Below are positions 1-64,000 of a stretch of 64,000 bases of DNA, in pieces. The number at the start of each line of letters is the position of its first letter. Position 1 is the first letter of the stretch. The notes beneath the pieces were generated by a model. That model saw only the letters and a list, made by a program, of their open reading frames with translations. It was not told the origin of the DNA and ran no database searches. The translations under genes were made by a program, and so were the position numbers. The stretch comes from Stagnihabitans tardus. GTDB lineage: Bacteria; Pseudomonadota; Alphaproteobacteria; Rhodobacterales; Rhodobacteraceae. The DNA is taken from positions 62,001-126,000 of the forward strand of contig NZ_JAABNR010000002.1 in the NCBI RefSeq assembly GCF_009925085.1, written 5' to 3'.

Positions 1-1839
1 GGCCCCCGGCCATTCGGCGCGCATGGCCGCAAAGACCTCCAAGGGGAAGCGCATGCGGTTTTCCAGGGACCCGCCGTATTCGTCCGTCCGCTGGTTCGAG
101 ACCGGCGAGATGAAGCTGCTGATCAGGTAGCCATGGGCGGCATGCAGCTCGATCATGTCAAAGCCGCAGGTCCGCGCCATCTCGGTGGCCTTGGTGAACT
201 GGATCACCACTTTGTCCATATCGGCGCGGTCCATCTCTTTCGGGACCTGGTTCGCAGGCCCCCAGGGGATCGCCGAGGCGGAGATCAGCGGCCAGTTGCC
301 CCGCGGCAAAGGCGCGTCGCCCTCCTCCCAGCCCACCTGGGTCGAGCCCTTGCGGCCCGCATGCCCGATCTGGCAGCAGATCTTGGCATCGGTCTCGGCA
401 TGGATGAAATCGACGATGCGCTTCCAACCGGCCTCGTGCTTGGGGGTATAGAGCCCCGGGCAGCCGGGGGTGATGCGGCCCTGGGCCGACACACAGGTCA
501 TCTCGGTATAGACGAGCCCGGCGCCGCCCTTGGCGCGCTCGGCATAGTGGACCAGGTGCCAGTCGCCCGGCGTGCCATCCACCGCCATGTACTGCGCCAT
601 GGGCGAGACCACGATGCGGTTCTTCAAGGCCATGTCCCGCAGGCGGAAGGGGGCGAACATGGGCTTTTGCCCGGGCTGGCCGCCCGCCTGTTCCTGGAAC
701 CAATCCTCCGTCTGGGCGAGCCATTTCGGATCGCGCAGGCGCAGGTTCTCATGCCCGATGCGCTGGCTGCGCGTCAGCAGGGAATAGGCGAATTGCTGGG
801 GGGGGAGGTCGAGGTAACGCTCGACCTCCTCGAACCACTCCAGCGAATTGCGGGCGGCGCTCTGCAGGCGCAGAACCTCGACCCGGCGCTCGGCCTGGTA
901 GCGCTCGAAGGCCGCCTGCATATTGGGTTCGGAATGCAGGTATTCGGCCAGGGCAATCGCGGAGTCGAAGGCCAGCCTGGACCCCGAGCCGATCGAGAAA
1001 TGACCGGTCGCCGCCGCATCCCCCATCAGGACGACGTTCTCGTGATACCACTGGCCGCAGATCACGCGGGGGAACTGCATCCAGACCGCCGATCCGCGCA
1101 GATGGGCCGCGTTGGACATCAGCTCATGCCCGCCGAGATGCGCGGCGAAGATCTTGCGGCAGGTCTCGACGGTTTCCTCCTTGGACATGGCCTCGAAGCC
1201 CCAGGCGTCCCAAGTGTCGGGCAGGCATTCGACGATGAAAGTCGCGGTATTGGCGTCGAACTGGTAGACATGGGCCCAGACCCAGCCATGTTCGGTCTTC
1301 TCGAAGATGAAGGTGAAGGCGTCGTCGAACTTGGCATGCGTCCCCAGCCAGACGAACTTGCACTTGCGCAGGTCGATATCGGGCTGGAAGACGTCCGCAT
1401 ATTCGCGGCGCACGGCGGAGTTGATGCCGTCGGTCGCCACCACAAGATCATAGTCGCGGCGATAGTCCTCGGCCGATTTGAACTCGGTCTCGAAGCGCAT
1501 ATCGACGCCGAGTTCCCGCGCGCGGGCCTGCAACAGGATCAGCATCTGCTTGCGCCCGATCCCGGCAAAGCCATGCCCGCCCGAGACCGTGCGCACCCCG
1601 TCATGCACCACCGCGATATCGTCCCAATAGGCGAAGTGGTCGCGGATCGCCTGGGCCGAGACCGGGTCGTTTTTCGTCATCCGGCTCAGCGCGTCATCGG
1701 ACAGCACCACGCCCCAGCCGAAAGTGTCATTGGCCCGGTTGCGCTCCAGCACCGTCACCTCATGCGCCGGATCGCGCAGCTTCATCGAGATGGCAAAGTA
1801 AAGTCCGGCAGGACCGCCGCCGAGGCAAAGAATCTTCAT
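1..1839 (-). CDS. Bifunctional salicylyl-CoA 5-hydroxylase / 2-aminobenzoyl-CoA monooxygenase-reductase type flavoprotein (partial, 3' end off window)
   Basis: The first 613 residues are present and the gene runs off the left edge without a stop. The N-terminus has an FAD Rossmann motif (GGGPAGLY, residues 7-14) and a second FAD motif ([10 protein letters not shown], about residue 270), as in aromatic-ring hydroxylases. From about residue 393 the sequence becomes an Old Yellow Enzyme/NADH:flavin oxidoreductase domain (MFAPFRLRD, then HAGRKGS). This fusion is known from 2-aminobenzoyl-CoA monooxygenase/reductase and salicylyl-CoA 5-hydroxylase. Such enzymes act on a CoA-activated aromatic acid in the cytoplasm, so a CoA ligase is expected upstream or elsewhere. 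The ATG follows a GGAGAG ribosome site. It is divergent from an enoyl-CoA hydratase gene across an operator-like palindrome pair. Family is sure; whether the substrate is anthraniloyl-CoA or salicylyl-CoA cannot be told here. Confidence 0.9.
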
Positions 1840-1887
1840 GAGCCGCTCTCCTTCGATTGGGGTCAGGCTCTCACCCCCGCAAAACAA

Positions 1888-1915
1888 TTTCAAGCTTGAA
1901 ATTTCAGACTTGAAA
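1888..1915. promoter_or_regulatory. Tandem 14-bp palindromes, probable MarR-type operator
   Basis: Two abutting palindromes lie here: TTTCAAGCTTGAAA (1888-1901, perfect) and TTTCAGACTTGAAA (1902-1915, one mismatched pair). They are framed by an outer inverted repeat CCGCAAAA (1877-1884) / TTTTGCGG (1918-1925). The block is much more AT-rich than its surroundings and lies in the 104-bp divergent gap between the flavoprotein (start 1839) and the enoyl-CoA hydratase (start 1944). TTCAA/TTGAA palindromes are typical of MarR-family operators at acyl-CoA-responsive aromatic clusters, and a marR gene lies at 10803-11282. That this protein binds here is inference. Confidence 0.6.
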
Positions 1916-1943
1916 AATTTTGCGGATGGGGGATGATCGGACC

Positions 1944-2690
1944 ATGGACCTGATCATCACAAAACATGACGGCTGGACGGCGCTGACCTTGAACCGCCCG
2001 GCGCAGAAAAACGCCCTGAACACCGCGCTCTTGGCGGCGGTGGCGGGGGAGTTGGGGCGGCTGGCCATGGACCCGGCCTGCCGGGCGGTGGTGCTGGCGG
2101 GCGCGGAGGGGAACTTCGCGGCCGGGGCGGATATCGGGGAGATCGCGGACAAGGGCTCGGCCGAGGGCGCCACGGACCCCCGAAAGGCGCATTGGGCGGC
2201 GATCAGGGCCTTTCCGAAACCGCTGATCGCGGCGGTCGAGGGCTTTGCCCTGGGGGGCGGCTTCGAGCTGGCCTTGATGGCAGATCTGATGGTCCTGGGG
2301 CCTTCCGCGCGGCTGGGGTTGCCCGAGACCAACCTGGGGCTGATCCCCGGGGCGGGGGGCGGGCAGCGGTTGATGGCTCTGGCCGGGCGGGCGCGGGCGA
2401 CGCGGATGGTCCTGACCGGAGAGATCATCGATGCCGAGACCGCCTTGGCCTGGGGCATCGCGGCTTACCGCGCCGAGGACGCCCTGGCCTTTGCGGGCGA
2501 CCTCGCGGCGCGGCTCGCACGGCGCGCCCCCCTGGCGCTGATGGCGGCCAAGCGGGCCCTGGTGGCGGAACGGGGCCTCGCGCTGGACCTCGAGCGCGAG
2601 GGATTCGAGGCTCTTTTGGACAGCGAAGACAAGGCCGAGGGGATCGTGGCCTTCCGCGAGAAACGCAAACCGGAGTTCAAAGGGCAATGA
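1944..2690 (+). CDS. Enoyl-CoA hydratase/isomerase family protein (crotonase)
   Basis: A 248-residue crotonase, normal length for the family. It has the oxyanion-hole segment AAGADIGE, the glycine-rich [11 protein letters not shown] stretch with the first catalytic-type glutamate, and [13 protein letters not shown] with the second. It probably hydrates a ring-derived enoyl-CoA made by the divergent monooxygenase/reductase. The ATG at 1944 is preferred over an upstream in-frame start because it begins at the family's usual N-terminus and leaves the operator outside the gene. Its last bases (ATGA) overlap the start of the next gene, implying translational coupling with the 3-hydroxyacyl-CoA dehydrogenase, the next step of beta-oxidation. 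Confidence 0.92.
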
Positions 2691-3787
2691 TCGCAGTCAT
2701 CGGACTTGGCGCCATGGGGCTGGGGATCGCCCAGGTCTTCGCGCAAAGCGGCGCGAGTGTGCGCGCCACCGATCAAAGCCCCGAGGCCCGGGCCTCGGCC
2801 CCCTCTCGCCTGCGGGCGGCGCTGGAGCCTCGTGTGGCCAAGGGCGCGATGACTGCCGAGGCCATGGAGGCCACGCTTTCCCGCCTGACCGTGGTGGACA
2901 GCCTGGAAGACCTCGCCCCTGCCGACCTGGTGATCGAGGCGGTGGCCGAAAGGCTGGCCGTCAAACAGGCGGTCTTTGCGACTTTGGAGCCCTTGCTTGC
3001 GGCTAACGCGGTTCTGGCGACCAACACTTCCTCTCTGTCGGTCGGCGCGATTGCGCAGGGGCTGACGCGGCCCGGGCAGGTCCTGGGCCTGCACTTCTTC
3101 AACCCCGCGCCGGTGATGAAGCTGGTGGAGCTGATCGCCCATCCAGGCACCTCTCCCGAAGCCTTGGCCCAGGCCCGCGCCCTGACCGAGGCTGCGGGCA
3201 AGGTGGTCATCTCCTGCGCCGACCGTCCGGGCTTCATCGTCAACCGCTGCGCCCGGCCCTATTACGGCGAGGCCCTGGCCCTGGTCGAAGAGGGCCGCTC
3301 TGCGCCCGAGATCGACGCTGCCATGATGGCCCATGGCTACAAGCTTGGCCCCTTTGCCCTGATCGACCTGATCGGCGCGGATATCAACCTCGCCGCCACC
3401 GAGGGGCTTTCGGCGGCCATGGGCCAGCACCCGCGTTATCACGTCTTCCAGGCCCTGCGCGCCCAGGTCGCCAGCGGCAAGCTTGGCCGCAAGACCGGGA
3501 GCGGTTTCATCTCGTCGCCTGCCGCCGCCCCCCCGGATGCCGATGCCATCGCCCTGCGGATCGAGGCGACGCTGGTCAACGAGGCCGCTTGGGTGCTGTC
3601 CGAGGGCGGGGTGACGGCGGGGGATATCGACACGGCGATGACCCTGGGCCTGAACTTCCCGCGAGGCCCCTTTGCCGCGCTGGAACGTCATGGCCGCGAC
3701 GCCATCCGCGCCACCTTGGCCGCGCTGGAGGCCCGCGCTCCGCTTCACCTGAAGACCCGCTACATGCCCGCGCCGATCCTTGCCTGA
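2687..3787 (+). CDS. 3-hydroxyacyl-CoA dehydrogenase (PaaH/PaaC-like)
   Basis: A 366-residue NAD-dependent dehydrogenase. The N-terminal Rossmann motif GLGAMGLGIAQ opens the protein, followed by NTSSLSV and the catalytic region HFFNPAPVMKLVELI. A 3HCDH C-terminal domain (GFIVNR) and a second partial copy (VNEAAWVLSEGG near residue 290) follow. The length is between that of single-domain enzymes (about 285) and long PaaC types (about 480-500). It shares ATGA with the upstream hydratase gene, so the pair probably hydrates and oxidises one CoA-bound intermediate. Its last 28 bases overlap the convergent AraC-type gene. The exact acyl substrate is unknown. Confidence 0.92.
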   Translation: MIAVIGLGAMGLGIAQVFAQSGASVRATDQSPEARASAPSRLRAALEPRVAKGAMTAEAMEATLSRLTVVDSLEDLAPADLVIEAVAERLAVKQAVFATLEPLLAANAVLATNTSSLSVGAIAQGLTRPGQVLGLHFFNPAPVMKLVELIAHPGTSPEALAQARALTEAAGKVVISCADRPGFIVNRCARPYYGEALALVEEGRSAPEIDAAMMAHGYKLGPFALIDLIGADINLAATEGLSAAMGQHPRYHVFQALRAQVASGKLGRKTGSGFISSPAAAPPDADAIALRIEATLVNEAAWVLSEGGVTAGDIDTAMTLGLNFPRGPFAALERHGRDAIRATLAALEARAPLHLKTRYMPAPILA

Positions 3788-4728
3788 AGCGTGTCGCGCG
3801 GGCTCAGGCCATAGCGCGCGCGGTAGACTTCGGAGAACCGCCCGAAATGGGTGAAGCCCCAGCGCAGGGCCACATCGGTAACCCTTGTTCCGGGCGGCGC
3901 CTGCAAAAGGTCGGCATGGGCCCGCGCCAGCCTCTGGTCGCGCCAAAAGCCCAAGGGCGTCGTCCCACGGTGCTGGCGGAAGACCATCTGCAACCCGCGC
4001 GGAGATATTCCCGCCGCCTGGGCGACCTCTTCCAGCGTGATCGGCTGATCCAGATGCGCCTCGATGAAGCCCTCGGCCAGGCGCAGATGGCGCGGGCGGG
4101 GGGCGGCGCGTTGGCGGGAAAGGGCGGATTGGCGGTCATGCGGCGCCTCCAAGAGCCCCGCGAGGATCGTGCTTTCGATCTGCCGCGCCATCAGCCCGCG
4201 CCCGATCGGCGGGCTTCCCGCATCGGTCTCGGCCACCAGCCACAGGATCAGCCGCCGCAGGGCCGCCCCCGGCCCCTTTGTCAGGTCCAAGGGCCCGTCA
4301 AAGGTCAGGGGCCGCTCTGACGGCCCCAAAAGCGCCGCCAACTGCGCCTCCATCGCCGCGCGCGAGACCTGGACCAGCACTTGCCGCGTGCCCGCCTCCC
4401 AGGTCATGCGGGTCGGCAGATGCGGGTTCAGGATGGCGGCCTGGCCAGGCGTCGAGACATAGCGGGCTGCGCCGTTCACGATCTCGGCCCCGCCCGAAAG
4501 CGGCACTTGCAAGAGGTAGAACCGCCCCAACTCTCCGGGTGCGATCAGCGTGCGGGCGCCGTATTCGATGTAGTTCAAGGACAGGTCATGGCCCGGCAGG
4601 TGGTGGTGGCAGGCATCCAGCGCGCCATCGGCCTCCAGCCGATGCGGGCAGAAGACGGCCGCAACCCGCTCACGCGCCTCGTCGAGGTCGCGGGTCTGGA
4701 ACAGCGCGTGATCCTGCAAGAGACGCAT
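3760..4728 (-). CDS. AraC-family transcriptional regulator
   Basis: A 322-residue regulator. The N-terminal two thirds match the cupin-like AraC-binding domain found in activators of aromatic catabolism (segments SLNYIEYGARTLIAPGE and QAAILNPHLP). The C-terminus, from about residue 215, is a double helix-turn-helix of AraC type (ITLEEVAQAAGISPRGLQ and VTDVALRWGFTHFGRFSEVY). The ATG at 4728 places MRLLQDH at the N-terminus; a longer frame upstream reads into the promoter region. It is divergent from the SDR-monooxygenase pair and is the obvious candidate to control them through the direct repeats at 4804-4837. It overlaps the dehydrogenase gene tail-to-tail by 28 bp. Effector not deducible. 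Confidence 0.9.
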   Translation of the reverse strand: MRLLQDHALFQTRDLDEARERVAAVFCPHRLEADGALDACHHHLPGHDLSLNYIEYGARTLIAPGELGRFYLLQVPLSGGAEIVNGAARYVSTPGQAAILNPHLPTRMTWEAGTRQVLVQVSRAAMEAQLAALLGPSERPLTFDGPLDLTKGPGAALRRLILWLVAETDAGSPPIGRGLMARQIESTILAGLLEAPHDRQSALSRQRAAPRPRHLRLAEGFIEAHLDQPITLEEVAQAAGISPRGLQMVFRQHRGTTPLGFWRDQRLARAHADLLQAPPGTRVTDVALRWGFTHFGRFSEVYRARYGLSPRDTLQARIGAGM

Positions 4729-4803
4729 GACGGCTCCTTTCGCCGTCAGAGTAACACGGCCTGCGACCAATCGACCCAGGCCCCGGCGGTTTTTTTCGTT
4801 TTT

Positions 4804-4837
4804 CGGATAGGGCGCGCGCCTCCCGGATAGCTCGCGC
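4804..4837. promoter_or_regulatory. Direct repeats with 20-bp period, candidate AraC-type binding site
   Basis: CGGATAG occurs at 4804-4810 and again at 4824-4830, each followed after two bases by a CGCGC block. A 20-bp period puts both copies on one DNA face, the usual layout of an AraC-family operator. The pair sits 47-80 bp upstream of the SDR start codon inside the 156-bp divergent gap (4729-4884). A short hairpin GACGGC/GCCGTC at 4729-4747 lies next to the regulator's own start. Binding is inference from position and spacing. Confidence 0.45.
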
Positions 4838-4884
4838 ACAAGACGGCGTCACAGTTCCTTCAAACTCAAAAGAAGGAGACAGGG

Positions 4885-5643
4885 ATGCGTGGGATAGAGG
4901 GAAAGGTGGCCATCGTGCCGGGGGGCTCGACCAAGATCGGGCGGGCGGTGGTCGAGGCCTTTGTCGCGGCGGGGGCCAAGGTCATGGTGGCCGATATCGT
5001 GGAAAGCGCGGTCGAGGGGGCAGCGTTCATGGCCTGCGACCTGCGCGACGACGCCCAGATCGCGGCCCTGGTGAAGGCGACGAAGGAGCGTTTCGGCCGG
5101 ATCGACTTCCTGGTCAACGTGGCGTGCTCTTACCTCGACAACGGCGCGGGTTCGACCCGGGCCGAGTGGCTGGAGAGCCTGAACGTCAACCTCGTGGGCA
5201 GCGTCATGCTGATGCAGGCGGCGGAGGAGGAGCTGGCGCGGAATAAGGGCGCCATCGTGAATTTCGGTTCGATTTCGGCCAAGGTCGCGCAAACCGGGCG
5301 CTGGCTTTACCCCGTGTCGAAGGCGGCCATCCTGCAGCTGACGCGCAACCAGGCGATGGACCTCGCGCCCAAGGGCATCCGGGTGAATGCCGTAAGCCCA
5401 GGCTGGACCTGGAGCAATATCATGGACCAGCTGACGGGCGGCAACCGTGCCAAGACCGATGCCGTGGCCGCGCCCTTCCACATGCTGGGCCGTGTCGCCA
5501 ACCCCGAGGAGGTCGCCGCCGCCGTCCTCTTCCTCTGCTCAGACGAGGCCAGCTTCATCACCGGCGCCGATCTGCCCGTCGATGGCGGTTATGCCGCCAT
5601 GGGGCCCGAGCAAGCCAAACCCGCCATCCCCCTGCTGATGTGA
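4885..5643 (+). CDS. SDR-family oxidoreductase
   Basis: A 252-residue short-chain dehydrogenase with a strong GAAGGAGA ribosome site. The catalytic YPVSK (Tyr and Lys) and the preceding serine in NFGSISAK are present, and the C-terminal VDGG is typical. The cofactor region is odd: the usual TGxxxGIG reads PGGSTKIG (residues 12-19), with Pro for Thr and Lys for the middle Gly, and the NNAG signature reads NVAC. Divergent SDRs keep activity with such changes, but cofactor preference may differ. Seven bases separate it from the downstream flavin monooxygenase, so the two form an operon, probably interconverting an alcohol and ketone on one pathway. Substrate unknown. Confidence 0.88.
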   Translation: MRGIEGKVAIVPGGSTKIGRAVVEAFVAAGAKVMVADIVESAVEGAAFMACDLRDDAQIAALVKATKERFGRIDFLVNVACSYLDNGAGSTRAEWLESLNVNLVGSVMLMQAAEEELARNKGAIVNFGSISAKVAQTGRWLYPVSKAAILQLTRNQAMDLAPKGIRVNAVSPGWTWSNIMDQLTGGNRAKTDAVAAPFHMLGRVANPEEVAAAVLFLCSDEASFITGADLPVDGGYAAMGPEQAKPAIPLLM

Positions 5644-5650
5644 GGTCCAC

Positions 5651-7141
5651 ATGAAAATCGCCATCATCGGAGCGGGCTTCGCCGGCCTCACCTCCGCCCG
5701 CCATTTCCGCGACTTCGGCCACCAGGTGACGGTCTTCGAGAAGGCCCCCGACGTGGGCGGGGTCTGGTCGAAGACAAGGCTTTACCCCGGCGTGTCGACG
5801 CAGAACGGCAAGGACACCTATCACCTGTCGGACTTCCCGATGCCGAAGGACTACCCGGAATGGCCGAGCGGCCAGCAGGTTCAGGCCTATCTGGAAAGCT
5901 ATGCCAAGACCTTCAACCTGATGCCGCTTCTGCGCCTGAACACCAAGGTGGAGGCGGCCACCCAGGGCGAGGATGGGCGCTGGACGGTGACGACGGCCCA
6001 AGGGTCGGAGACCTTTGACTTCCTGACCATCTGCAACGGCATCTTCTCGGCCCCCGCCGTCCCCGATTTCCCCGGCGCAGAGGCCTTCAAGGCGGCGGGC
6101 GGCACGATCTGCCATTCGTCGGAGTTCCTGAACCTGAACGACGCCAAGGGCAAGCATGTGGTCGTCATCGGCTATGGCAAGTCGTCTTGCGACGTGGCGG
6201 TGGGGCTGGAAGGGACGGCGGCCTCCATGACCGTGGTGGCGCGCGAGCTGATCTGGAAGATGCCCAAGAAGCTGGCCGGGGTCTTGAACTACAAATACCT
6301 CTTCCTCACGCGGATGGGCGAGGCTCTGTTCCCCTATATCACGCTGAAGGGCACCGAGAAATTCCTGCATGGCGCGGGGCGGCCGGTCAGGAACTCCATG
6401 CTGGGTTCGGTGCAGGGCGTCATCACCAAGCAGTTGAAGCTGAAGAAGCTGGGTGCCTTGCCGAGGGGGTCGTTCGAGCGGATTGCGCGGTCCACGGTCT
6501 CGCTGGTGACGGATGGCTTCTTTGGGCTGGTGGAAAAGGGCCGCATCGCCATCAAGCGCGACACCGCGATCGACCAGCTTCTGGTCGAGGGCGGGCGGCG
6601 GTTCGCGATCCTGAAGACCGGCGAGAAGATCCCCGCCGATATCGTCATCTGTGGCACGGGCTGGCGGCAGGAGGTGCCCTTCCTCGACCAAGACACCCAA
6701 GACCGGATCATGGATGCCAAGGGCAATTTCCGGCTTTACCGCTGCATCCTGCCGACCGGGGTCAGGAACCTGGCCTTCAACGGCTATAACTCGTCGTTCT
6801 TCTCGCCGCTTTCGGCCGAGATGGGGGCCCTGTGGATCGTGGCCCACATGGCGGGGGCGCTGAACCTGCCCTCCGAGGCTGCGCAGCTGGCCGCCACCGA
6901 CAAGCGCCTGGCCTGGATGGCGGAGCGGACCGAGGGCAAGCATGCGCGGGGGACGAACATCATCCCCTTCTCCATGCACCAGGTCGATGAGCTTCTGGAG
7001 GATATGGGGCTGGGGATCGGCGGGTTTCAGCGCTTCATGGAGTGGCAGATGCCGGTGAAGCCCGGCAGCTATGCCCGCGTGGCCAAGGACCTGCAGCGAA
7101 GGCTGGAACCTCAGGCGCGGCTGCGCCCAGCGACGGTATAA
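5651..7141 (+). CDS. Flavin-containing (class B) monooxygenase
   Basis: A 496-residue FAD/NAD(P)H monooxygenase. The N-terminal FAD motif GAGFAG is at residues 7-12, and a second dinucleotide motif (VVVIGYGKSSCD) is near residue 171. ICGTGW near the end matches the closing FAD motif of FMO and Baeyer-Villiger families. It is cotranscribed with the upstream SDR; such pairs commonly oxidise alicyclic alcohols or ketones, which is inference here. It has no signal peptide. A strong hairpin terminator begins three bases after its stop. Confidence 0.88.
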   Translation: MKIAIIGAGFAGLTSARHFRDFGHQVTVFEKAPDVGGVWSKTRLYPGVSTQNGKDTYHLSDFPMPKDYPEWPSGQQVQAYLESYAKTFNLMPLLRLNTKVEAATQGEDGRWTVTTAQGSETFDFLTICNGIFSAPAVPDFPGAEAFKAAGGTICHSSEFLNLNDAKGKHVVVIGYGKSSCDVAVGLEGTAASMTVVARELIWKMPKKLAGVLNYKYLFLTRMGEALFPYITLKGTEKFLHGAGRPVRNSMLGSVQGVITKQLKLKKLGALPRGSFERIARSTVSLVTDGFFGLVEKGRIAIKRDTAIDQLLVEGGRRFAILKTGEKIPADIVICGTGWRQEVPFLDQDTQDRIMDAKGNFRLYRCILPTGVRNLAFNGYNSSFFSPLSAEMGALWIVAHMAGALNLPSEAAQLAATDKRLAWMAERTEGKHARGTNIIPFSMHQVDELLEDMGLGIGGFQRFMEWQMPVKPGSYARVAKDLQRRLEPQARLRPATV

Positions 7142-7143
7142 GG

Positions 7144-7168
7144 AAAGGGGGCCCAAGCGGCCCCCTTT
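7144..7168. terminator. Bidirectional intrinsic terminator
   Basis: A perfect 10-bp stem AAAGGGGGCC / GGCCCCCTTT with loop CAAGC. It lies between the convergent flavin monooxygenase and iorB genes, with A/T runs on both flanks so it can work in both directions. It nearly touches both stop codons. Confidence 0.85.
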
Positions 7169-7169
7169 C

Positions 7170-8657
7170 TCATGCGAAGCTCTCGATGGTCTGGATGGCG
7201 CCGGCCAGGGCCTTGCCCTCTTCGTCCTTCAGCGCCGCTTCGCGCAGACGGCGGCACCAGTCGGCGGCGTCGTCCCGGGTGGCGATCTTCAGGCTCGCGG
7301 CGACCACGCGGTCGAACTTGGAATGGCCGCGCGCATGGGTGTCGGAATAGCCCTTTATGAGCCTCCGGCACTTGATGAGCTCCACGGCCAGGTCATAGGG
7401 CTGGGCCAGAGCGGTCGCGAGCCAAGCCTCCAGATGCGCCTGTTCCTGTTGGTGCCGCAGGGTGCGGCGACGCCAGGACTTGGCGCCTCCGAGCGTGTGC
7501 AGCACCAGGAAGGCAGGGAGGCTGTCGGTGCGCAGGCGGCGGCCCTTGTTGAACCAGCGGTTGAGGCGGTCGTGCCATTTCGGCACATCCATCCGGGCAC
7601 CAAGGCCCGCGGGCATCAGGCCGATGATCTCTTCGGCGCGGGGGTGGAAGAACTCGGTCAGTTGCAGGACCTGGGTCTCTTTCAGCCGCATCTCTTTCTG
7701 GATGCGGGCGAAACGCTGGGCGCGGGTCTTGAGGTCAGCCACGCGGATGATGTCGTCATAGGCCATGGCATTGGCGATATACTTGGCCGCCTCGCGAGAC
7801 AGAGCAAAGGGCGCGCGGTCCTGGGCCAGGACCTTTCCCAGCCGGTCGAGATATTCCGCGCCGTATTTCAGGTCCTGGAAATCGACCACCTTGCGCAAGC
7901 CGGGCAGCGCCAGTTCGGCGACCGGCTCAGGCAGGGCGGCGACGCGCGCCGTCAGCGCCTGCCACTCGGCCAAAAGCCTTGCGGGGCCGGAGACTTTCAG
8001 CCGCTTGACGGGCTTCTCGACCATTGGGGCGCTTTGCCCCGCCGCATCGAAAGCCGCGCCAAAGGCCCGCAGCGAGCCCTCGACCCCCTTGCCGCCAGCC
8101 TTGATCGCGGCCTCGAAGGCCTCACGGGGGAAGGGCAGCGCGCCGGAGCCTGCCAGCGCGCCGAACAAGGCCGCCGAAATCACCGAGCCATTCTTGATCG
8201 CCAAGGCGTCGAAATCGGCGGCGATGAAGCGGCGGGCGGCGATTTCGGCGGCGGTCATGACCTCTTCGGAACTGGCGATCCCGTCGCCCGGGGTCATCTT
8301 TTCCGACACCGCCAGGGCGCGGTGGGTCGAGGTGATCAGGGTCGTGCGGTCCGGCGTGACGAAGCCGCGGAGGATGGAACGGCCCGCCTCCATCATCTCG
8401 GCGGTGATCATGATATCGACATCGCCCGCCCCGGGGGCCAGCGAGAAGACCGGGGGGAAGCCGGTGGCCGGGGCCATCTCGATGTAATAGACCGTGGCTC
8501 CGGTGCGTTGGGCCACGCCTGCCACCGAGGTCGCCTGGGCGTAATAGCCATTGGCGCGGGCGAGGTCCTCGATCCAGGAGGTCAGGACGCCGCCGCCTTG
8601 CCCGCCAACGGCGAGGATCGCCAGCTTGATGATCTGCGGCGGATTGTGGATCGTCAT
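7170..8657 (-). CDS. iorB: Indolepyruvate:ferredoxin oxidoreductase beta subunit (long form)
   Basis: A 495-residue protein whose N-terminal part is the pyruvate/ketoisovalerate oxidoreductase gamma domain (ILAVGGQGGGVLTSW, then QATSVAGVAQRTGATVYYIE). The remaining 300 residues are the C-terminal extension of long IorB proteins. With IorA it converts aryl pyruvates to aryl-acetyl-CoA, CO2 and reduced ferredoxin. The start at 8657 shares ATGA with the iorA stop and gives the family N-terminus; a longer frame would run deep into iorA. It is the last gene of a minus-strand operon beginning with the cyclase-family gene. Reduced ferredoxin or indole-acetyl-CoA could feed the neighbouring aromatic pathway; that link is inference. 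Confidence 0.9.
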   Translation of the reverse strand: MTIHNPPQIIKLAILAVGGQGGGVLTSWIEDLARANGYYAQATSVAGVAQRTGATVYYIEMAPATGFPPVFSLAPGAGDVDIMITAEMMEAGRSILRGFVTPDRTTLITSTHRALAVSEKMTPGDGIASSEEVMTAAEIAARRFIAADFDALAIKNGSVISAALFGALAGSGALPFPREAFEAAIKAGGKGVEGSLRAFGAAFDAAGQSAPMVEKPVKRLKVSGPARLLAEWQALTARVAALPEPVAELALPGLRKVVDFQDLKYGAEYLDRLGKVLAQDRAPFALSREAAKYIANAMAYDDIIRVADLKTRAQRFARIQKEMRLKETQVLQLTEFFHPRAEEIIGLMPAGLGARMDVPKWHDRLNRWFNKGRRLRTDSLPAFLVLHTLGGAKSWRRRTLRHQQEQAHLEAWLATALAQPYDLAVELIKCRRLIKGYSDTHARGHSKFDRVVAASLKIATRDDAADWCRRLREAALKDEEGKALAGAIQTIESFA

Positions 8658-10801
8658 GCGATGCCCTCGAAGGTCAGGCTTTTCGCCGCGCGGCGGGATT
8701 GCAGCCAGGAGATGACGCGGGCGCGGAAAGCGGCCCAGCGGGATTCGGTGGCGGTTGGGTTGTGGACCACATCGGCGCGGTAGAACGAGGGGCAGAGGAC
8801 GGCGGCATCCGCGACCTCTCCGCAATTGCCGCAGCCGACGCAGCTTTGGTCGATGGAGGCGACGGGGTCGTCGCGCAGCGGGTCGTCCAGCCGTTTCACC
8901 GAGAGGGAGGGGCAGCCGGAAAGCCGGATACAGGCGTGGTCGCCGGTGCAGATATCCTCATCGACGCCGAAGCGCGGGGCCTCGATGCGGCGGCCCTCTT
9001 TGATCGCTGCGGCTTGCAGCGGCTTTTCGCGGCGCTGCTTGTTCAGCATGCATTCGGATGAGGCGACGATGACCTTGGGGCCCTTCACATCGGTGGTCAG
9101 CGCCTCGCGGATCGTGTCGCGCATCTTGGCCACGTCATAGGTGCGGTCGATCTGGCGGACCCAGTCGATGCCGATGCCTTTCAGCGCTTTCGATATCGGG
9201 TTCTTGGTGGCTTTGGAGGGGTTGCTTGCGCGCGAGGACATGATGTCCTGTCCCCCCGTCGCCGCCGAATAGTAGTTGTCGACGATGATGGCGACGCCAT
9301 CCGATTTGTTGAAGGCCATGTTGGTGAAGGAGGAACTCAAGCCGTTGTGCCAGAACCCCCCGTCCCCGATGATCGCCACGGGCCGCTTCTTGCCGCCGCC
9401 GTCGAAGGCGCCGTTCGCGGCGGGGCCGAGACCATAGCCCATGGTCGCGCCCCCGATCTCGAAGGGCGGAAGGGCGGCAAAGAGGTGGCAGCCGATGTCG
9501 GCGGCGATCTGGTGCTTGCCGAGCTCTTTTTCGACCAGCTTCATGGCGGCGAAGATCGGGCGCTCCGGGCAGCCGGTGCAGAAACCCGGCGGACGGATCG
9601 GGACGGTTTTCGACAGGTCGGGGATCTGCACCCGGTCCTGGTTCGGCGCGCGGATGGCGGCGGGCAGCATCCCCGGGGCGGCCTGGCGGATGAAGCCCTC
9701 GACCGCGTCCAGCATGACGCCGCCGGTATATTCGCCGGCCATGGGGAAGAGGCCCTTGCCGTGGAGCTTCACGCTGCTCCCGGCCCGGTAGAGGTAGCTC
9801 CCAAGCTGGGTCTCGATGAACTCGGGCTGGCCTTCTTCGACGACCAGGACGTTCTCCTTGCCCTCGCAGAAGCTAAGGAACTCCGACGAGATCAGGGGGT
9901 AAGTGACGTTCAGGACATAGATCGGGATATCGGTCTGCCCGTGGATATCGGCCAGCCCCAAGCGCTGCAAAGCCCGGATCAGGCCGTTATACATGCCGCC
10001 CTGGACGACGATGCCCAGGGGCGCATCCTTCGGCCCGAAGTGCTCGTTCAACCCCCGCGAAAGGATGAAGCGTTCAGCGGCGGGCCAGCGGTTCTTCACC
10101 TTGTCCTGCTCATGGGCAAAGGACATCGGCGGCAGGACCACGCGGGAGAAATCGCTGCGGGGATTGGCCACGGCCTCGGCCACGGTCAAGGTGGGCCTGC
10201 GGTTGTCGCGGGTCTGGAAGCTGCCGGTCACATGGCAGGACCGGATGCGGACCATCAGCATCACCGGGGTGTTGCTGGCCTCCGACAGGTCGAAGCCGTC
10301 AGACACCATCTTCACGATCGAGGGCAGGTTGGGGCGCGGGTCCAGAAGCCACATCTGCGCCTTCATCGCGAAGGGATGGGTGCGTTCCTGCATGATCGAG
10401 GCGCCCTCGCCGTAGTCCTCGCCCACGATGACCATGGCCCCGCCGGTCACGCCCGAGGAGGAGAGGTTCGCCAGGGCATCCGAGGCGACGTTGACCCCCA
10501 CCGGGCCCTTGAAGGTCACCGCCCCCCGGATCGGGTAATGGACCGAGGCCGCCAGCATGGCCGCCGCCGCTGCCTCATTCGCATTGGCCTCGTAGCGGAT
10601 GCCAAGCTCGCCCAGCAGGTCCTCGGCATCGGCCAGAACGTCCATCAGGTGGGAAATCGGCGCGCCCTGATAACCGCCGACATAGCCCACGCCCGATTCC
10701 AGAAGCGCCTTGGTGATGGCGAGGATCCCCTCTCCGGTGAAGGTCTGGCCCTCCCCCAGGCGCAGGTGTTCGACTTCGGCTTTGAAACTGCGTTCGGCCA
10801 T
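8654..10801 (-). CDS. iorA: Indolepyruvate:ferredoxin oxidoreductase alpha subunit
   Basis: A 715-residue thiamine-diphosphate and iron-sulfur enzyme, close to the usual IorA length. It has the 2-oxoacid oxidoreductase N-terminal domain (GGYQGAPISHLMD; VGEDYGEGASIMQERTH) and a cysteine-containing segment (FCTGCPERP). The thiamine site GDGGFWHNG...VDNYYSAATGGQ follows. The C-terminal ferredoxin-like part contains CxxxxxCxxxxxCP and CVGCGNC...CP. Together with IorB it makes aryl-acetyl-CoA from aryl pyruvates in the cytoplasm. It starts one base after the marR stop and overlaps iorB by four bases, so stoichiometric coupled translation is likely. Chemistry is firm; the physiological 2-oxo acid is not. 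Confidence 0.93.
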   Translation of the reverse strand: MAERSFKAEVEHLRLGEGQTFTGEGILAITKALLESGVGYVGGYQGAPISHLMDVLADAEDLLGELGIRYEANANEAAAAAMLAASVHYPIRGAVTFKGPVGVNVASDALANLSSSGVTGGAMVIVGEDYGEGASIMQERTHPFAMKAQMWLLDPRPNLPSIVKMVSDGFDLSEASNTPVMLMVRIRSCHVTGSFQTRDNRRPTLTVAEAVANPRSDFSRVVLPPMSFAHEQDKVKNRWPAAERFILSRGLNEHFGPKDAPLGIVVQGGMYNGLIRALQRLGLADIHGQTDIPIYVLNVTYPLISSEFLSFCEGKENVLVVEEGQPEFIETQLGSYLYRAGSSVKLHGKGLFPMAGEYTGGVMLDAVEGFIRQAAPGMLPAAIRAPNQDRVQIPDLSKTVPIRPPGFCTGCPERPIFAAMKLVEKELGKHQIAADIGCHLFAALPPFEIGGATMGYGLGPAANGAFDGGGKKRPVAIIGDGGFWHNGLSSSFTNMAFNKSDGVAIIVDNYYSAATGGQDIMSSRASNPSKATKNPISKALKGIGIDWVRQIDRTYDVAKMRDTIREALTTDVKGPKVIVASSECMLNKQRREKPLQAAAIKEGRRIEAPRFGVDEDICTGDHACIRLSGCPSLSVKRLDDPLRDDPVASIDQSCVGCGNCGEVADAAVLCPSFYRADVVHNPTATESRWAAFRARVISWLQSRRAAKSLTFEGIA

Positions 10802-10802
10802 G

Positions 10803-11282
10803 TCAGATCTCGTGCTTTCGAACGTTGGAGAGCATCTTTTGCAGCGTGCCCACAAAGGCGCGGCGCTCGTCTTCGTCGATGCCCTTGAACATGCGGCCAT
10901 GGGCTTCGGCCATGCGGGGCCAGAGGGTGGCAAAGGTCTCCCGCCCGGCTTCGGTGATATAGACGCGGGTGGCGCGGCTGTCGGCGGCATCGGATTCGCG
11001 CCGGACCATGCCGCCTTCGGACAACTGGTCCAGGGCGCGGGACAGGGTCGAGGGGTCGACAATGGCATAGATCGCCAGCTCGCGGATCAAGAGCCCGTCG
11101 TTGACCGACAGAACCGCCAGGGCCCGCATCTTGGGCGTGGTCAGGCCAAGGCTCGCCATCTCGTCGCGCAGGGCCGAGTTATAGCGCCCCATGATGCGGT
11201 TCATCAGGTAGGGCGCGTAGTTCATCAGGCCGATTTCGCCGAGGGTCTGGGGAAGATCGGGAAGGGGGCTTTGATCCGTCAT
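10803..11282 (-). CDS. MarR-family transcriptional regulator
   Basis: A 159-residue winged-helix regulator (LLIRELAIYAIVDPSTLSRALDQLSEGGMVRRESDAADSR is the DNA-reading region, about residues 63-103, ending in the wing DSR motif). It is embedded in the cyclase-oxidoreductase-ior operon. Its ATG overlaps the stop of the upstream oxidoreductase (ATGA) and its stop lies one base from iorA. MarR proteins in aromatic clusters are usually repressors released by a CoA ester or free acid. Candidate sites are the palindromes at 1888-1915 and 13750-13765. It probably autoregulates its operon, but the ligand is unknown. Confidence 0.92.
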   Translation of the reverse strand: MTDQSPLPDLPQTLGEIGLMNYAPYLMNRIMGRYNSALRDEMASLGLTTPKMRALAVLSVNDGLLIRELAIYAIVDPSTLSRALDQLSEGGMVRRESDAADSRATRVYITEAGRETFATLWPRMAEAHGRMFKGIDEDERRAFVGTLQKMLSNVRKHEI

Positions 11283-12832
11283 GCGCCCAGCCTCTTCGCC
11301 GCAAGGAAGCCCGAGCCGCCGCCAAGTCCCGGTCCCGGATGGGTCGAGGCGCCGATATGGGTGAAGCCGCGCAGGGCGTTGGTGCCATTGGTGGAATGGG
11401 CAAAGGGGCGGAAGATGAAGAACTGGTCGATCGAGCAAAGCCCGCCATAGGGGTCGCCGCCCACCAGGTTGATATTCCGCCGCTCAAGGTCCCTGGGCGA
11501 CAAAGCGGTCCGCGCGAGCTTGATCGCGTCCCAGTTGGCGATGTGCGGCTTCAGGATCGCCTCCAGCCGGTCCGCGAAACCCTCTTTCGCCTGGTCCCAA
11601 TCGGCGGGCAGGTCTCCGCCCGCGTCGCCCTTGATGACACGCGGAGCATCGGGGATTTGCAGCCAGAGGATATGTTGGCCTTCGGGCGCCCGCGTCGGGT
11701 CCAAGGCGGTCGGTTGGCCGACACAGATCGTGGGGGTCGCGGGGAAAAGCCCGCGCTCGGCCTCGTTGGCGGATTTGCTGACGGCGTCGATCCCGTCCGA
11801 AAGGTGGATCAGGGCGACCTTGTCCAGGCCCGGCGTCCGCCACTGGGGAGCGCCCGACAGCGCGTAATGCAGTTGGAAATTGCCGCGCCCGTGGCGGAAA
11901 TGCTGCGCAGCATTTCGGTCCTCGGGCAGGTTCACGTCGAGCAGAAGCCGGGTCATCAACTGGCCCGGCGCGACCGAGGCAAGCACCGACTTCGCGGCGA
12001 TCTGCGTGCCATCGGTCAGCTGCACGCCGGTCACGCGGCCATCTTTCACCGTGATACGGTCGACATCCGCCTTGCAGCGGATCTCTCCGCCATGGGCCTC
12101 GATCAGGGCGCGGAAGGCGGCCACGCCGGCACCCGAGCCGCCCTTCAGGATCGGCGCGCCTGCGGCCTCCAGGGCAAAGGCGATGACCTTTCCCATCTGG
12201 CCGGAATATGTGCTTTCAGGCGTCAAGCCGCAATGCAGGACCCAAGGGGCGTAAAGCGCCTGGGTCAGGGGGTTTTGGTAGCCCGTCTCAAGCCAGCCGC
12301 GCGCGGGCGTCAGCGCCTGGCCGAACCAGGTGGCAAGGCCGCGCAAACCGCGACGGCGGACCTGTCCCCAGAGCAGTTTCGCCGTGGGCCAGGACCAGAG
12401 CGAGCCTCCGAGAAGGCCGAAAAGGAAGGGCGCATCGGCCTCGATGCCGCCCACATCGGCGGCATGTTGCTGGCCGTCGCCCTTGGCCAAGGCGTCGAAG
12501 GCCGCGATATTCGCCGCCCGGTCGGTGGTCAGCACCAAGGCCGTCCCATCCGGCCGCAGGACTGCCGTCGGATGCGGCGTGTGGCAGTATTCGAAGCCAT
12601 GCCTGGCCAGGTGGGGGCCAAGCGCTGCCCCCGCCGGAGAGGTCATGAACAGCACCCAGGTCGCCGCCATCACGTCATGGCGGAACCCCGGCAGGGTGAT
12701 TTCCTCGGTGGCAAGGCAGCCGCCCGCGACCGCCTCGCGCTCGAGGATCAGCACGCGTTCGCCCTTCAGCGCCAAGAGCGCTCCCGCGACCAGGCCGTTG
12801 ATGCCGCTTCCAATGATGACGTGATCGACCAT
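11279..12832 (-). CDS. PYROXD2-like NAD(P)/FAD-dependent oxidoreductase, copy A
   Basis: A 517-residue flavoprotein of the phytoene-desaturase-like COG1233 group. The N-terminal FAD motif is GSGINGLVAGALLALKG, followed by the acidic strand ILERE and GG; the C-terminal flavin motif is GASTHPGPGLGGGSG. It is not a carotenoid enzyme despite the nearby photosynthesis cluster: it lacks CrtI/CrtD features and sits in a catabolic operon. It is a paralogue of the gene at 13793-15349, and both share landmarks such as GQPTALDP/GQPTVFDP and NLVGGD/NLIGGD. The two flank the cyclase gene and a bidirectional promoter. It overlaps marR by four bases. Substrate unknown. Confidence 0.85.
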   Translation of the reverse strand: MVDHVIIGSGINGLVAGALLALKGERVLILEREAVAGGCLATEEITLPGFRHDVMAATWVLFMTSPAGAALGPHLARHGFEYCHTPHPTAVLRPDGTALVLTTDRAANIAAFDALAKGDGQQHAADVGGIEADAPFLFGLLGGSLWSWPTAKLLWGQVRRRGLRGLATWFGQALTPARGWLETGYQNPLTQALYAPWVLHCGLTPESTYSGQMGKVIAFALEAAGAPILKGGSGAGVAAFRALIEAHGGEIRCKADVDRITVKDGRVTGVQLTDGTQIAAKSVLASVAPGQLMTRLLLDVNLPEDRNAAQHFRHGRGNFQLHYALSGAPQWRTPGLDKVALIHLSDGIDAVSKSANEAERGLFPATPTICVGQPTALDPTRAPEGQHILWLQIPDAPRVIKGDAGGDLPADWDQAKEGFADRLEAILKPHIANWDAIKLARTALSPRDLERRNINLVGGDPYGGLCSIDQFFIFRPFAHSTNGTNALRGFTHIGASTHPGPGLGGGSGFLAAKRLGA

Positions 12833-12875
12833 GGGACCTCCGAAGGGTTTGGGCGGCCCGAAGGCCGCCCGTCAG

Positions 12876-13664
12876 TCAGCGCGCGACGAGGGCCAGCGCC
12901 CGGATCGGCGAGCCGGTGCCGTTCTTGATCTTCAAGGGCGCGGCGATCAGGATGGCGCCCTTGGGGGGCAGGCGGTCGAGGTTGGCAAGGCTTGCCAGCC
13001 CGTAGCAGTTGTTCTTGTGCAGAAGGTTATGCGCCGGGAAGGGAGGCGTCATCCCGCCCGCCTGGCCCGCATCGGTGCCGATGCACTGCGAGCCCCAACC
13101 CACGATGCCCTTCGACAGCAGGTATTCGATCACCTCCGCCGTCGGCCCCGGGGTATGCGGGCCCGTCGCGTCGGCGTTCAGGAACAGGGCCTCGTCATGG
13201 CTCCGCTTGTCCCAGTCGCTGCGCAGCACGACCCACTCGCCCGCATTGATCGCGCCATGCTTGGCCTCCCAGGCCTTGACGTGGTCGATGGTCAAAAGGA
13301 AGTCCGGGTTCGCCGCACATTCCGCCGCGAAATCCAGCACATTGACCGGGGCGACCAGCCGCTGCACCGGCAGCGTGTCGGTATAGCCATCGGCATAATC
13401 CTTGCCGGTGATCCAGTGGTGCGGCGCGTCGAAGTGCGTGCCCGAATGCTCACCGACCTTCAGCCAGTTCCAGGCCCAGAACGGCCCGTCCTGGTCATAT
13501 TCGCTGATCCGGTGGATCTCGATGGCCGGGGTGTCCTTGGCGAAATCGGGGGGCAGCTTCAGAAGCGGCGTCTCCGGCCCCAGAACCCCGGTGCAATCCA
13601 CCACCTCGACCCCGCCCGAGGCCAGCATCCCCGCAAGCGAGGCCAGAACATTGGCTGACGTCAT
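12876..13664 (-). CDS. Cyclase-family metal-dependent hydrolase (kynurenine formamidase / isatin hydrolase-like)
   Basis: A 262-residue member of the cyclase superfamily, identified by the metal-binding motif HSGTHFDAPHH (about residues 73-83). The second half carries GSQCIGTDAGQ and PAHNLLHKNN. This fold hydrolyses amide or lactam bonds in kynurenine formamidase and isatin hydrolase, both of which lead towards anthranilate. Since a 2-aminobenzoyl-CoA-type enzyme and indolepyruvate oxidoreductase are neighbours, an indole-derived amide is a reasonable guess, but sequence alone does not decide. It is the first gene of the minus-strand operon and reads away from the shared promoter region. Confidence 0.82.
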   Translation of the reverse strand: MTSANVLASLAGMLASGGVEVVDCTGVLGPETPLLKLPPDFAKDTPAIEIHRISEYDQDGPFWAWNWLKVGEHSGTHFDAPHHWITGKDYADGYTDTLPVQRLVAPVNVLDFAAECAANPDFLLTIDHVKAWEAKHGAINAGEWVVLRSDWDKRSHDEALFLNADATGPHTPGPTAEVIEYLLSKGIVGWGSQCIGTDAGQAGGMTPPFPAHNLLHKNNCYGLASLANLDRLPPKGAILIAAPLKIKNGTGSPIRALALVAR

Positions 13665-13749
13665 GATACTCTCCCAGTTGGCCGGTTTGCCCGGCGGTCA
13701 TGATCTTCCGCCCCGAAGCGGCGGCGATAGAATCATGCTAGACAGATTT

Positions 13750-13765
13750 AAATGCATTTGCAAAT
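13750..13765. promoter_or_regulatory. Overlapping AT-rich palindromes in a bidirectional promoter region
   Basis: AAATGCATTT (13750-13759) and ATTTGCAAAT (13756-13765) are perfect 10-bp palindromes sharing four bases. They lie 28 bp before the ATG at 13793 and 86 bp before the divergent start at 13664, and are clearly AT-rich in a GC-rich context. The position fits an operator or promoter core shared by the cyclase-ior operon and the plus-strand oxidoreductase-transporter genes. The regulator could be the MarR protein of the same operon; the sequence differs from the 1888-1915 site, so this is uncertain. Confidence 0.45.
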
Positions 13766-13792
13766 ATCCTTGAAGCAAGAGACGAGGGCATT

Positions 13793-15349
13793 ATGGCGAA
13801 CCAGTTCGATGCGGTTCTGATCGGGGCAGGGGTGAACAGCCTTGCCTGTGCCTTGCACCTGTCAGCCAAGGGCTGGAAGGTCGCCGTCTATGAGGGGGCC
13901 GCCGTTCCCGGAGGGGCCGTGAAGACCGGGGAATACACGCGTCCCGGCTTCCGCCATGATTGGGCGGCGATGAACCTGTCACTTTTCGCCGGGAGCCCAT
14001 TTTTCAAGGAATATGGCGAGGAATTGGGCAAACACGGCTGCGGTTTCGTGCCGGTGAACCGGCCCTTTGCCTCGTCTTTCCCGGATGGCTCCTGGGTCGG
14101 GGTCTCCACCGACATGACCGAGACCCTGGAGGCGATTCGCGCCCTGAGCGCGGAAGATGCCGCGACCTGGGAGCGGCTCGTGGGCGGATTCGGGGCCGAG
14201 GCGCCGCATCTCTTCGGTCTTTTGGGCGCGAAGATGAAATTCCGTGCGATTGCATCTTTCATGTTCAAAACACTTCGCGCGAAAGGCGTGGCCGGAAGCC
14301 TTGATTTCGCCCGCTTCCTGGCGATGTCGCCCCGCCAATGGCTGACCCTGACCTTCCGCGAACCGAAAGTGCGGGCCCTGCTCGCCGCCTGGGGGATGCA
14401 TCTGGATTTCGCCCCCGATGTGGCGGGCGGGGCGATGTTTCCTTACCTGGAGGGTATGGCCGGGCAGGCTTTCGGGATGGCCTTGGGCGCAGGCGGTGCC
14501 GATACCGTGACGCGCGCCCTGGTGGAAGCGATCCGGGCGCGGGGTGGCCTGGTGGAAACCGGCATTCGGGTGACAGAGGTGACCAAGGCCGGAGGTCGCG
14601 CCTCTGGCGTGGTGCTGGCCGATGGGCGCCGGGTCGCGGCGAAAGAGGTCATCGCGGGGGTGGCGCCCTCGGCCTTGCCTCGTCTGGTCGCGACGACGCC
14701 CGATTTCGACGCCAAGATGAAGGGCTTCGCCCATGCGCCGGGGACCCTGATGATCCACCTTGCGCTGAGCGGCTTGCCCGACTGGTGGGCCGAGGCCTTG
14801 AAGCGTTTCGCCTATGTCCATCTGGCGCCCTCCCTCGACCAGATGGCCGCGACCTATGCGCAGGCCATGGCGGGACTTCTGCCATCGGAACCCGTGCTGG
14901 TGGTGGGCCAGCCGACGGTCTTTGACCCTTCCCGCGCGCCGGAGGGGGCGGCGACCTTGTGGGTCCAGGTGCGTATGGCGCCCGGAGAGATCAAGGGCGA
15001 CGCCAAGGGAGAGATCGCGGCCAGGGATTGGGCCCAGGCGGCGGAACCCTTTGCCGCCCGCGCCCTGGATATCCTGGAGGCCCATGCCCCTGGCACCCGC
15101 GCCAAGATCCTCGGCCAACGCATCGTCACGCCCTTGGAGCTGGAGGCCGACAACCCCAACCTCATTGGCGGAGACCAGGTCTGCGGCAGCCATCACCTGG
15201 CGCAGAACTTCCTTTTCCGACCCGCGCGCGGCCATGCGGACGGGTCAACGCCTCTGCCCGGCCTTCATCTGACCGGGGCCGCCGTCTGGCCCGGTGCCGG
15301 GACCGGGGCAGGGGCCGGATACCTCTTGGCGCAGAAACTGAGCCGATAA
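13793..15349 (+). CDS. PYROXD2-like NAD(P)/FAD-dependent oxidoreductase, copy B
   Basis: A 518-residue paralogue of the 11279-12832 product. It has the FAD motif GAGVNSLACALHLSAKG at the N-terminus and GAAVWPGAGTGAGAGY at the C-terminus. It belongs to the same COG1233/PYROXD2-like group and likely oxidises or isomerises a small aromatic or alicyclic compound; the reaction is not established for this group. It is divergent from the cyclase-ior operon and precedes the peptide-type transporter by 32 bp, so it is probably cotranscribed with the binding protein. Having two related copies face each other suggests either successive steps or a two-subunit enzyme. Confidence 0.85.
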   Translation: MANQFDAVLIGAGVNSLACALHLSAKGWKVAVYEGAAVPGGAVKTGEYTRPGFRHDWAAMNLSLFAGSPFFKEYGEELGKHGCGFVPVNRPFASSFPDGSWVGVSTDMTETLEAIRALSAEDAATWERLVGGFGAEAPHLFGLLGAKMKFRAIASFMFKTLRAKGVAGSLDFARFLAMSPRQWLTLTFREPKVRALLAAWGMHLDFAPDVAGGAMFPYLEGMAGQAFGMALGAGGADTVTRALVEAIRARGGLVETGIRVTEVTKAGGRASGVVLADGRRVAAKEVIAGVAPSALPRLVATTPDFDAKMKGFAHAPGTLMIHLALSGLPDWWAEALKRFAYVHLAPSLDQMAATYAQAMAGLLPSEPVLVVGQPTVFDPSRAPEGAATLWVQVRMAPGEIKGDAKGEIAARDWAQAAEPFAARALDILEAHAPGTRAKILGQRIVTPLELEADNPNLIGGDQVCGSHHLAQNFLFRPARGHADGSTPLPGLHLTGAAVWPGAGTGAGAGYLLAQKLSR

Positions 15350-15381
15350 CGAACGACCAACAACAAACGACAGGGATAATC

Positions 15382-16905
15382 ATGAACCTCAACCGCCGGA
15401 GCCTTTTGCAGCTCTCCACCGCCGCCGTGGCGATGGGGGCTTTCACCCTGCCCGCCCGCGCGCAGGCCATCGAAGAGCTGGTCATCGCCTACAACGTCTC
15501 GTTGCCGTCATGGGACCCGACGACCGGGCCAAGCGCGGTGAACCCGACGATCCAAGGCCTGTATCAGTCGGTATTTGACCAGTACATCCTGCAACAGCCC
15601 GACCTGAAGCCCGCGCCCGGCCTTCTGACCGAATGGGGCTGGAACGAGGACAAGACCCAGGTCTGGATGACCGTGCGTGAGGGCGTCACCTGGCACGACG
15701 GCTCGCCCTTTACGGCGGAAGACGTGGCCTGGTCGCTTGCCCGCGTCGCCAAGCCCGAGACCGGCAGCCCGATCCAGTTCGTCTGGGGGACGCTGGCCAA
15801 TCACCGCGTCGAGGGCAACAAGGTCATCGCCGATGTCGCGCAGTTCGATCCCACGATCTTCAAGTGGATGTATTTCCTGACCGGTTACGTCCTGCCGAAA
15901 GCCTATTACGAGAAGGTCGGCGCCGAGGGCTTTGAGGCCGCCCCCATCGGTACCGGCCCCTATATGGTCGAGAAGTTCGAGCGCAATGCCTTCGTGCGGC
16001 TGAAGGCCAATGCGAATTACTGGGGCGGCAAGCCCGATTTCGACACGGTGACGATCAAATTCGTCCCCGATGCGGCGGCGCGCGTGGCGGAAGTCGAATC
16101 CGGCAACTCTCATGTGACGCTGGAAATGCCCTACGAGGAATTCAACCGGCTGAAGGGCGGGCCGCTGGCGGGAGTCTCGGCGCCGATTTCCGATATCGGG
16201 ATGATTTTCCTCAACGATATCGACGCGATGCTGGACCCCAATGTCCGCAAGGCGGCGCTGATCTCGATCGACAAGCAGGCGATCATCGACCGGCTTCTGG
16301 GCGGCTATGGCGTCAAGATCGACACGCTGGAAACGCCGCAATACGACGCCTATGACCCCTCGATCACCACGGAATACAACCCCGAGAAGGCGGTCGAACT
16401 GCTCGCGGCCTCGGGCTTCTCGGTCGACAATCCGGTCAAGTTCAAGATCCAGACCACCAAGGGCTTCAAGCCCAAGGATTACGAGATGATCCAGGCCATC
16501 GTGGGCCTGTGGCGCAAGGTGGGGATCGAGGCGGAAATCGAGGTCTATGAGATCGCGAAACATTACGAGCTGCGGGCGGCGGATCAGCTGGCTCCGGCGG
16601 CCTTCTACAACTGGGGGAACTCGGTGGGCGATCCGACGACCTCCACGGGCTTTGCGATGTTCGGGCCGAGCCCGCATTCGGTCTGGGACGGCAAGGATCT
16701 GATCGACATGATCGGGCCGCTCTGGGGCGAGAAGGACGAGGCCAAGCGGATCGAGGGCTGGAAGGCCGTGGACCGCTATATCGCCGAAAACGCCCTGGTG
16801 ATCCCGCTGCTGCAATATGTCCAGCCGATCCTGCATGCGCCGGGCGTCGTGGTGACGCCCCATGCCTCGGGGGCGCTGTTGCCGCATCTGATGAAGCGGG
16901 CGTAA
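15382..16905 (+). CDS. ABC transporter substrate-binding protein, family 5 (peptide/oligopeptide type)
   Basis: A 507-residue periplasmic solute-binding protein. The N-terminus MNLNRRSLLQLS...ARAQA is a twin-arginine-type signal (RR at residues 5-6) ending in an AxA cleavage site near residue 29. The body matches the SBP_bac_5 family (TVREGVTWHDGSPFTAEDVAWSL). It captures the substrate for the two permeases and two ATPases encoded just downstream. The start is set by the signal peptide; a longer frame would overlap the preceding gene. A hairpin after its stop may trim downstream expression so that the binding protein is made in excess. Ligand unknown; peptides or aminoacyl-aromatic conjugates are possible given the amidohydrolase at 20580-21995. 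Confidence 0.93.
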   Translation: MNLNRRSLLQLSTAAVAMGAFTLPARAQAIEELVIAYNVSLPSWDPTTGPSAVNPTIQGLYQSVFDQYILQQPDLKPAPGLLTEWGWNEDKTQVWMTVREGVTWHDGSPFTAEDVAWSLARVAKPETGSPIQFVWGTLANHRVEGNKVIADVAQFDPTIFKWMYFLTGYVLPKAYYEKVGAEGFEAAPIGTGPYMVEKFERNAFVRLKANANYWGGKPDFDTVTIKFVPDAAARVAEVESGNSHVTLEMPYEEFNRLKGGPLAGVSAPISDIGMIFLNDIDAMLDPNVRKAALISIDKQAIIDRLLGGYGVKIDTLETPQYDAYDPSITTEYNPEKAVELLAASGFSVDNPVKFKIQTTKGFKPKDYEMIQAIVGLWRKVGIEAEIEVYEIAKHYELRAADQLAPAAFYNWGNSVGDPTTSTGFAMFGPSPHSVWDGKDLIDMIGPLWGEKDEAKRIEGWKAVDRYIAENALVIPLLQYVQPILHAPGVVVTPHASGALLPHLMKRA

Positions 16906-16914
16906 TCGGGAAAC

Positions 16915-16973
16915 CCGGGGAGGCTTTGCGCCTCCCCGGACCCCTCCGCAGGATATTTGGATCAGTATGAAAG
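16915..16973 (+). repeat. Hairpin plus conserved tail, dispersed intergenic element (copy 1)
   Basis: A perfect stem CCGGGGAGGC (16915-16924) / GCCTCCCCGG (16930-16939) with loop TTTGC is followed by a tail containing GACCCC, GGATATTTGG and TGAAAG. The same arrangement recurs on the minus strand at 63903-63958, with a different stem but a closely matching tail. It sits right after the binding-protein gene, where it may act as terminator or processing site. I recall tails of this kind after genes in other Rhodobacteraceae, but that is memory rather than a search result. Confidence 0.6.
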
Positions 16974-17025
16974 AGGGGGCGGCGGGCCGGGGTAACCTTT
17001 GGCGCGCGCCCTCATATGAGGCCTC

Positions 17026-18036
17026 ATGCGGGTTTTGCAGGCGATCTTGGTGCGGCTTTTCACGACGGCGGTGACGCTGGCGGGGGTCGCGGTGGTGGTC
17101 TTTGTCGTCATACGGGTGGTGCCGGGCAATCCGATTGCCATGATGCTGCCTCCGGGGGCGACGGAGGAGGATGTGGCGCGGTTGACGGCCCTTTATGGGC
17201 TGGACAAGGGGCTTTGGGCGCAGTTCGGGATCTGGGTTGCGGGGGTGGTTCAAGGCGACTTCGGGACCTCGATCACCACGAAGGCCCCGGTCCTGGAGCT
17301 GGTGCTGGGGCGGCTGCCTGCGACTTTGGAACTGTCGATCATGGCCCTGGTCATGGCGGTGGTCCTGGGCGGGGCGGCGGCGCTGGTGGGGACGCGCTGG
17401 CGGGGCGGCAGGGTCGAGGCCTCGGTCGATGTGGCCAATGGCATGGCGCTTTCGGTGCCGGATTTCCTGTGGGGGCTGGTGTTGATCCTGCTTTTCGGCG
17501 TGCTGGTGCCGGTCTTCCATATCTCGGGCCGCGTCACGCCCTCGCTGGATTTGCCCTTCACCACGGGGTTTTACCTGTTCGAGAGCCTGTTCCGGCTGCG
17601 CTTCGACCTCTGGGCGGACCTGGTGGCGCATATGTTCATGCCGGCCCTGGCCCTGGCGATCCCATTGGCCGCGATCATCGGGCAGCTGTTGAAGCAAAGC
17701 CTGAAGGAGACGATGAACCTGGATTACGTGACGCTCGCCCGCACCAAGGGCTATGGCGAGTTCCGGGTGATCCTGCGCGAGGCCCTGCGCAATGCGGCCC
17801 TGCCCACGCTGACCCTGGTCGGCGTGCAGTTCACCTTCCTCATCGGCGGCACGGTGATCATCGAGCGGCTGTTTTCCTATGAGGGGCTGGGGAACATGGC
17901 CATCGACGCGGTGATCAACCGGGATTTGCCGTTGATTCAAGGGATTGTCGTGCTTTTTGCCGTGATCTTCACCGCGGTCAACCTGGTGGTCGACCTGCTT
18001 TACGCCGTTCTGAACCCGAGGTTGCGTCATGGTTGA
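17026..18036 (+). CDS. ABC transporter permease, DppB type
   Basis: A 336-residue membrane permease with the typical first transmembrane segment followed by RVVPGNP, and six hydrophobic segments in all. The EAA loop near residue 243 (ARTKGYGEFRVILREALRNAALP) contacts the ATPases. It ends in NPRLRHG, the normal DppB/OppB terminus. It follows the binding protein by 120 bp containing a hairpin, and overlaps the next permease gene by eight bases. Confidence 0.93.
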   Translation: MRVLQAILVRLFTTAVTLAGVAVVVFVVIRVVPGNPIAMMLPPGATEEDVARLTALYGLDKGLWAQFGIWVAGVVQGDFGTSITTKAPVLELVLGRLPATLELSIMALVMAVVLGGAAALVGTRWRGGRVEASVDVANGMALSVPDFLWGLVLILLFGVLVPVFHISGRVTPSLDLPFTTGFYLFESLFRLRFDLWADLVAHMFMPALALAIPLAAIIGQLLKQSLKETMNLDYVTLARTKGYGEFRVILREALRNAALPTLTLVGVQFTFLIGGTVIIERLFSYEGLGNMAIDAVINRDLPLIQGIVVLFAVIFTAVNLVVDLLYAVLNPRLRHG

Positions 18037-18880
18037 TGGCCGTTCCCTGACACGCCGCCGGGCGGGCGCGCGGCTTTGGCTGTCGCTGACCTGGCTGGGG
18101 CTTCTCTGCCTCGCCGCGCTTTTCGCGCCTTGGGTCGCGCCCAAGGATCCCCTGGCGCAGGACCTCTTCCTCGGCCGCCTGCCGCCCTTTTGGGTGACGG
18201 GGGCCGAGCCCGGCTATTACCTCGGCACCGACAGCCTCGGCCGCGATGTGCTGAGCCGGATCATCCATGGCGGCCGTGTCGCGCTGATGGTGGCGCTGAT
18301 CGCGGGGGTGGCCACCTGCCTCCTGGGGGCCACGCTGGGGCTTCTGGCGGGGTTCCTGAGGGGCTGGGTAGACATGCTGGTCTCGCGCTTCATCGACATC
18401 TGGATGGCCTTTCCGCCGGTGCTGTTCTCGATCCTTCTGATCGCCGTCATGGGGCCGGGGCTTTGGTCGATCATCCTGGCCATCGTGGTTATCGACTGGA
18501 CGCGGTTCGCGCGGGTGATAAGGGCCGAGGCCATGGCGCAGGGGGCGATGGACTATGTCGCCTCCGCCCGGGTGGCGGGGCGGGGGAGGCTCGGGACCAT
18601 GGTCCGCGAGATCCTGCCCAATGTGCTGCCCACCGTCGTCGTGCTTCTGACGCTGGAGATGGGGATCGCGGTCATCGTCGAGGCGATCTTGTCCTTCGTG
18701 AACCTCTCGATCTCCACCGATGACCCGACCTGGGGGGGGATGATCGCGGAAGGCAGGACCTCGATCCACCAGGCCTGGTGGGTGCTGGTCTTCCCGCTGA
18801 TCACCCTCTTCCTTACCGTCCTGGCCTTTTCGCAATTGGGCGAAGGGCTGAAGGACCGCTTCGACCCGGTGCTGAGATGA
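18029..18880 (+). CDS. ABC transporter permease, DppC type
   Basis: A 283-residue inner-membrane permease. It has the DppC-type N-terminal segment, the conserved LGTDSLGRDVLSRIIHGGRVAL stretch, and the coupling loop YVASARVAGRGRLGTMVREILPN. It pairs with the DppB-type subunit to form the pore. The start lies within the previous gene (8-base overlap) and its end shares ATGA with the first ATPase gene, so all components are translated as a coupled set. Confidence 0.93.
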   Translation: MVDGRSLTRRRAGARLWLSLTWLGLLCLAALFAPWVAPKDPLAQDLFLGRLPPFWVTGAEPGYYLGTDSLGRDVLSRIIHGGRVALMVALIAGVATCLLGATLGLLAGFLRGWVDMLVSRFIDIWMAFPPVLFSILLIAVMGPGLWSIILAIVVIDWTRFARVIRAEAMAQGAMDYVASARVAGRGRLGTMVREILPNVLPTVVVLLTLEMGIAVIVEAILSFVNLSISTDDPTWGGMIAEGRTSIHQAWWVLVFPLITLFLTVLAFSQLGEGLKDRFDPVLR

Positions 18881-19743
18881 GCTTCCTGGATATCCGCGGG
18901 CTTTCGGTCCGGTTGAAGAAGGGACCTGCCCTCTTGCGGCGTGTCTCCTTGCAGGTTCAGGCCGCAGAGGTGCGCGGGCTGGTGGGGGAATCCGGCGCGG
19001 GCAAGTCGATGATCGGCAAGGCGGTTCTGGGCATCCTGCCGCCCTCGGTCGAGGTGTCGGAGGGGGAGATTTTCCTGGATGGCGTGGACCTCTTGCGGAT
19101 GGCTCCCTCGGAGCGGCGGCGCAAGATCGGCGCCGTGGCGGCCCTGATCCCGCAAGACCCCTTGACCGCGCTGAACCCCTCGCACCGGATCGGGCCGCAG
19201 ATTACCGACCGTTTGGTTGACATCCTTGGCTGGACGCGGGCAAGGGCCGAGGCGCGGGCCCTGGAACTCTTGGCCGAGGTGCAAATCCCCGACCCCGCCC
19301 GTGTCATGCGGTCTTACCCGCATGAGCTTTCGGGCGGCATGCGGCAGCGCATCCTGATCGCTTCGGCCTTCGCCGCAGAGCCCAAGCTGATCGTGGCGGA
19401 TGAGCCGACGACGGCCCTGGATGTGACGGTGCAGAAACAGATCCTGCGGCTGATCGCGGGGATGCAGGCGCGGCATGGGACGGCTTTGCTCTTCGTGACG
19501 CATGACCTGGGGGTGGTCTCCAAGGTCTGCCAGAAGCTTTCGGTGCTTTATTCCGGGCTTGTGGTCGAGGATACCTCTGTGGCGGAGTTCTTCACGGCCC
19601 CGCGCCATCCCTATTCGGCGGCCCTCTTGGCGGCGACGCCGAAATACACCGACCCCTTGGCCGGGCTGAACCCGGTGCCCGATGCGGTCATCGACGCGGT
19701 GCGGGCCGAGGTAGCGGCTTTTGATCGGATGCGGCATGGCTGA
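18877..19743 (+). CDS. ABC transporter ATP-binding protein, DppD type
   Basis: A 288-residue ATPase with Walker A GESGAGKS, ABC signature LSGGMRQR and Walker B LIVADEPTTALD, followed by the H-loop (VTHDLGVV). It is somewhat shorter than the usual 320-330 residues because the C-terminal oligopeptide extension is brief. The ATG at 18877 overlaps the DppC stop; its own end overlaps the next ATPase gene by eight bases. It energises import together with the DppF-type partner. Confidence 0.93.
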   Translation: MSFLDIRGLSVRLKKGPALLRRVSLQVQAAEVRGLVGESGAGKSMIGKAVLGILPPSVEVSEGEIFLDGVDLLRMAPSERRRKIGAVAALIPQDPLTALNPSHRIGPQITDRLVDILGWTRARAEARALELLAEVQIPDPARVMRSYPHELSGGMRQRILIASAFAAEPKLIVADEPTTALDVTVQKQILRLIAGMQARHGTALLFVTHDLGVVSKVCQKLSVLYSGLVVEDTSVAEFFTAPRHPYSAALLAATPKYTDPLAGLNPVPDAVIDAVRAEVAAFDRMRHG

Positions 19744-20536
19744 CATTTATACCATTGAAAACCTTCGGCTTTCCCTGGCCAACATGACGGAAAGGCGCTT
19801 TTTCGGCGCCACGCCGCAGCTGGAGATCCTGAAGGGTCTGGACTTCTCCATCCCCAGGGGCGCCGTGGTGGGGATCGTCGGAGGCTCGGGCTCGGGCAAG
19901 TCGACGCTGGGGCGGGCCCTGGTGCGGCTGTTGGAGCCTTCGGGCGGGGCGATCCGCTTCGATGGGGTCGATATCACCCATCTGTCCGAGGCGGAGCTGC
20001 GCCCCCTGCGGCGGAGGTTCCAGATGATCTTCCAGGACCCGATGTCCAGCTTGAACCCGCGCCACCGCGTCGGCACGATCATTGCCGAGCCCCTGCGGCT
20101 GCACGGCTTCGACGCCATCCCGGCGCGGGTGGCGCGGGCCTTGGACAACGTGGGCCTGCCCCAGGCCTTCGCGAGCCGCTATCCGCATGAGCTTTCGGGC
20201 GGGCAAAGGCAGCGTGTGGGCATCGCCCGCGCCATCGCCCTGGAGCCCGATTTCATCCTGGCCGACGAGATCGTCTCGGGCCTGGATGTGTCCTCCCAGG
20301 CGCAGGTCCTGAACCTCTTGGAGCGGCTGGTGGCCGATCTGGGTCTGACCCTGGCCTTCATCAGCCATGACCTCTCGGTGATCCGGCGCCTGTGCAGCCG
20401 GGTGATCGTGCTGCACCATGGCCGCATCGTCGAGAACCGCGAGACCGGGGCGCTTTTCGCCGCGCCCGAGGCCGCCTATACGCGCGAGCTTCTGGACGCG
20501 ATTCCCCTCCCCGACCCCGCCCAGGCCTGGGCCTGA
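19736..20536 (+). CDS. ABC transporter ATP-binding protein, DppF type
   Basis: A 266-residue ATPase with Walker A GGSGSGKST, signature LSGGQRQR and Walker B FILADEIVSGLD. In the last motif the usual DEP(T/V)SALD reads DEIVSGLD, a mild departure that keeps the catalytic acidic pair. It is the last gene of the importer operon, eight bases inside the preceding gene, and ends before a strong palindrome shared with the convergent amidohydrolase. Shorter than typical DppF, lacking much of the C-terminal tail. Confidence 0.92.
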   Translation: MADIYTIENLRLSLANMTERRFFGATPQLEILKGLDFSIPRGAVVGIVGGSGSGKSTLGRALVRLLEPSGGAIRFDGVDITHLSEAELRPLRRRFQMIFQDPMSSLNPRHRVGTIIAEPLRLHGFDAIPARVARALDNVGLPQAFASRYPHELSGGQRQRVGIARAIALEPDFILADEIVSGLDVSSQAQVLNLLERLVADLGLTLAFISHDLSVIRRLCSRVIVLHHGRIVENRETGALFAAPEAAYTRELLDAIPLPDPAQAWA

Positions 20537-20558
20537 GGCGCTCTGGCCCGGCTGCGTA

Positions 20559-20578
20559 GCCCGGGGTATACCCCGGGC
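20559..20578. terminator. Perfect 20-bp palindrome between convergent genes
   Basis: GCCCGGGGTATACCCCGGGC is a perfect palindrome located between the importer operon and the convergent amidohydrolase gene, touching the latter's stop codon. It should fold into a stable hairpin in either transcript. No long T run follows, so termination may be partial. Confidence 0.6.
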
Positions 20579-20579
20579 C

Positions 20580-21995
20580 TTAGCGCGCCACCAAGGGCGG
20601 CTTCAGATCGGCAGGCAGGGGCGAGGTATAGGGCGTCCGCGCCAGCCTGCGCGCATGCTCCGCCTTGGCCTCCGCCAAGAGCGCGGCATCGGCACAAAGC
20701 CTTTGGCCCAGCATCGCCATGGCCTTGGCCGCATGGGTCATGCCCTTGTGCGCGGCAGGCGCCTTGCCCTGAGCCGTGATCTGCCAGGAATGCCCCGGCG
20801 TGCCGATGGCATGGCAGGCCACCAGGACCTCGGTCGTGGGCACGGCCCAGGTGACGTCGGACACATCGGTGGAGCCGATCATGACCTCTCCACCCGGGCG
20901 CAGGGGGGTGATGGTGGTGGAAAGCGCCTCGTCGCGCGGCTCGGTGCCGATGCCGCGCCAGGGGGCTTCGAGGTCGGTGGGCGACAGCGTGGCACGGATG
21001 GCGCGGGCAAAGGCCCGGTCCTCGTCGTCGAAAGGCACGCCGCCGAGATCCTCCAGCACCGCATGCATGGCGCGGTCCATGGTCTCGTTCACCAGGTTGT
21101 TCGAGACGGCGGAGAAGACCTGGGCCTGAACCTGCGTGCCCGTCATCAGCGCCGCTCCCCGGGCCACGTCCTTGACCCTTTCGACCAGGGCCAGCATGTC
21201 GGCCAGCTGCAATGCGCGGATCGAATAGCGGACCTTCGCGCTGGCCTGGACGACATTGGGCGCCGTGCCCCCGGCATCGAGATAGGCGTAATGGATCCGC
21301 GCCCCGTTCACCATGTGCTCGCGCAGGTAGTTCACGCCGACCGAGGTGAGCTCCACCGCATCCAGCGCCGAGCGGCCAAGGTGCGGCGAGACGGCGGCAT
21401 GCGAGGCGCGGCCTGTGAAGGTGAAATCCATCCGTGTGTTGGCCAGGCTTTCGGGGTCATCGACGCGGGTAAAGCAATCCGGATGCCAGGTGATCGCCGC
21501 ATCGACATCGGCAAAGGCCCCGTCGCGGACCATGAAGGCCTTGGCCGCGCCGCCTTCCTCCGCCGGGCAGCCGTAATAGCGCACGCGGCCCGGCGTGCCG
21601 GTCTGCGCCAGCCAGTCCTTCAGCGCGCAGGCCGCCAGCAGGGAGGCCGCGCCGAGGAGGTTATGCCCGCAGCCATGGCCATTCGCCCCCGGCGCCAGTG
21701 GGCGCGGTTCGGCGATACCGGCTTCCTGCGACAGCCCCGGCAGGGCGTCATATTCCCCCAGGATGGCGATGACGGGCCCGCCTTCGCCCGCCTCTCCCAT
21801 CACCGCCGTCGGAATGCCGGTGACGCTTTCGGTGACGCGGAAGCCCTTGGCACGCAAGACCTCCGTATGGGCCGCACAAGAGGCGAACTCGCCATACAAG
21901 AGCTCTGGCGTGGCCCAGACGCGGTCAGCCAGTTCGGTCAGGTCGGCACGGTGGGTCTCGACGGCATCGAGGATCGGATGGGTGTTCTTCATCAT
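20580..21995 (-). CDS. M20-family amidohydrolase, AbgB-like (aminobenzoyl-glutamate hydrolase type)
   Basis: A 471-residue metallo-amidohydrolase of about AbgB length. Conserved stretches include LGEYDALPGLSQ, the metal-site sequence NGHGCGHNLLGA, YGCPAEEGG, TWHPD and PHLGRSALDAV; these recall E. coli AbgB over the whole length. AbgB with AbgA cleaves p-aminobenzoyl-glutamate; no AbgA-like gene is visible here. Relatives also cleave aryl-acetyl-amino acids. It is convergent with the peptide-type importer, suggesting uptake then hydrolysis of an aminoacyl-aromatic conjugate; that is inference. Two adjacent ATG codons exist; the second has better spacing from GGAG, which would remove one residue. 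Confidence 0.85.
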   Translation of the reverse strand: MMKNTHPILDAVETHRADLTELADRVWATPELLYGEFASCAAHTEVLRAKGFRVTESVTGIPTAVMGEAGEGGPVIAILGEYDALPGLSQEAGIAEPRPLAPGANGHGCGHNLLGAASLLAACALKDWLAQTGTPGRVRYYGCPAEEGGAAKAFMVRDGAFADVDAAITWHPDCFTRVDDPESLANTRMDFTFTGRASHAAVSPHLGRSALDAVELTSVGVNYLREHMVNGARIHYAYLDAGGTAPNVVQASAKVRYSIRALQLADMLALVERVKDVARGAALMTGTQVQAQVFSAVSNNLVNETMDRAMHAVLEDLGGVPFDDEDRAFARAIRATLSPTDLEAPWRGIGTEPRDEALSTTITPLRPGGEVMIGSTDVSDVTWAVPTTEVLVACHAIGTPGHSWQITAQGKAPAAHKGMTHAAKAMAMLGQRLCADAALLAEAKAEHARRLARTPYTSPLPADLKPPLVAR

Positions 21996-22107
21996 GGCTC
22001 TCCTTGCCCCATGCTGGCCCCTTGCCGCGCCCAAGTCCAGAGCAGGCCTCGCTTGCAAGCCGGTGCCGAAATCGGCACTCTGACCGGGCAGGGCAAGGGC
22101 AGGGTTT

Positions 22108-25100
22108 ATGATAAAGGGATTTCTCGATCGGATCTTGGGCAAGGCCCCGGATGCACCCGAGGGGGCGGCAGCGGTTCTGAAGGACTATATGAGCTTCCTT
22201 TCCGCGATCGACTACGGGCTTGCGGGCAAGGCGGTTTCTTATATCCAGACCGGAGAGGGGCGGACGGTGCTGGCCGCGCTTGGGGCGCATCAGGCCAAGA
22301 TCGACGCGGCCGTCCAGGACCTGCGCTATGGCAGGCGCAACAATCAAAGGCTGCCCACGGAGAAGCTGGTTGCCCTGATGGGCCAGGCCGTGGCGCATCC
22401 CGATTGGCTGGTGCGGCTCTGCGAGGTCCTGGTGCCGATCACCCAGTCCGACACGATTCATAGCCTGCGCAGTGCCGAAAAGCTGACACCGACCGTCAAG
22501 GCACTGTGGCTGCACCTGCCCAGCCAATTCGTTCTGCTCCCGGAAGCGGCCAACTGGCTTTCCCTGCCCATGGTGGCCGCTTTGGTCGACCGAATGGGGC
22601 GCCGCGCCGATCTTTTGCAGCTGGTCTTCTCGCATCCCCTGCATGTGACCCTGAACCGCTTCCCGGAGCCGGGGGTGATGAAGTTCCTGCTGACGACCTC
22701 TTTGGAGGAGCTGAAAGAGGCCGAGGCGCGGCTGGATGCCTCGAGCCGGGCCGAGATGTGGCAGACCCTGGGGCGGGTGCAGCTTGCGCTGGAGGAGGCG
22801 GTGCTGGACCATCTCTTCACCCGGCTGGCGGATGGCTCGGCCAAGGTCGCGGCTGCCGCGCGGGGGGCGCTCAGGGGCCAGGATGCGTCACGGATCCTGC
22901 CCAAGGCCCTGGCGCAGCTTGCGGCCCCCAGTGCGGCGCAGCGCAAGGCCGCCGTGCAGCTTCTGGGCGACATGAAGACGCCCGAGGCGCTGGAGGCCCT
23001 GCGTCAGCGCCAGCCGGAAGAGGGCGTCGAGAGCCTCCGCGCCCTGATCGCGCAGTTCCTGGGCACCGCGCCCGGGCTGGCAGAAGTGCAGGCCGCAGCG
23101 CCCGGGCCCTGGGCCGGACCCGTCTCTGAACAGGCGGAAGAGGGGTTCTATCTTTCGGTCAAGGGCGAAAGGGTCGCCCTGCCGCCCGATGTCGTGCTGG
23201 TGGATGACGGAAGCAGCCCCTTTGGCAGGGCGGATGTGGCCGAACTCCGCCGCGCCGAGGACGACTACAACGCCAAGCGCGAGGCAGAGTCCAAGGCCAA
23301 GGGCTGGCGGGTCCATACGCTCAAAACCTCGGCCGAGGTCATCGTCTCGGCCTTCAACGGCGAAAGGCTTGCGCGCGGTGTCCAGGTGCCCACGCGGCAT
23401 CCGGTCTATCATCCCTGGATGACCCGCGCCATGGCGCAGATCACCCCGGCCCGGCGGCTGGCCCTGGTGATGCAGGGGCAGATGGCCGTGACCCATGTCG
23501 TCATGCCCTGGAGCGATTATCCGCTGAAGACCTGGCTGCATGAGGCCATGGAGGCGGGCGAGTTCGACCTGCGCACCCTTTTGCGGGCGGCGGCGGCCGC
23601 AGGCTTGACGCCCGCCTATTCCGGGCCCTATGCCCGCAAGCCCGTGCCCTCCTCGGGCAGCTACGAGGCGCGCTTTCTGCAAGGCGTGATCGAGGGGGCG
23701 GATTACACGGCCCCGCTGCGCGAGCTCGCGCCCCATGTCGTCTGGCCCCTGCTGGCCCAGAACCTGACCCTGCTGGTGCGCTACCTGCCGCCGCAGGCCG
23801 ATGCCGTGGGCCCGATGATCGAGGTCCTGGCGCTTTTGGCGACCCTCCCGGCGCTGCCGCAATCCATGGTCAACCCGGTGCTTTACGCGGCCTTCTCAGA
23901 GAGCGCCCAGGTTCGCAAGGCGGCCGCAGCGCTGTTGCGCGATGTCCCGGGGCTGGAGGCCGCCCTGACCGCGGCCCTCGCCGACAAGCGCCAGACCGTG
24001 CGGGCCTCTGCCGCGCAGATGATGGCGGCGCAGAGGCTGACCGCAGGGCTGCCCGCCCTGACCAAGGCGCTGAAGGCGGAAAAGTCGGAGACCGCCCGCG
24101 CCGCGCTGATCGGCGCGGTGAAGGCCTTGGGGGGCGACGTCAGCCCCTGGATCGGCCCCGAAGCCCTGACCGCCGAGGCCAAGGCCCTGATTACCAAGCT
24201 GAAACCCCTGCCCGAGGGGATCTTGCACTTTTCCACCCTGGCCGGCCTCTGCTGGGCCGATGGCTCCCCCATAGCGCCCGAGGTCCCCGAGGCCTGGGCG
24301 CGGCTGGCCGTCAAGCTGAAGACCCCCGGCGAAGGCGCGCTTTTCGGCCTTTACCTCGACCAGCTCCGCCCCTCTGACGCCGCCGCCTTCTCGCTTTGGG
24401 TGCTGCAAAGCTGGATCAGCTTCGACACGGCCAAGGGGTCGCAGGCTGACCATGTGGCGAAGATGATGGTGCAGGCCAAGCAGATGCAGGGCCATAGCTA
24501 TTATGCCAAGTATTCCCTGGAAGAGCTTCTGGCCATGGTCCTGGCCTATAGCCCCAACCCCTATTTGAACTCGGGCGCGGACACCAAGGGGCTCCTGGCC
24601 CTCGCGATCCGCGCCACCCAGGGCGTTCAGGTCGCCACCGCCTATCTGAAGGACCACGGCAAGCGCGTCTCGCAGGCCAAGGCGCTGGTGGATATGCTGG
24701 CCGCCATGGGCACGCCCGAGGCCGTGCAGCGCCTCGTCGCCACTTCCACCCGCTTCAAGCAGAAGTCGGTCCGCGAACATGCCGAGGCGCAGGTGACCGC
24801 GCTGGCCGAGGCGCGGGGCTGGACGGGCGACACCCTGGCCGACCGCTCCGTCCCCTCGGGCGGGCTGGAGGAGGGCGGCCAGACCGTGCTGGAGGTGGGC
24901 GAGGCCGCCAAGCCCTATGCCCTGCGCCTGGGCTCCGACCTGAAACTGCGGCTTTTCAACCCCGAGGGGCGCGAGGTCCAGTCGCTCCCCCCCGGCACGG
25001 ATGAGACCACCAAGGAGGCCAAGGCCCAGCTTTCCGCCGCCAAGGCCGCCGTGAAGGCCGCCGTCACCCAGCAAAGCGCCAGGCTCTACGAGGCGATGCT

Positions 25101-25782
25101 GGCCGGGCGGCGCTGGCGGCTGGAGGATTGGCAGGCCGACCTCCTGGGCCATCCGATCCTGTCGCGGCTGGTGGAAAGCGTGATCTGGCGGCTGTTGGAC
25201 GAAGAGGGCGCGGTCGTGGCCTCTTTCCGCCCCACGGCGGAGGGCGATTTCCTCGACGCCCAGGGCGATGATGTGGCACTAACGGGCGCTTTCGTCGACC
25301 TCCTCCACGGCTCGCATCTTCAGGACACCGGCCCCTGGCTCCAGCACCTGAAGGACTTCGAGATCACCCCGCTCTTCGCCCAGCTGTCCCGCCCCGTCAT
25401 GCGCCCGACGACCGAGACCGACCGGATCGAGACCCGCCACGGCTGGGTCATCGACGGCCTGCGCCTGCGGTCAGAGGCCGCGAAATACGGCTATGACAAG
25501 GGCGCAACCGAGGACGGCGGGGTCTTCATGACCTATATCAAGCGCTTCCCCTCGGTCGGCATCGACGCGGTGATCGAGTTCTCGGGCTCCGAGGCTTCGG
25601 TGACGGCGGACCCGGTCGCCCTTCAGGCGCTCTATTTCGTGGGCAATTCCAAGAACCGCTATCGGCCCCTGACCCTGGCCAAGGTGCCGCCGCTCTTGCT
25701 CTCGGAATGCTGGTGCGACCTGCATGACATCGCGCTGAAAGGGGCCCATGACCCGGATTGGCAAAAGAGGATGAAGTTCTGA
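22108..25782 (+). CDS. DUF4132 / MolR-YehI-like large HEAT-repeat protein
   Basis: A 1224-residue cytoplasmic protein with no signal or membrane segment. The middle is rich in alpha-helical HEAT-like repeats, for example around residues 590-700 (VLYAAFSESAQVRKAAAALLRDVPG). The C-terminal 230 residues form the DUF4132 domain (HPILSRLVESVIW, DFEITPLFAQLSRP, and the cysteine-containing end LLLSECWCDLHDIALKG). Length and domain match E. coli YehI. Biochemical function is unknown. It is the first of five genes joined by overlaps (TGATG with the next), so it is probably a scaffold or substrate adaptor for the AAA+/VWA machine that follows. Confidence 0.85.
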   Translation: MIKGFLDRILGKAPDAPEGAAAVLKDYMSFLSAIDYGLAGKAVSYIQTGEGRTVLAALGAHQAKIDAAVQDLRYGRRNNQRLPTEKLVALMGQAVAHPDWLVRLCEVLVPITQSDTIHSLRSAEKLTPTVKALWLHLPSQFVLLPEAANWLSLPMVAALVDRMGRRADLLQLVFSHPLHVTLNRFPEPGVMKFLLTTSLEELKEAEARLDASSRAEMWQTLGRVQLALEEAVLDHLFTRLADGSAKVAAAARGALRGQDASRILPKALAQLAAPSAAQRKAAVQLLGDMKTPEALEALRQRQPEEGVESLRALIAQFLGTAPGLAEVQAAAPGPWAGPVSEQAEEGFYLSVKGERVALPPDVVLVDDGSSPFGRADVAELRRAEDDYNAKREAESKAKGWRVHTLKTSAEVIVSAFNGERLARGVQVPTRHPVYHPWMTRAMAQITPARRLALVMQGQMAVTHVVMPWSDYPLKTWLHEAMEAGEFDLRTLLRAAAAAGLTPAYSGPYARKPVPSSGSYEARFLQGVIEGADYTAPLRELAPHVVWPLLAQNLTLLVRYLPPQADAVGPMIEVLALLATLPALPQSMVNPVLYAAFSESAQVRKAAAALLRDVPGLEAALTAALADKRQTVRASAAQMMAAQRLTAGLPALTKALKAEKSETARAALIGAVKALGGDVSPWIGPEALTAEAKALITKLKPLPEGILHFSTLAGLCWADGSPIAPEVPEAWARLAVKLKTPGEGALFGLYLDQLRPSDAAAFSLWVLQSWISFDTAKGSQADHVAKMMVQAKQMQGHSYYAKYSLEELLAMVLAYSPNPYLNSGADTKGLLALAIRATQGVQVATAYLKDHGKRVSQAKALVDMLAAMGTPEAVQRLVATSTRFKQKSVREHAEAQVTALAEARGWTGDTLADRSVPSGGLEEGGQTVLEVGEAAKPYALRLGSDLKLRLFNPEGREVQSLPPGTDETTKEAKAQLSAAKAAVKAAVTQQSARLYEAMLAGRRWRLEDWQADLLGHPILSRLVESVIWRLLDEEGAVVASFRPTAEGDFLDAQGDDVALTGAFVDLLHGSHLQDTGPWLQHLKDFEITPLFAQLSRPVMRPTTETDRIETRHGWVIDGLRLRSEAAKYGYDKGATEDGGVFMTYIKRFPSVGIDAVIEFSGSEASVTADPVALQALYFVGNSKNRYRPLTLAKVPPLLLSECWCDLHDIALKGAHDPDWQKRMKF

Positions 25783-26864
25783 TGTCCGACGCCCTGCGCC
25801 TGCCTGCCGAAGTCATCCATGCGGCGGAACTCTCCGCCCTGGCCGCCGAGCCCGGACCGCGCCCCCCGGGTTGGCGCCTGACGCCCCAAGCGGTGCGGCG
25901 CTTCATCTGCGGCGGCTCTGCGCCGAAATTCGTGGGCGATCCGGGGCTGGTGGACCGCTCCATCGTCAGCCTGATGGGCCGTCAGGGGCTGATGCTGGTG
26001 GGCGAGCCCGGGACGGCGAAGTCGCTTCTGTCGGAACTTCTCGCCGCCGCGATCTCGGGCCGGTCCACGGCCGTAGTCCAGGGCTCTGCCGGGATCATCG
26101 AGGATCACCTGCGCTATGGCTGGAACTATGCGCTGCTTCTGGCGCAGGGGCCGACACCGCAGGCGCTCGTGCCCTCCCCGGTCCTTTCCGCCATGAAGGC
26201 GGGCCAGATCGTGCGGATCGAAGAGCTCTCCCGCTGCGCCCCCGAGGTGCAGGATGTGCTGATCTCGGTCCTATCGGAAAAGGTGCTGACCGTCCCGGAA
26301 CTGGGCGAGGATCACGAGATCCGCGCGCGGCCCGGCTTCAACGTGATCGCCACGGCGAACCTGCGGGACCGGGGGGTGCATGAGATGTCCTCGGCCCTGA
26401 AACGCCGCTTCAACTTCGAGACCGTAACTGCGATTTCCGACCCCGTGGCGGAGGCCGCGCTGGTCGCCCGGCAACTGGCCGAGCGGATGGCTGACCACCC
26501 CGGCGCGGCCCCGGCGCCCTTGGATGTCATCGAGCTTCTGGTCACCGTCTTCCGCGACCTGCGGACCGGGCGGCTGGCCGATGGCACGGCGGTGGCCAGC
26601 CCCAAGGCGGTGATGTCCACCGCCGAAAGCGTCAACGTCGCCCATGCCGCGCTGTTGGATGCCACCTATCTGAACCCCGGCCCTTTGGGCGGCCAGCATA
26701 TCGCGGCCCAGGTCCAGGGCGTGGTCTTCAAGGACGACCCCGAAGACGCCCGCAAGTTCCGCGCCTATGTCGATGTGGTGGCCCGCGATCGTGGCGGCCG
26801 ATCGGCGCTCTGGCGCGACTTCCACCGCGCGGCGGCGGCGGCCCTGGCGAAATCCGGTGTCTGA
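25782..26864 (+). CDS. MoxR-type AAA+ ATPase (YehL-like)
   Basis: A 360-residue AAA+ ATPase. Walker A GEPGTAKS is at residues 74-81 and the Walker B region VRIEEL near residue 147. Sensor 1 (NVIATANLRDRG) is followed by an arginine-finger region (ALKRRFNFE). MoxR ATPases typically work with a VWA-domain partner to remodel or metallate a target complex; the VWA gene is two genes downstream. It overlaps the DUF4132 stop by one base and the DUF5682 start by eight bases. Size matches E. coli YehL. Confidence 0.92.
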   Translation: MSDALRLPAEVIHAAELSALAAEPGPRPPGWRLTPQAVRRFICGGSAPKFVGDPGLVDRSIVSLMGRQGLMLVGEPGTAKSLLSELLAAAISGRSTAVVQGSAGIIEDHLRYGWNYALLLAQGPTPQALVPSPVLSAMKAGQIVRIEELSRCAPEVQDVLISVLSEKVLTVPELGEDHEIRARPGFNVIATANLRDRGVHEMSSALKRRFNFETVTAISDPVAEAALVARQLAERMADHPGAAPAPLDVIELLVTVFRDLRTGRLADGTAVASPKAVMSTAESVNVAHAALLDATYLNPGPLGGQHIAAQVQGVVFKDDPEDARKFRAYVDVVARDRGGRSALWRDFHRAAAAALAKSGV

Positions 26865-29148
26865 CTTCCTGACCCGCGACCAGGCGCTTGCCGCGCTCTT
26901 TGGCGGGCCCGTGGCCTTTGCGCCGATCCGCCACCACTCCCCCGCCTGCGCCCATGCTTTGCGGTCGCTGATCCGCGCGCATCGGCCAGAGGTCATCTGC
27001 ATCGAGGCCCCAACGCCCCTCTCCCCGCACATCCCCCACCTGACCGAACCCGACCTGGTCTTTCCCGTGGCCCTCTTGACCCTGCACCAGGGTCGGCAAA
27101 GCTATTACCCCCTCTCCGCCCATTCCCCCGAGACCATCGCCCTGCAAGAGGCCAAGGCTCTGGGTGCCGAGGTCTGGTTCATCGACCTCCCCTCCCGGCT
27201 TGACGAGGCCCCCCGTGGCCCCGACGAGACGCCCTTCTCCGCTTCGGCCTTCGTGGCCGAGACCTGCGCGCGGCTGGGACTGCGCGACGGGGCCGAGCTT
27301 TGGGATCACCTCTTCGAGGCGCGGATGGGAACCCAGGACTGGCAGGGCTTCTTCGCCGATGTCCTGACCTATTGCGCGGCCCTGCGGCATGGAACCGATC
27401 TGACGGCCGATGACACTCTCCCGCGTGAGGCCGAGATGCGCCGCCACATCGCCCGGCTGAATGGGCGCCGCGCCGTGGTGGTGACCGGGGGCTTTCACAC
27501 CCCCGCGCTGTTTCAGGGCGACCCGGGCAAGCCGCCGCCCGCTGACCCTTCCGAAAGCTACCTCATCGCCTATGGCGAAGAGGCGCTGGACGCGCTCTCC
27601 GGCTATGGTGCGGGCCTGCGCCATCCCGCCTGGTATGCGCGGCTGTGGCAGGCCGCCCAAGACGGCCCCCCCGACTGGCTGGCCCTTGCCCGCGACCTGA
27701 TCACCGATTTCACGGCCGCCCAGGCCGCCCAGGGCCACCGCATCGCCGTCCCCCAACAGGTCGAGACCCTGACGCTCGCCGCAGGCCTCGCCAGCCTGCG
27801 GGGCAGGGGGGCGGTGCTCCTCCCCGACCTCTCGGATGCGCTCCGCTCTGCCCTCGTCAAGGGCGAGACCGGCCCCGCCGAGCCCTGGACCCGCGCCTTC
27901 CTGCGCTTTCTGAACGGAACCGCCTTTGGCCGGGCGCCTGCCTCGGCGGGCCAGCCGCCGCTTCTGCGCGATGCCCGCGCCCGCGCCCAGGCCGCGCGCT
28001 TCGACCTGTCCACCTCGGTCCGCCGCCCGCGCAAGCTGGACTTCCGCCGCAAGCCTTCCCATGCGACCGCCTCGCAATTCTGCCACCAGATGGCGATCCT
28101 CGACGCCGGTTTCGCCCAACTGACCGCCGGGCCGGACCTGGTCGGCGGCGTGAACCTGGGTCTCCTCTTCGAGGACTGGGACTGCGCCTGGACCCCCTTC
28201 GTCGAGGGCCGCCTGATCGAGGCCGCCCGCCTTGGCGCCGACCTGCCCTCGGCGGCACTGGCGCGGCTTTTGCGGGATGCCCAGGCGCTGGGGACCTCGG
28301 GGCAGGGCCAGGACCTCGGCGCCCTCGTGACCCTGATGCTGCGCGGCTGGCGGGCGGGGCTGGGCCCGCGCTTGGGCCCCCTGGTCGCCGAGGTGACAGG
28401 GCTTGCCGCCCGCAGCCCCGACCTTGGCGCCCTGGCCCGGACGCTCCGCCGCCTGACCGCCGTGGCCGCGCCCACCGACCCGCTGCATGACCCCCAGGCC
28501 CCCGACCTCGGCCCGCTTTTGGCCGTGGTCTTCGACCGCATGATCCTCTTGACCGAAGACCTGCCCCAAAGCCCCGACGAGGCCTTGCCCGAGGCCATCG
28601 CGGGCCTGAGCCTTCTTTTCGCGGCCACCCTGACCGATCCCCGCTTTGACCGCCCCCGCCTGCAAGGCGCCCTTCACCGGGTGGCCGCCGATCCGCGCGC
28701 CTCGGGCCTCCTCCTCGGCGCCGTGGCGGGGCTTCTGACCCGGTCGGGCCAGATGGAGCCCGCGGCCTGCGCCCTCCTCCTGCAAGGCCAGATCGGTGCC
28801 CGAACGCTAAAGCCCCAGGACCGCGCCGCGCTGTTGGACGGCTTCCTGCGCACGGCCCCCATGCTCTTGTGGCAGGACCAGGCCATCCTGGCCGCCTGCC
28901 ACGCCGCGCTTTCCGCCCTTTCGGACGAGGACTTCACCACGCTCCTCCCCGCCCTGCGGCTCAGCCTCTCGCAGCTGAACCCGCATGAGACCGACCGCCT
29001 GGCCGCCGAGGTCACGCGGCTGACCGGTCAGGCCGCCGCCCCGCGCACCAGCCTGACCGAGGCCGACCTGGCGCGCGGCCTGGCCTTGGACCGCGCCTTG
29101 GCCGCGCAACTCGCGGCCGATGGGCTCGCCCATTGGGGAGAGGCCTGA
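26857..29148 (+). CDS. DUF5682 family protein (YehM-like)
   Basis: A 763-residue cytoplasmic protein starting at GTG inside the preceding gene. Family landmarks are IRHHSPACAHALR near residue 24, EAPTPLSPHIPHL, and VVTGGFHTPAL near residue 210. The conserved His/Glu arrangement resembles EreA/TraB-type hydrolase folds, which suggests but does not prove an enzymatic activity. The C-terminal half is helical with a leucine/alanine-rich composition. It lies between the MoxR and VWA genes with overlaps on both sides (8 bases and TGATG), as in the E. coli yehM position. Other starts upstream would extend into the ATPase gene. Confidence 0.85.
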   Translation: MSDFLTRDQALAALFGGPVAFAPIRHHSPACAHALRSLIRAHRPEVICIEAPTPLSPHIPHLTEPDLVFPVALLTLHQGRQSYYPLSAHSPETIALQEAKALGAEVWFIDLPSRLDEAPRGPDETPFSASAFVAETCARLGLRDGAELWDHLFEARMGTQDWQGFFADVLTYCAALRHGTDLTADDTLPREAEMRRHIARLNGRRAVVVTGGFHTPALFQGDPGKPPPADPSESYLIAYGEEALDALSGYGAGLRHPAWYARLWQAAQDGPPDWLALARDLITDFTAAQAAQGHRIAVPQQVETLTLAAGLASLRGRGAVLLPDLSDALRSALVKGETGPAEPWTRAFLRFLNGTAFGRAPASAGQPPLLRDARARAQAARFDLSTSVRRPRKLDFRRKPSHATASQFCHQMAILDAGFAQLTAGPDLVGGVNLGLLFEDWDCAWTPFVEGRLIEAARLGADLPSAALARLLRDAQALGTSGQGQDLGALVTLMLRGWRAGLGPRLGPLVAEVTGLAARSPDLGALARTLRRLTAVAAPTDPLHDPQAPDLGPLLAVVFDRMILLTEDLPQSPDEALPEAIAGLSLLFAATLTDPRFDRPRLQGALHRVAADPRASGLLLGAVAGLLTRSGQMEPAACALLLQGQIGARTLKPQDRAALLDGFLRTAPMLLWQDQAILAACHAALSALSDEDFTTLLPALRLSLSQLNPHETDRLAAEVTRLTGQAAAPRTSLTEADLARGLALDRALAAQLAADGLAHWGEA

Positions 29149-30242
29149 TGCGCAGCCCTGCCGAGAAATGGCGGCTGATCCTGGGTCGCTATGCCGATCG
29201 CCAGATGGGCCAGGTCCTTTCAGGCCAGGACGCCCGCCGCGATGCCGCCCTGGATTTCCTTTACGGCCGGGAATATGGCGCCAGGGGGATCGAGGGCCAT
29301 CCCGACCAGATGCGCGCCATCGACTGGCTCTCCGAGGCGGAGACGCTGTTCCCGGCGCCCGTCTTCGAGCACCTGCGCGCCGAGGGGCTGTCGCGCTATA
29401 ACCTGACCGAGCTTCTGTCCGACGCCACGCCCTGGGAGAGCCTTCCCGCGAGCCCCGGCCTGCTGCGGGCGCTGCTTTCGGCGCAGGGCAGGGCGAACCC
29501 GGCGCTTCGCGCGCAGCTGCGCCGGATCGCGGAATGGGTCGTTGCCGAGTTGACCGCCAAGCTGCGGGCGGTTCTCTTGCAAAGCCTCTCGGGCCGCAGG
29601 AACCGCCGCGCCCGCAGCCCCATGGCCGCCTCGGCCAATTTCGACGCGGCCCGGACGATCCGGGCCAACCTGTCGCATTGGGACCCCGAGCGCGCCGCCC
29701 TGGTGATCGAGCGCCTGCGCTTCTTTGCCCGGCAGAAGCGGCACCTCGATTGGACGGTGGTGCTTTGCGTCGACCAATCGGGCTCGATGACCGACAGCCT
29801 GATCTTTTCGGCGCTGATGGCGGCAGTTCTGGCCGGGCTGCCGGGAGTGCGGGTCAAGATGGTGCTGTTTGACACCCGCGTCGTCGATGTCACCGATCAG
29901 CTTGACGACCCGCTGGAGCTGCTTCTCTCCGTCCAGCTGGGCGGCGGCACCGATATCGCCAAGGCCATGACCTATTGCGAGGGGCTGGTGCAGAGCCCCA
30001 GCCGCACGGTCCTGGCCCTGGTCTCGGACTTTTGCGAGGGCGGCAGTCCGCGCGCCATGCTGGCCTCGGTGGCGCGGATGGCCGAGGCGCGGGTGCGGCT
30101 GATCGGGATTGCGGCGCTGGATGACACGGGCAAGGCGGCCTATGACCGCGACATGGGCGCAAGCCTGGCCGAGATGGGGATGGAGGTCGCCGCCCTGACC
30201 CCCGCCCTGTTCGCCGATTGGCTGGCGGGGGTGGTCGGATGA
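29148..30242 (+). CDS. VWA-domain protein (YehP-like)
   Basis: A 364-residue protein with a helical N-terminal half and a von Willebrand factor A domain. The metal-ion-dependent adhesion site DQSGS is at residues 209-213, with the supporting GGGTDIAKAM and VSDFCEGG motifs downstream. All three MIDAS loops are intact. It is probably the adaptor through which the MoxR ATPase acts. It overlaps the DUF5682 stop (TGATG) and shares ATGA with the SWIM gene. Size is close to E. coli YehP. Confidence 0.92.
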   Translation: MRSPAEKWRLILGRYADRQMGQVLSGQDARRDAALDFLYGREYGARGIEGHPDQMRAIDWLSEAETLFPAPVFEHLRAEGLSRYNLTELLSDATPWESLPASPGLLRALLSAQGRANPALRAQLRRIAEWVVAELTAKLRAVLLQSLSGRRNRRARSPMAASANFDAARTIRANLSHWDPERAALVIERLRFFARQKRHLDWTVVLCVDQSGSMTDSLIFSALMAAVLAGLPGVRVKMVLFDTRVVDVTDQLDDPLELLLSVQLGGGTDIAKAMTYCEGLVQSPSRTVLALVSDFCEGGSPRAMLASVARMAEARVRLIGIAALDDTGKAAYDRDMGASLAEMGMEVAALTPALFADWLAGVVG

Positions 30243-32002
30243 GCTGGATTGCTGCTTGCAGCGACGAGGTCCTGGCCGCCGCCGCCTCGAAGGGGCTGGT
30301 CCTTCGGGCGGCCAAGGACGTCGAGGCGGGGCGGGTCGAAGGCTCGCAGGTCGAGGGCCAGACCGTGACGCTGGGCGCCAGCCTTGCCGCCAGTCGCTGC
30401 ACCTGTCCGGCGGTGGGGCTCTGCCGCCATATCCTGGCGGTGGTGATCCAGGAACGGGGGCGGGCCGGGCAAGAGGCGCAGGAAGCCGGGGAGCCAGAGG
30501 CTCTGCCGGATCTTGAAGAGCTTCGGGCCTTTGCCGGGGCCGATTGGGCCGAGGCGGTGGAGCTGGCCCGCAAGGGGGGCGTCCTTGCGGGTCAGACCGT
30601 GATGCTTGCACCGGGCGACAGCGTGACCTTTCCCCGGGGCAGGCCCCTGAAAGAGGCGGTCCACAAGGGCCCGCGCCGCGCCAGGCTGGCGATCGTGGCG
30701 GCGGGGCTGGTCCGGGCGGGCCATCCCCTGCCCGAGGCGGCGGAGGTCGCTCCCGAGCCCCTGGTCACCCTTTCGATGCTGGACGCGGTGCAAGAGGCCC
30801 TGGCCGCCGCCACCCTGGCCCTGGCCGCCGGGAACCTTGCCCTGGCGCGGGACAGGCTTTTCACCATGGCGCTTGCGGCAAGGATCGAGGCCACGCCGCG
30901 CCTCGCTTCGGACCTGCGCAGCCTTGCGGCCCGGCTGGACCCCGATGCCATGCGCCAGGCGGGCTTCACGCCGACCGAGGCCCTGGCCGCGTTGGCCCGC
31001 GCCCATGCCCTGGCCGAGGCGCTGCGGCGCTTTCCCGATGACCCCGCCCTGACCGGGACGCTCTCGCGCCGGTTCACGGGGCAGGGCCCGCGCGAGATGG
31101 GGTTTGTGGGGGTCGAGACCTGGCGCAATGCCTCGGGCGCGCGGGGGGTCAGCTTCTACCTGGTCGACCTTGGCAGCGGGCAGGTCCACCAGGCCACCGA
31201 TGCGCGCGGGGCCGGGGGGGAGCCCGGCTTCTCGCCCGAGACGGCCTTGCGGCAGACGCTGTGGGGCTTGGGCGACGGCCTGGGGCTGATGGGCAAGCGC
31301 CTGCATTTTCCCGATGCGGCCCTGGCGCCGGACGGGGGTCTGGCCCTGTCGCAGAGGGCCGAGTTGCGGGGTGGGCTGGCGCCGGAAGCGCTGTCTCCGC
31401 TGTCGGACTGGTCGGGGTTGGGCGCGCTGTTGCGCGCGGGGCGCGGGGCGGGGTTGCGGCGGCGGGCGGGGCCGATTGCGGTCCTCCTGGCGCCGAAGCA
31501 CTGCGAGACCCCGGCTTTCGACCCTTTCTCCCAAGAGACCCATATGGCGGTCAGCGACGGGGCGCATGGGTTGGACCTGACCTTGCCGCAGGGGCTGAAC
31601 GGGCAGGAGAGCCGGATCGCCGCGGTCCTGGTGGCGCTGGAGAGCGCGACGCGGGGTCGGCTTCTGTCGGTCTGGATCAAGGGCCATGCTGCGCCTTTTG
31701 CCATGGGTCACCAGCCCTTGCCGATCCTGGCCGGTTGGCGGGCGCTTTTGACGCGGGTGCTGCGGCCGGTCGTGGCGCCGCCCGAAGCGGATCGCGGCAT
31801 CGCGCTCTTGGCGGGGCGGGCGACGGAGCGGGCCCTCGTCCAGCTCTCGGCGCCCGGGACGGAGTTTTCCCCCGACCTGGTCGCCGAGGCGGAGGCAAGG
31901 GGCCTCGCGCTGGCGGCGCGGCTGATGCGGGCCTGCGATGGCGGGACGGGTCCTGCCCTGCGACTGGTTGCGGCGCTTGAGACCCTGGGCGAGCTGGACT
32001 GA
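30239..32002 (+). CDS. SWIM zinc-finger domain protein (YehQ-like)
   Basis: A 587-residue protein with a SWIM zinc finger near the N-terminus (C54, C56, C62, H64 in CTCPAVGLCRH). The rest is helical, with an alanine- and leucine-rich tail, and has no recognisable catalytic motif. SWIM fingers bind protein or nucleic acid. It is the last gene of the five-gene set and matches E. coli YehQ in type, order and approximate length. The ATG overlaps the VWA stop. It is followed by a 222-bp gene-free stretch with short repeats and a hairpin. Confidence 0.9.
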   Translation: MSWIAACSDEVLAAAASKGLVLRAAKDVEAGRVEGSQVEGQTVTLGASLAASRCTCPAVGLCRHILAVVIQERGRAGQEAQEAGEPEALPDLEELRAFAGADWAEAVELARKGGVLAGQTVMLAPGDSVTFPRGRPLKEAVHKGPRRARLAIVAAGLVRAGHPLPEAAEVAPEPLVTLSMLDAVQEALAAATLALAAGNLALARDRLFTMALAARIEATPRLASDLRSLAARLDPDAMRQAGFTPTEALAALARAHALAEALRRFPDDPALTGTLSRRFTGQGPREMGFVGVETWRNASGARGVSFYLVDLGSGQVHQATDARGAGGEPGFSPETALRQTLWGLGDGLGLMGKRLHFPDAALAPDGGLALSQRAELRGGLAPEALSPLSDWSGLGALLRAGRGAGLRRRAGPIAVLLAPKHCETPAFDPFSQETHMAVSDGAHGLDLTLPQGLNGQESRIAAVLVALESATRGRLLSVWIKGHAAPFAMGHQPLPILAGWRALLTRVLRPVVAPPEADRGIALLAGRATERALVQLSAPGTEFSPDLVAEAEARGLALAARLMRACDGGTGPALRLVAALETLGELD

Positions 32003-32016
32003 GGGGGACGGGGGTT

Positions 32017-32075
32017 CTGCCGACTGGGCCCTGGGCGCTGCCGCTTTGACTTGGGCCCTGCCGACTGGGGGGGCC
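32017..32075. repeat. Three imperfect ~20-bp tandem units downstream of the SWIM gene
   Basis: Units beginning CTGCCG start at 32017, 32038 and 32058 (spacing 21 and 20). The first and third share CTGCCGACTGGG exactly, and GGGCCCTG recurs at 32026 and 32053. The function is unknown; slippage or decay of a transcriptional end region are possibilities. The rest of the gap to 32224 holds only the hairpin at 32122-32140. Confidence 0.5.
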
Positions 32076-32121
32076 GGGCGGGTGACGGGACCGAAGCGGT
32101 GACGGGTCACGAAAAGGCGAA

Positions 32122-32140
32122 GGGCGGGGTCTCCCCGCCC
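32122..32140. terminator. Hairpin between the SWIM gene and cycA
   Basis: Perfect 8-bp stem GGGCGGGG / CCCCGCCC with loop TCT, followed on the plus strand by a T-rich stretch (TGTCGTGTCTTTTCC). It lies between the convergent five-gene set and the photosynthesis superoperon and probably terminates transcription from the plus strand, possibly both. Confidence 0.7.
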
Positions 32141-32224
32141 TGTCGTGTCTTTTCCGTTCGGGGGCCTCCGGAGGTCCGGGGGAACAGGGCGCAGTTCGGC
32201 CCGGATCGGCCCCTTGACCGGGGC

Positions 32225-32659
32225 TCAGGGCGCGGCGGGCGCGGGCGAGAGCGAGGCGATATAGGCCCAGACATTGGCCGCATCATCGGCCTTGGGCAGC
32301 TTGAACATCATCTTGCCGCGCGCCTTGCTGTCGCTGAGCTTCTCTTGCAGGAACTTGGAGGGGTCCGCGACATAGGCCACGAAATCGGCCTCGCCCCACT
32401 GGAAGCCCGTGGCGCCAAGCGCCAGCATGTCGTCGCCATATTTGAAGCCCTCGACCGAACCGGCCACGCGGCCCGGCAGGCCGTAAAGGTTCGGGCCGGT
32501 CTTGGCGCCCTTGCCCGCGACGACCTCGCCGGCCTCGTTCACCATGGCATGGCAGGTCTGGCACTTCTGGAACACCTTTGCCCCGGCCGCCGCATCGCCT
32601 TCGGCGAAAGCGGGCAGGGTCATCAGCGAGAGGGCAAGCGCCCCGATCAAGGTCTTCAT
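32225..32659 (-). CDS. cycA: Cytochrome c2
   Basis: A 144-residue periplasmic electron carrier. A 19-residue Sec signal (MKTLIGALALSLM...AFA) precedes the haem attachment site CQTCH (C33, C36, H37). The C-terminal half contains GKMMFKL, which probably supplies the methionine ligand. Cytochrome c2 shuttles electrons from the bc1 complex to the photo-oxidised reaction centre. Good ribosome site AGGATAGG. It is the last gene of the minus-strand superoperon, downstream of hemA, an arrangement shared with other phototrophic Rhodobacteraceae. Confidence 0.92.
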   Translation of the reverse strand: MKTLIGALALSLMTLPAFAEGDAAAGAKVFQKCQTCHAMVNEAGEVVAGKGAKTGPNLYGLPGRVAGSVEGFKYGDDMLALGATGFQWGEADFVAYVADPSKFLQEKLSDSKARGKMMFKLPKADDAANVWAYIASLSPAPAAP

Positions 32660-32742
32660 CCTATCCTCCGTTTGGATTTGGAACACAACAGGCGGCAGCT
32701 AGGGCGCCCGAGGCCCAAGGCAACGGGCGCCGTGCAAAATGG

Positions 32743-33954
32743 TCAGGCCACGGCCCGCGAGAGCGCACAATGCGCCCAAAGCTGCGAGAGGGCGCCGACG
32801 AGGTGGTCGATCTCGGCCGTCCCATGCAGCGGGCCGGGGGTGATGCGCAGGCGCTCGGTGCCCTTGGGCACGGTGGGGTAGTTGATCGGCTGCACATAGA
32901 TCCCGTGGTCGCGCATCAGGATATCGCTGATCATCTTGCACTTGACCGGGTCGCCGATCATCACCGGGATGATATGGCTGTCATTGGCCATGTGCGGGAT
33001 CCCCGCGCGGTCGAGCTTCGCGCGCAGCTCCGCCACCCGGGCGCGCTGCTGCTGGCGCTCTTGGCCCGATCCCTTCAGATGGGCGATCGAGGCCCTGGCG
33101 GCTGCGGCCACGGCCGGGGGCAGGGCGGTGGTGAAGATGAAACCGCTGGCGAAGGAGCGGATGAAGTCGCAAAGCGCGGTCGAGCCGGTGACATAGCCGC
33201 CCACGACGCCGTAAGCCTTGCCCAAGGTGCCCTCGATCAGGTCGATGCGATGGGCGAGGCCGCGCTCCTCGGAGACACCGCCGCCACGGGGGCCATACAT
33301 GCCGACCGCATGGACCTCGTCGATATAGGACAGCGCGCCATGGGCCTCGCAGACCTCGACGATCTCGCGGATGGGGGCGATGTCGCCGTCCATGGAATAG
33401 ACGGATTCGAAGGCCACGAGTTTCGGGCGGTCTCCGGCGGCGTGCAGCTTGCGGTCCAGGTCGCGCCAGTCGTTGTGACGCCAGAGCACCTTGTCGGCGC
33501 GGGAATGGCGGATGCCTTCGATCATCGAGGCGTGGTTCTTTTCATCCGAGAAGATCGCCACATTGGGGATCTGCGACCCAAGCGTCGACAGCGAGGCCCA
33601 GTTCGACACGTAACCGCTGGTGAACAAGAGCGCCGCCTCTTTCCCGTGCAGGTCGGCCAATTCGCGTTCCAGCGCCAGGTGATGCACCGTGTTGCCCGAG
33701 ATGTTGCGCGTGCCCCCCGCCCCCGTGCCGCAGGACTGCACGGTTTCCACCATGGCGCCCACCACATCGGGGTGCTGGCTCATCCCAAGGTAGTCGTTCG
33801 AACACCAGACGGTGACGTCCTGGACCTCTCCATCCCGGTGGCGGCCTGCGGTCGGAAAGGCGCCGCGACGCCGTTCGATATCGGCAAAGACGCGGTAGTT
33901 GCCTTCCTCTTTCAGGGCCGCAAGACGGGTGGAGAAATGGGTTTCGAAATCCAT
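32743..33954 (-). CDS. hemA: 5-aminolevulinate synthase
   Basis: A 403-residue PLP enzyme, full length, that condenses glycine with succinyl-CoA as the first step of tetrapyrrole synthesis in alphaproteobacteria. Conserved sequences include [14 protein letters not shown], the glycine-rich [25 protein letters not shown], and the PLP-lysine region [17 protein letters not shown]. It is placed behind puhE with a three-base gap, so precursor supply is transcribed with the bacteriochlorophyll genes. A second hemA or hemT elsewhere in the genome is possible. Confidence 0.96.
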
Positions 33955-33957
33955 GGG

Positions 33958-34755
33958 TCAGGTCCTTTGGTCCAGGGATGCAGGGTGGGGACGCTTGGGC
34001 AGCATCCAGCGGTAAAGTTTCTGGTCGGGCAGGGGCAGGACCATGAACCAGTGTTCCAAGAGCGCAAGCGCGGTCAGGACGGTCAGAAGGACATGGCCGG
34101 TCAGGCTGGCCTCGGTCGTGGCCCCTGCTGCCCGCTCCATCCAGCAGGCGGTGGCAAAGGTCAGAAGCGTGATCGAGACCGGGAAGAAGCCGTTCATCGC
34201 AGCACGGCGGAAATGGCTTTCCAGGTGGCTCAGCGCCTGGGGCAGGAACTCGGTATGGATGCGGGGCACGCCGAGGAAGAGGTTCAGCTTGGCCGAGATG
34301 CGGGCGAAATACAGGACCGCATAGGTCCAGAGGCCGAACTGGTTCGGCGCTTCCCAGGTGAGCTTGGCGATGACGAGAAGGCCAAGGGTCAGGAGGATCT
34401 CGTTATACAGCACCGTGCCCGTGGCGCGCAGGAAGCGTTGCCCGAAGGAGAGCCCCGGCGGGCAGGGCTTCTGGTTCGGCCCGGTGATGACGCCCGAGAG
34501 GAAGGCCAGCTCGATCCAGCCCCAGACCGCGATGGCGGCGAGAAAGGCGCAGACGGCGCCAAGCTCGGTGGCCTGGTCGGCGGTGGCGTCCAGCGCCAGG
34601 CCTCCGCCGATCAGCAGGGGCAGGCCCAAGAGCACCGACCAAAGGTGGTCATCGGGCCCGCCCATGTCGGCGCGGCGGACGCGCAGCATGATCAGCCCGG
34701 TCGAGAACCACCAGAGGAAGACGGCGAAAAGGGCGACGGTCCAGGGGTTGGTCAT
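33958..34755 (-). CDS. puhE: Photosynthetic complex putative assembly protein PuhE
   Basis: A 265-residue integral membrane protein with about seven hydrophobic segments, starting MTNPWTVALFAVFLWWFST. It sits between acsF and hemA, the standard puhE place in phototrophic Rhodobacteraceae. In Rhodobacter capsulatus PuhE influences reaction-centre assembly and bacteriochlorophyll production. The ATG at 34755 is the first giving a membrane-competent N-terminus; a longer frame enters the spacer. Confidence 0.9.
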   Translation of the reverse strand: MTNPWTVALFAVFLWWFSTGLIMLRVRRADMGGPDDHLWSVLLGLPLLIGGGLALDATADQATELGAVCAFLAAIAVWGWIELAFLSGVITGPNQKPCPPGLSFGQRFLRATGTVLYNEILLTLGLLVIAKLTWEAPNQFGLWTYAVLYFARISAKLNLFLGVPRIHTEFLPQALSHLESHFRRAAMNGFFPVSITLLTFATACWMERAAGATTEASLTGHVLLTVLTALALLEHWFMVLPLPDQKLYRWMLPKRPHPASLDQRT

Positions 34756-34778
34756 TTGCGCCCCCGGGAATGGGTCAG

Positions 34779-34861
34779 CTGCGGCCCCCTTGTGACAGGG
34801 GACCGCAGAGGGGCCTCGGGACGCGCCCATCCCGGGGCCCGAACCGCTGCCGGAACAGCGG
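34779..34861. terminator. Two hairpins in the acsF-puhE spacer
   Basis: CTGCGG (34779-34784) pairs with CCGCAG (34803-34808), extended by C and G runs inside. CCGCTG (34844-34849) pairs with CAGCGG (34856-34861). Neither is followed by a T run, so processing, mRNA stabilisation or partial attenuation between acsF and the puhE-hemA-cycA end are more likely than full termination. Confidence 0.5.
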
Positions 34862-34876
34862 TATGGGGGATCTCGG

Positions 34877-35971
34877 TCAATACGAGGGCTCCAGCCGCAC
34901 CGAGGCGGGCGGGGTGTTGCGCTTGACCGGAATGAGGTAGAGGCCCGCGAAGGCCAGCATGGCGCGGGTGGCCGCGATCTTGTGGCCAAGCCAGCCCGTG
35001 ACGCCGCCCTTCTTCGTGCAGGTTTCCATGTCGATCATCGCGGCATTCATCGCCCTCAGGCCGGGGATCCAGCGGGGATGGTCGATGTCCAGCTCCACCG
35101 GGAAGACCTGCCGCGCGATGGTCGAGGTCTTGCGGAAGACCTCCTGGTCATAGTCGTCAATGTTGACGCCAAGCGCCTTGTGGAAGTCGTGGCGGGCATG
35201 GTCGCGGACCCACATGGTGGAATAGACCGCCGTCAGGAAAAACCGGATCCACATGCGCGCGGCCCAGGTGCCGGTGATCTTGGGGTCGGTGCGCATCAGA
35301 AGCGCAAAGGCCTCGCCGTGGCTGAACTCGTCGTTGCACCACTCCTTGAACCACTTGAAGATCGGGTGGAAGCGCTGCTCGGGATGGGCCTCGAGATGGC
35401 GGAAGATCGTGATGTAGCGGGCGTAGCCGATCTTTTCGGACAGGTAAGTCGCGTAGTAGATGAACTTCGGCCGGAAGTAGGTGTATTTCTTGGCCTTGGT
35501 CAGGAAGCCCAGGTTCACCGCCACGCCCGCTTCGCGCAGCGCGTCGTTGATGAAGCCCGCATGGCGCGCCTCGTCGCGGGACATGTAAGAGAACAGCTCG
35601 CAGATATCGGGGTTCGATCCCCGGCGCTTCATTTCCTTATACAGCACGCAGCCCGAGAATTCGGCGGTGCAGCTGCTCACCAGGAAGTCGATGAACTCCA
35701 CACGCAGCGCGGGATCCATGCCCGCCCAATCGACCTTGTCCCAATCGGCATTCTTCTTGAAATGCCCCTTGTTCGGGTCGGATTTCATCTGGGCCAGAAG
35801 CTTGTCCCAATCCTCGCGCACCGGGGAGACGTCGATGCGGTCCATCTCGTCGAAATCGGTGGTGTAGAAGCGCGGGTTCAGGAGCGTGGTCTGCGTGGCC
35901 ATCGCGGTGGTGTCGAAATCTGCGGCCATTTCGGCATGCAGCTCGTCATGGGTGGTGGCATGGTCCTTCAC
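34877..35971 (-). CDS. acsF: Magnesium-protoporphyrin IX monomethyl ester oxidative cyclase, aerobic (AcsF)
   Basis: A 364-residue diiron enzyme that closes the fifth ring of bacteriochlorophyll using O2. Diiron-type ExxH motifs are visible in DEARHAGFIND and NDEFSHGEAF, with another glutamate in CTAEFSGCVLYKEMK. The start is GTG at 35971, overlapping the bciE stop as GTGA, behind the ribosome site GAGGAGA; a longer frame would begin inside bciE. It works with BciE encoded just upstream. The anaerobic alternative, bchE, is at 54667-56289. Confidence 0.95.
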   Translation of the reverse strand: MKDHATTHDELHAEMAADFDTTAMATQTTLLNPRFYTTDFDEMDRIDVSPVREDWDKLLAQMKSDPNKGHFKKNADWDKVDWAGMDPALRVEFIDFLVSSCTAEFSGCVLYKEMKRRGSNPDICELFSYMSRDEARHAGFINDALREAGVAVNLGFLTKAKKYTYFRPKFIYYATYLSEKIGYARYITIFRHLEAHPEQRFHPIFKWFKEWCNDEFSHGEAFALLMRTDPKITGTWAARMWIRFFLTAVYSTMWVRDHARHDFHKALGVNIDDYDQEVFRKTSTIARQVFPVELDIDHPRWIPGLRAMNAAMIDMETCTKKGGVTGWLGHKIAATRAMLAFAGLYLIPVKRNTPPASVRLEPSY

Positions 35972-36264
35972 AGCTTGATCTCCTCGGAAAAGGAGAACTC
36001 GCACAGTTCCATGAAGTCGAAATCGCCGGTCAGGCGCGTCCAGAGACGCTCCACGGCGGAGGCGCGGGTGATCGTCGCCTGGCGCTTTTCGACGATCAGC
36101 TCGCCAAAGGCCGCCAGGATCGGCGCGCCATGGACGAGGACCTCGTCGCCGGGATGGATGATCGCCCCGTTGTCAAAGCGGACATGGGCGTGGAGGGCTT
36201 CGAACCGGTGGCTGACCTCGACGGTGCAGGGGACCTGTTCAGTCTCGCGTGTGAAAAGTGGCAT
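35968..36264 (-). CDS. bciE: AcsF auxiliary subunit BciE
   Basis: A 98-residue soluble protein starting MPLFTRETEQVP. It lies directly upstream of acsF and overlaps it, the place and size of BciE, the small protein required by the alphaproteobacterial type of oxygen-dependent cyclase (first shown in Rhodobacter sphaeroides). The sequence has a beta-rich core with GDEVLVHG. No catalytic motif is seen. The identification rests mainly on size and position, less on motif recognition. Confidence 0.78.
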   Translation of the reverse strand: MPLFTRETEQVPCTVEVSHRFEALHAHVRFDNGAIIHPGDEVLVHGAPILAAFGELIVEKRQATITRASAVERLWTRLTGDFDFMELCEFSFSEEIKL

Positions 36265-36275
36265 CTCTGTTTTCC

Positions 36276-36734
36276 CTATTTTTGTGAGGCAAGCAGCCGT
36301 TCAAACGCGGCTTTGTTGTCGTTGCCAAAAGCGTAGAGTTCCGCGCTCCAGCCGGAGGCGGGGTCGTAGGCTGTCAGACGGCCGTTGGCATAGCGCACCA
36401 CTTTCATGGGCGGGTTGCCGGTGACGCCCGCGACGGTGCGGGCGCGGGTCATGGCGTTCTGGATGACGGTGATGAAGCCGCCATGGGGCAGGTCGGCGAT
36501 CAGCTTGCCGTCCTTGTCGCGGACGGTCACGGCCTGGGCCGATTGGCCTTCGAGGATCAGCCAGGTCTCTTCCAGGACCGTGCTGGTGGGGGGCGTCCCC
36601 GCATGCTCGCGGTCCGTCAGGACCGAGAAGCTGACAAGGGCAAGGCTGGCCAGCACAAGCGCCAGCATGGCCCAGAGCAGCCCCTTGGGGATCATGTCGC
36701 GGTCGTCGCGGCGCGGGGAGGAGAGGGTTGCCAT
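36276..36734 (-). CDS. puhC: Photosynthetic complex assembly protein PuhC
   Basis: A 152-residue protein with one N-terminal transmembrane helix (about residues 19-40, LLWAMLALVLASLALVSF) and a periplasmic domain containing GGFITVIQNAMTRAR and WSAELYAFG. PuhC is needed for normal assembly of the reaction centre-LH1 core in Rhodobacter. It follows puhB by three bases and precedes bciE by eleven. Confidence 0.92.
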   Translation of the reverse strand: MATLSSPRRDDRDMIPKGLLWAMLALVLASLALVSFSVLTDREHAGTPPTSTVLEETWLILEGQSAQAVTVRDKDGKLIADLPHGGFITVIQNAMTRARTVAGVTGNPPMKVVRYANGRLTAYDPASGWSAELYAFGNDNKAAFERLLASQK

Positions 36735-36737
36735 CGC

Positions 36738-37364
36738 TTACTCCGCCGCCACTGCGAGGGAAATCTCGGGGGTCGAAAGGCTGGTCTGGGCGGCATCCGA
36801 CAAAAGCCGGCCAACAGCGGTGGCATCCGGGATGCAGCGCAGCGCCGGCTGGGTCTTTTTCACGAAGCCGGGGCGCAGATGGGGCCACAGCACCAGGGCC
36901 GACATCTGGACATCGCCGGTCAGCTCCAGCGCGATCGTGCCCGTGCCATGGACCGGGTGGACGGTCATGGCGGCGGTGCCGATGCGGCGGAAGGGGATGG
37001 TGAAGGTGATGGGCAGGGCCGCACCGATGCGCAGGATGACGCGCTCGGTGGTGATGGTGTAAATGGAGGCGCGGGCTTGCAGGGCGGCCAGGCCCTGGAC
37101 GATGCCCCAGGCGGCCAAGGCCAGCACCAGGTAGGGCAGGGCCACGGCGATGGGGTTCACGCCACCCGACCAGGCGCTGGCACCTTTCCACAGGACCAGG
37201 ACCATCATGTAGCCCAGGACCCAATTGGCCTTGTAGGCCTCGCGGGCCAGCGCCTTGCGGTCGGGTTTGCCTTGCCAGAGAACATGCTCTCCTTTGGGCA
37301 GGGGGGCCGGCAGTCCGGGTGCCGGTTCGAAGTCGAAATCCCTGTCGTTCATTCGGTCCGCCAT
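36738..37364 (-). CDS. puhB: Photosynthetic complex assembly protein PuhB
   Basis: A 208-residue protein with a soluble N-terminus (GEHVLWQGKP) and a hydrophobic pair near residues 48-90. A PH-like segment follows (YTITTERVILRIG, IPFRRIGTAAM). PuhB supports early reaction-centre assembly. The ATG at 37364 gives MADRMNDRDF; longer frames run through the hairpin behind puhA. Confidence 0.93.
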   Translation of the reverse strand: MADRMNDRDFDFEPAPGLPAPLPKGEHVLWQGKPDRKALAREAYKANWVLGYMMVLVLWKGASAWSGGVNPIAVALPYLVLALAAWGIVQGLAALQARASIYTITTERVILRIGAALPITFTIPFRRIGTAAMTVHPVHGTGTIALELTGDVQMSALVLWPHLRPGFVKKTQPALRCIPDATAVGRLLSDAAQTSLSTPEISLAVAAE

Positions 37365-37389
37365 TGCGAACCCTCCCTTTTGGGTTGAG

Positions 37390-37421
37390 CCTCGTCCGGC
37401 GTGGGCGCACGCCGGGTGAGG
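37390..37421. other. Intercistronic hairpin between puhA and puhB
   Basis: CCTCGTCCGGCGTG (37390-37403) pairs with CACGCCGGGTGAGG (37408-37421) around the loop GGCG, with two G-T wobble pairs in the middle. Lying just after the puhA stop, it resembles segments that stabilise an upstream reaction-centre mRNA and reduce read-through, letting the structural H subunit outnumber its assembly factors. Confidence 0.65.
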
Positions 37422-37423
37422 TG

Positions 37424-38194
37424 TCAGAAGCCGCGCTTCAGCTGATCGGCGGCGAAAAGCTCGGCCCCGGCCACGAAGCCCGAGATCTTGTCTTCTTCCA
37501 GCTTGGTCACGAAGGTCTGGCTTTGCTGGCCGGGGATGTCCTCGAAGCGGGTCGAGGGCAGCGACATGACGCGGACCCGGTCGGCCCAGATCTTGGCCAT
37601 GGGCATCGGCACCAGGCGGCGCGAGCCCGAGTTCAGCGTGATCTCCAGGTAGCGCACCAGCTGTTCCGGCACGTCGACCCAAAGGTCAGAGACGCGGCCC
37701 ACGACCTCGAGGTCACCGGCCTGCACCGGCAGCCCGCGCGGATCGCGCCCGGCCGAGACGATGAAGCCTTCGACCCGGCTCATCGGCTGGATCTTGACGT
37801 TGCCATGGGCGTCGATTTCCGGCTCATCGCGGCGCGGGGTCCAGGAGGCGGGGCCGACGCCGTCGCGCAGCCCGTCTCCGGTCGGCGCATGGGGGAAGCC
37901 TTCCGAGACGGCGGTGCGCTCCAGCGCGAGGTCCATGCGGCGATGGGCGGCCTCGTTCTCGGCCGAGGGCACCGTGACCGTGCCCTTGCCATGGGGCAGG
38001 GTGAAGGTCTTGGGCTTGGGCACCGGGAAGGGGCCCTGGTTCGGAGCGGCGCGGCCGTCCTCGGTCTCCAGCGGATAGCCTTCGCGCATGTTTTCGGTCT
38101 GCACGTAATAGATCAGCACCGCGAGGAAGGCCCAGAAGGCCCAGATCGCAAGACTGGCGAGGTCGAAGTTTCCAAAGAAAGTCACACCGAGCAT
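37424..38194 (-). CDS. puhA: Photosynthetic reaction centre H subunit
   Basis: A 256-residue H subunit, full length. One transmembrane helix near the N-terminus (about residues 12-31, [20 protein letters not shown]) is followed by YPLE and the large cytoplasmic domain ([19 protein letters not shown], then PMPMAKIW). It caps the L-M dimer and passes protons to the secondary quinone. It is downstream of lhaA by 15 bases; a promoter inside lhaA, as in Rhodobacter, is likely but not visible. Confidence 0.97.
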
Positions 38195-38209
38195 AGGGTC
38201 CTCCCGGGT

Positions 38210-39616
38210 TCAGGTGGGGAATTCAGTCAGGTTGAGGGGTTGCGCCTTGGGCGATTGCGTCAGGCGGGTGAGGCGGACGAGCGGTCCGATGGCGATGAGC
38301 GTCGCAAACATCAGGCCGATTTCGATATGGTAGACAAAGGTATAGCCAAGCGATGGCGTGCCGATCGGGCCGAACCAGGAGGCGGCATGCTGGATCCCGT
38401 CGCGCAAAGCGCCGCCCGCAAGGACCGAAAGGCCCGCAGCCGTCGCCTGGGCCGCGCCAAAGGCTCCCAGCGCCAGGCCAGCCGCTCCGGGCAGGGTCAT
38501 GGCGGCGGTCAGCATCGAGACGCCGAAGACGCCCGCGCCGAAGCCTATGGCCCAGGTGCCCGCGAAGAAGAGCGGCGTCCACTCCAGCGCTCCGGCAAAG
38601 ATCACCGCCGAGAAGGCCGCGATCCCGGCCACGAGGCCAAGGCCCGCCTGGCGGTAGGGGTCGGCCCCCCGCGTCCTTGCGGCGTACAGAAAGCCGCAAA
38701 GCGCGCCGAAGGACCACATCGCGGTCAAAAGCGTGGTCTGGGCGACCGAAAGGCCAAGGATCTGGCCGCCATAGGGCTCCAGGAGCACGTCCTGCATGTT
38801 GAAGGCCAGGGTGCCGAGGACGACCGAAACCAAAAGCCGCATGACGCCGGGCTCTGCGGCCAGTTGCGCCCAGGCGGCGCGGAAGGACGGCATCGGCGCC
38901 TCGCGCTCGGTGCGGGTCATGGGGCGGACCTTTTCCTGCTTCCACAGCGCGATGACGTTCAGGACCAGGGTGGCCAGGCCGCAGCCCTGGACGACACGGA
39001 CCAGGGTCAGGGGCTCGAAGTTGCGCAGGAGGAAGCCCACGACCAGGGCCGAAATCCCCATGCCCAGCAGGTACATGACGTAAAGCACGGAGACGACGCG
39101 GGGCCGGGTCTCGTCCGAGGCGCGGTCGGCGGCCAGGGCCAGGCCTGCGGTCTGGGTCATGTGCATGCCGACGCCGGTCATCAGGAAGGCCACTCCGGCC
39201 AGCGCGGGGCCAGCCCAGTCCGGGCCGCGGATCTGGTCGCCCGACAGCACGATCAGCGCAAAGGGCATGACGGCGAGGCCGCCCATCTGCCAGAGCGAGC
39301 CGAACCACAGGTAAGGCACGCGCTTCCAGCCGATGGCGGAGCGGTGGTTGTCTGAGCGATGCCCGATGGCGGCGCGGAAGGGGGCCACCAGCACGGGAAT
39401 GGCGATCATCAGGGCGACCAGGGTTGCGGGGACCTGCAGCTCGACGATCATCACCCGGTTCAGCGTCCCCAGCATCAGGACCTGGGCCATGCCGACCGAC
39501 AGCTGGAACAGCGCCAGCCGCATCAGCTGCGACAGCGGCAGCCCCTCCGAGGCCGCATCGGCAAAGGGCATCCAGGCGGCGTCAAGCTTGGCGACATGAT
39601 GGGGCCTCAGGATCAT
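38210..39616 (-). CDS. lhaA: LhaA, light-harvesting 1 assembly protein (PucC/BCD family transporter)
   Basis: A 468-residue protein of the major facilitator fold with about twelve membrane segments, the LhaA/PucC branch. Its early segment LMRLALFQLSVGMAQVLMLGTLNRVMIVEL is repeated in related form in the 51579-52853 product (LRLGLVQAALGSVIVLTTSTLNRLMVVEL). LhaA helps LH1 assembly, possibly by delivering bacteriochlorophyll. The start overlaps bchM stop (ATGA). Confidence 0.93.
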   Translation of the reverse strand: MILRPHHVAKLDAAWMPFADAASEGLPLSQLMRLALFQLSVGMAQVLMLGTLNRVMIVELQVPATLVALMIAIPVLVAPFRAAIGHRSDNHRSAIGWKRVPYLWFGSLWQMGGLAVMPFALIVLSGDQIRGPDWAGPALAGVAFLMTGVGMHMTQTAGLALAADRASDETRPRVVSVLYVMYLLGMGISALVVGFLLRNFEPLTLVRVVQGCGLATLVLNVIALWKQEKVRPMTRTEREAPMPSFRAAWAQLAAEPGVMRLLVSVVLGTLAFNMQDVLLEPYGGQILGLSVAQTTLLTAMWSFGALCGFLYAARTRGADPYRQAGLGLVAGIAAFSAVIFAGALEWTPLFFAGTWAIGFGAGVFGVSMLTAAMTLPGAAGLALGAFGAAQATAAGLSVLAGGALRDGIQHAASWFGPIGTPSLGYTFVYHIEIGLMFATLIAIGPLVRLTRLTQSPKAQPLNLTEFPT

Positions 39617-40274
39617 CTGGCGACCTCCAGGCATTCCGAGATGTAGAAGCCCGAGGTCACGCGCTCGATCCGGGTCAGGCCCGGGATGTCGCGCGACAGG
39701 GCGGCGTGGTCATGGGGCACCATGCGGGGCGAGCGGTCGCCACCCGGGACCAGCTTGCCGACATTCCACATGACCATCAGCAGAGGCGTCTTGGGCGCCA
39801 CGGTGAAGGTGATCTTGGGCGCCCGCAGGGCCAGCCTTTCAAGCGCGGCGGCAAGGTCCAGAGGGCGGTAATAGATCAGGCTGTCCATCGCCATGACATG
39901 GTCGAAAGAGCCCAGCTTGGCGTCGGTCATGTCGCCCGCATGGAAGCGGACCTTGGCCTTCAGCGAAGGGTCCAGCCGCTCGGTCGCGATGGCGATGAGC
40001 TTGGGCGAGATATCGGCGGCCACGACCTTGGCGCCGCGTGCGGCAAGCTCCGCCGTCATCAGCCCCGTGCCGCAGCCCGCATCCAGCACCCGCATGCCGC
40101 GCAGGTCGGCAGGCAGCCGCGAGAGCATGAGCGCCCGCATCCGGTCACGCCCCTCGCGCACCGTCTGGCGGATGCGCGAGACCTTGGCCTCGGAGGTCAG
40201 GCGGTCCCAGGTCGTGGTGGCCTTGCGGTCGAAATAGTCTTCGACCCGGGCGCGGGTGGTGGCGTAGGTATCCA

Positions 40275-40275
<1 letters not shown>
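39613..40275 (-). CDS. bchM: Magnesium-protoporphyrin O-methyltransferase
   Basis: A 220-residue SAM-dependent methyltransferase with motif I VLDAGCGTGLMTAELA. It methylates the ring-C propionate of Mg-protoporphyrin IX, giving the cyclase substrate. The ATG at 40275 overlaps the bchL stop by one base (TGATG). Usual length for BchM. Confidence 0.96.
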
Positions 40276-48029
<7,754 letters not shown>

Positions 48030-48065
48030 GGATGGCCCTCTCCCCCTGACAGTGCCGAGGTCTTC

Positions 48066-48105
48066 AGGTTAACCTCAGGTGAAGAACTGTCAATCAAAAC
48101 TTACA
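48066..48105 (-). promoter_or_regulatory. bchF promoter with PpsR-type site
   Basis: A TGT-N12-ACA palindrome (48088-48105), beginning TGTCAAT, contains on the minus strand a perfect -35 TTGACA (48093-48088). Sixteen bases further is TAACCT (48071-48066) as a -10 element. PpsR/CrtJ represses through such palindromes, so binding would cover the -35 box. The predicted leader to the bchF ATG is about 30 bases. Confidence 0.7.
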
Positions 48106-48227
48106 CAACCTGCGACTCGGCCTGGGGCTGGGTCCCGGACGTCAAGAGCGCGGTTGTCGAGGGGGTGGGGTAAAAGCAGTTGAAATGAATAGGATTTTTT
48201 TAAACCCTCCACCCCGGGTGTCGCGAA

Positions 48228-48245
48228 TGTCTATTTTAGTGGACA
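48228..48245. promoter_or_regulatory. PpsR-type site upstream of aerR/ppaA
   Basis: TGTCTATTTTAGTGGACA fits TGT-N12-ACA and reads symmetrically as TGTC...GACA. It lies 17 bp before the first possible aerR start and about 140 bp from the bchF site, so the same repressor may bind both and loop the 232-bp divergent region. The central TATTTT could serve as a -10 element for aerR. Confidence 0.65.
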
Positions 48246-48261
48246 TTTTGCAAGAACTCAG

Positions 48262-49128
48262 GTGTCATGTTTGCGAAGAGCACGCATTCCCTTTCACCGC
48301 TCCCGTATGCTAGTCATGACTGGCCTGCGGGGCATTTTCCGCAGGGTCGTCATGCGCGACGTCGGCAGCAGTCAAGAAGAAAGCGCCGCCCTGCGTCCCG
48401 TTGGATGCAGCGAAGGGCTCGCATTCGAGGCCATTTGCCTGCTCGTCGCCAGTCGCAAGATGGGAGCCGCCTGCGTGTTGGATCATCTCGTCGCACATCT
48501 GGCGAGCGCCGCTTGCGAGACCGATTCCGCCGCGCTGACGCGCGCGCTGGATGAGTTGCGTCGCGCGCATGTGACCGACATGGCCCTGGTCAGCGACTAT
48601 ATCCCCGAAGCCGCCAGGCGTCTGGGCGAGGGATGGCAGAACGACACGCTGTCCTTCCTCGATGTCACCCTGGGCACCTCACGGCTGAGCGAGCTGCTGC
48701 ACGAGGTGGGTGGCGACTGGAAGGGCGACGACGCGGGGGGCGCGGGTCGGCCGACCGTGCTTTTGGTCGTGCCGCCTGGGGAGCAGCATACCCTGGGCGC
48801 GGCGGTCCTGGCCTGCCGGATGCGGCAGCAGGGGGTTTCGGTCTGCCTGCGCATCGCGCCGGGCCTGACCGAGCTTGCGGCGCTGATCGCGACGCGGGGG
48901 TTCGACGGCGCCATGGTGACCTTGGCGAACGTGGAAAAGGTCGAAAGCTGCGCGGTTCTTGTGCGGGCTTTGCGCACCTTGGGCAAGGGCGGGCTTCCGG
49001 TCGTGGTCGGGGGGGCTGCCTTGCAGGCCGAGCCCGGGTTGCAGGGCCTGACGGGGGCCGATCTGGCCACGAACTCATTGGAAGCGGCTCTTGCGCTTTT
49101 CGGGGTGGATGCGACACAAAAGACTTGA
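48262..49128 (+). CDS. aerR: Cobalamin-binding photosynthesis regulator AerR/PpaA
   Basis: Up to 288 residues. The product contains a B12-dependent regulator helical domain (MALVSDYIPEAARRLGEGW) and a cobalamin-binding domain in which GEQHTLGAAVLACRM (near residue 180) supplies the histidine that AerR/PpaA proteins use to bind B12. AerR senses light through B12 and modulates PpsR/CrtJ. Position next to ppsR is as in Rhodobacter. The start is uncertain: GTG 48262 and ATG at 48307, 48316 and 48352 are all in frame. Only 48352 has even a weak ribosome site (AGGGT). Alternative starts are known to make long and short AerR forms in R. capsulatus. I annotate the longest frame. Confidence 0.88.
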   Translation: MSCLRRARIPFHRSRMLVMTGLRGIFRRVVMRDVGSSQEESAALRPVGCSEGLAFEAICLLVASRKMGAACVLDHLVAHLASAACETDSAALTRALDELRRAHVTDMALVSDYIPEAARRLGEGWQNDTLSFLDVTLGTSRLSELLHEVGGDWKGDDAGGAGRPTVLLVVPPGEQHTLGAAVLACRMRQQGVSVCLRIAPGLTELAALIATRGFDGAMVTLANVEKVESCAVLVRALRTLGKGGLPVVVGGAALQAEPGLQGLTGADLATNSLEAALALFGVDATQKT

Positions 49129-49183
49129 CGCGGGGGGAGAGACGGCGACTAGCAAGTGGTGCGATTGACAGAAAGGCACGAAT

Positions 49184-50587
49184 GTGACCTCGGATGACGC
49201 TATGACCAAAGACGCCGGGCTATATGAGGGCCTCGCGCCCGATCTGCTCTTGCAGGCGGTGACGTCAGCCTTTGACATCGCCCTGACTGTCGCCCCGGAC
49301 CTGATCGTCCGCGAGGCCACGGGCATGCCCCATGTCGCCGCCGCCGTCTCGGGCTGGAAGGGGCGGCCCTTGTTGGAGCTTTTCGCCCGCGACAGCCGCC
49401 GCAAGCTGGAGAGCCGGCTGGCCGATGGCACGGCGGGGCCCTTTCACCTGGAGCTGAACCACGAACCCTCTTCGGGGGTCGATCTGCCGGTGCGCTATAC
49501 CCTCGCGCGGATGGGAGGGCCCGGGCCGATGATCCTTCTGGGCCGCGACCTGCGCCCCATGGCCGAGGTGCAGCAGCGCCTGGTCGAGGCGCAGCTGGCC
49601 CTGCAGCGCGACCACGAGGCGCAGCGCGAGATCGAGACCCGCTACCGCGTGCTGATGGAGGCCAATGGCGCCCCCATCGTCATCATCTCGACCACGACGG
49701 GCCGGATCATCGACGCCAACAAGGCCGCGCTGGAGATGATCGGGGCGAGCCGGGGCGACCTTTTGGACTCCCCCGCCGCGCAGGAATTCGAAGGCCGTCG
49801 CCGGGGGGAGTTCCTCGACGCGCTCTCGCGGATCGCGCTGGCCGATACGCCCTCGACGCTGGAGCTGACGGTGCGCCGGACGCGCAAGCGCATCCAGGTC
49901 TCGCCCACCCTGTTCCGGGCGGCGGGCGACAAGCTTCTTCTGTGCCGCATCGACCTGACGGATGATGCAAGGGCGCAGAACGACGAATTGGGCCATGCCC
50001 TGGGGCGGCTCTATCAGACCGGGGTCGATGGGCTGGTCTTCCTCGATGGCGACGGCATCATCAAGGCCGCGAACGAGGCTTTCCTGAACCTGACCGATGT
50101 GCCGAGCCCGGCCTCGATGATCGGGCGCTCTTTGGGAGAGTTCCTGTCGCGCGGCGATGTCGACCTCAAGGTCCTGTTGGAGAACGTCAAGCGGGTGGGT
50201 CGCCTGCGGCATTATGCAACCCGGCTGAACACCGATTTCGGTGGCCAGATCGCGGTCGAGATGTCGGCCACCTATCTCCAGGATCGCGGCCAGTCGGTCG
50301 TGGGCCTGGTGATCCGCGATGCCTCGGCGGCCGAGGGGATGCGCTTGCCCGTGGGGCCTGCGGGCAACGAGGGGCTGCGCAATGTCATGCAGCTGGTGGG
50401 CTATTCCGCGCTGAAAGAGATCGTCGCCGAGACGACCGAGATCATCGAGAAGATGTGCATCGAAGCCGCTCTGGAGTTGACAGGCAACAACCGGGCAGCG
50501 GCGGCAGAGCTTCTGAGCCTCTCGCGCCAGTCGCTTTACGTAAAGCTGCGAAAGTTCGGGCTTTTGGCGAAAAACGGCGCCGAATAG
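49184..50587 (+). CDS. ppsR: Photosynthesis repressor PpsR/CrtJ
   Basis: A 467-residue PAS-PAS-HTH repressor. The N-terminal domain and Q-linker (EVQQRLVEAQLALQRDHEAQREIETRYRV) precede two PAS domains and a Fis-type helix-turn-helix at the end (NNRAAAAELLSLSRQSLYVKLRKFGLL). Both redox cysteines are kept: C254 (LLLCRID) and C425 (EKMCIEA, beside the HTH), matching C251 and C424 of R. sphaeroides PpsR. It can therefore respond to oxygen by thiol chemistry. GTG at 49184 or ATG at 49202 could be the start. A strong terminator follows the stop. Confidence 0.97.
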   Translation: MTSDDAMTKDAGLYEGLAPDLLLQAVTSAFDIALTVAPDLIVREATGMPHVAAAVSGWKGRPLLELFARDSRRKLESRLADGTAGPFHLELNHEPSSGVDLPVRYTLARMGGPGPMILLGRDLRPMAEVQQRLVEAQLALQRDHEAQREIETRYRVLMEANGAPIVIISTTTGRIIDANKAALEMIGASRGDLLDSPAAQEFEGRRRGEFLDALSRIALADTPSTLELTVRRTRKRIQVSPTLFRAAGDKLLLCRIDLTDDARAQNDELGHALGRLYQTGVDGLVFLDGDGIIKAANEAFLNLTDVPSPASMIGRSLGEFLSRGDVDLKVLLENVKRVGRLRHYATRLNTDFGGQIAVEMSATYLQDRGQSVVGLVIRDASAAEGMRLPVGPAGNEGLRNVMQLVGYSALKEIVAETTEIIEKMCIEAALELTGNNRAAAAELLSLSRQSLYVKLRKFGLLAKNGAE

Positions 50588-50596
50588 ACCCTGACG

Positions 50597-50618
50597 CGGC
50601 CCCTTCGGGGGCCGTTTT
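50597..50618 (+). terminator. Intrinsic terminator after ppsR
   Basis: Stem CGGCCCC (50597-50603) / GGGGCCG (50608-50614) closed by a UUCG tetraloop, then TTTT. It ends the aerR-ppsR transcript, so bchG and the following genes need their own promoter. Confidence 0.88.
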
Positions 50619-50659
50619 CATTGGGGCGGGGGCTGTCTTCGTTTCGGGCCGGAATTCAG

Positions 50660-50693
50660 TTGCACGACTCCGATGTGTCATGTTTAATTGACA
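50660..50693 (+). promoter_or_regulatory. bchG promoter overlapped by a PpsR-type site
   Basis: -35 TTGCAC (50660-50665), a 17-bp spacer and -10 TTTAAT (50683-50688) predict a transcript start at about 50695, the A of the bchG ATG. A PpsR-type palindrome TGTCATGTTTAATTGACA fills 50676-50693, so it covers the -10 box. No ribosome-binding sequence precedes the ATG. Together this suggests a leaderless mRNA repressed by PpsR. Confidence 0.7.
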
Positions 50694-50694
50694 G

Positions 50695-51579
50695 ATGGAC
50701 ACATTCAGCGCCTCTCCCCGCCTGACACCAGAGCCGCGCGCGGTTCTGACGCTGTTGAAACCCATCACCTGGTTCCCGCCGATCTGGGCCTATCTGTGCG
50801 GTTCGGTCTCGGCTGGGGTGCCCTTGGGCTGGCAGGTGCTCTTGGGCATGGTCCTTGCGGGCCCGGTGGTCTGCGGCATGAGCCAGGCGGCCAACGACTG
50901 GTGCGACCGCCATGTCGATGCCGTGAATGAGCCGCATCGGCCGATCCCCTCGGGGCGGATCCCGGGGCTTTGGGGCCTGTGGATCGCGCTGGCGATGAGC
51001 GCCCTGGCGCTGGGGGTCGGTGCTTTGCTGGGCGTCTGGGGTTTTTGGGCGACGCTGGTGGGGGTCATCGCGGCCTGGGCCTATTCGGCCGAGCCCGTCC
51101 GGCTGAAGCGCTCCGGCTGGCTGGGACCGGGGCTGGTGGGGCTTTCCTATGAGGGGCTCCCCTGGTTCACCGGGGCCGCCGTCCTCTTGAACGCGGCGCC
51201 GAGGTTCGAGACCTGCGTGATCGCGCTGATCTATGCACTTGGCGCCCATGGCATCATGACGCTGAATGATTTCAAGGCTTTGGAGGGCGACCGGCAGCAC
51301 GGCGTGCGCTCGCTTCCGGTGACCCTGGGGCCAGAGGTCGCGGCAAAGGTCGCCTGCACGGTCATGGGCCTGGCACAGCTTCTGGTGGTCGCTCTCCTGG
51401 TGATCTGGGGCAAGCCCTGGCATGGGCTGGCGGTCGCGGCTCTCTTGGCCGCGCAGGTCCTGGCCATGCGGGTCCTGCTGCGCGATCCCAAGGGCAAGGC
51501 GCCCTGGTACAACGGCACGGGGATCGTCTTCTACGTCTCCGGCATGATGATTTCCGCTTTCGCGCTAAGGGGGCTTTGA
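50695..51579 (+). CDS. bchG: Bacteriochlorophyll synthase (geranylgeranyl/phytyl transferase)
   Basis: A 294-residue UbiA-family membrane prenyltransferase with about eight membrane segments. The first Asp-rich motif is QAANDWCDRHVDAVNEPHRPIPSGR (NDxxDxxxD form, about residue 65), and the second is LNDFKALEGDRQHG. It attaches the geranylgeranyl tail to bacteriochlorophyllide. The start MDTFSASPRLTPEPRA matches R. sphaeroides BchG in alignment and length, supporting an ATG without ribosome site. Confidence 0.96.
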   Translation: MDTFSASPRLTPEPRAVLTLLKPITWFPPIWAYLCGSVSAGVPLGWQVLLGMVLAGPVVCGMSQAANDWCDRHVDAVNEPHRPIPSGRIPGLWGLWIALAMSALALGVGALLGVWGFWATLVGVIAAWAYSAEPVRLKRSGWLGPGLVGLSYEGLPWFTGAAVLLNAAPRFETCVIALIYALGAHGIMTLNDFKALEGDRQHGVRSLPVTLGPEVAAKVACTVMGLAQLLVVALLVIWGKPWHGLAVAALLAAQVLAMRVLLRDPKGKAPWYNGTGIVFYVSGMMISAFALRGL

Positions 51580-52853
51580 TGCTGAGCTGGGTGCAAATCC
51601 TGCGGTTGGGCCTCGTGCAGGCCGCGCTTGGGTCGGTGATCGTGCTGACGACCTCGACCCTGAACCGGCTGATGGTGGTGGAGCTTGGGGTGGCCGCCGC
51701 CCTGCCGGGGCTTCTGGTCGCGCTGCATTACGTCGTGCAGATGAACCGGCCGAACTGGGGCTTCCGGTCCGACACGACGGGGCAGAGGACGCGTTACATC
51801 CTGGGCGGCATGACGGCCCTGGCTCTCGGAGCCTTCACGGCGGCGCTGGGTCTTGTCGTCATGGCGCAGGCCTTCTGGCCGGGGCTGGCGCTGTCAATCC
51901 TGGCTTACATCCTGATCGGCAGCGGGGTCGGCGCCTGTGGCACGGCGCTTCTGGCGCTCTTGGCCGCCGGGGCGGCGCCCGCGCGCAGACCTGCGGCGGC
52001 GATGTCGACCTGGCTTCTGATGATCTTCGGCATCGCGGTCACGGCGGGTGTCGTGGGCAGCCTCATCGACCCCTATACGCCCGGCAAGCTCCTGCGCATC
52101 GTGGCCACCGTGGGGGCGCTGGCCGTCGCGGTCTCGACCCTCGCCGTCTGGGGGATCGAGCGGCGCGTGACCTTCCGCGCCCCCGAAGCCGCGCCCGAGC
52201 CCTTCTTCAAGGCGCTGCGCGAGGTCTGGGCCGACCCAAGGGCGCGCGGCTTCACCGCCTTTGTCTTCCTGTCGATGACCGCCTATTTCATGCAAGAGCT
52301 GATCCTGGAGCCCTATGCGGGCCTGGTCTTCGGCTTCTCCCCGGGCGAATCCACCGGGCTTTCGGGCGCCCAGCATGGTGGGGTCTTTGCGGGGATGCTG
52401 ACCGTCGGCATCGTCGCCTCCGGGCTGAAGATCGGAGGCCTGCGCGCCTGGGTCATCACCGGCTGCCTGGGGTCCGCCATCGCGGTGGCCTCGGTCGCGG
52501 CGCTGGGGCAGGTCGGGCTGAACCTGACGCCTGCCGTCGTCGCCATGGGTTTCTTCAACGGCATGTTCTCGGTCGCGGCGATTGCCTCGATGATGCAGCT
52601 GGCGGGCGAAGGCCGTCCGGGGCGCGAGGGCACGCGGATGGGGCTTTGGGGCGCGGCCCAGGCCATCGCGGCGGGCTTTGGCGGCCTGGCGGGGGCTGCG
52701 GCGGCCGATCTCTTGCGGCTGATCCTGCCCGCGCCCCAGGCCTTTGGCCTGGTCTTCCTGGTCGAGGCCGGGCTCTTCTTGGCTGCGGCGGCCCTCGCCG
52801 TGCAGGTGATCACAGCGCCCTCGCGGCTGCCGGTCGCCGTTCCGGGAGAATGA
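51579..52853 (+). CDS. PucC-family (BCD) transporter, Orf428-like
   Basis: A 424-residue protein with twelve predicted membrane segments, related to LhaA and PucC. It sits between bchG and bchP, the place of orf428 in Rhodobacter. Members of this family aid light-harvesting assembly or pigment delivery. The ATG at 51579 shares its A with the bchG stop (TGATG). The specific cargo is unknown. Confidence 0.9.
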   Translation: MLSWVQILRLGLVQAALGSVIVLTTSTLNRLMVVELGVAAALPGLLVALHYVVQMNRPNWGFRSDTTGQRTRYILGGMTALALGAFTAALGLVVMAQAFWPGLALSILAYILIGSGVGACGTALLALLAAGAAPARRPAAAMSTWLLMIFGIAVTAGVVGSLIDPYTPGKLLRIVATVGALAVAVSTLAVWGIERRVTFRAPEAAPEPFFKALREVWADPRARGFTAFVFLSMTAYFMQELILEPYAGLVFGFSPGESTGLSGAQHGGVFAGMLTVGIVASGLKIGGLRAWVITGCLGSAIAVASVAALGQVGLNLTPAVVAMGFFNGMFSVAAIASMMQLAGEGRPGREGTRMGLWGAAQAIAAGFGGLAGAAAADLLRLILPAPQAFGLVFLVEAGLFLAAAALAVQVITAPSRLPVAVPGE

Positions 52854-52854
52854 C

Positions 52855-54039
52855 ATGTTCGACGCTTTCGTGATCGGTGGCGGGCCCTCGGGCGCCACGG
52901 CGGCCGAAGACCTTGCGCGCGGCGGCAAGCGCGTGGCGCTCTTGGACCGCGCGGGCCGGATCAAGCCCTGTGGCGGCGCCATCCCGCCCCGCGCCATCGC
53001 CGATTTCGCCATCCCCGATCACCTGATCGTGGCCAAGGTGAACACCGCCCGCATGGTCTCTCCCAGTGGACGCGCCGTCGATATCGCCATCGAGGGCGGC
53101 TTCGTCGGCATGGTCGACCGCGACACCTTCGACGAGTTCCTGCGCGAACGCGCTGCCATGCAGGGCGCGGTGCGTCTGACCGGGACCTTCCTGCGGATCG
53201 AGCGGGGCGAGGAAACCCGCGTCATCTGGCGCGACAAGACCGGGGTCGAGCGGGGCACGCCGACCCGCGTGGTGATCGGCGCCGATGGGGCGCGGTCCGA
53301 CGTGGCGCGGGCCGAGGTGCCGGGGGGGAAAGAGATCCCCTATGTCATCGCCTATCACGAGATCATCGCGGCGCCGAATGGCGTGGCCTCCTATGACCCC
53401 ACCCGCTGCGACGTGATCTATGACGGTCGCATCTCGCCGGATTTCTACGGCTGGGTCTTTCCGCATGGGGTCACGGCCTCGGTCGGCATGGGCACGGGGA
53501 TCGACGGGGTGAACCTGAAGCAGGCCACCGCCGATCTGCGCCGCGCCTCGGGGCTGGCGGATTGCGCCACGCTGCGGCGCGAGGGCGCGCCCATTCCGCT
53601 GCGCCCGCTCGACCGCTGGGACAATGGCCGCGACCTGGTGCTGGCGGGCGATGCGGCGGGGGTCGTGGCGCCCTCCTCGGGTGAGGGGATCTTCTACGCC
53701 ATGGCCGGGGGCAGGGCTGCCGCCACCGCCGCCATGGCCTTTTTGCGCACCGGGCGCGCCCGCGATTTGCGGCTCGCGCGGTCGATGTTCATGACCGAAC
53801 ACGGCATGGTCTTCAAGGTCCTGCGGTCGATGCAGGACGCCTATTACAAATCCGATGAGCGCCGCGAGCGCTTCGTCAGTCTCTGCCATGACCTCGATGT
53901 CCAGAAGCTGACCTTCGAGGCCTATATGAACAAGCGGCTTGTCAAAGCCCGGCCCATGGCGCATCTGAAGATCGGCGTCAAAAACCTGATGCATCTGATG
54001 GGCGTGGTGCGGCCGGAATGGTCTGGGATGGGGTCATGA
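52855..54039 (+). CDS. bchP: Geranylgeranyl reductase
   Basis: A 394-residue FAD enzyme with the motif VIGGGPSGATAAEDLARGG at the N-terminus, PCGGAIP, and the central GDAAGVVAPSSGEGIFYAM. It reduces the geranylgeranyl tail of bacteriochlorophyll to phytyl. It starts one base after the pucC-like stop and shares ATGA with idi. Confidence 0.96.
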   Translation: MFDAFVIGGGPSGATAAEDLARGGKRVALLDRAGRIKPCGGAIPPRAIADFAIPDHLIVAKVNTARMVSPSGRAVDIAIEGGFVGMVDRDTFDEFLRERAAMQGAVRLTGTFLRIERGEETRVIWRDKTGVERGTPTRVVIGADGARSDVARAEVPGGKEIPYVIAYHEIIAAPNGVASYDPTRCDVIYDGRISPDFYGWVFPHGVTASVGMGTGIDGVNLKQATADLRRASGLADCATLRREGAPIPLRPLDRWDNGRDLVLAGDAAGVVAPSSGEGIFYAMAGGRAAATAAMAFLRTGRARDLRLARSMFMTEHGMVFKVLRSMQDAYYKSDERRERFVSLCHDLDVQKLTFEAYMNKRLVKARPMAHLKIGVKNLMHLMGVVRPEWSGMGS

Positions 54040-54566
54040 ATATCGCGGTCAAGGATCTGATCCCGGCCTGGGTCGAGGGGCGCTTGCAGCCCCTGGACAA
54101 GCTGGCCGTGCATCGCCAGGGCCTGCGGCATCCGGCGGTTTCGGTCTTTGTCCTGTCGGGGTCTCGCGTGCTGATCCAGCAGCGCGCGGCGGACAAGTAT
54201 CACTCGGGCGGCCTATGGGCCAATACTTGCTGCACCCATCCCTACTGGGGAGAGGCGCCCCTGGCCTGCGCCATCCGCCGCCTGACCGAAGAGCTCGGCA
54301 TCACCGGCCTGACGCTGCAGCCCGTGGGCCAGGTCGAATACCGTGCCGAGGTGCCGCCCGATCTGATCGAACACGAGTTGGTCGATGTCTTCGTGGCCGA
54401 GGCGCCGCTGGACCTGACCCTGGACCTCAACCCCGAGGAGGTTCAGGCCGTGGCCTGGGTCGATCTCGACGCGCTGGATGCCCAGATCGCCGCCCAACCC
54501 GCCCGCTTTACCCCCTGGCTGCGGATCTACCTGTCCGAGCATCGCGCGCAGATCCTCGGCCGCTGA
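54036..54566 (+). CDS. idi: Isopentenyl-diphosphate delta-isomerase, type 1
   Basis: A 176-residue Nudix-fold isomerase. The active cysteine is in ANTCCTHPYWGE, and the Glu motif in RRLTEELGI with the later DLIEHELVDVF. It converts IPP to DMAPP for tail and carotenoid synthesis, complementing dxs in this cluster. Overlaps the bchP stop; the start is ATG 54036. Confidence 0.95.
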   Translation: MNIAVKDLIPAWVEGRLQPLDKLAVHRQGLRHPAVSVFVLSGSRVLIQQRAADKYHSGGLWANTCCTHPYWGEAPLACAIRRLTEELGITGLTLQPVGQVEYRAEVPPDLIEHELVDVFVAEAPLDLTLDLNPEEVQAVAWVDLDALDAQIAAQPARFTPWLRIYLSEHRAQILGR

Positions 54567-54567
54567 C

Positions 54568-54585
54568 TGTCAACTTTAGTTGACG
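54568..54585. promoter_or_regulatory. PpsR-like palindrome upstream of bchE
   Basis: TGTCAACTTTAGTTGACG has a perfect core palindrome GTCAACTTTAGTTGAC; only the last base differs from TGT-N12-ACA. It begins right after the idi stop. It lies about 70 bp upstream of the predicted bchE transcript start, above the FNR box. Confidence 0.65.
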
Positions 54586-54599
54586 CATTTTCGCCAGAT

Positions 54600-54613
54600 T
54601 TGATCTGGATCAA
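54600..54613. promoter_or_regulatory. FNR/FnrL box upstream of bchE
   Basis: TTGATCTGGATCAA is a perfect match to the FNR-type consensus TTGAT-N4-ATCAA. TACGCT at 54635-54640 can serve as -10, placing the start near 54647 and the box about 41 bp upstream, the class II activation position. It fits low-oxygen activation of the anaerobic cyclase gene. Confidence 0.85.
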
Positions 54614-54642
54614 ACCCCCGAACCCCCTGGCTGTTACGCTTT

Positions 54643-54661
54643 CCTGACCAAGGTCAGGAGG
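54643..54661 (+). promoter_or_regulatory. Leader hairpin touching the bchE ribosome site
   Basis: CCTGACCAAGGTCAGG (54643-54658) is a self-complementary leader segment. It overlaps the first half of the ribosome site AGGAGG (54656-54661), five bases before the bchE ATG. Folding would partly hide the site. Regulation by it is only a possibility. Confidence 0.4.
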
Positions 54662-54666
54662 CTTTC

Positions 54667-56289
54667 ATGCGCGTTCTCTTCGTCCATCCCAACTACCGGT
54701 CGGGCGGCGCCGAGATCGCCGGAACCTGGCCGCCCGCCTGGGTGCCCTATCTGACCGGCGCGCTGCGCAAGGTCGGGCTCAACGACATCCACTTCATCGA
54801 CGCGATGACCGAAAACCTCTCCGAGCCGGAGCTGATCGCCCGGATGAGGGCGATCCAGCCCGACCTGGTGGGGGTGACCGCGATCACGCCCTCGATCTAT
54901 GCGGCCGAGGCCGTCCTGGCCCTGGCCCGCGACCATATCCCCGGCGCCCTGCGCGTCCTGGGCGGCATCCATGCGACCTTCATGTTCCAACAGGTCCTGA
55001 CCGAGGCGCCTTGGGTCGATGTCATCGTCCGGGGCGAGGGCGAGGAGATCCTGCAAGCCCTGGCCCTGGCCGTGGCCGAAAAGCGCTGGCCCGAGGCGCG
55101 GGCGGGGATCAAGGGGCTCGCGTGGAGAGAGGGCGACCGCGTCGTCTCCTCCGCCGCTGCGCCCACGATCAAGGATATCGACGGGCTGGACCCGGATTGG
55201 TCGATCCTGGACTGGAAGCGGTATATCTATATCCCGCTGAACACCCGGGTCGCGATCCCCAACATGGCGCGGGGCTGCCCCTTCACCTGTTCCTTCTGCT
55301 CGCAATGGAAGTTCTGGCGCGATTACCGCGTGCGCGACCCCAAGAAGGTGGTCGATGAGATCGAACGCCTGGTGCGCGACCACCAGGTCGGCTTCTTCAT
55401 CCTCGCCGACGAGGAACCCACCATCAACCGCAAGAAATTCATCGCCTTTTGCCAGGAGCTGATCGACCGCGGCCTGCCCGACAAGATCAAATGGGGCATC
55501 AACACCCGCGTCACCGACATCTACCGCGACCGGGAGCTTTTGTCCTTCTACCGCCGCGCGGGGTTGGTCCATGTCTCGCTTGGCACCGAGGCGGCGGCGC
55601 AGCTGAAGCTGGACCTTTTCAACAAGGAAACCACCGTCGCGCAGAACAAGGAGGCAGTGCGGCTCTTGCGCGAGGCCGATATCCTCGTCGAGGCGCAGTT
55701 CATCGTGGGGCTGGATAACGAGACGCCGCAGACGCTGGAGGAGACCTTCCAGATGGCCTGGGACTGGCAGCCCGATCTGGCCAATTGGGCCATGTACACG
55801 CCCTGGCCCTATACGCCGCTGTTTCAAGAGCTGAAGGACCAGGTCGAGATCCACGACTTCAGCAAATACAACTTCGTCACGCCGATCATGAAGCCCGCCG
55901 CCATGACGAGGGGGGAATTGCTGGACGGGGTGATGAACAACTACCGGCGGTTTTACTCCCGCAAGGCGCTGTTCAACTACCCGTGGAAGGGCTCGGGCTT
56001 CCGGCGGCGCTATCTTCTGGGCTGCCTCTGGGCCTTTATGCGGGCGGGGTTCAAGCGCAGTTTCTATGACCTCGGCAAGAACAACTACTGGGGGCCGCAG
56101 TCGAAGGACAAGGTCGATTTCCACTTCGACACGACGCGCGGGGCGCTTCCGGCGGCCGATTGGGAGACGGCGGCCAGCCGGGCCGCCCGCGCCGCCGAAC
56201 GCCGCGCTGCGGTGAAAGAGCAGGCCAAGGCCCGCCATCGCGAGCCGGTCCTGGCCTGTGGTGGCGGCGACCAGCAGATGGAGGACTAG
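54667..56289 (+). CDS. bchE: Anaerobic magnesium-protoporphyrin IX monomethyl ester cyclase (BchE)
   Basis: A 540-residue radical-SAM enzyme with an N-terminal B12-binding-like domain ([10 protein letters not shown]) and the cluster motif CPFTCSFC (C204, C208, C211). It forms ring E without oxygen, using water as oxygen source. The promoter carries a perfect FNR box and a PpsR-like site. The next gene bchJ starts immediately after the stop. Its oxygen-dependent counterpart acsF is in the same window. Confidence 0.96.
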
Positions 56290-56838
56290 GTGTCGGCCCT
56301 CATCGGCCCCAATGCCGTTCTGCAGCTTCTCCCCCTGATCGAGCCGGGATTCCTCGCCCGGCTGGGGATGGAGCCTCCGTCAGACCATGGGTTGATGCCC
56401 GAAGAGCCCGCCCACCGTCTTCATGCCGCAGTCAGGGATCTGCCGCAGGCCCCGGCGATCCTGGCCGAGGCCGGGCGGCGGACCGGGGAGTATATCCTCG
56501 CCCACCGGATCCCCCGCCCGGCGCAGAGGCTGTTGCGGGTCCTGCCACGGGGCATGGGAGTTCGCATTCTGAGCCAAGCCATCGCCCGCAACGCCTGGAC
56601 CTTTGCGGGCTCGGGCGCCTTTGCGGTCGAGGCGCCGGGACGGTTCCGGCTGGAGCGCAACCCGCTGATCAAGGGCGAGACCTCGGCCCGACCGCTGTGC
56701 CATTGGCATGTCGCGGTCTTCGATCGGCTGTTTCAAAGCCTCGTTTCGCCCGATCTGCGCTTCCATGAGACCGCCTGCGCGGCCTGTGGCGATCCGGCCT
56801 GCCGATTCGAGCTCAGCCCGGCGGGCCAAAGCCGTTGA
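56290..56838 (+). CDS. bchJ: BchJ, V4R-domain bacteriochlorophyll biosynthesis protein
   Basis: A 182-residue protein with a C-terminal V4R-type domain holding the cysteine motif CAACGDPACRFEL. BchJ was once considered the 8-vinyl reductase; later work pointed to an accessory role, possibly handling the Mg-porphyrin intermediate. The start is GTG with no gap after the bchE TAG and no own ribosome site, so it depends on bchE translation. Its last 26 bases overlap the convergent PAS-like gene. Confidence 0.9.
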   Translation: MSALIGPNAVLQLLPLIEPGFLARLGMEPPSDHGLMPEEPAHRLHAAVRDLPQAPAILAEAGRRTGEYILAHRIPRPAQRLLRVLPRGMGVRILSQAIARNAWTFAGSGAFAVEAPGRFRLERNPLIKGETSARPLCHWHVAVFDRLFQSLVSPDLRFHETACAACGDPACRFELSPAGQSR

Positions 56839-57427
56839 CCAGCACCCGCAAGGGCTTGCGGTTCTCGCGCACCGCCGCAATGGCCTCGTCGATATGGGCC
56901 TGGCAGGCCTCGCAGACGACATAGCGCACGGCGGTCGGGTGGTTCTCCAGCGCCTCGGGGGCGATCCATTGGCCGCCATCATGGCGCACCGAATTGCAGA
57001 AGGAGCACTTGGCCGAGGTCGCGTCGTGGCGGTAATGCCAGTTGCCAAAGGGTTTGACGAAGCTTTGCACGTCGCGCAGGTCATGGACCATCAGGACGCG
57101 GTCTTCCTTCATCGGGCGGACGGTCAACTGCACGCGCCGCAGCTTGTTGGGCGAGTCGCAGCGATAATCGAGTTTCACTTCCTTCTGCGTCTCGAAGACC
57201 GTCTCCAAAAGCGCCAGGACTGCGGTCCTTGTGTCGTCGCCGACGATGTGATCGTCCAGCCGGGTCGAAAGCACCCGGTTGGCGACCGCAGCAGGCCCCT
57301 GATTTTCAAGCGCAAACTCGTCCCAATCCCCGCCGACCCACAGGATGCGGAGGCTTCGGTCGATCACGCTGTAGGTCTGCAAGAATTTCAAGCCGTCGTG
57401 CCCACTGGATGCCGATTTCCGCAGCAT
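56813..57427 (-). CDS. Unrecognised PAS-like protein with C-terminal zinc-ribbon-type cysteines
   Basis: A 204-residue soluble protein that I cannot assign to a named gene. Residues about 10-115 resemble a PAS sensor fold (YSVIDRSLRILWVGGDWDEFA, then TRTAVLALLETVFETQ, and RRVQLTVRPM). The C-terminal part has CSFCNSVRHDG and VCEACQAHI, two CxxC pairs about 37 residues apart, likely holding zinc. It has no kinase or HTH domain. It lies between bchJ and dxs inside the photosynthesis cluster. A PpsR-type palindrome is 72 bp upstream (57499-57516), suggesting it is a photosynthesis-linked sensor or accessory factor. The ATG 57427 has only a weak ribosome site. Confidence 0.72.
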   Translation of the reverse strand: MLRKSASSGHDGLKFLQTYSVIDRSLRILWVGGDWDEFALENQGPAAVANRVLSTRLDDHIVGDDTRTAVLALLETVFETQKEVKLDYRCDSPNKLRRVQLTVRPMKEDRVLMVHDLRDVQSFVKPFGNWHYRHDATSAKCSFCNSVRHDGGQWIAPEALENHPTAVRYVVCEACQAHIDEAIAAVRENRKPLRVLVNGFGPPG

Positions 57428-57498
57428 AGCAGGTCTGCATGAATTTTGGCCAGAACTTTACACTTTCGCCTGCAGACTTGACGCCATAGGGTTGCAAA

Positions 57499-57516
57499 TG
57501 TCAGGCCAGCCTTACA
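57499..57516. promoter_or_regulatory. PpsR-like motif upstream of the PAS-like gene
   Basis: TGTCAGGCCAGCCTTACA fits TGT-N12-ACA. It overlaps the last codons of dxs and lies 72 bp before the PAS-like gene's ATG. The core has only six fixed bases, so chance matches occur; the location within this cluster raises its weight. Confidence 0.4.
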
Positions 57517-59408
57517 ATTGCGCCTGTCTTGCGCCGAGACAGCGTCAACTTCACGGTATTGGCAATGTCGGCAGCGGTCAGTCCGGCCTCGGCATACATT
57601 TCCGCCGGGCTGGCCTGGTCGATGAAGCGGTCGGGCAGGGTCAAGGTGCGGATCGCGCGGCCTTTTTCCAGCTGACCCGTTGCGGCGAGGTGATGCAGCA
57701 CAAGCGCTCCGAAGCCGCCGGTCGAGCCCTGTTCGACGGTCACGAGGCTTGGGTGGTCGTCGATCAGCCGGTCGATCAGCGCGGTATCAAGGGGCTTGGC
57801 GAAACGGGCATCGGCCACGGAGACCTCGATGCCCTCGAGGGCCAGGAGGTCGGCGGCCTTCAAGACCTCGCCCAGATGCGCGCCGAAAGAGAGGAGCGCG
57901 GCGTCCTTGCCCTGGCGCAACACGCGGCCCCGGCCGATCTCCAGTACCTGGCCCTCTTGCGGCATCTCGACGCCCAGGCCCTCGCCGCGCGGATAGCGGA
58001 AGGCGATGGGGCCAGAGTCATGGGCGGCGGCGGTGGCGATCATGTGGCAAAGCTCAGCCTCGTCGCCTGCGGCCATCACGGTCATATTGGGCAGGTTGGC
58101 GAGGAAGCCCACGTCGAAAGCGCCGGCATGGGTCGCCCCGTCCTGGCCCACGAGGCCCGCGCGGTCGATGGCGAACCTGACGGGCAGGTTTTGCAGGGCG
58201 ACGTCATGGACGATCTGGTCATAGCCGCGCTGAAGAAAACTGGAATAGATGGCGCAGAAGGGCCGCATGCCCGCAGCGGCCAGCCCTGCGGCGAAGGTCA
58301 CGCCATGTTGCTCGGCGATGCCCACGTCATAGACTCGCTTGGGGAAGCGGCTTGCCATGACATCCAGCCCCGTGCCGCCCGGCATGGCGGCGGTGATGGC
58401 GACGATGCGGGGGTCTTTGGCGGCGGTCGTGGCCAGGCGCTCGGCGAAGACCGAAGTGTAAGAGGGCGCGTTGGATTTGGATTTGGCCTGCTGGCCGGTC
58501 GCCACGTCGAACTTGGCGACGCCGTGGTATTTGTCATCCGCCCGCTCGGCCGGGGCATAGCCCTTGCCCTTGACGGTGACGCAATGGATCAGGACGGGAC
58601 CGCGCGCCCGGGCGCGGACGGCCCGCAGGGTCGTCATCAGCTGGCCCATGTCATGGCCGTCGATCGGGCCCACGTAGTCGAAGCCCAGCTCCTCGAACAA
58701 AGTCCCCCCGCCCGGCAGCCCCGAGACCAGGGCGCGGGCGCGGCGGGCGCCTTCGCGCATCGGGCCGGGCAGGGCGCTTTCCATGCCCTCGGCCAGCGAC
58801 CGAAAGGCCGCGAGGGGCCCGGTCAGGGTGTTCAACGAAGCCTGAAGCGCGCCGACAGCGGGCGCAATCGACATGTCGTTGTCGTTCAGGATGACGAACA
58901 TCCGCGTCTTCAGATGGCCCGCGTGGTTCATCGCCTCATAGGCCATGCCGGCGGTGATGGCGCCATCGCCGATCACGGCGACCGTATCGCCCACCGGCAT
59001 GCCCAGCTCGCGGCCCTGCGCAAAGCCCAAGGCGGCGGAGATGGAGGTGGAACTATGCGCGGCGCCAAAAGGGTCGAAGTCGCTTTCCGCCCGCTTGGTA
59101 AAGCCCGAAAGCCCGTCCTTTTGCCGCAGGGTCAGCATGCGGTCGCGCCGCCCGGTCAGGATCTTGTGCGGATAGCACTGGTGACCGACGTCCCAGATGA
59201 TCTTGTCGCGCGGCGCGTCAAATAGCGCATGCAGCGCCACGGTCAGCTCGACCACGCCCAGCGACGAGCCCAGGTGTCCGCCGGTCTTCGAGACGCTCTC
59301 GATCAGCTCTTCGCGGAGCTCGTCGGCAAGCCGCCGAAGGTCCCCAAGGGAAAGGCCCTTCATGTCCGAAGGCCCAGAGATGCGGTCCAGGGTTGGAAAG
59401 CGCGTCAT
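57501..59408 (-). CDS. dxs: 1-deoxy-D-xylulose-5-phosphate synthase
   Basis: A 635-residue thiamine enzyme, full length, that starts the non-mevalonate isoprenoid pathway. Motifs: [33 protein letters not shown] (thiamine site) and the transketolase C-terminal half with [12 protein letters not shown]. The ATG at 59408 follows a very good AGGAGGT site. It is downstream of pufX with three hairpins between, so it may be read at a lower level from the puf operon or from its own promoter in that spacer. Confidence 0.96.
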
Positions 59409-59429
59409 CGTCACCTCCTGAGGAAAAAG

Positions 59430-59563
59430 GGTGCCGCGACGGACGCGGCACCAAGTGCCTGAAGCCATCAGGGAAGGGAACCGGGCGTGAGATGCGCCAC
59501 GGAACCGGGCTGGCTAAAGCCCGGATGAGACGGACCGGGGCCGTACTGCTGCGGCCCCGGTCC
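59430..59563. terminator. Three hairpins after pufX
   Basis: From the puf side: GGACCGGGGCCG (59532-59543) with CGGCCCCGGTCC (59552-59563), a perfect 12-bp stem; CCGGGC (59505-59510) with GCCCGG (59519-59524); and GGTGCCGCG (59430-59438) with CGCGGCACC (59444-59452). The first is the likely 3' end of the puf mRNA. The series would sharply reduce read-through into dxs. Confidence 0.8.
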
Positions 59564-59568
59564 AAAGA

Positions 59569-59787
59569 TCAGACCAGGAAGGGAAGGGGACTCTCGATCT
59601 GACCATAGGGAGAAGGCATGGTCTTGGAGGCATCGGGCAGGAGCTGCCCCACCCCCCAGATCACCGCATAGATCAGGCCCAGGGCCAGGCAGAAGGCCAG
59701 GGCAAGCCCCATGCCCTTGGCCATGTGACCCAGCGCCCAGAAGGTGATCGAGGTCGTCTTGCCTTCGTTGAAGTAGTTGTCGCTCAT
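59569..59787 (-). CDS. pufX: Core-complex protein PufX
   Basis: A 72-residue protein with a cytoplasmic start (MSDNYFNEGKTT), one transmembrane helix (about residues 23-46, GLALAFCLALGLIYAVIWGV) and a short C-terminus including MPSPYG. PufX sits in the LH1 ring and keeps a gap for quinone exchange. It is the fastest changing puf product, so identity rests on position behind pufM, size, GxxxG-like small residues in the helix and the LLP/PSPY landmarks also seen in R. capsulatus PufX. The start is ATG 59787; a longer frame enters the pufM spacer. Confidence 0.88.
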   Translation of the reverse strand: MSDNYFNEGKTTSITFWALGHMAKGMGLALAFCLALGLIYAVIWGVGQLLPDASKTMPSPYGQIESPLPFLV

Positions 59788-59797
59788 GACCTTTTCC

Positions 59798-60718
59798 TCA
59801 TTGCGGCGCATAGCCATGGACCTGCGCCCAGACATACCAGTTGTCGACGACCGTGCCCGTCAGCAGGATGCCGATGCCGCCCGTAAGCGTCACCAGGACC
59901 GCGCACCACCAGGCCCAGCGGTGGATGCCCTCCATCGTGGCATTGAACCCCATGGTCCAGCGCCAGAAGAGCGCCGCCCGTTCGGATGCCGTGCCCCGGT
60001 CGACGATCTGCTCCAGCTCACGGTCGCCGCCAAAGCGGGAGACCGCAAGGATGGTCGCCCCATGCATCGCGAAGAGAAGGGCCGACCCGTAAAGGAAGGC
60101 GATCGAGAGCGCGTGGAAGGGGTTGTAGAACAGGTTGCCATAGGTCAGCGAGAAGTTGTTCGTCCAGTCGAGGTGGCTGAAGATGCCGTAGGGCACGGCC
60201 TCGGACCAGGAGCCCATCAGGACCGGGCGGATGAGGCCCAGGACCAAAAAGAGCCAGATGGCCGAAGCGAAGGCCCAGGAGACATGCTTGCCCATGCCGA
60301 GCGCCTGCGCCCGAAGCCAGGTGCGCACCCACCACGAACAGACCGACACCAGAAGGAAGAAGGACGCGATCAGCCAGAGCCCGCCCTGGCCCAGGGGGGC
60401 GAAGCCCAGGCCATATTCCGGGCCCGGGGGCTCGAGCGAGAACCAGAAGAGATCCCGCGCAAAGACCGCCGGGTTGAAGCCCGCCTGGTACCAGTACCAG
60501 GCGCCGACCAGGAAGAACCAGACCGCGCCGGAGAAGAGCGAGATGACGCCCATCGTGCCCAGGTAGACGGGGCCCAGCTGCGCATTGCCGAACCAGCCCG
60601 CCAGCGTCGAAAAGCCCGTGGTCTGGGTTCGGTTGTGCAGGTCGACCTCTTCGGTCAGGCCCATTTCGGCATGGCCCCGGACCTGGACCTGGGTGAAGAT
60701 GTTGGAATACTCAGCCAT
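59798..60718 (-). CDS. pufM: Photosynthetic reaction centre M subunit
   Basis: A 306-residue protein with five transmembrane helices. Pigment and iron ligands are seen in [28 protein letters not shown] and in AMHGATILA with the later GIHRWAWW. Length agrees with M subunits lacking a cytochrome subunit. The start lies 8 bases inside pufL's end. Confidence 0.98.
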
Positions 60719-61559
60719 TCACGCCTCCCTCGATACCGGCCCACCACGGCAGTTGCAGCCACCAGTCCCACCAGACGACCCATTGGTCGAACCAGATCGT
60801 CCCCGAGATGACGATGCAGATCGCCGACCAGAAGGCCGCGTTGACGGCCAGGAGAAGCCCCAGGCGGTGGATGCCCAGCGTGCCGACGGAATAGCCGATC
60901 AGGTCGCGGAAATAGGTGTCCTCGTGATCGGGCGTCCGCATGGTCTTGCCCTTTTCAGGGTTGGCCGCCGACAGGATCAGGCCACCATGCAAAGCCAGGG
61001 CCAGGGCGTTGGTGAAGAAGAAGCTCACCGCCAGCATATGGACCGGGTTGTAGTGGAAATTCCCGAAGGTATAGCCCGTGTTCGACACCCAGTCCAAATG
61101 GCTGAAGATGCCGTAAGGGAAGGCATAGCCCCAAGCGCCCATCAGGATCGGCCGGATCACCACCAGGGTGACATAGGCAAAGATCGCGATGCCGAAGGCG
61201 GCCGGAACATGCAGCCCCATGCCAAGCTTGCGCGCGATTTCAACCTCGCGCAGGCCCCAGGAGATGAAAGCCCCCGTGGCGCAGATCGTGATGACCTGCC
61301 ACAGGCCGCCGTCACGCAGCGGCGCGAAGGACAGGCCCATTTCCACGGGCGGCGGGTTGATCGAAATCAGCCAGGGGTTCCAGACGCCTTGCAGCGTCGC
61401 CCCGTAAAAGATCAGGATGGTCCCCAGCATCGCGAAGAAGATCGTCGTGACGCCGAAGAAGCCGACGTAGAAGGGCCCGACCCAGAAGTCGAACAGGTTC
61501 CCGCCGACCAGCGTGCCACCCGGCACGCGGTATTTTCTCTCGAAGCTCAGCAGTGCCAT
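60711..61559 (-). CDS. pufL: Photosynthetic reaction centre L subunit
   Basis: A 282-residue protein with five transmembrane helices and the family sequences [40 protein letters not shown] and [19 protein letters not shown] includes the iron-ligand histidine. Preceded by GAGGAGGGAG ribosome site and a stability hairpin after pufA. Confidence 0.98.
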
Positions 61560-61585
61560 GGCTCCCTCCTCGTTTGGTGGAATGC

Positions 61586-61613
61586 GCGGGCGACCGGCTT
61601 AGCTGCCGCCCGC
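61586..61613 (-). other. Hairpin between pufA and pufL
   Basis: GCGGGCG (61586-61592) pairs with CGCCCGC (61607-61613). Intercistronic stem-loops at this place in Rhodobacter protect the pufBA mRNA from 3' decay, yielding more LH1 than reaction centre; the same role is inferred here. Confidence 0.75.
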
Positions 61614-61621
61614 AGCAGAGC

Positions 61622-61807
61622 CTAGTTCGCGGGAACCGCGGCCGGGGCGTAGTTGTACTTCGCCGAGGCGATGTCGAACCAGTTGTAGGCGGGGTTCGAC
61701 AGCAGCACGAGGTGGATCATCGCCGCGAGCAGGAACAGGAACACGCCCTGTGCCACGAACACGCGACGGGGATCGAAGATGAGCCAGATCTTGTAGAACT
61801 TGGACAT
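61622..61807 (-). CDS. pufA: LH1 alpha polypeptide
   Basis: A 61-residue antenna protein: [17 protein letters not shown] start, one helix, and the bacteriochlorophyll-binding His in [10 protein letters not shown], followed by NWFD. Thirteen bases separate it from pufB. Confidence 0.97.
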
Positions 61808-61820
61808 GGTGTGATCCTCC

Positions 61821-61970
61821 TCAGAACCAGGGGCGCCAGATGTAGACCGCGATATGCGCGACGACGGCGATGGCGGTGAAAAGCCAAAGCCCGCTCATAT
61901 AGACGGAGTGCAACTCTTGCGCCTGCTCGTCATTGAGACCCGTGAAACTCAGGTCAGATTTATCAGCCAT
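61821..61970 (-). CDS. pufB: LH1 beta polypeptide
   Basis: A 49-residue antenna protein: soluble start [29 protein letters not shown], pigment-binding His in [14 protein letters not shown] at the end. A GGAGGAT ribosome site precedes the ATG. Confidence 0.97.
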
Positions 61971-62108
61971 TCTATCCTCCGGATGGGCAGACTGAACCGC
62001 AAACCCTGCGGCTGGGTCCTGGCCGGCGGAATGCCGGACCAAGGGTTTCCCCCTTTGGTGGGGGGGAGGCAGTGACCTGACGGGCGGGCGCACCACGGCA
62101 GGGAAGGG

Positions 62109-62131
62109 CTTCCGGTCCTTGCGGCCGGAAG
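62109..62131 (-). other. Hairpin in the pufQ-pufB spacer
   Basis: CTTCCGG (62109-62115) pairs with CCGGAAG (62125-62131). It follows pufQ within the 172-bp spacer (61971-62142). It may be the processing or stability boundary separating pufQ mRNA from pufBA mRNA. A C-rich/G-rich stretch lies at 62048-62070. No other signal seen. Confidence 0.55.
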
Positions 62132-62142
62132 ATGTCGGGGCC

Positions 62143-62352
62143 TTACGGCCTGAAGATCATCGGCGTGATCTCGGTCGCCGTGCGGCGGGCGCGGGCGATC
62201 GGACCCGCGCAGGGCAGGCGGCGGTGCCACAGGGCCGAAAGGCCCCAGGCCAGCGTCTCCACCGGAATGGCAAAGGTCAGGATCAGCGCGTAATAGCTGT
62301 TGAACTCCGAGCGCGGGGTCCGCGCGTGGTGGTCGGCGCTTTGGTCGCTCAT
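62143..62352 (-). CDS. pufQ: PufQ, bacteriochlorophyll/assembly factor
   Basis: A 69-residue protein with one hydrophobic helix ([22 protein letters not shown]) and the conserved C-terminus [22 protein letters not shown], which closely follows the pattern of R. capsulatus PufQ. PufQ is linked to bacteriochlorophyll supply and antenna assembly. Its ATG overlaps the bchZ stop (ATGA). Confidence 0.93.
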
Positions 62353-63887
62353 TTTGGTCCTCCCATGGGCCCAGGGGCTTCGGCCCCGACCGTTTCCTTG
62401 ACCGCGCCAGGCGCCTGGGGCGCTGCGGTTTTTGCCGTTCCGGGCCCGTTCAGGCCGCAGACGAATTCCATGACGACCCGCTCGGCCCCGGCATCGAGAG
62501 CCGCCTTCTCGGCCGCATCGCGAAGGCTGCGCGCGGCAGAGATGCGGGTCAGGACGGGATGCGTGGCCACGATCCGCTCCAGCTCCATCTGGGCATCGAC
62601 ATCCCAGGGGAAGTCGCGCTTCAGCGTGGCGGGGGTGGCGGCGGCGGAGTCCATCTCCGACCCAAGCGGCAGGATGTGGAACAGAGCGTCGAAAAGCGCG
62701 TTGCAGATCTCCTGCACCAGGTAGACCGCGCCTTGATAGCCCATGAAGGGCGTGCCGGTGTGGCGGCGGATGGCCGCGCCGGGGAAGGAGGCCGGGATGA
62801 AGGAGGGTTGCGGCCCGAAGCCGCCGCGCGACTCCGCCATGTAGATCTTCTCGTTGATCGAGCCCAAAACGACGAGCGGCTTCAGCGCCTTCAGGCTGGC
62901 GCGAACCTGTTCGTTGTTGGTCTTCTCCCCGGGTTTCCTGGCCGTGGCAAAGGCGCAAGGCAGGCCCATGTCGTCTTCCAGAAAGGCGCGGATGCCGCGG
63001 GTATAGGTCTCGTTCGCGACAATGGCGAAAGAGGCCGTGGCGAAGAAATCCTGCGTGACGGACCGCCACAGGTCCCACAGAGGCTTCAGCGTCGAATGCT
63101 TTTCCTGCGCAATGAAGGGCTCCGGGTCCAGCCCCAAAAGCTCCCCCAACTTGCGCAGGAATGAGGTCGTGGAACTCATGCCCATCGGCGCTTGCAGATA
63201 GGGCTTGCCCAGGACCTCGGCCAAACCCCGGCCAAACTCGCGATACATCACGATATTCACATCGGCATTCACCAGATGGCGCATCTCGGCCAGGTGCGCG
63301 CCCAAGGGCAGCACCATGTTGACCTCGGCGCCGATGCCTTCGATCAGCCTGCGGATCTCGTGGAGGTCCGAGGCCATGTTGAAGACGCCGTACATCGGCC
63401 CGAGGATATTCACCCGGGGCTTGGAGCCCGGCGCCCGCGGCGCCTCGGGCGGCATGCGGCCCTTGGTCTGGCCGAATTCGGTGAACAGCCAGGTCATGGC
63501 GCGGTCAGCGGCCTGCCACTGGTCCTCGTCGATGGTGCGCGGCAGGAACCGTTGAATATTGGTGCCCATCGGCGTCACGCCGCCGCCGATCATCTCGGCG
63601 ATGGAGCCCGTGACCACGACCGCAGGCAGCGCCGGGTCCAGTGTCTTCCAGGCCCGGCGCATGGCGCCCTCGGTCCCCTCGCGCCCCAGTTCCTCTTCAC
63701 CGAGGCCCGTCACCACGATGGGCAACTCATGCGGCGGCAAAGCGTCGGTGTAATGCAAGACCGAGGTCACCGGCAGGTTCTCACACCCCACCGGCCCGTC
63801 GATCACCACCTGCAGCCCCTTGCAGGCGCAAAAGGCATAGACCGCGCCCCAATAGCCCCCGGCCCGATCATGATCCTGGATCAGCAT
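62349..63887 (-). CDS. bchZ: Chlorophyllide a reductase subunit Z
   Basis: A 512-residue nitrogenase-like subunit, full length, working with BchX and BchY to reduce ring B of chlorophyllide. Motifs: [20 protein letters not shown] at the N-terminus and the cluster-binding cysteine area, [12 protein letters not shown], and the C-terminal [15 protein letters not shown]. Good GGAGGG ribosome site six bases before the ATG. bchY and bchX presumably lie beyond the right edge. Confidence 0.97.
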
Positions 63888-63902
63888 GGAAAACCCTCCA
63901 TG

Positions 63903-63958
63903 CTTTCACATTTGCCCAAATATCCCACGGGGGGTCTGGGGGGTGTGAAACCCCCCAG
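63903..63958 (-). repeat. Hairpin plus conserved tail, dispersed intergenic element (copy 2)
   Basis: Minus strand: stem CTGGGGGG / CCCCCCAG (63936-63943 with 63951-63958), then a tail with GACCCC, GGATATTTGG and TGTGAAAG that closely matches the copy at 16915-16973. It lies just before bchZ, in the 113-bp segment 63888-64000. A short open end, TGA at 63985-63987 on the minus strand, could be the last codons of bchY, but too little is present to call it. Confidence 0.6.
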
Positions 63959-64000
63959 TTGCGACGGCAGCCAGCAAGGAGACATCATATCATCTCCTCC

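Follow-up and report, generated by a model that had tools for sequence, protein, structure and literature searches.

Five genes in the window, by which we mean the whole 64,000-nucleotide stretch of Stagnihabitans tardus DNA analysed here, form a conserved genetic unit in which three core proteins, MoxR, VWA and DUF5682, share a deep split and diverge in step. We read the locus, with a probability of about one in two, as a YehL-class MoxR/VWA machine that would remodel or activate its own DUF5682 protein. The genes fill positions 22108-32002 on the plus strand and overlap successively by 1, 8, 1 and 4 bases, as the original prediction had described:

22108..25782, plus strand: DUF4132 / HEAT-repeat protein, yehI-like, 1224 aa (Pfam DUF4132, E = 3.6e-27, and HEAT_2; BLASTP to E. 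coli YehI 6e-23)
25782..26864, plus strand: MoxR-family AAA+ ATPase, YehL-like, 360 aa (Pfam AAA_5, E = 1.2e-33; 47% identity with YehL; invariant Walker A/B)
26857..29148, plus strand: DUF5682 protein, yehM-like, 763 aa, GTG start (Pfam DUF5682, E = 5.3e-97; conservation, AlphaFold model and fold comparison)
29148..30242, plus strand: VWA protein (CoxE-like), yehP-like, 364 aa, intact MIDAS (Pfam VWA_CoxE, E = 3.1e-52; 43% identity with YehP)
30239..32002, plus strand: SWIM zinc-finger protein, yehQ-like, 587 aa, one finger (Pfam SWIM, E = 1.3e-4, 21.8 bits against a cut-off of 19.6; alignment of 15 sequences; BLASTP match to YehQ chiefly in the finger)

The DUF4132 gene of this locus is the sole match to that family across the genome. 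The Walker A, MIDAS and SWIM residues, which had been called intact from the window by itself, are also those that the wider alignments retain: G74, P76-K80 and E147/E148 are present in 75/75 MoxR sequences, D209, S211, S213, T268 and D294 of the MIDAS in 77/77 VWA sequences, and C54, C56, C62 and H64 in the 15/15 SWIM proteins aligned.

Searching species genomes with an alignment of four DUF5682 proteins yielded at least 573 relatives, and the best 80 of these were annotated with home-made profiles along with the window, E. coli and other whole-genome loci. After one duplicate contig was dropped, 100 loci with DUF5682 were at hand, 66 of which had at least 5.5 kb on both sides. At 62 of the 66 full-flank loci DUF5682 is accompanied by MoxR, VWA, SWIM and either DUF4132 or DUF5691 (18 with DUF4132, 40 with DUF5691 and 4 with both), although, the sample being anchored on DUF5682, these counts do not give the frequency of DUF4132 or MoxR elsewhere. 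Taken alone, the subset from the species-genome scan (the best 80 of at least 573) had 49 complete loci out of 51 with full flanks. The four incomplete loci comprise one in which no SWIM was found (L063), one without partners (L055), one that is degraded (L150) and one whose stretch ends inside VWA (L151). The idea of a single dedicated machine, which had been staked on the five families keeping company in other genomes, is supported by this co-occurrence.

These loci follow two plans, for which we coin the names type A and type B. In type A, which includes the window and E. coli, one or more copies of DUF4132 are followed by MoxR, DUF5682, VWA and SWIM, except that Lachnospiraceae have DUF4132 at the 3' end. 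The type B order is SWIM-DUF5691-MoxR-DUF5682-VWA, DUF5691 having been identified by Pfam in three loci; it has MoxR, DUF5682 and VWA in common with type A, but DUF5691 stands in place of DUF4132 and the SWIM gene is upstream. The SWIM proteins of the two types are homologous (hhalign E 5.7e-7, probability 92), and the similarity of DUF4132 to DUF5691 is at the HEAT level only (probability 41). In trees of 86 rows (26 type A, 55 type B and 5 unlabelled) the split between the types has a support of 100 in DUF5682, MoxR and VWA alike, and the two branches are old and cleanly separated in all three core proteins. The core proteins of the window fall in the type A clade, and all five type A genes stand together there. 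Within types, the distances of the core proteins correlate with r of 0.90-0.96 (type A) and 0.87-0.91 (type B), against a shuffled maximum of 0.30. In a Myxococcales locus (L014) one open frame joins DUF5682 and VWA. Operon context, co-divergence and this one fusion support an association, and the fusion also hints at one physical complex.

The same division was seen in a second sample, in which DUF5682 occurs in 13 of 349 genomes of the window's phylum. Among the twelve of these 13 and the three family genomes in which the pairing was searched, DUF5682 proteins scoring 326-371 bits pair with DUF4132 and those scoring 658-865 bits with DUF5691. The operon halves lie at the ends of two contigs in G280, the DUF5691 match is on another contig in G023, and the DUF5691 match of G032 falls under the cut-off. 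Both types are carried by G308 and G466.

Close to the window the system is patchy. None of the 15 other genus members matches DUF5682 (0/15), the search of relatives gave it in 4 of 121 genomes, and in the family it matches in 19/394 genomes and 19/393 genera, the window's own being included in every count but the first. Eleven close relatives in the family are at 39-53% identity, and all of the nine loci examined (9/9) have the five families, one with DUF4132 in pieces; the four family type B loci examined are also complete. The copies in two relatives (L149, L150) are degraded or split, with assembly error a possible cause. E. coli, Lachnospiraceae and Actinomadura are among the carriers elsewhere, and going by record labels the system is present in some ten phyla. 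Of 5426 complete E. coli genomes, 5342 match the operon in some part and 3976 have at least 80% of it in one place, so that in this species it behaves like a common chromosomal locus that is sometimes interrupted.

An anti-phage or conflict role like that of the published MoxR-vWA ternary systems (PMC7159879) has in its favour the patchy distribution across genus and family and the combination of MoxR, VWA and extra proteins, which resembles those systems, and in Lachnospiraceae the interval between SWIM and DUF4132 can contain an AbiEii gene or a Schlafen/AlbA gene. We consider this reading improbable. Searched against PADLOC, none of the five proteins matched a family at E <= 0.01, and the VWA protein has no C-terminal effector domain in Pfam. 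ORFs flanking 23 carrier loci, of which the window's family supplied 13 and groups such as Enterobacteriaceae, actinomycetes and Lachnospiraceae the rest, matched 6 PADLOC families with 13 member matches (133 of 136 ORFs called; E <= 1e-8), as against 10 families and 16 member matches for control ORFs (132 of 209; same threshold), an imperfectly matched set since the controls all come from eight genomes of the window's family. As mad3 and mad8 lead the matches of both flanks and controls, there is no defence enrichment beside the loci. No relative was confirmed among viral contigs (21 pattern matches). Given the null scan, flanks that do not exceed the controls and the commonness of the operon in E. 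coli, the defence role proposed in the original prediction is left unsupported by these tests.

The predicted position beside photosynthesis genes is borne out by the right-hand neighbours, which include photosynthesis-cluster genes (PUCC, DUF3623 and rubrerythrin-type), the cluster being 0.7 kb away. The nearest genus member (G001; 92% by a gene that we take to be hemA-like from its place in the photosynthesis cluster) is collinear with window positions 32221-64000, but leftward it carries ribonucleotide reductase, enolase and gatB genes and no system; the ribonucleotide reductase gene of the window's genome sits on another contig. In five other genus members the end of the cluster is joined to DNA homologous to the window at position 57.6 kb, and the contig of one further member is too short to show the junction. 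The position of the system is therefore a rearrangement breakpoint, and since the cluster persists in these relatives in the absence of the system, its link to photosynthesis seems fortuitous and the neighbour incidental. The proximity to the cluster, at a point where synteny breaks within the genus, might suggest a chaperone tied to photosynthesis or a mobile island of recent origin, but this seems to us very improbable, with carriers as far afield as E. coli, Lachnospiraceae and Actinomadura and with a GC3 (0.856-0.875) typical of the genome (0.844 +/- 0.046 in 16 control genes), so that composition gives no hint of a late acquisition. Within the 64-kb window no tRNA was detected. Phage records gave 1 match, and none of the 30 matches in plasmid records, several of them chromosome-sized, covers 80% of the protein. 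The suggestion that the unit is mobile or modular is thus half borne out, by the patchiness but not by GC3. A terminator-like site at 32123-32144 is not evidence of anything here, since 2 such sites were seen where 6.1 are expected.

The confident AlphaFold model of DUF5682 (pLDDT 90.8) consists of an N-terminal alpha/beta domain and a C-terminal HEAT-like arm. R25, H26, E50, D110, R177, R190, E191, G211 and H214 are invariant in 83/83 sequences and H27 is kept in 82/83, and R25, H26, H27, E50, D110 and H214 are borne by the N-terminal domain. Profile comparison of this domain gave probabilities of 72 for TraB and 48 for ChaN, with six unrelated families at 0.4 or less, and in fold comparison it was also aligned to HopBA1, which shares the ChaN/EreC fold (PMC7979712). 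The data lean to a TraB/ChaN/EreA fold without settling it. The conservation of His and Glu, on which the earlier proposal had also been made to depend, is upheld, and H26, H27, E50 and H214 may form an active site; of the possible EreA/TraB-like hydrolase that had been proposed, the fold is moderately supported.

On the reading that we prefer, the MoxR protein would form an ATP-driven hexameric ring on which the VWA protein docks, holding its client through the MIDAS as proposed for NorQ/NorD. MoxR ATPases work on their clients together with VWA proteins. That a YehL-type ring and its VWA partner should act on DUF5682 is suggested by the NorQ/NorD analogy and by the fact that DUF5682, beside MoxR and VWA, makes up the core wherever a locus is complete. 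The chief client would then be DUF5682, with an enzyme-like or ligand-binding TraB/ChaN/EreA-type domain on its HEAT-like arm, which the ring may open, load or activate. Where and when this happens could be set by two recruitment or sensing scaffolds, the SWIM zinc-finger protein and the large protein of helical repeats (DUF4132, or DUF5691 in type B), with a general stress response inside the cell as the most likely setting. The order of action, the identity of the client and its substrate are matters of inference.

The chief rival is a cofactor machine, in which MoxR/VWA would load an enzyme outside the set with a metal or with haem, while DUF5682 would be a ChaN-like cofactor carrier. The VWA protein of the window belongs to Pfam VWA_CoxE, which takes its name from a protein of CO-dehydrogenase maturation. 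NorQ/NorD are reported to insert iron (PMC9976466), ChaN to bind haem and share the fold (PMC7979712), and the old molR literature links the E. coli region to molybdate. We nevertheless find this possibility rather unlikely, as no metalloenzyme family is prominent among the clustered neighbours, most of which are not annotated singly, and the carriers span gut anaerobes to actinomycetes by record labels. In that clustering the one widespread cluster is the SWIM/DUF5691 pair (40 loci), and the next spans 12 loci.

Returning to activation of DUF5682 by its own ring, a wider proposal can be put forward tentatively, with the odds somewhat against it: that a widespread, undescribed machine of five parts and two branches uses a MoxR/VWA motor to switch on its own TraB/ChaN-fold enzyme. 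If true, it would amount to a regulated intracellular hydrolase or cofactor-handling system in about ten phyla and in most E. coli, about three quarters of whose 5426 complete genomes hold most of the operon. The demonstration of a conserved five-part unit with two branches, along with the naming of the DUF5682 residues to mutate, makes one testable machine of five genes of "unknown function". The presence of a MoxR/VWA pair and its presumed client in one operon would also make a convenient model for such ATPases.

Among known systems, the E. coli yeh operon has the five families in common with the window, in the same order (yehI-(yehK)-yehL-yehM-yehP-yehQ in K-12) and at similar lengths (1210, 362, 759, 378 and 614 aa in E. 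coli), so that the match to yehI, L, M, P and Q in order, domain type and length claimed at the outset is confirmed. BLASTP identity is 47% for MoxR and 43% for VWA, but 28% or less for the other three, DUF5682 (28%), SWIM (27%) and DUF4132 (25%), the good match being restricted to the N-terminal finger in SWIM and to the C-terminal third in DUF4132. E. coli further differs in that yehI is separated from yehL by yehK and a gap of 684 bases, neither of which is found in the window, and in a second C-x-C...C-x-H finger in YehQ that the window's SWIM protein does not have. A WGR gene, yehF, lies near the E. coli operon, while no WGR domain was found in the window ORFs scanned. The E. coli operon is already known, with its genes annotated by domain only. 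Literature searches, whose coverage lies outside most subscription journals and preprints, found no paper testing the five-gene set and no description of the two branches (DUF4132 / DUF5691). The molR1 gene is possibly, we assume, yehF itself, beside the operon, and the reports on molR1 and on a Deinococcus gene therefore do not test the five-gene set. These describe slowed growth when the E. coli molR1 deletion is combined with lepA (PMC4245954) and a Deinococcus DUF4132 gene that goes up on depletion of the repressor DdrO (PMC8533742). YehL is a named subfamily within the MoxR AAA+ proteins (PMC3893208).

The MoxR-vWA ternary conflict systems (Kaur et al. 2020) likewise combine MoxR and VWA with a third component, but carry a variable effector fused to VWA, whereas the 364-aa VWA protein of the window is without one, matching VWA-type Pfam families only, the best of which ends near its C-terminus. 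With the bpMoxR model the window scores 23.9 bits, under the cut-off of 27, and the main text of PMC7159879 does not contain "SWIM", "yeh" or "MolR". Like the window, NorQ/NorD and RavA/ViaA pair a MoxR ATPase with a MIDAS-bearing VWA adaptor, but the window scores 15.6 bits with the NCBIfam ViaA model, the cut-off of which is 500. To our knowledge, neither pair includes DUF5682, SWIM or HEAT partners. In NorQ/NorD, changes in the MIDAS are reported to keep the pair together yet to inactivate the target (PMC9976466).

Degraded or split copies of the operon, with stops or frame breaks, were found at fetched DUF5682 loci in two members of the window's family, Rhodobacteraceae (coordinates local to each locus):

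L149 6416-9090, degraded or split copy, genome G022
L150 4246-7939, degraded or split copy, genome G557

Provided that these breaks are not assembly errors, the sequences point to a history in the family that would include operon loss besides gain. The arrangement of the adjoining photosynthesis block (window 32221-57565) differs within the genus, and in five genus members its hemA end, named after a hemA-like gene, adjoins DNA matching window 57.6-63.9 kb.

In Lachnospiraceae, the type A operons, which hold the same five families with DUF4132 at the 3' end, can have additional genes between SWIM and DUF4132, whose products are a nucleotidyltransferase of the AbiEii type, a Schlafen/AlbA protein or a methyltransferase:

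L010 10502-11488, between SWIM and DUF4132
L015 15700-17175, between SWIM and DUF4132
L012 9900-10520, between SWIM and DUF4132

A single open reading frame spans DUF5682 and VWA in a Myxococcales assembly (L014 1401-5195).

E. coli YehQ and the homologues from Lachnospiraceae have a second SWIM-like finger, which the window SWIM protein (30239-32002) and the four actinomycete proteins in the alignment lack.
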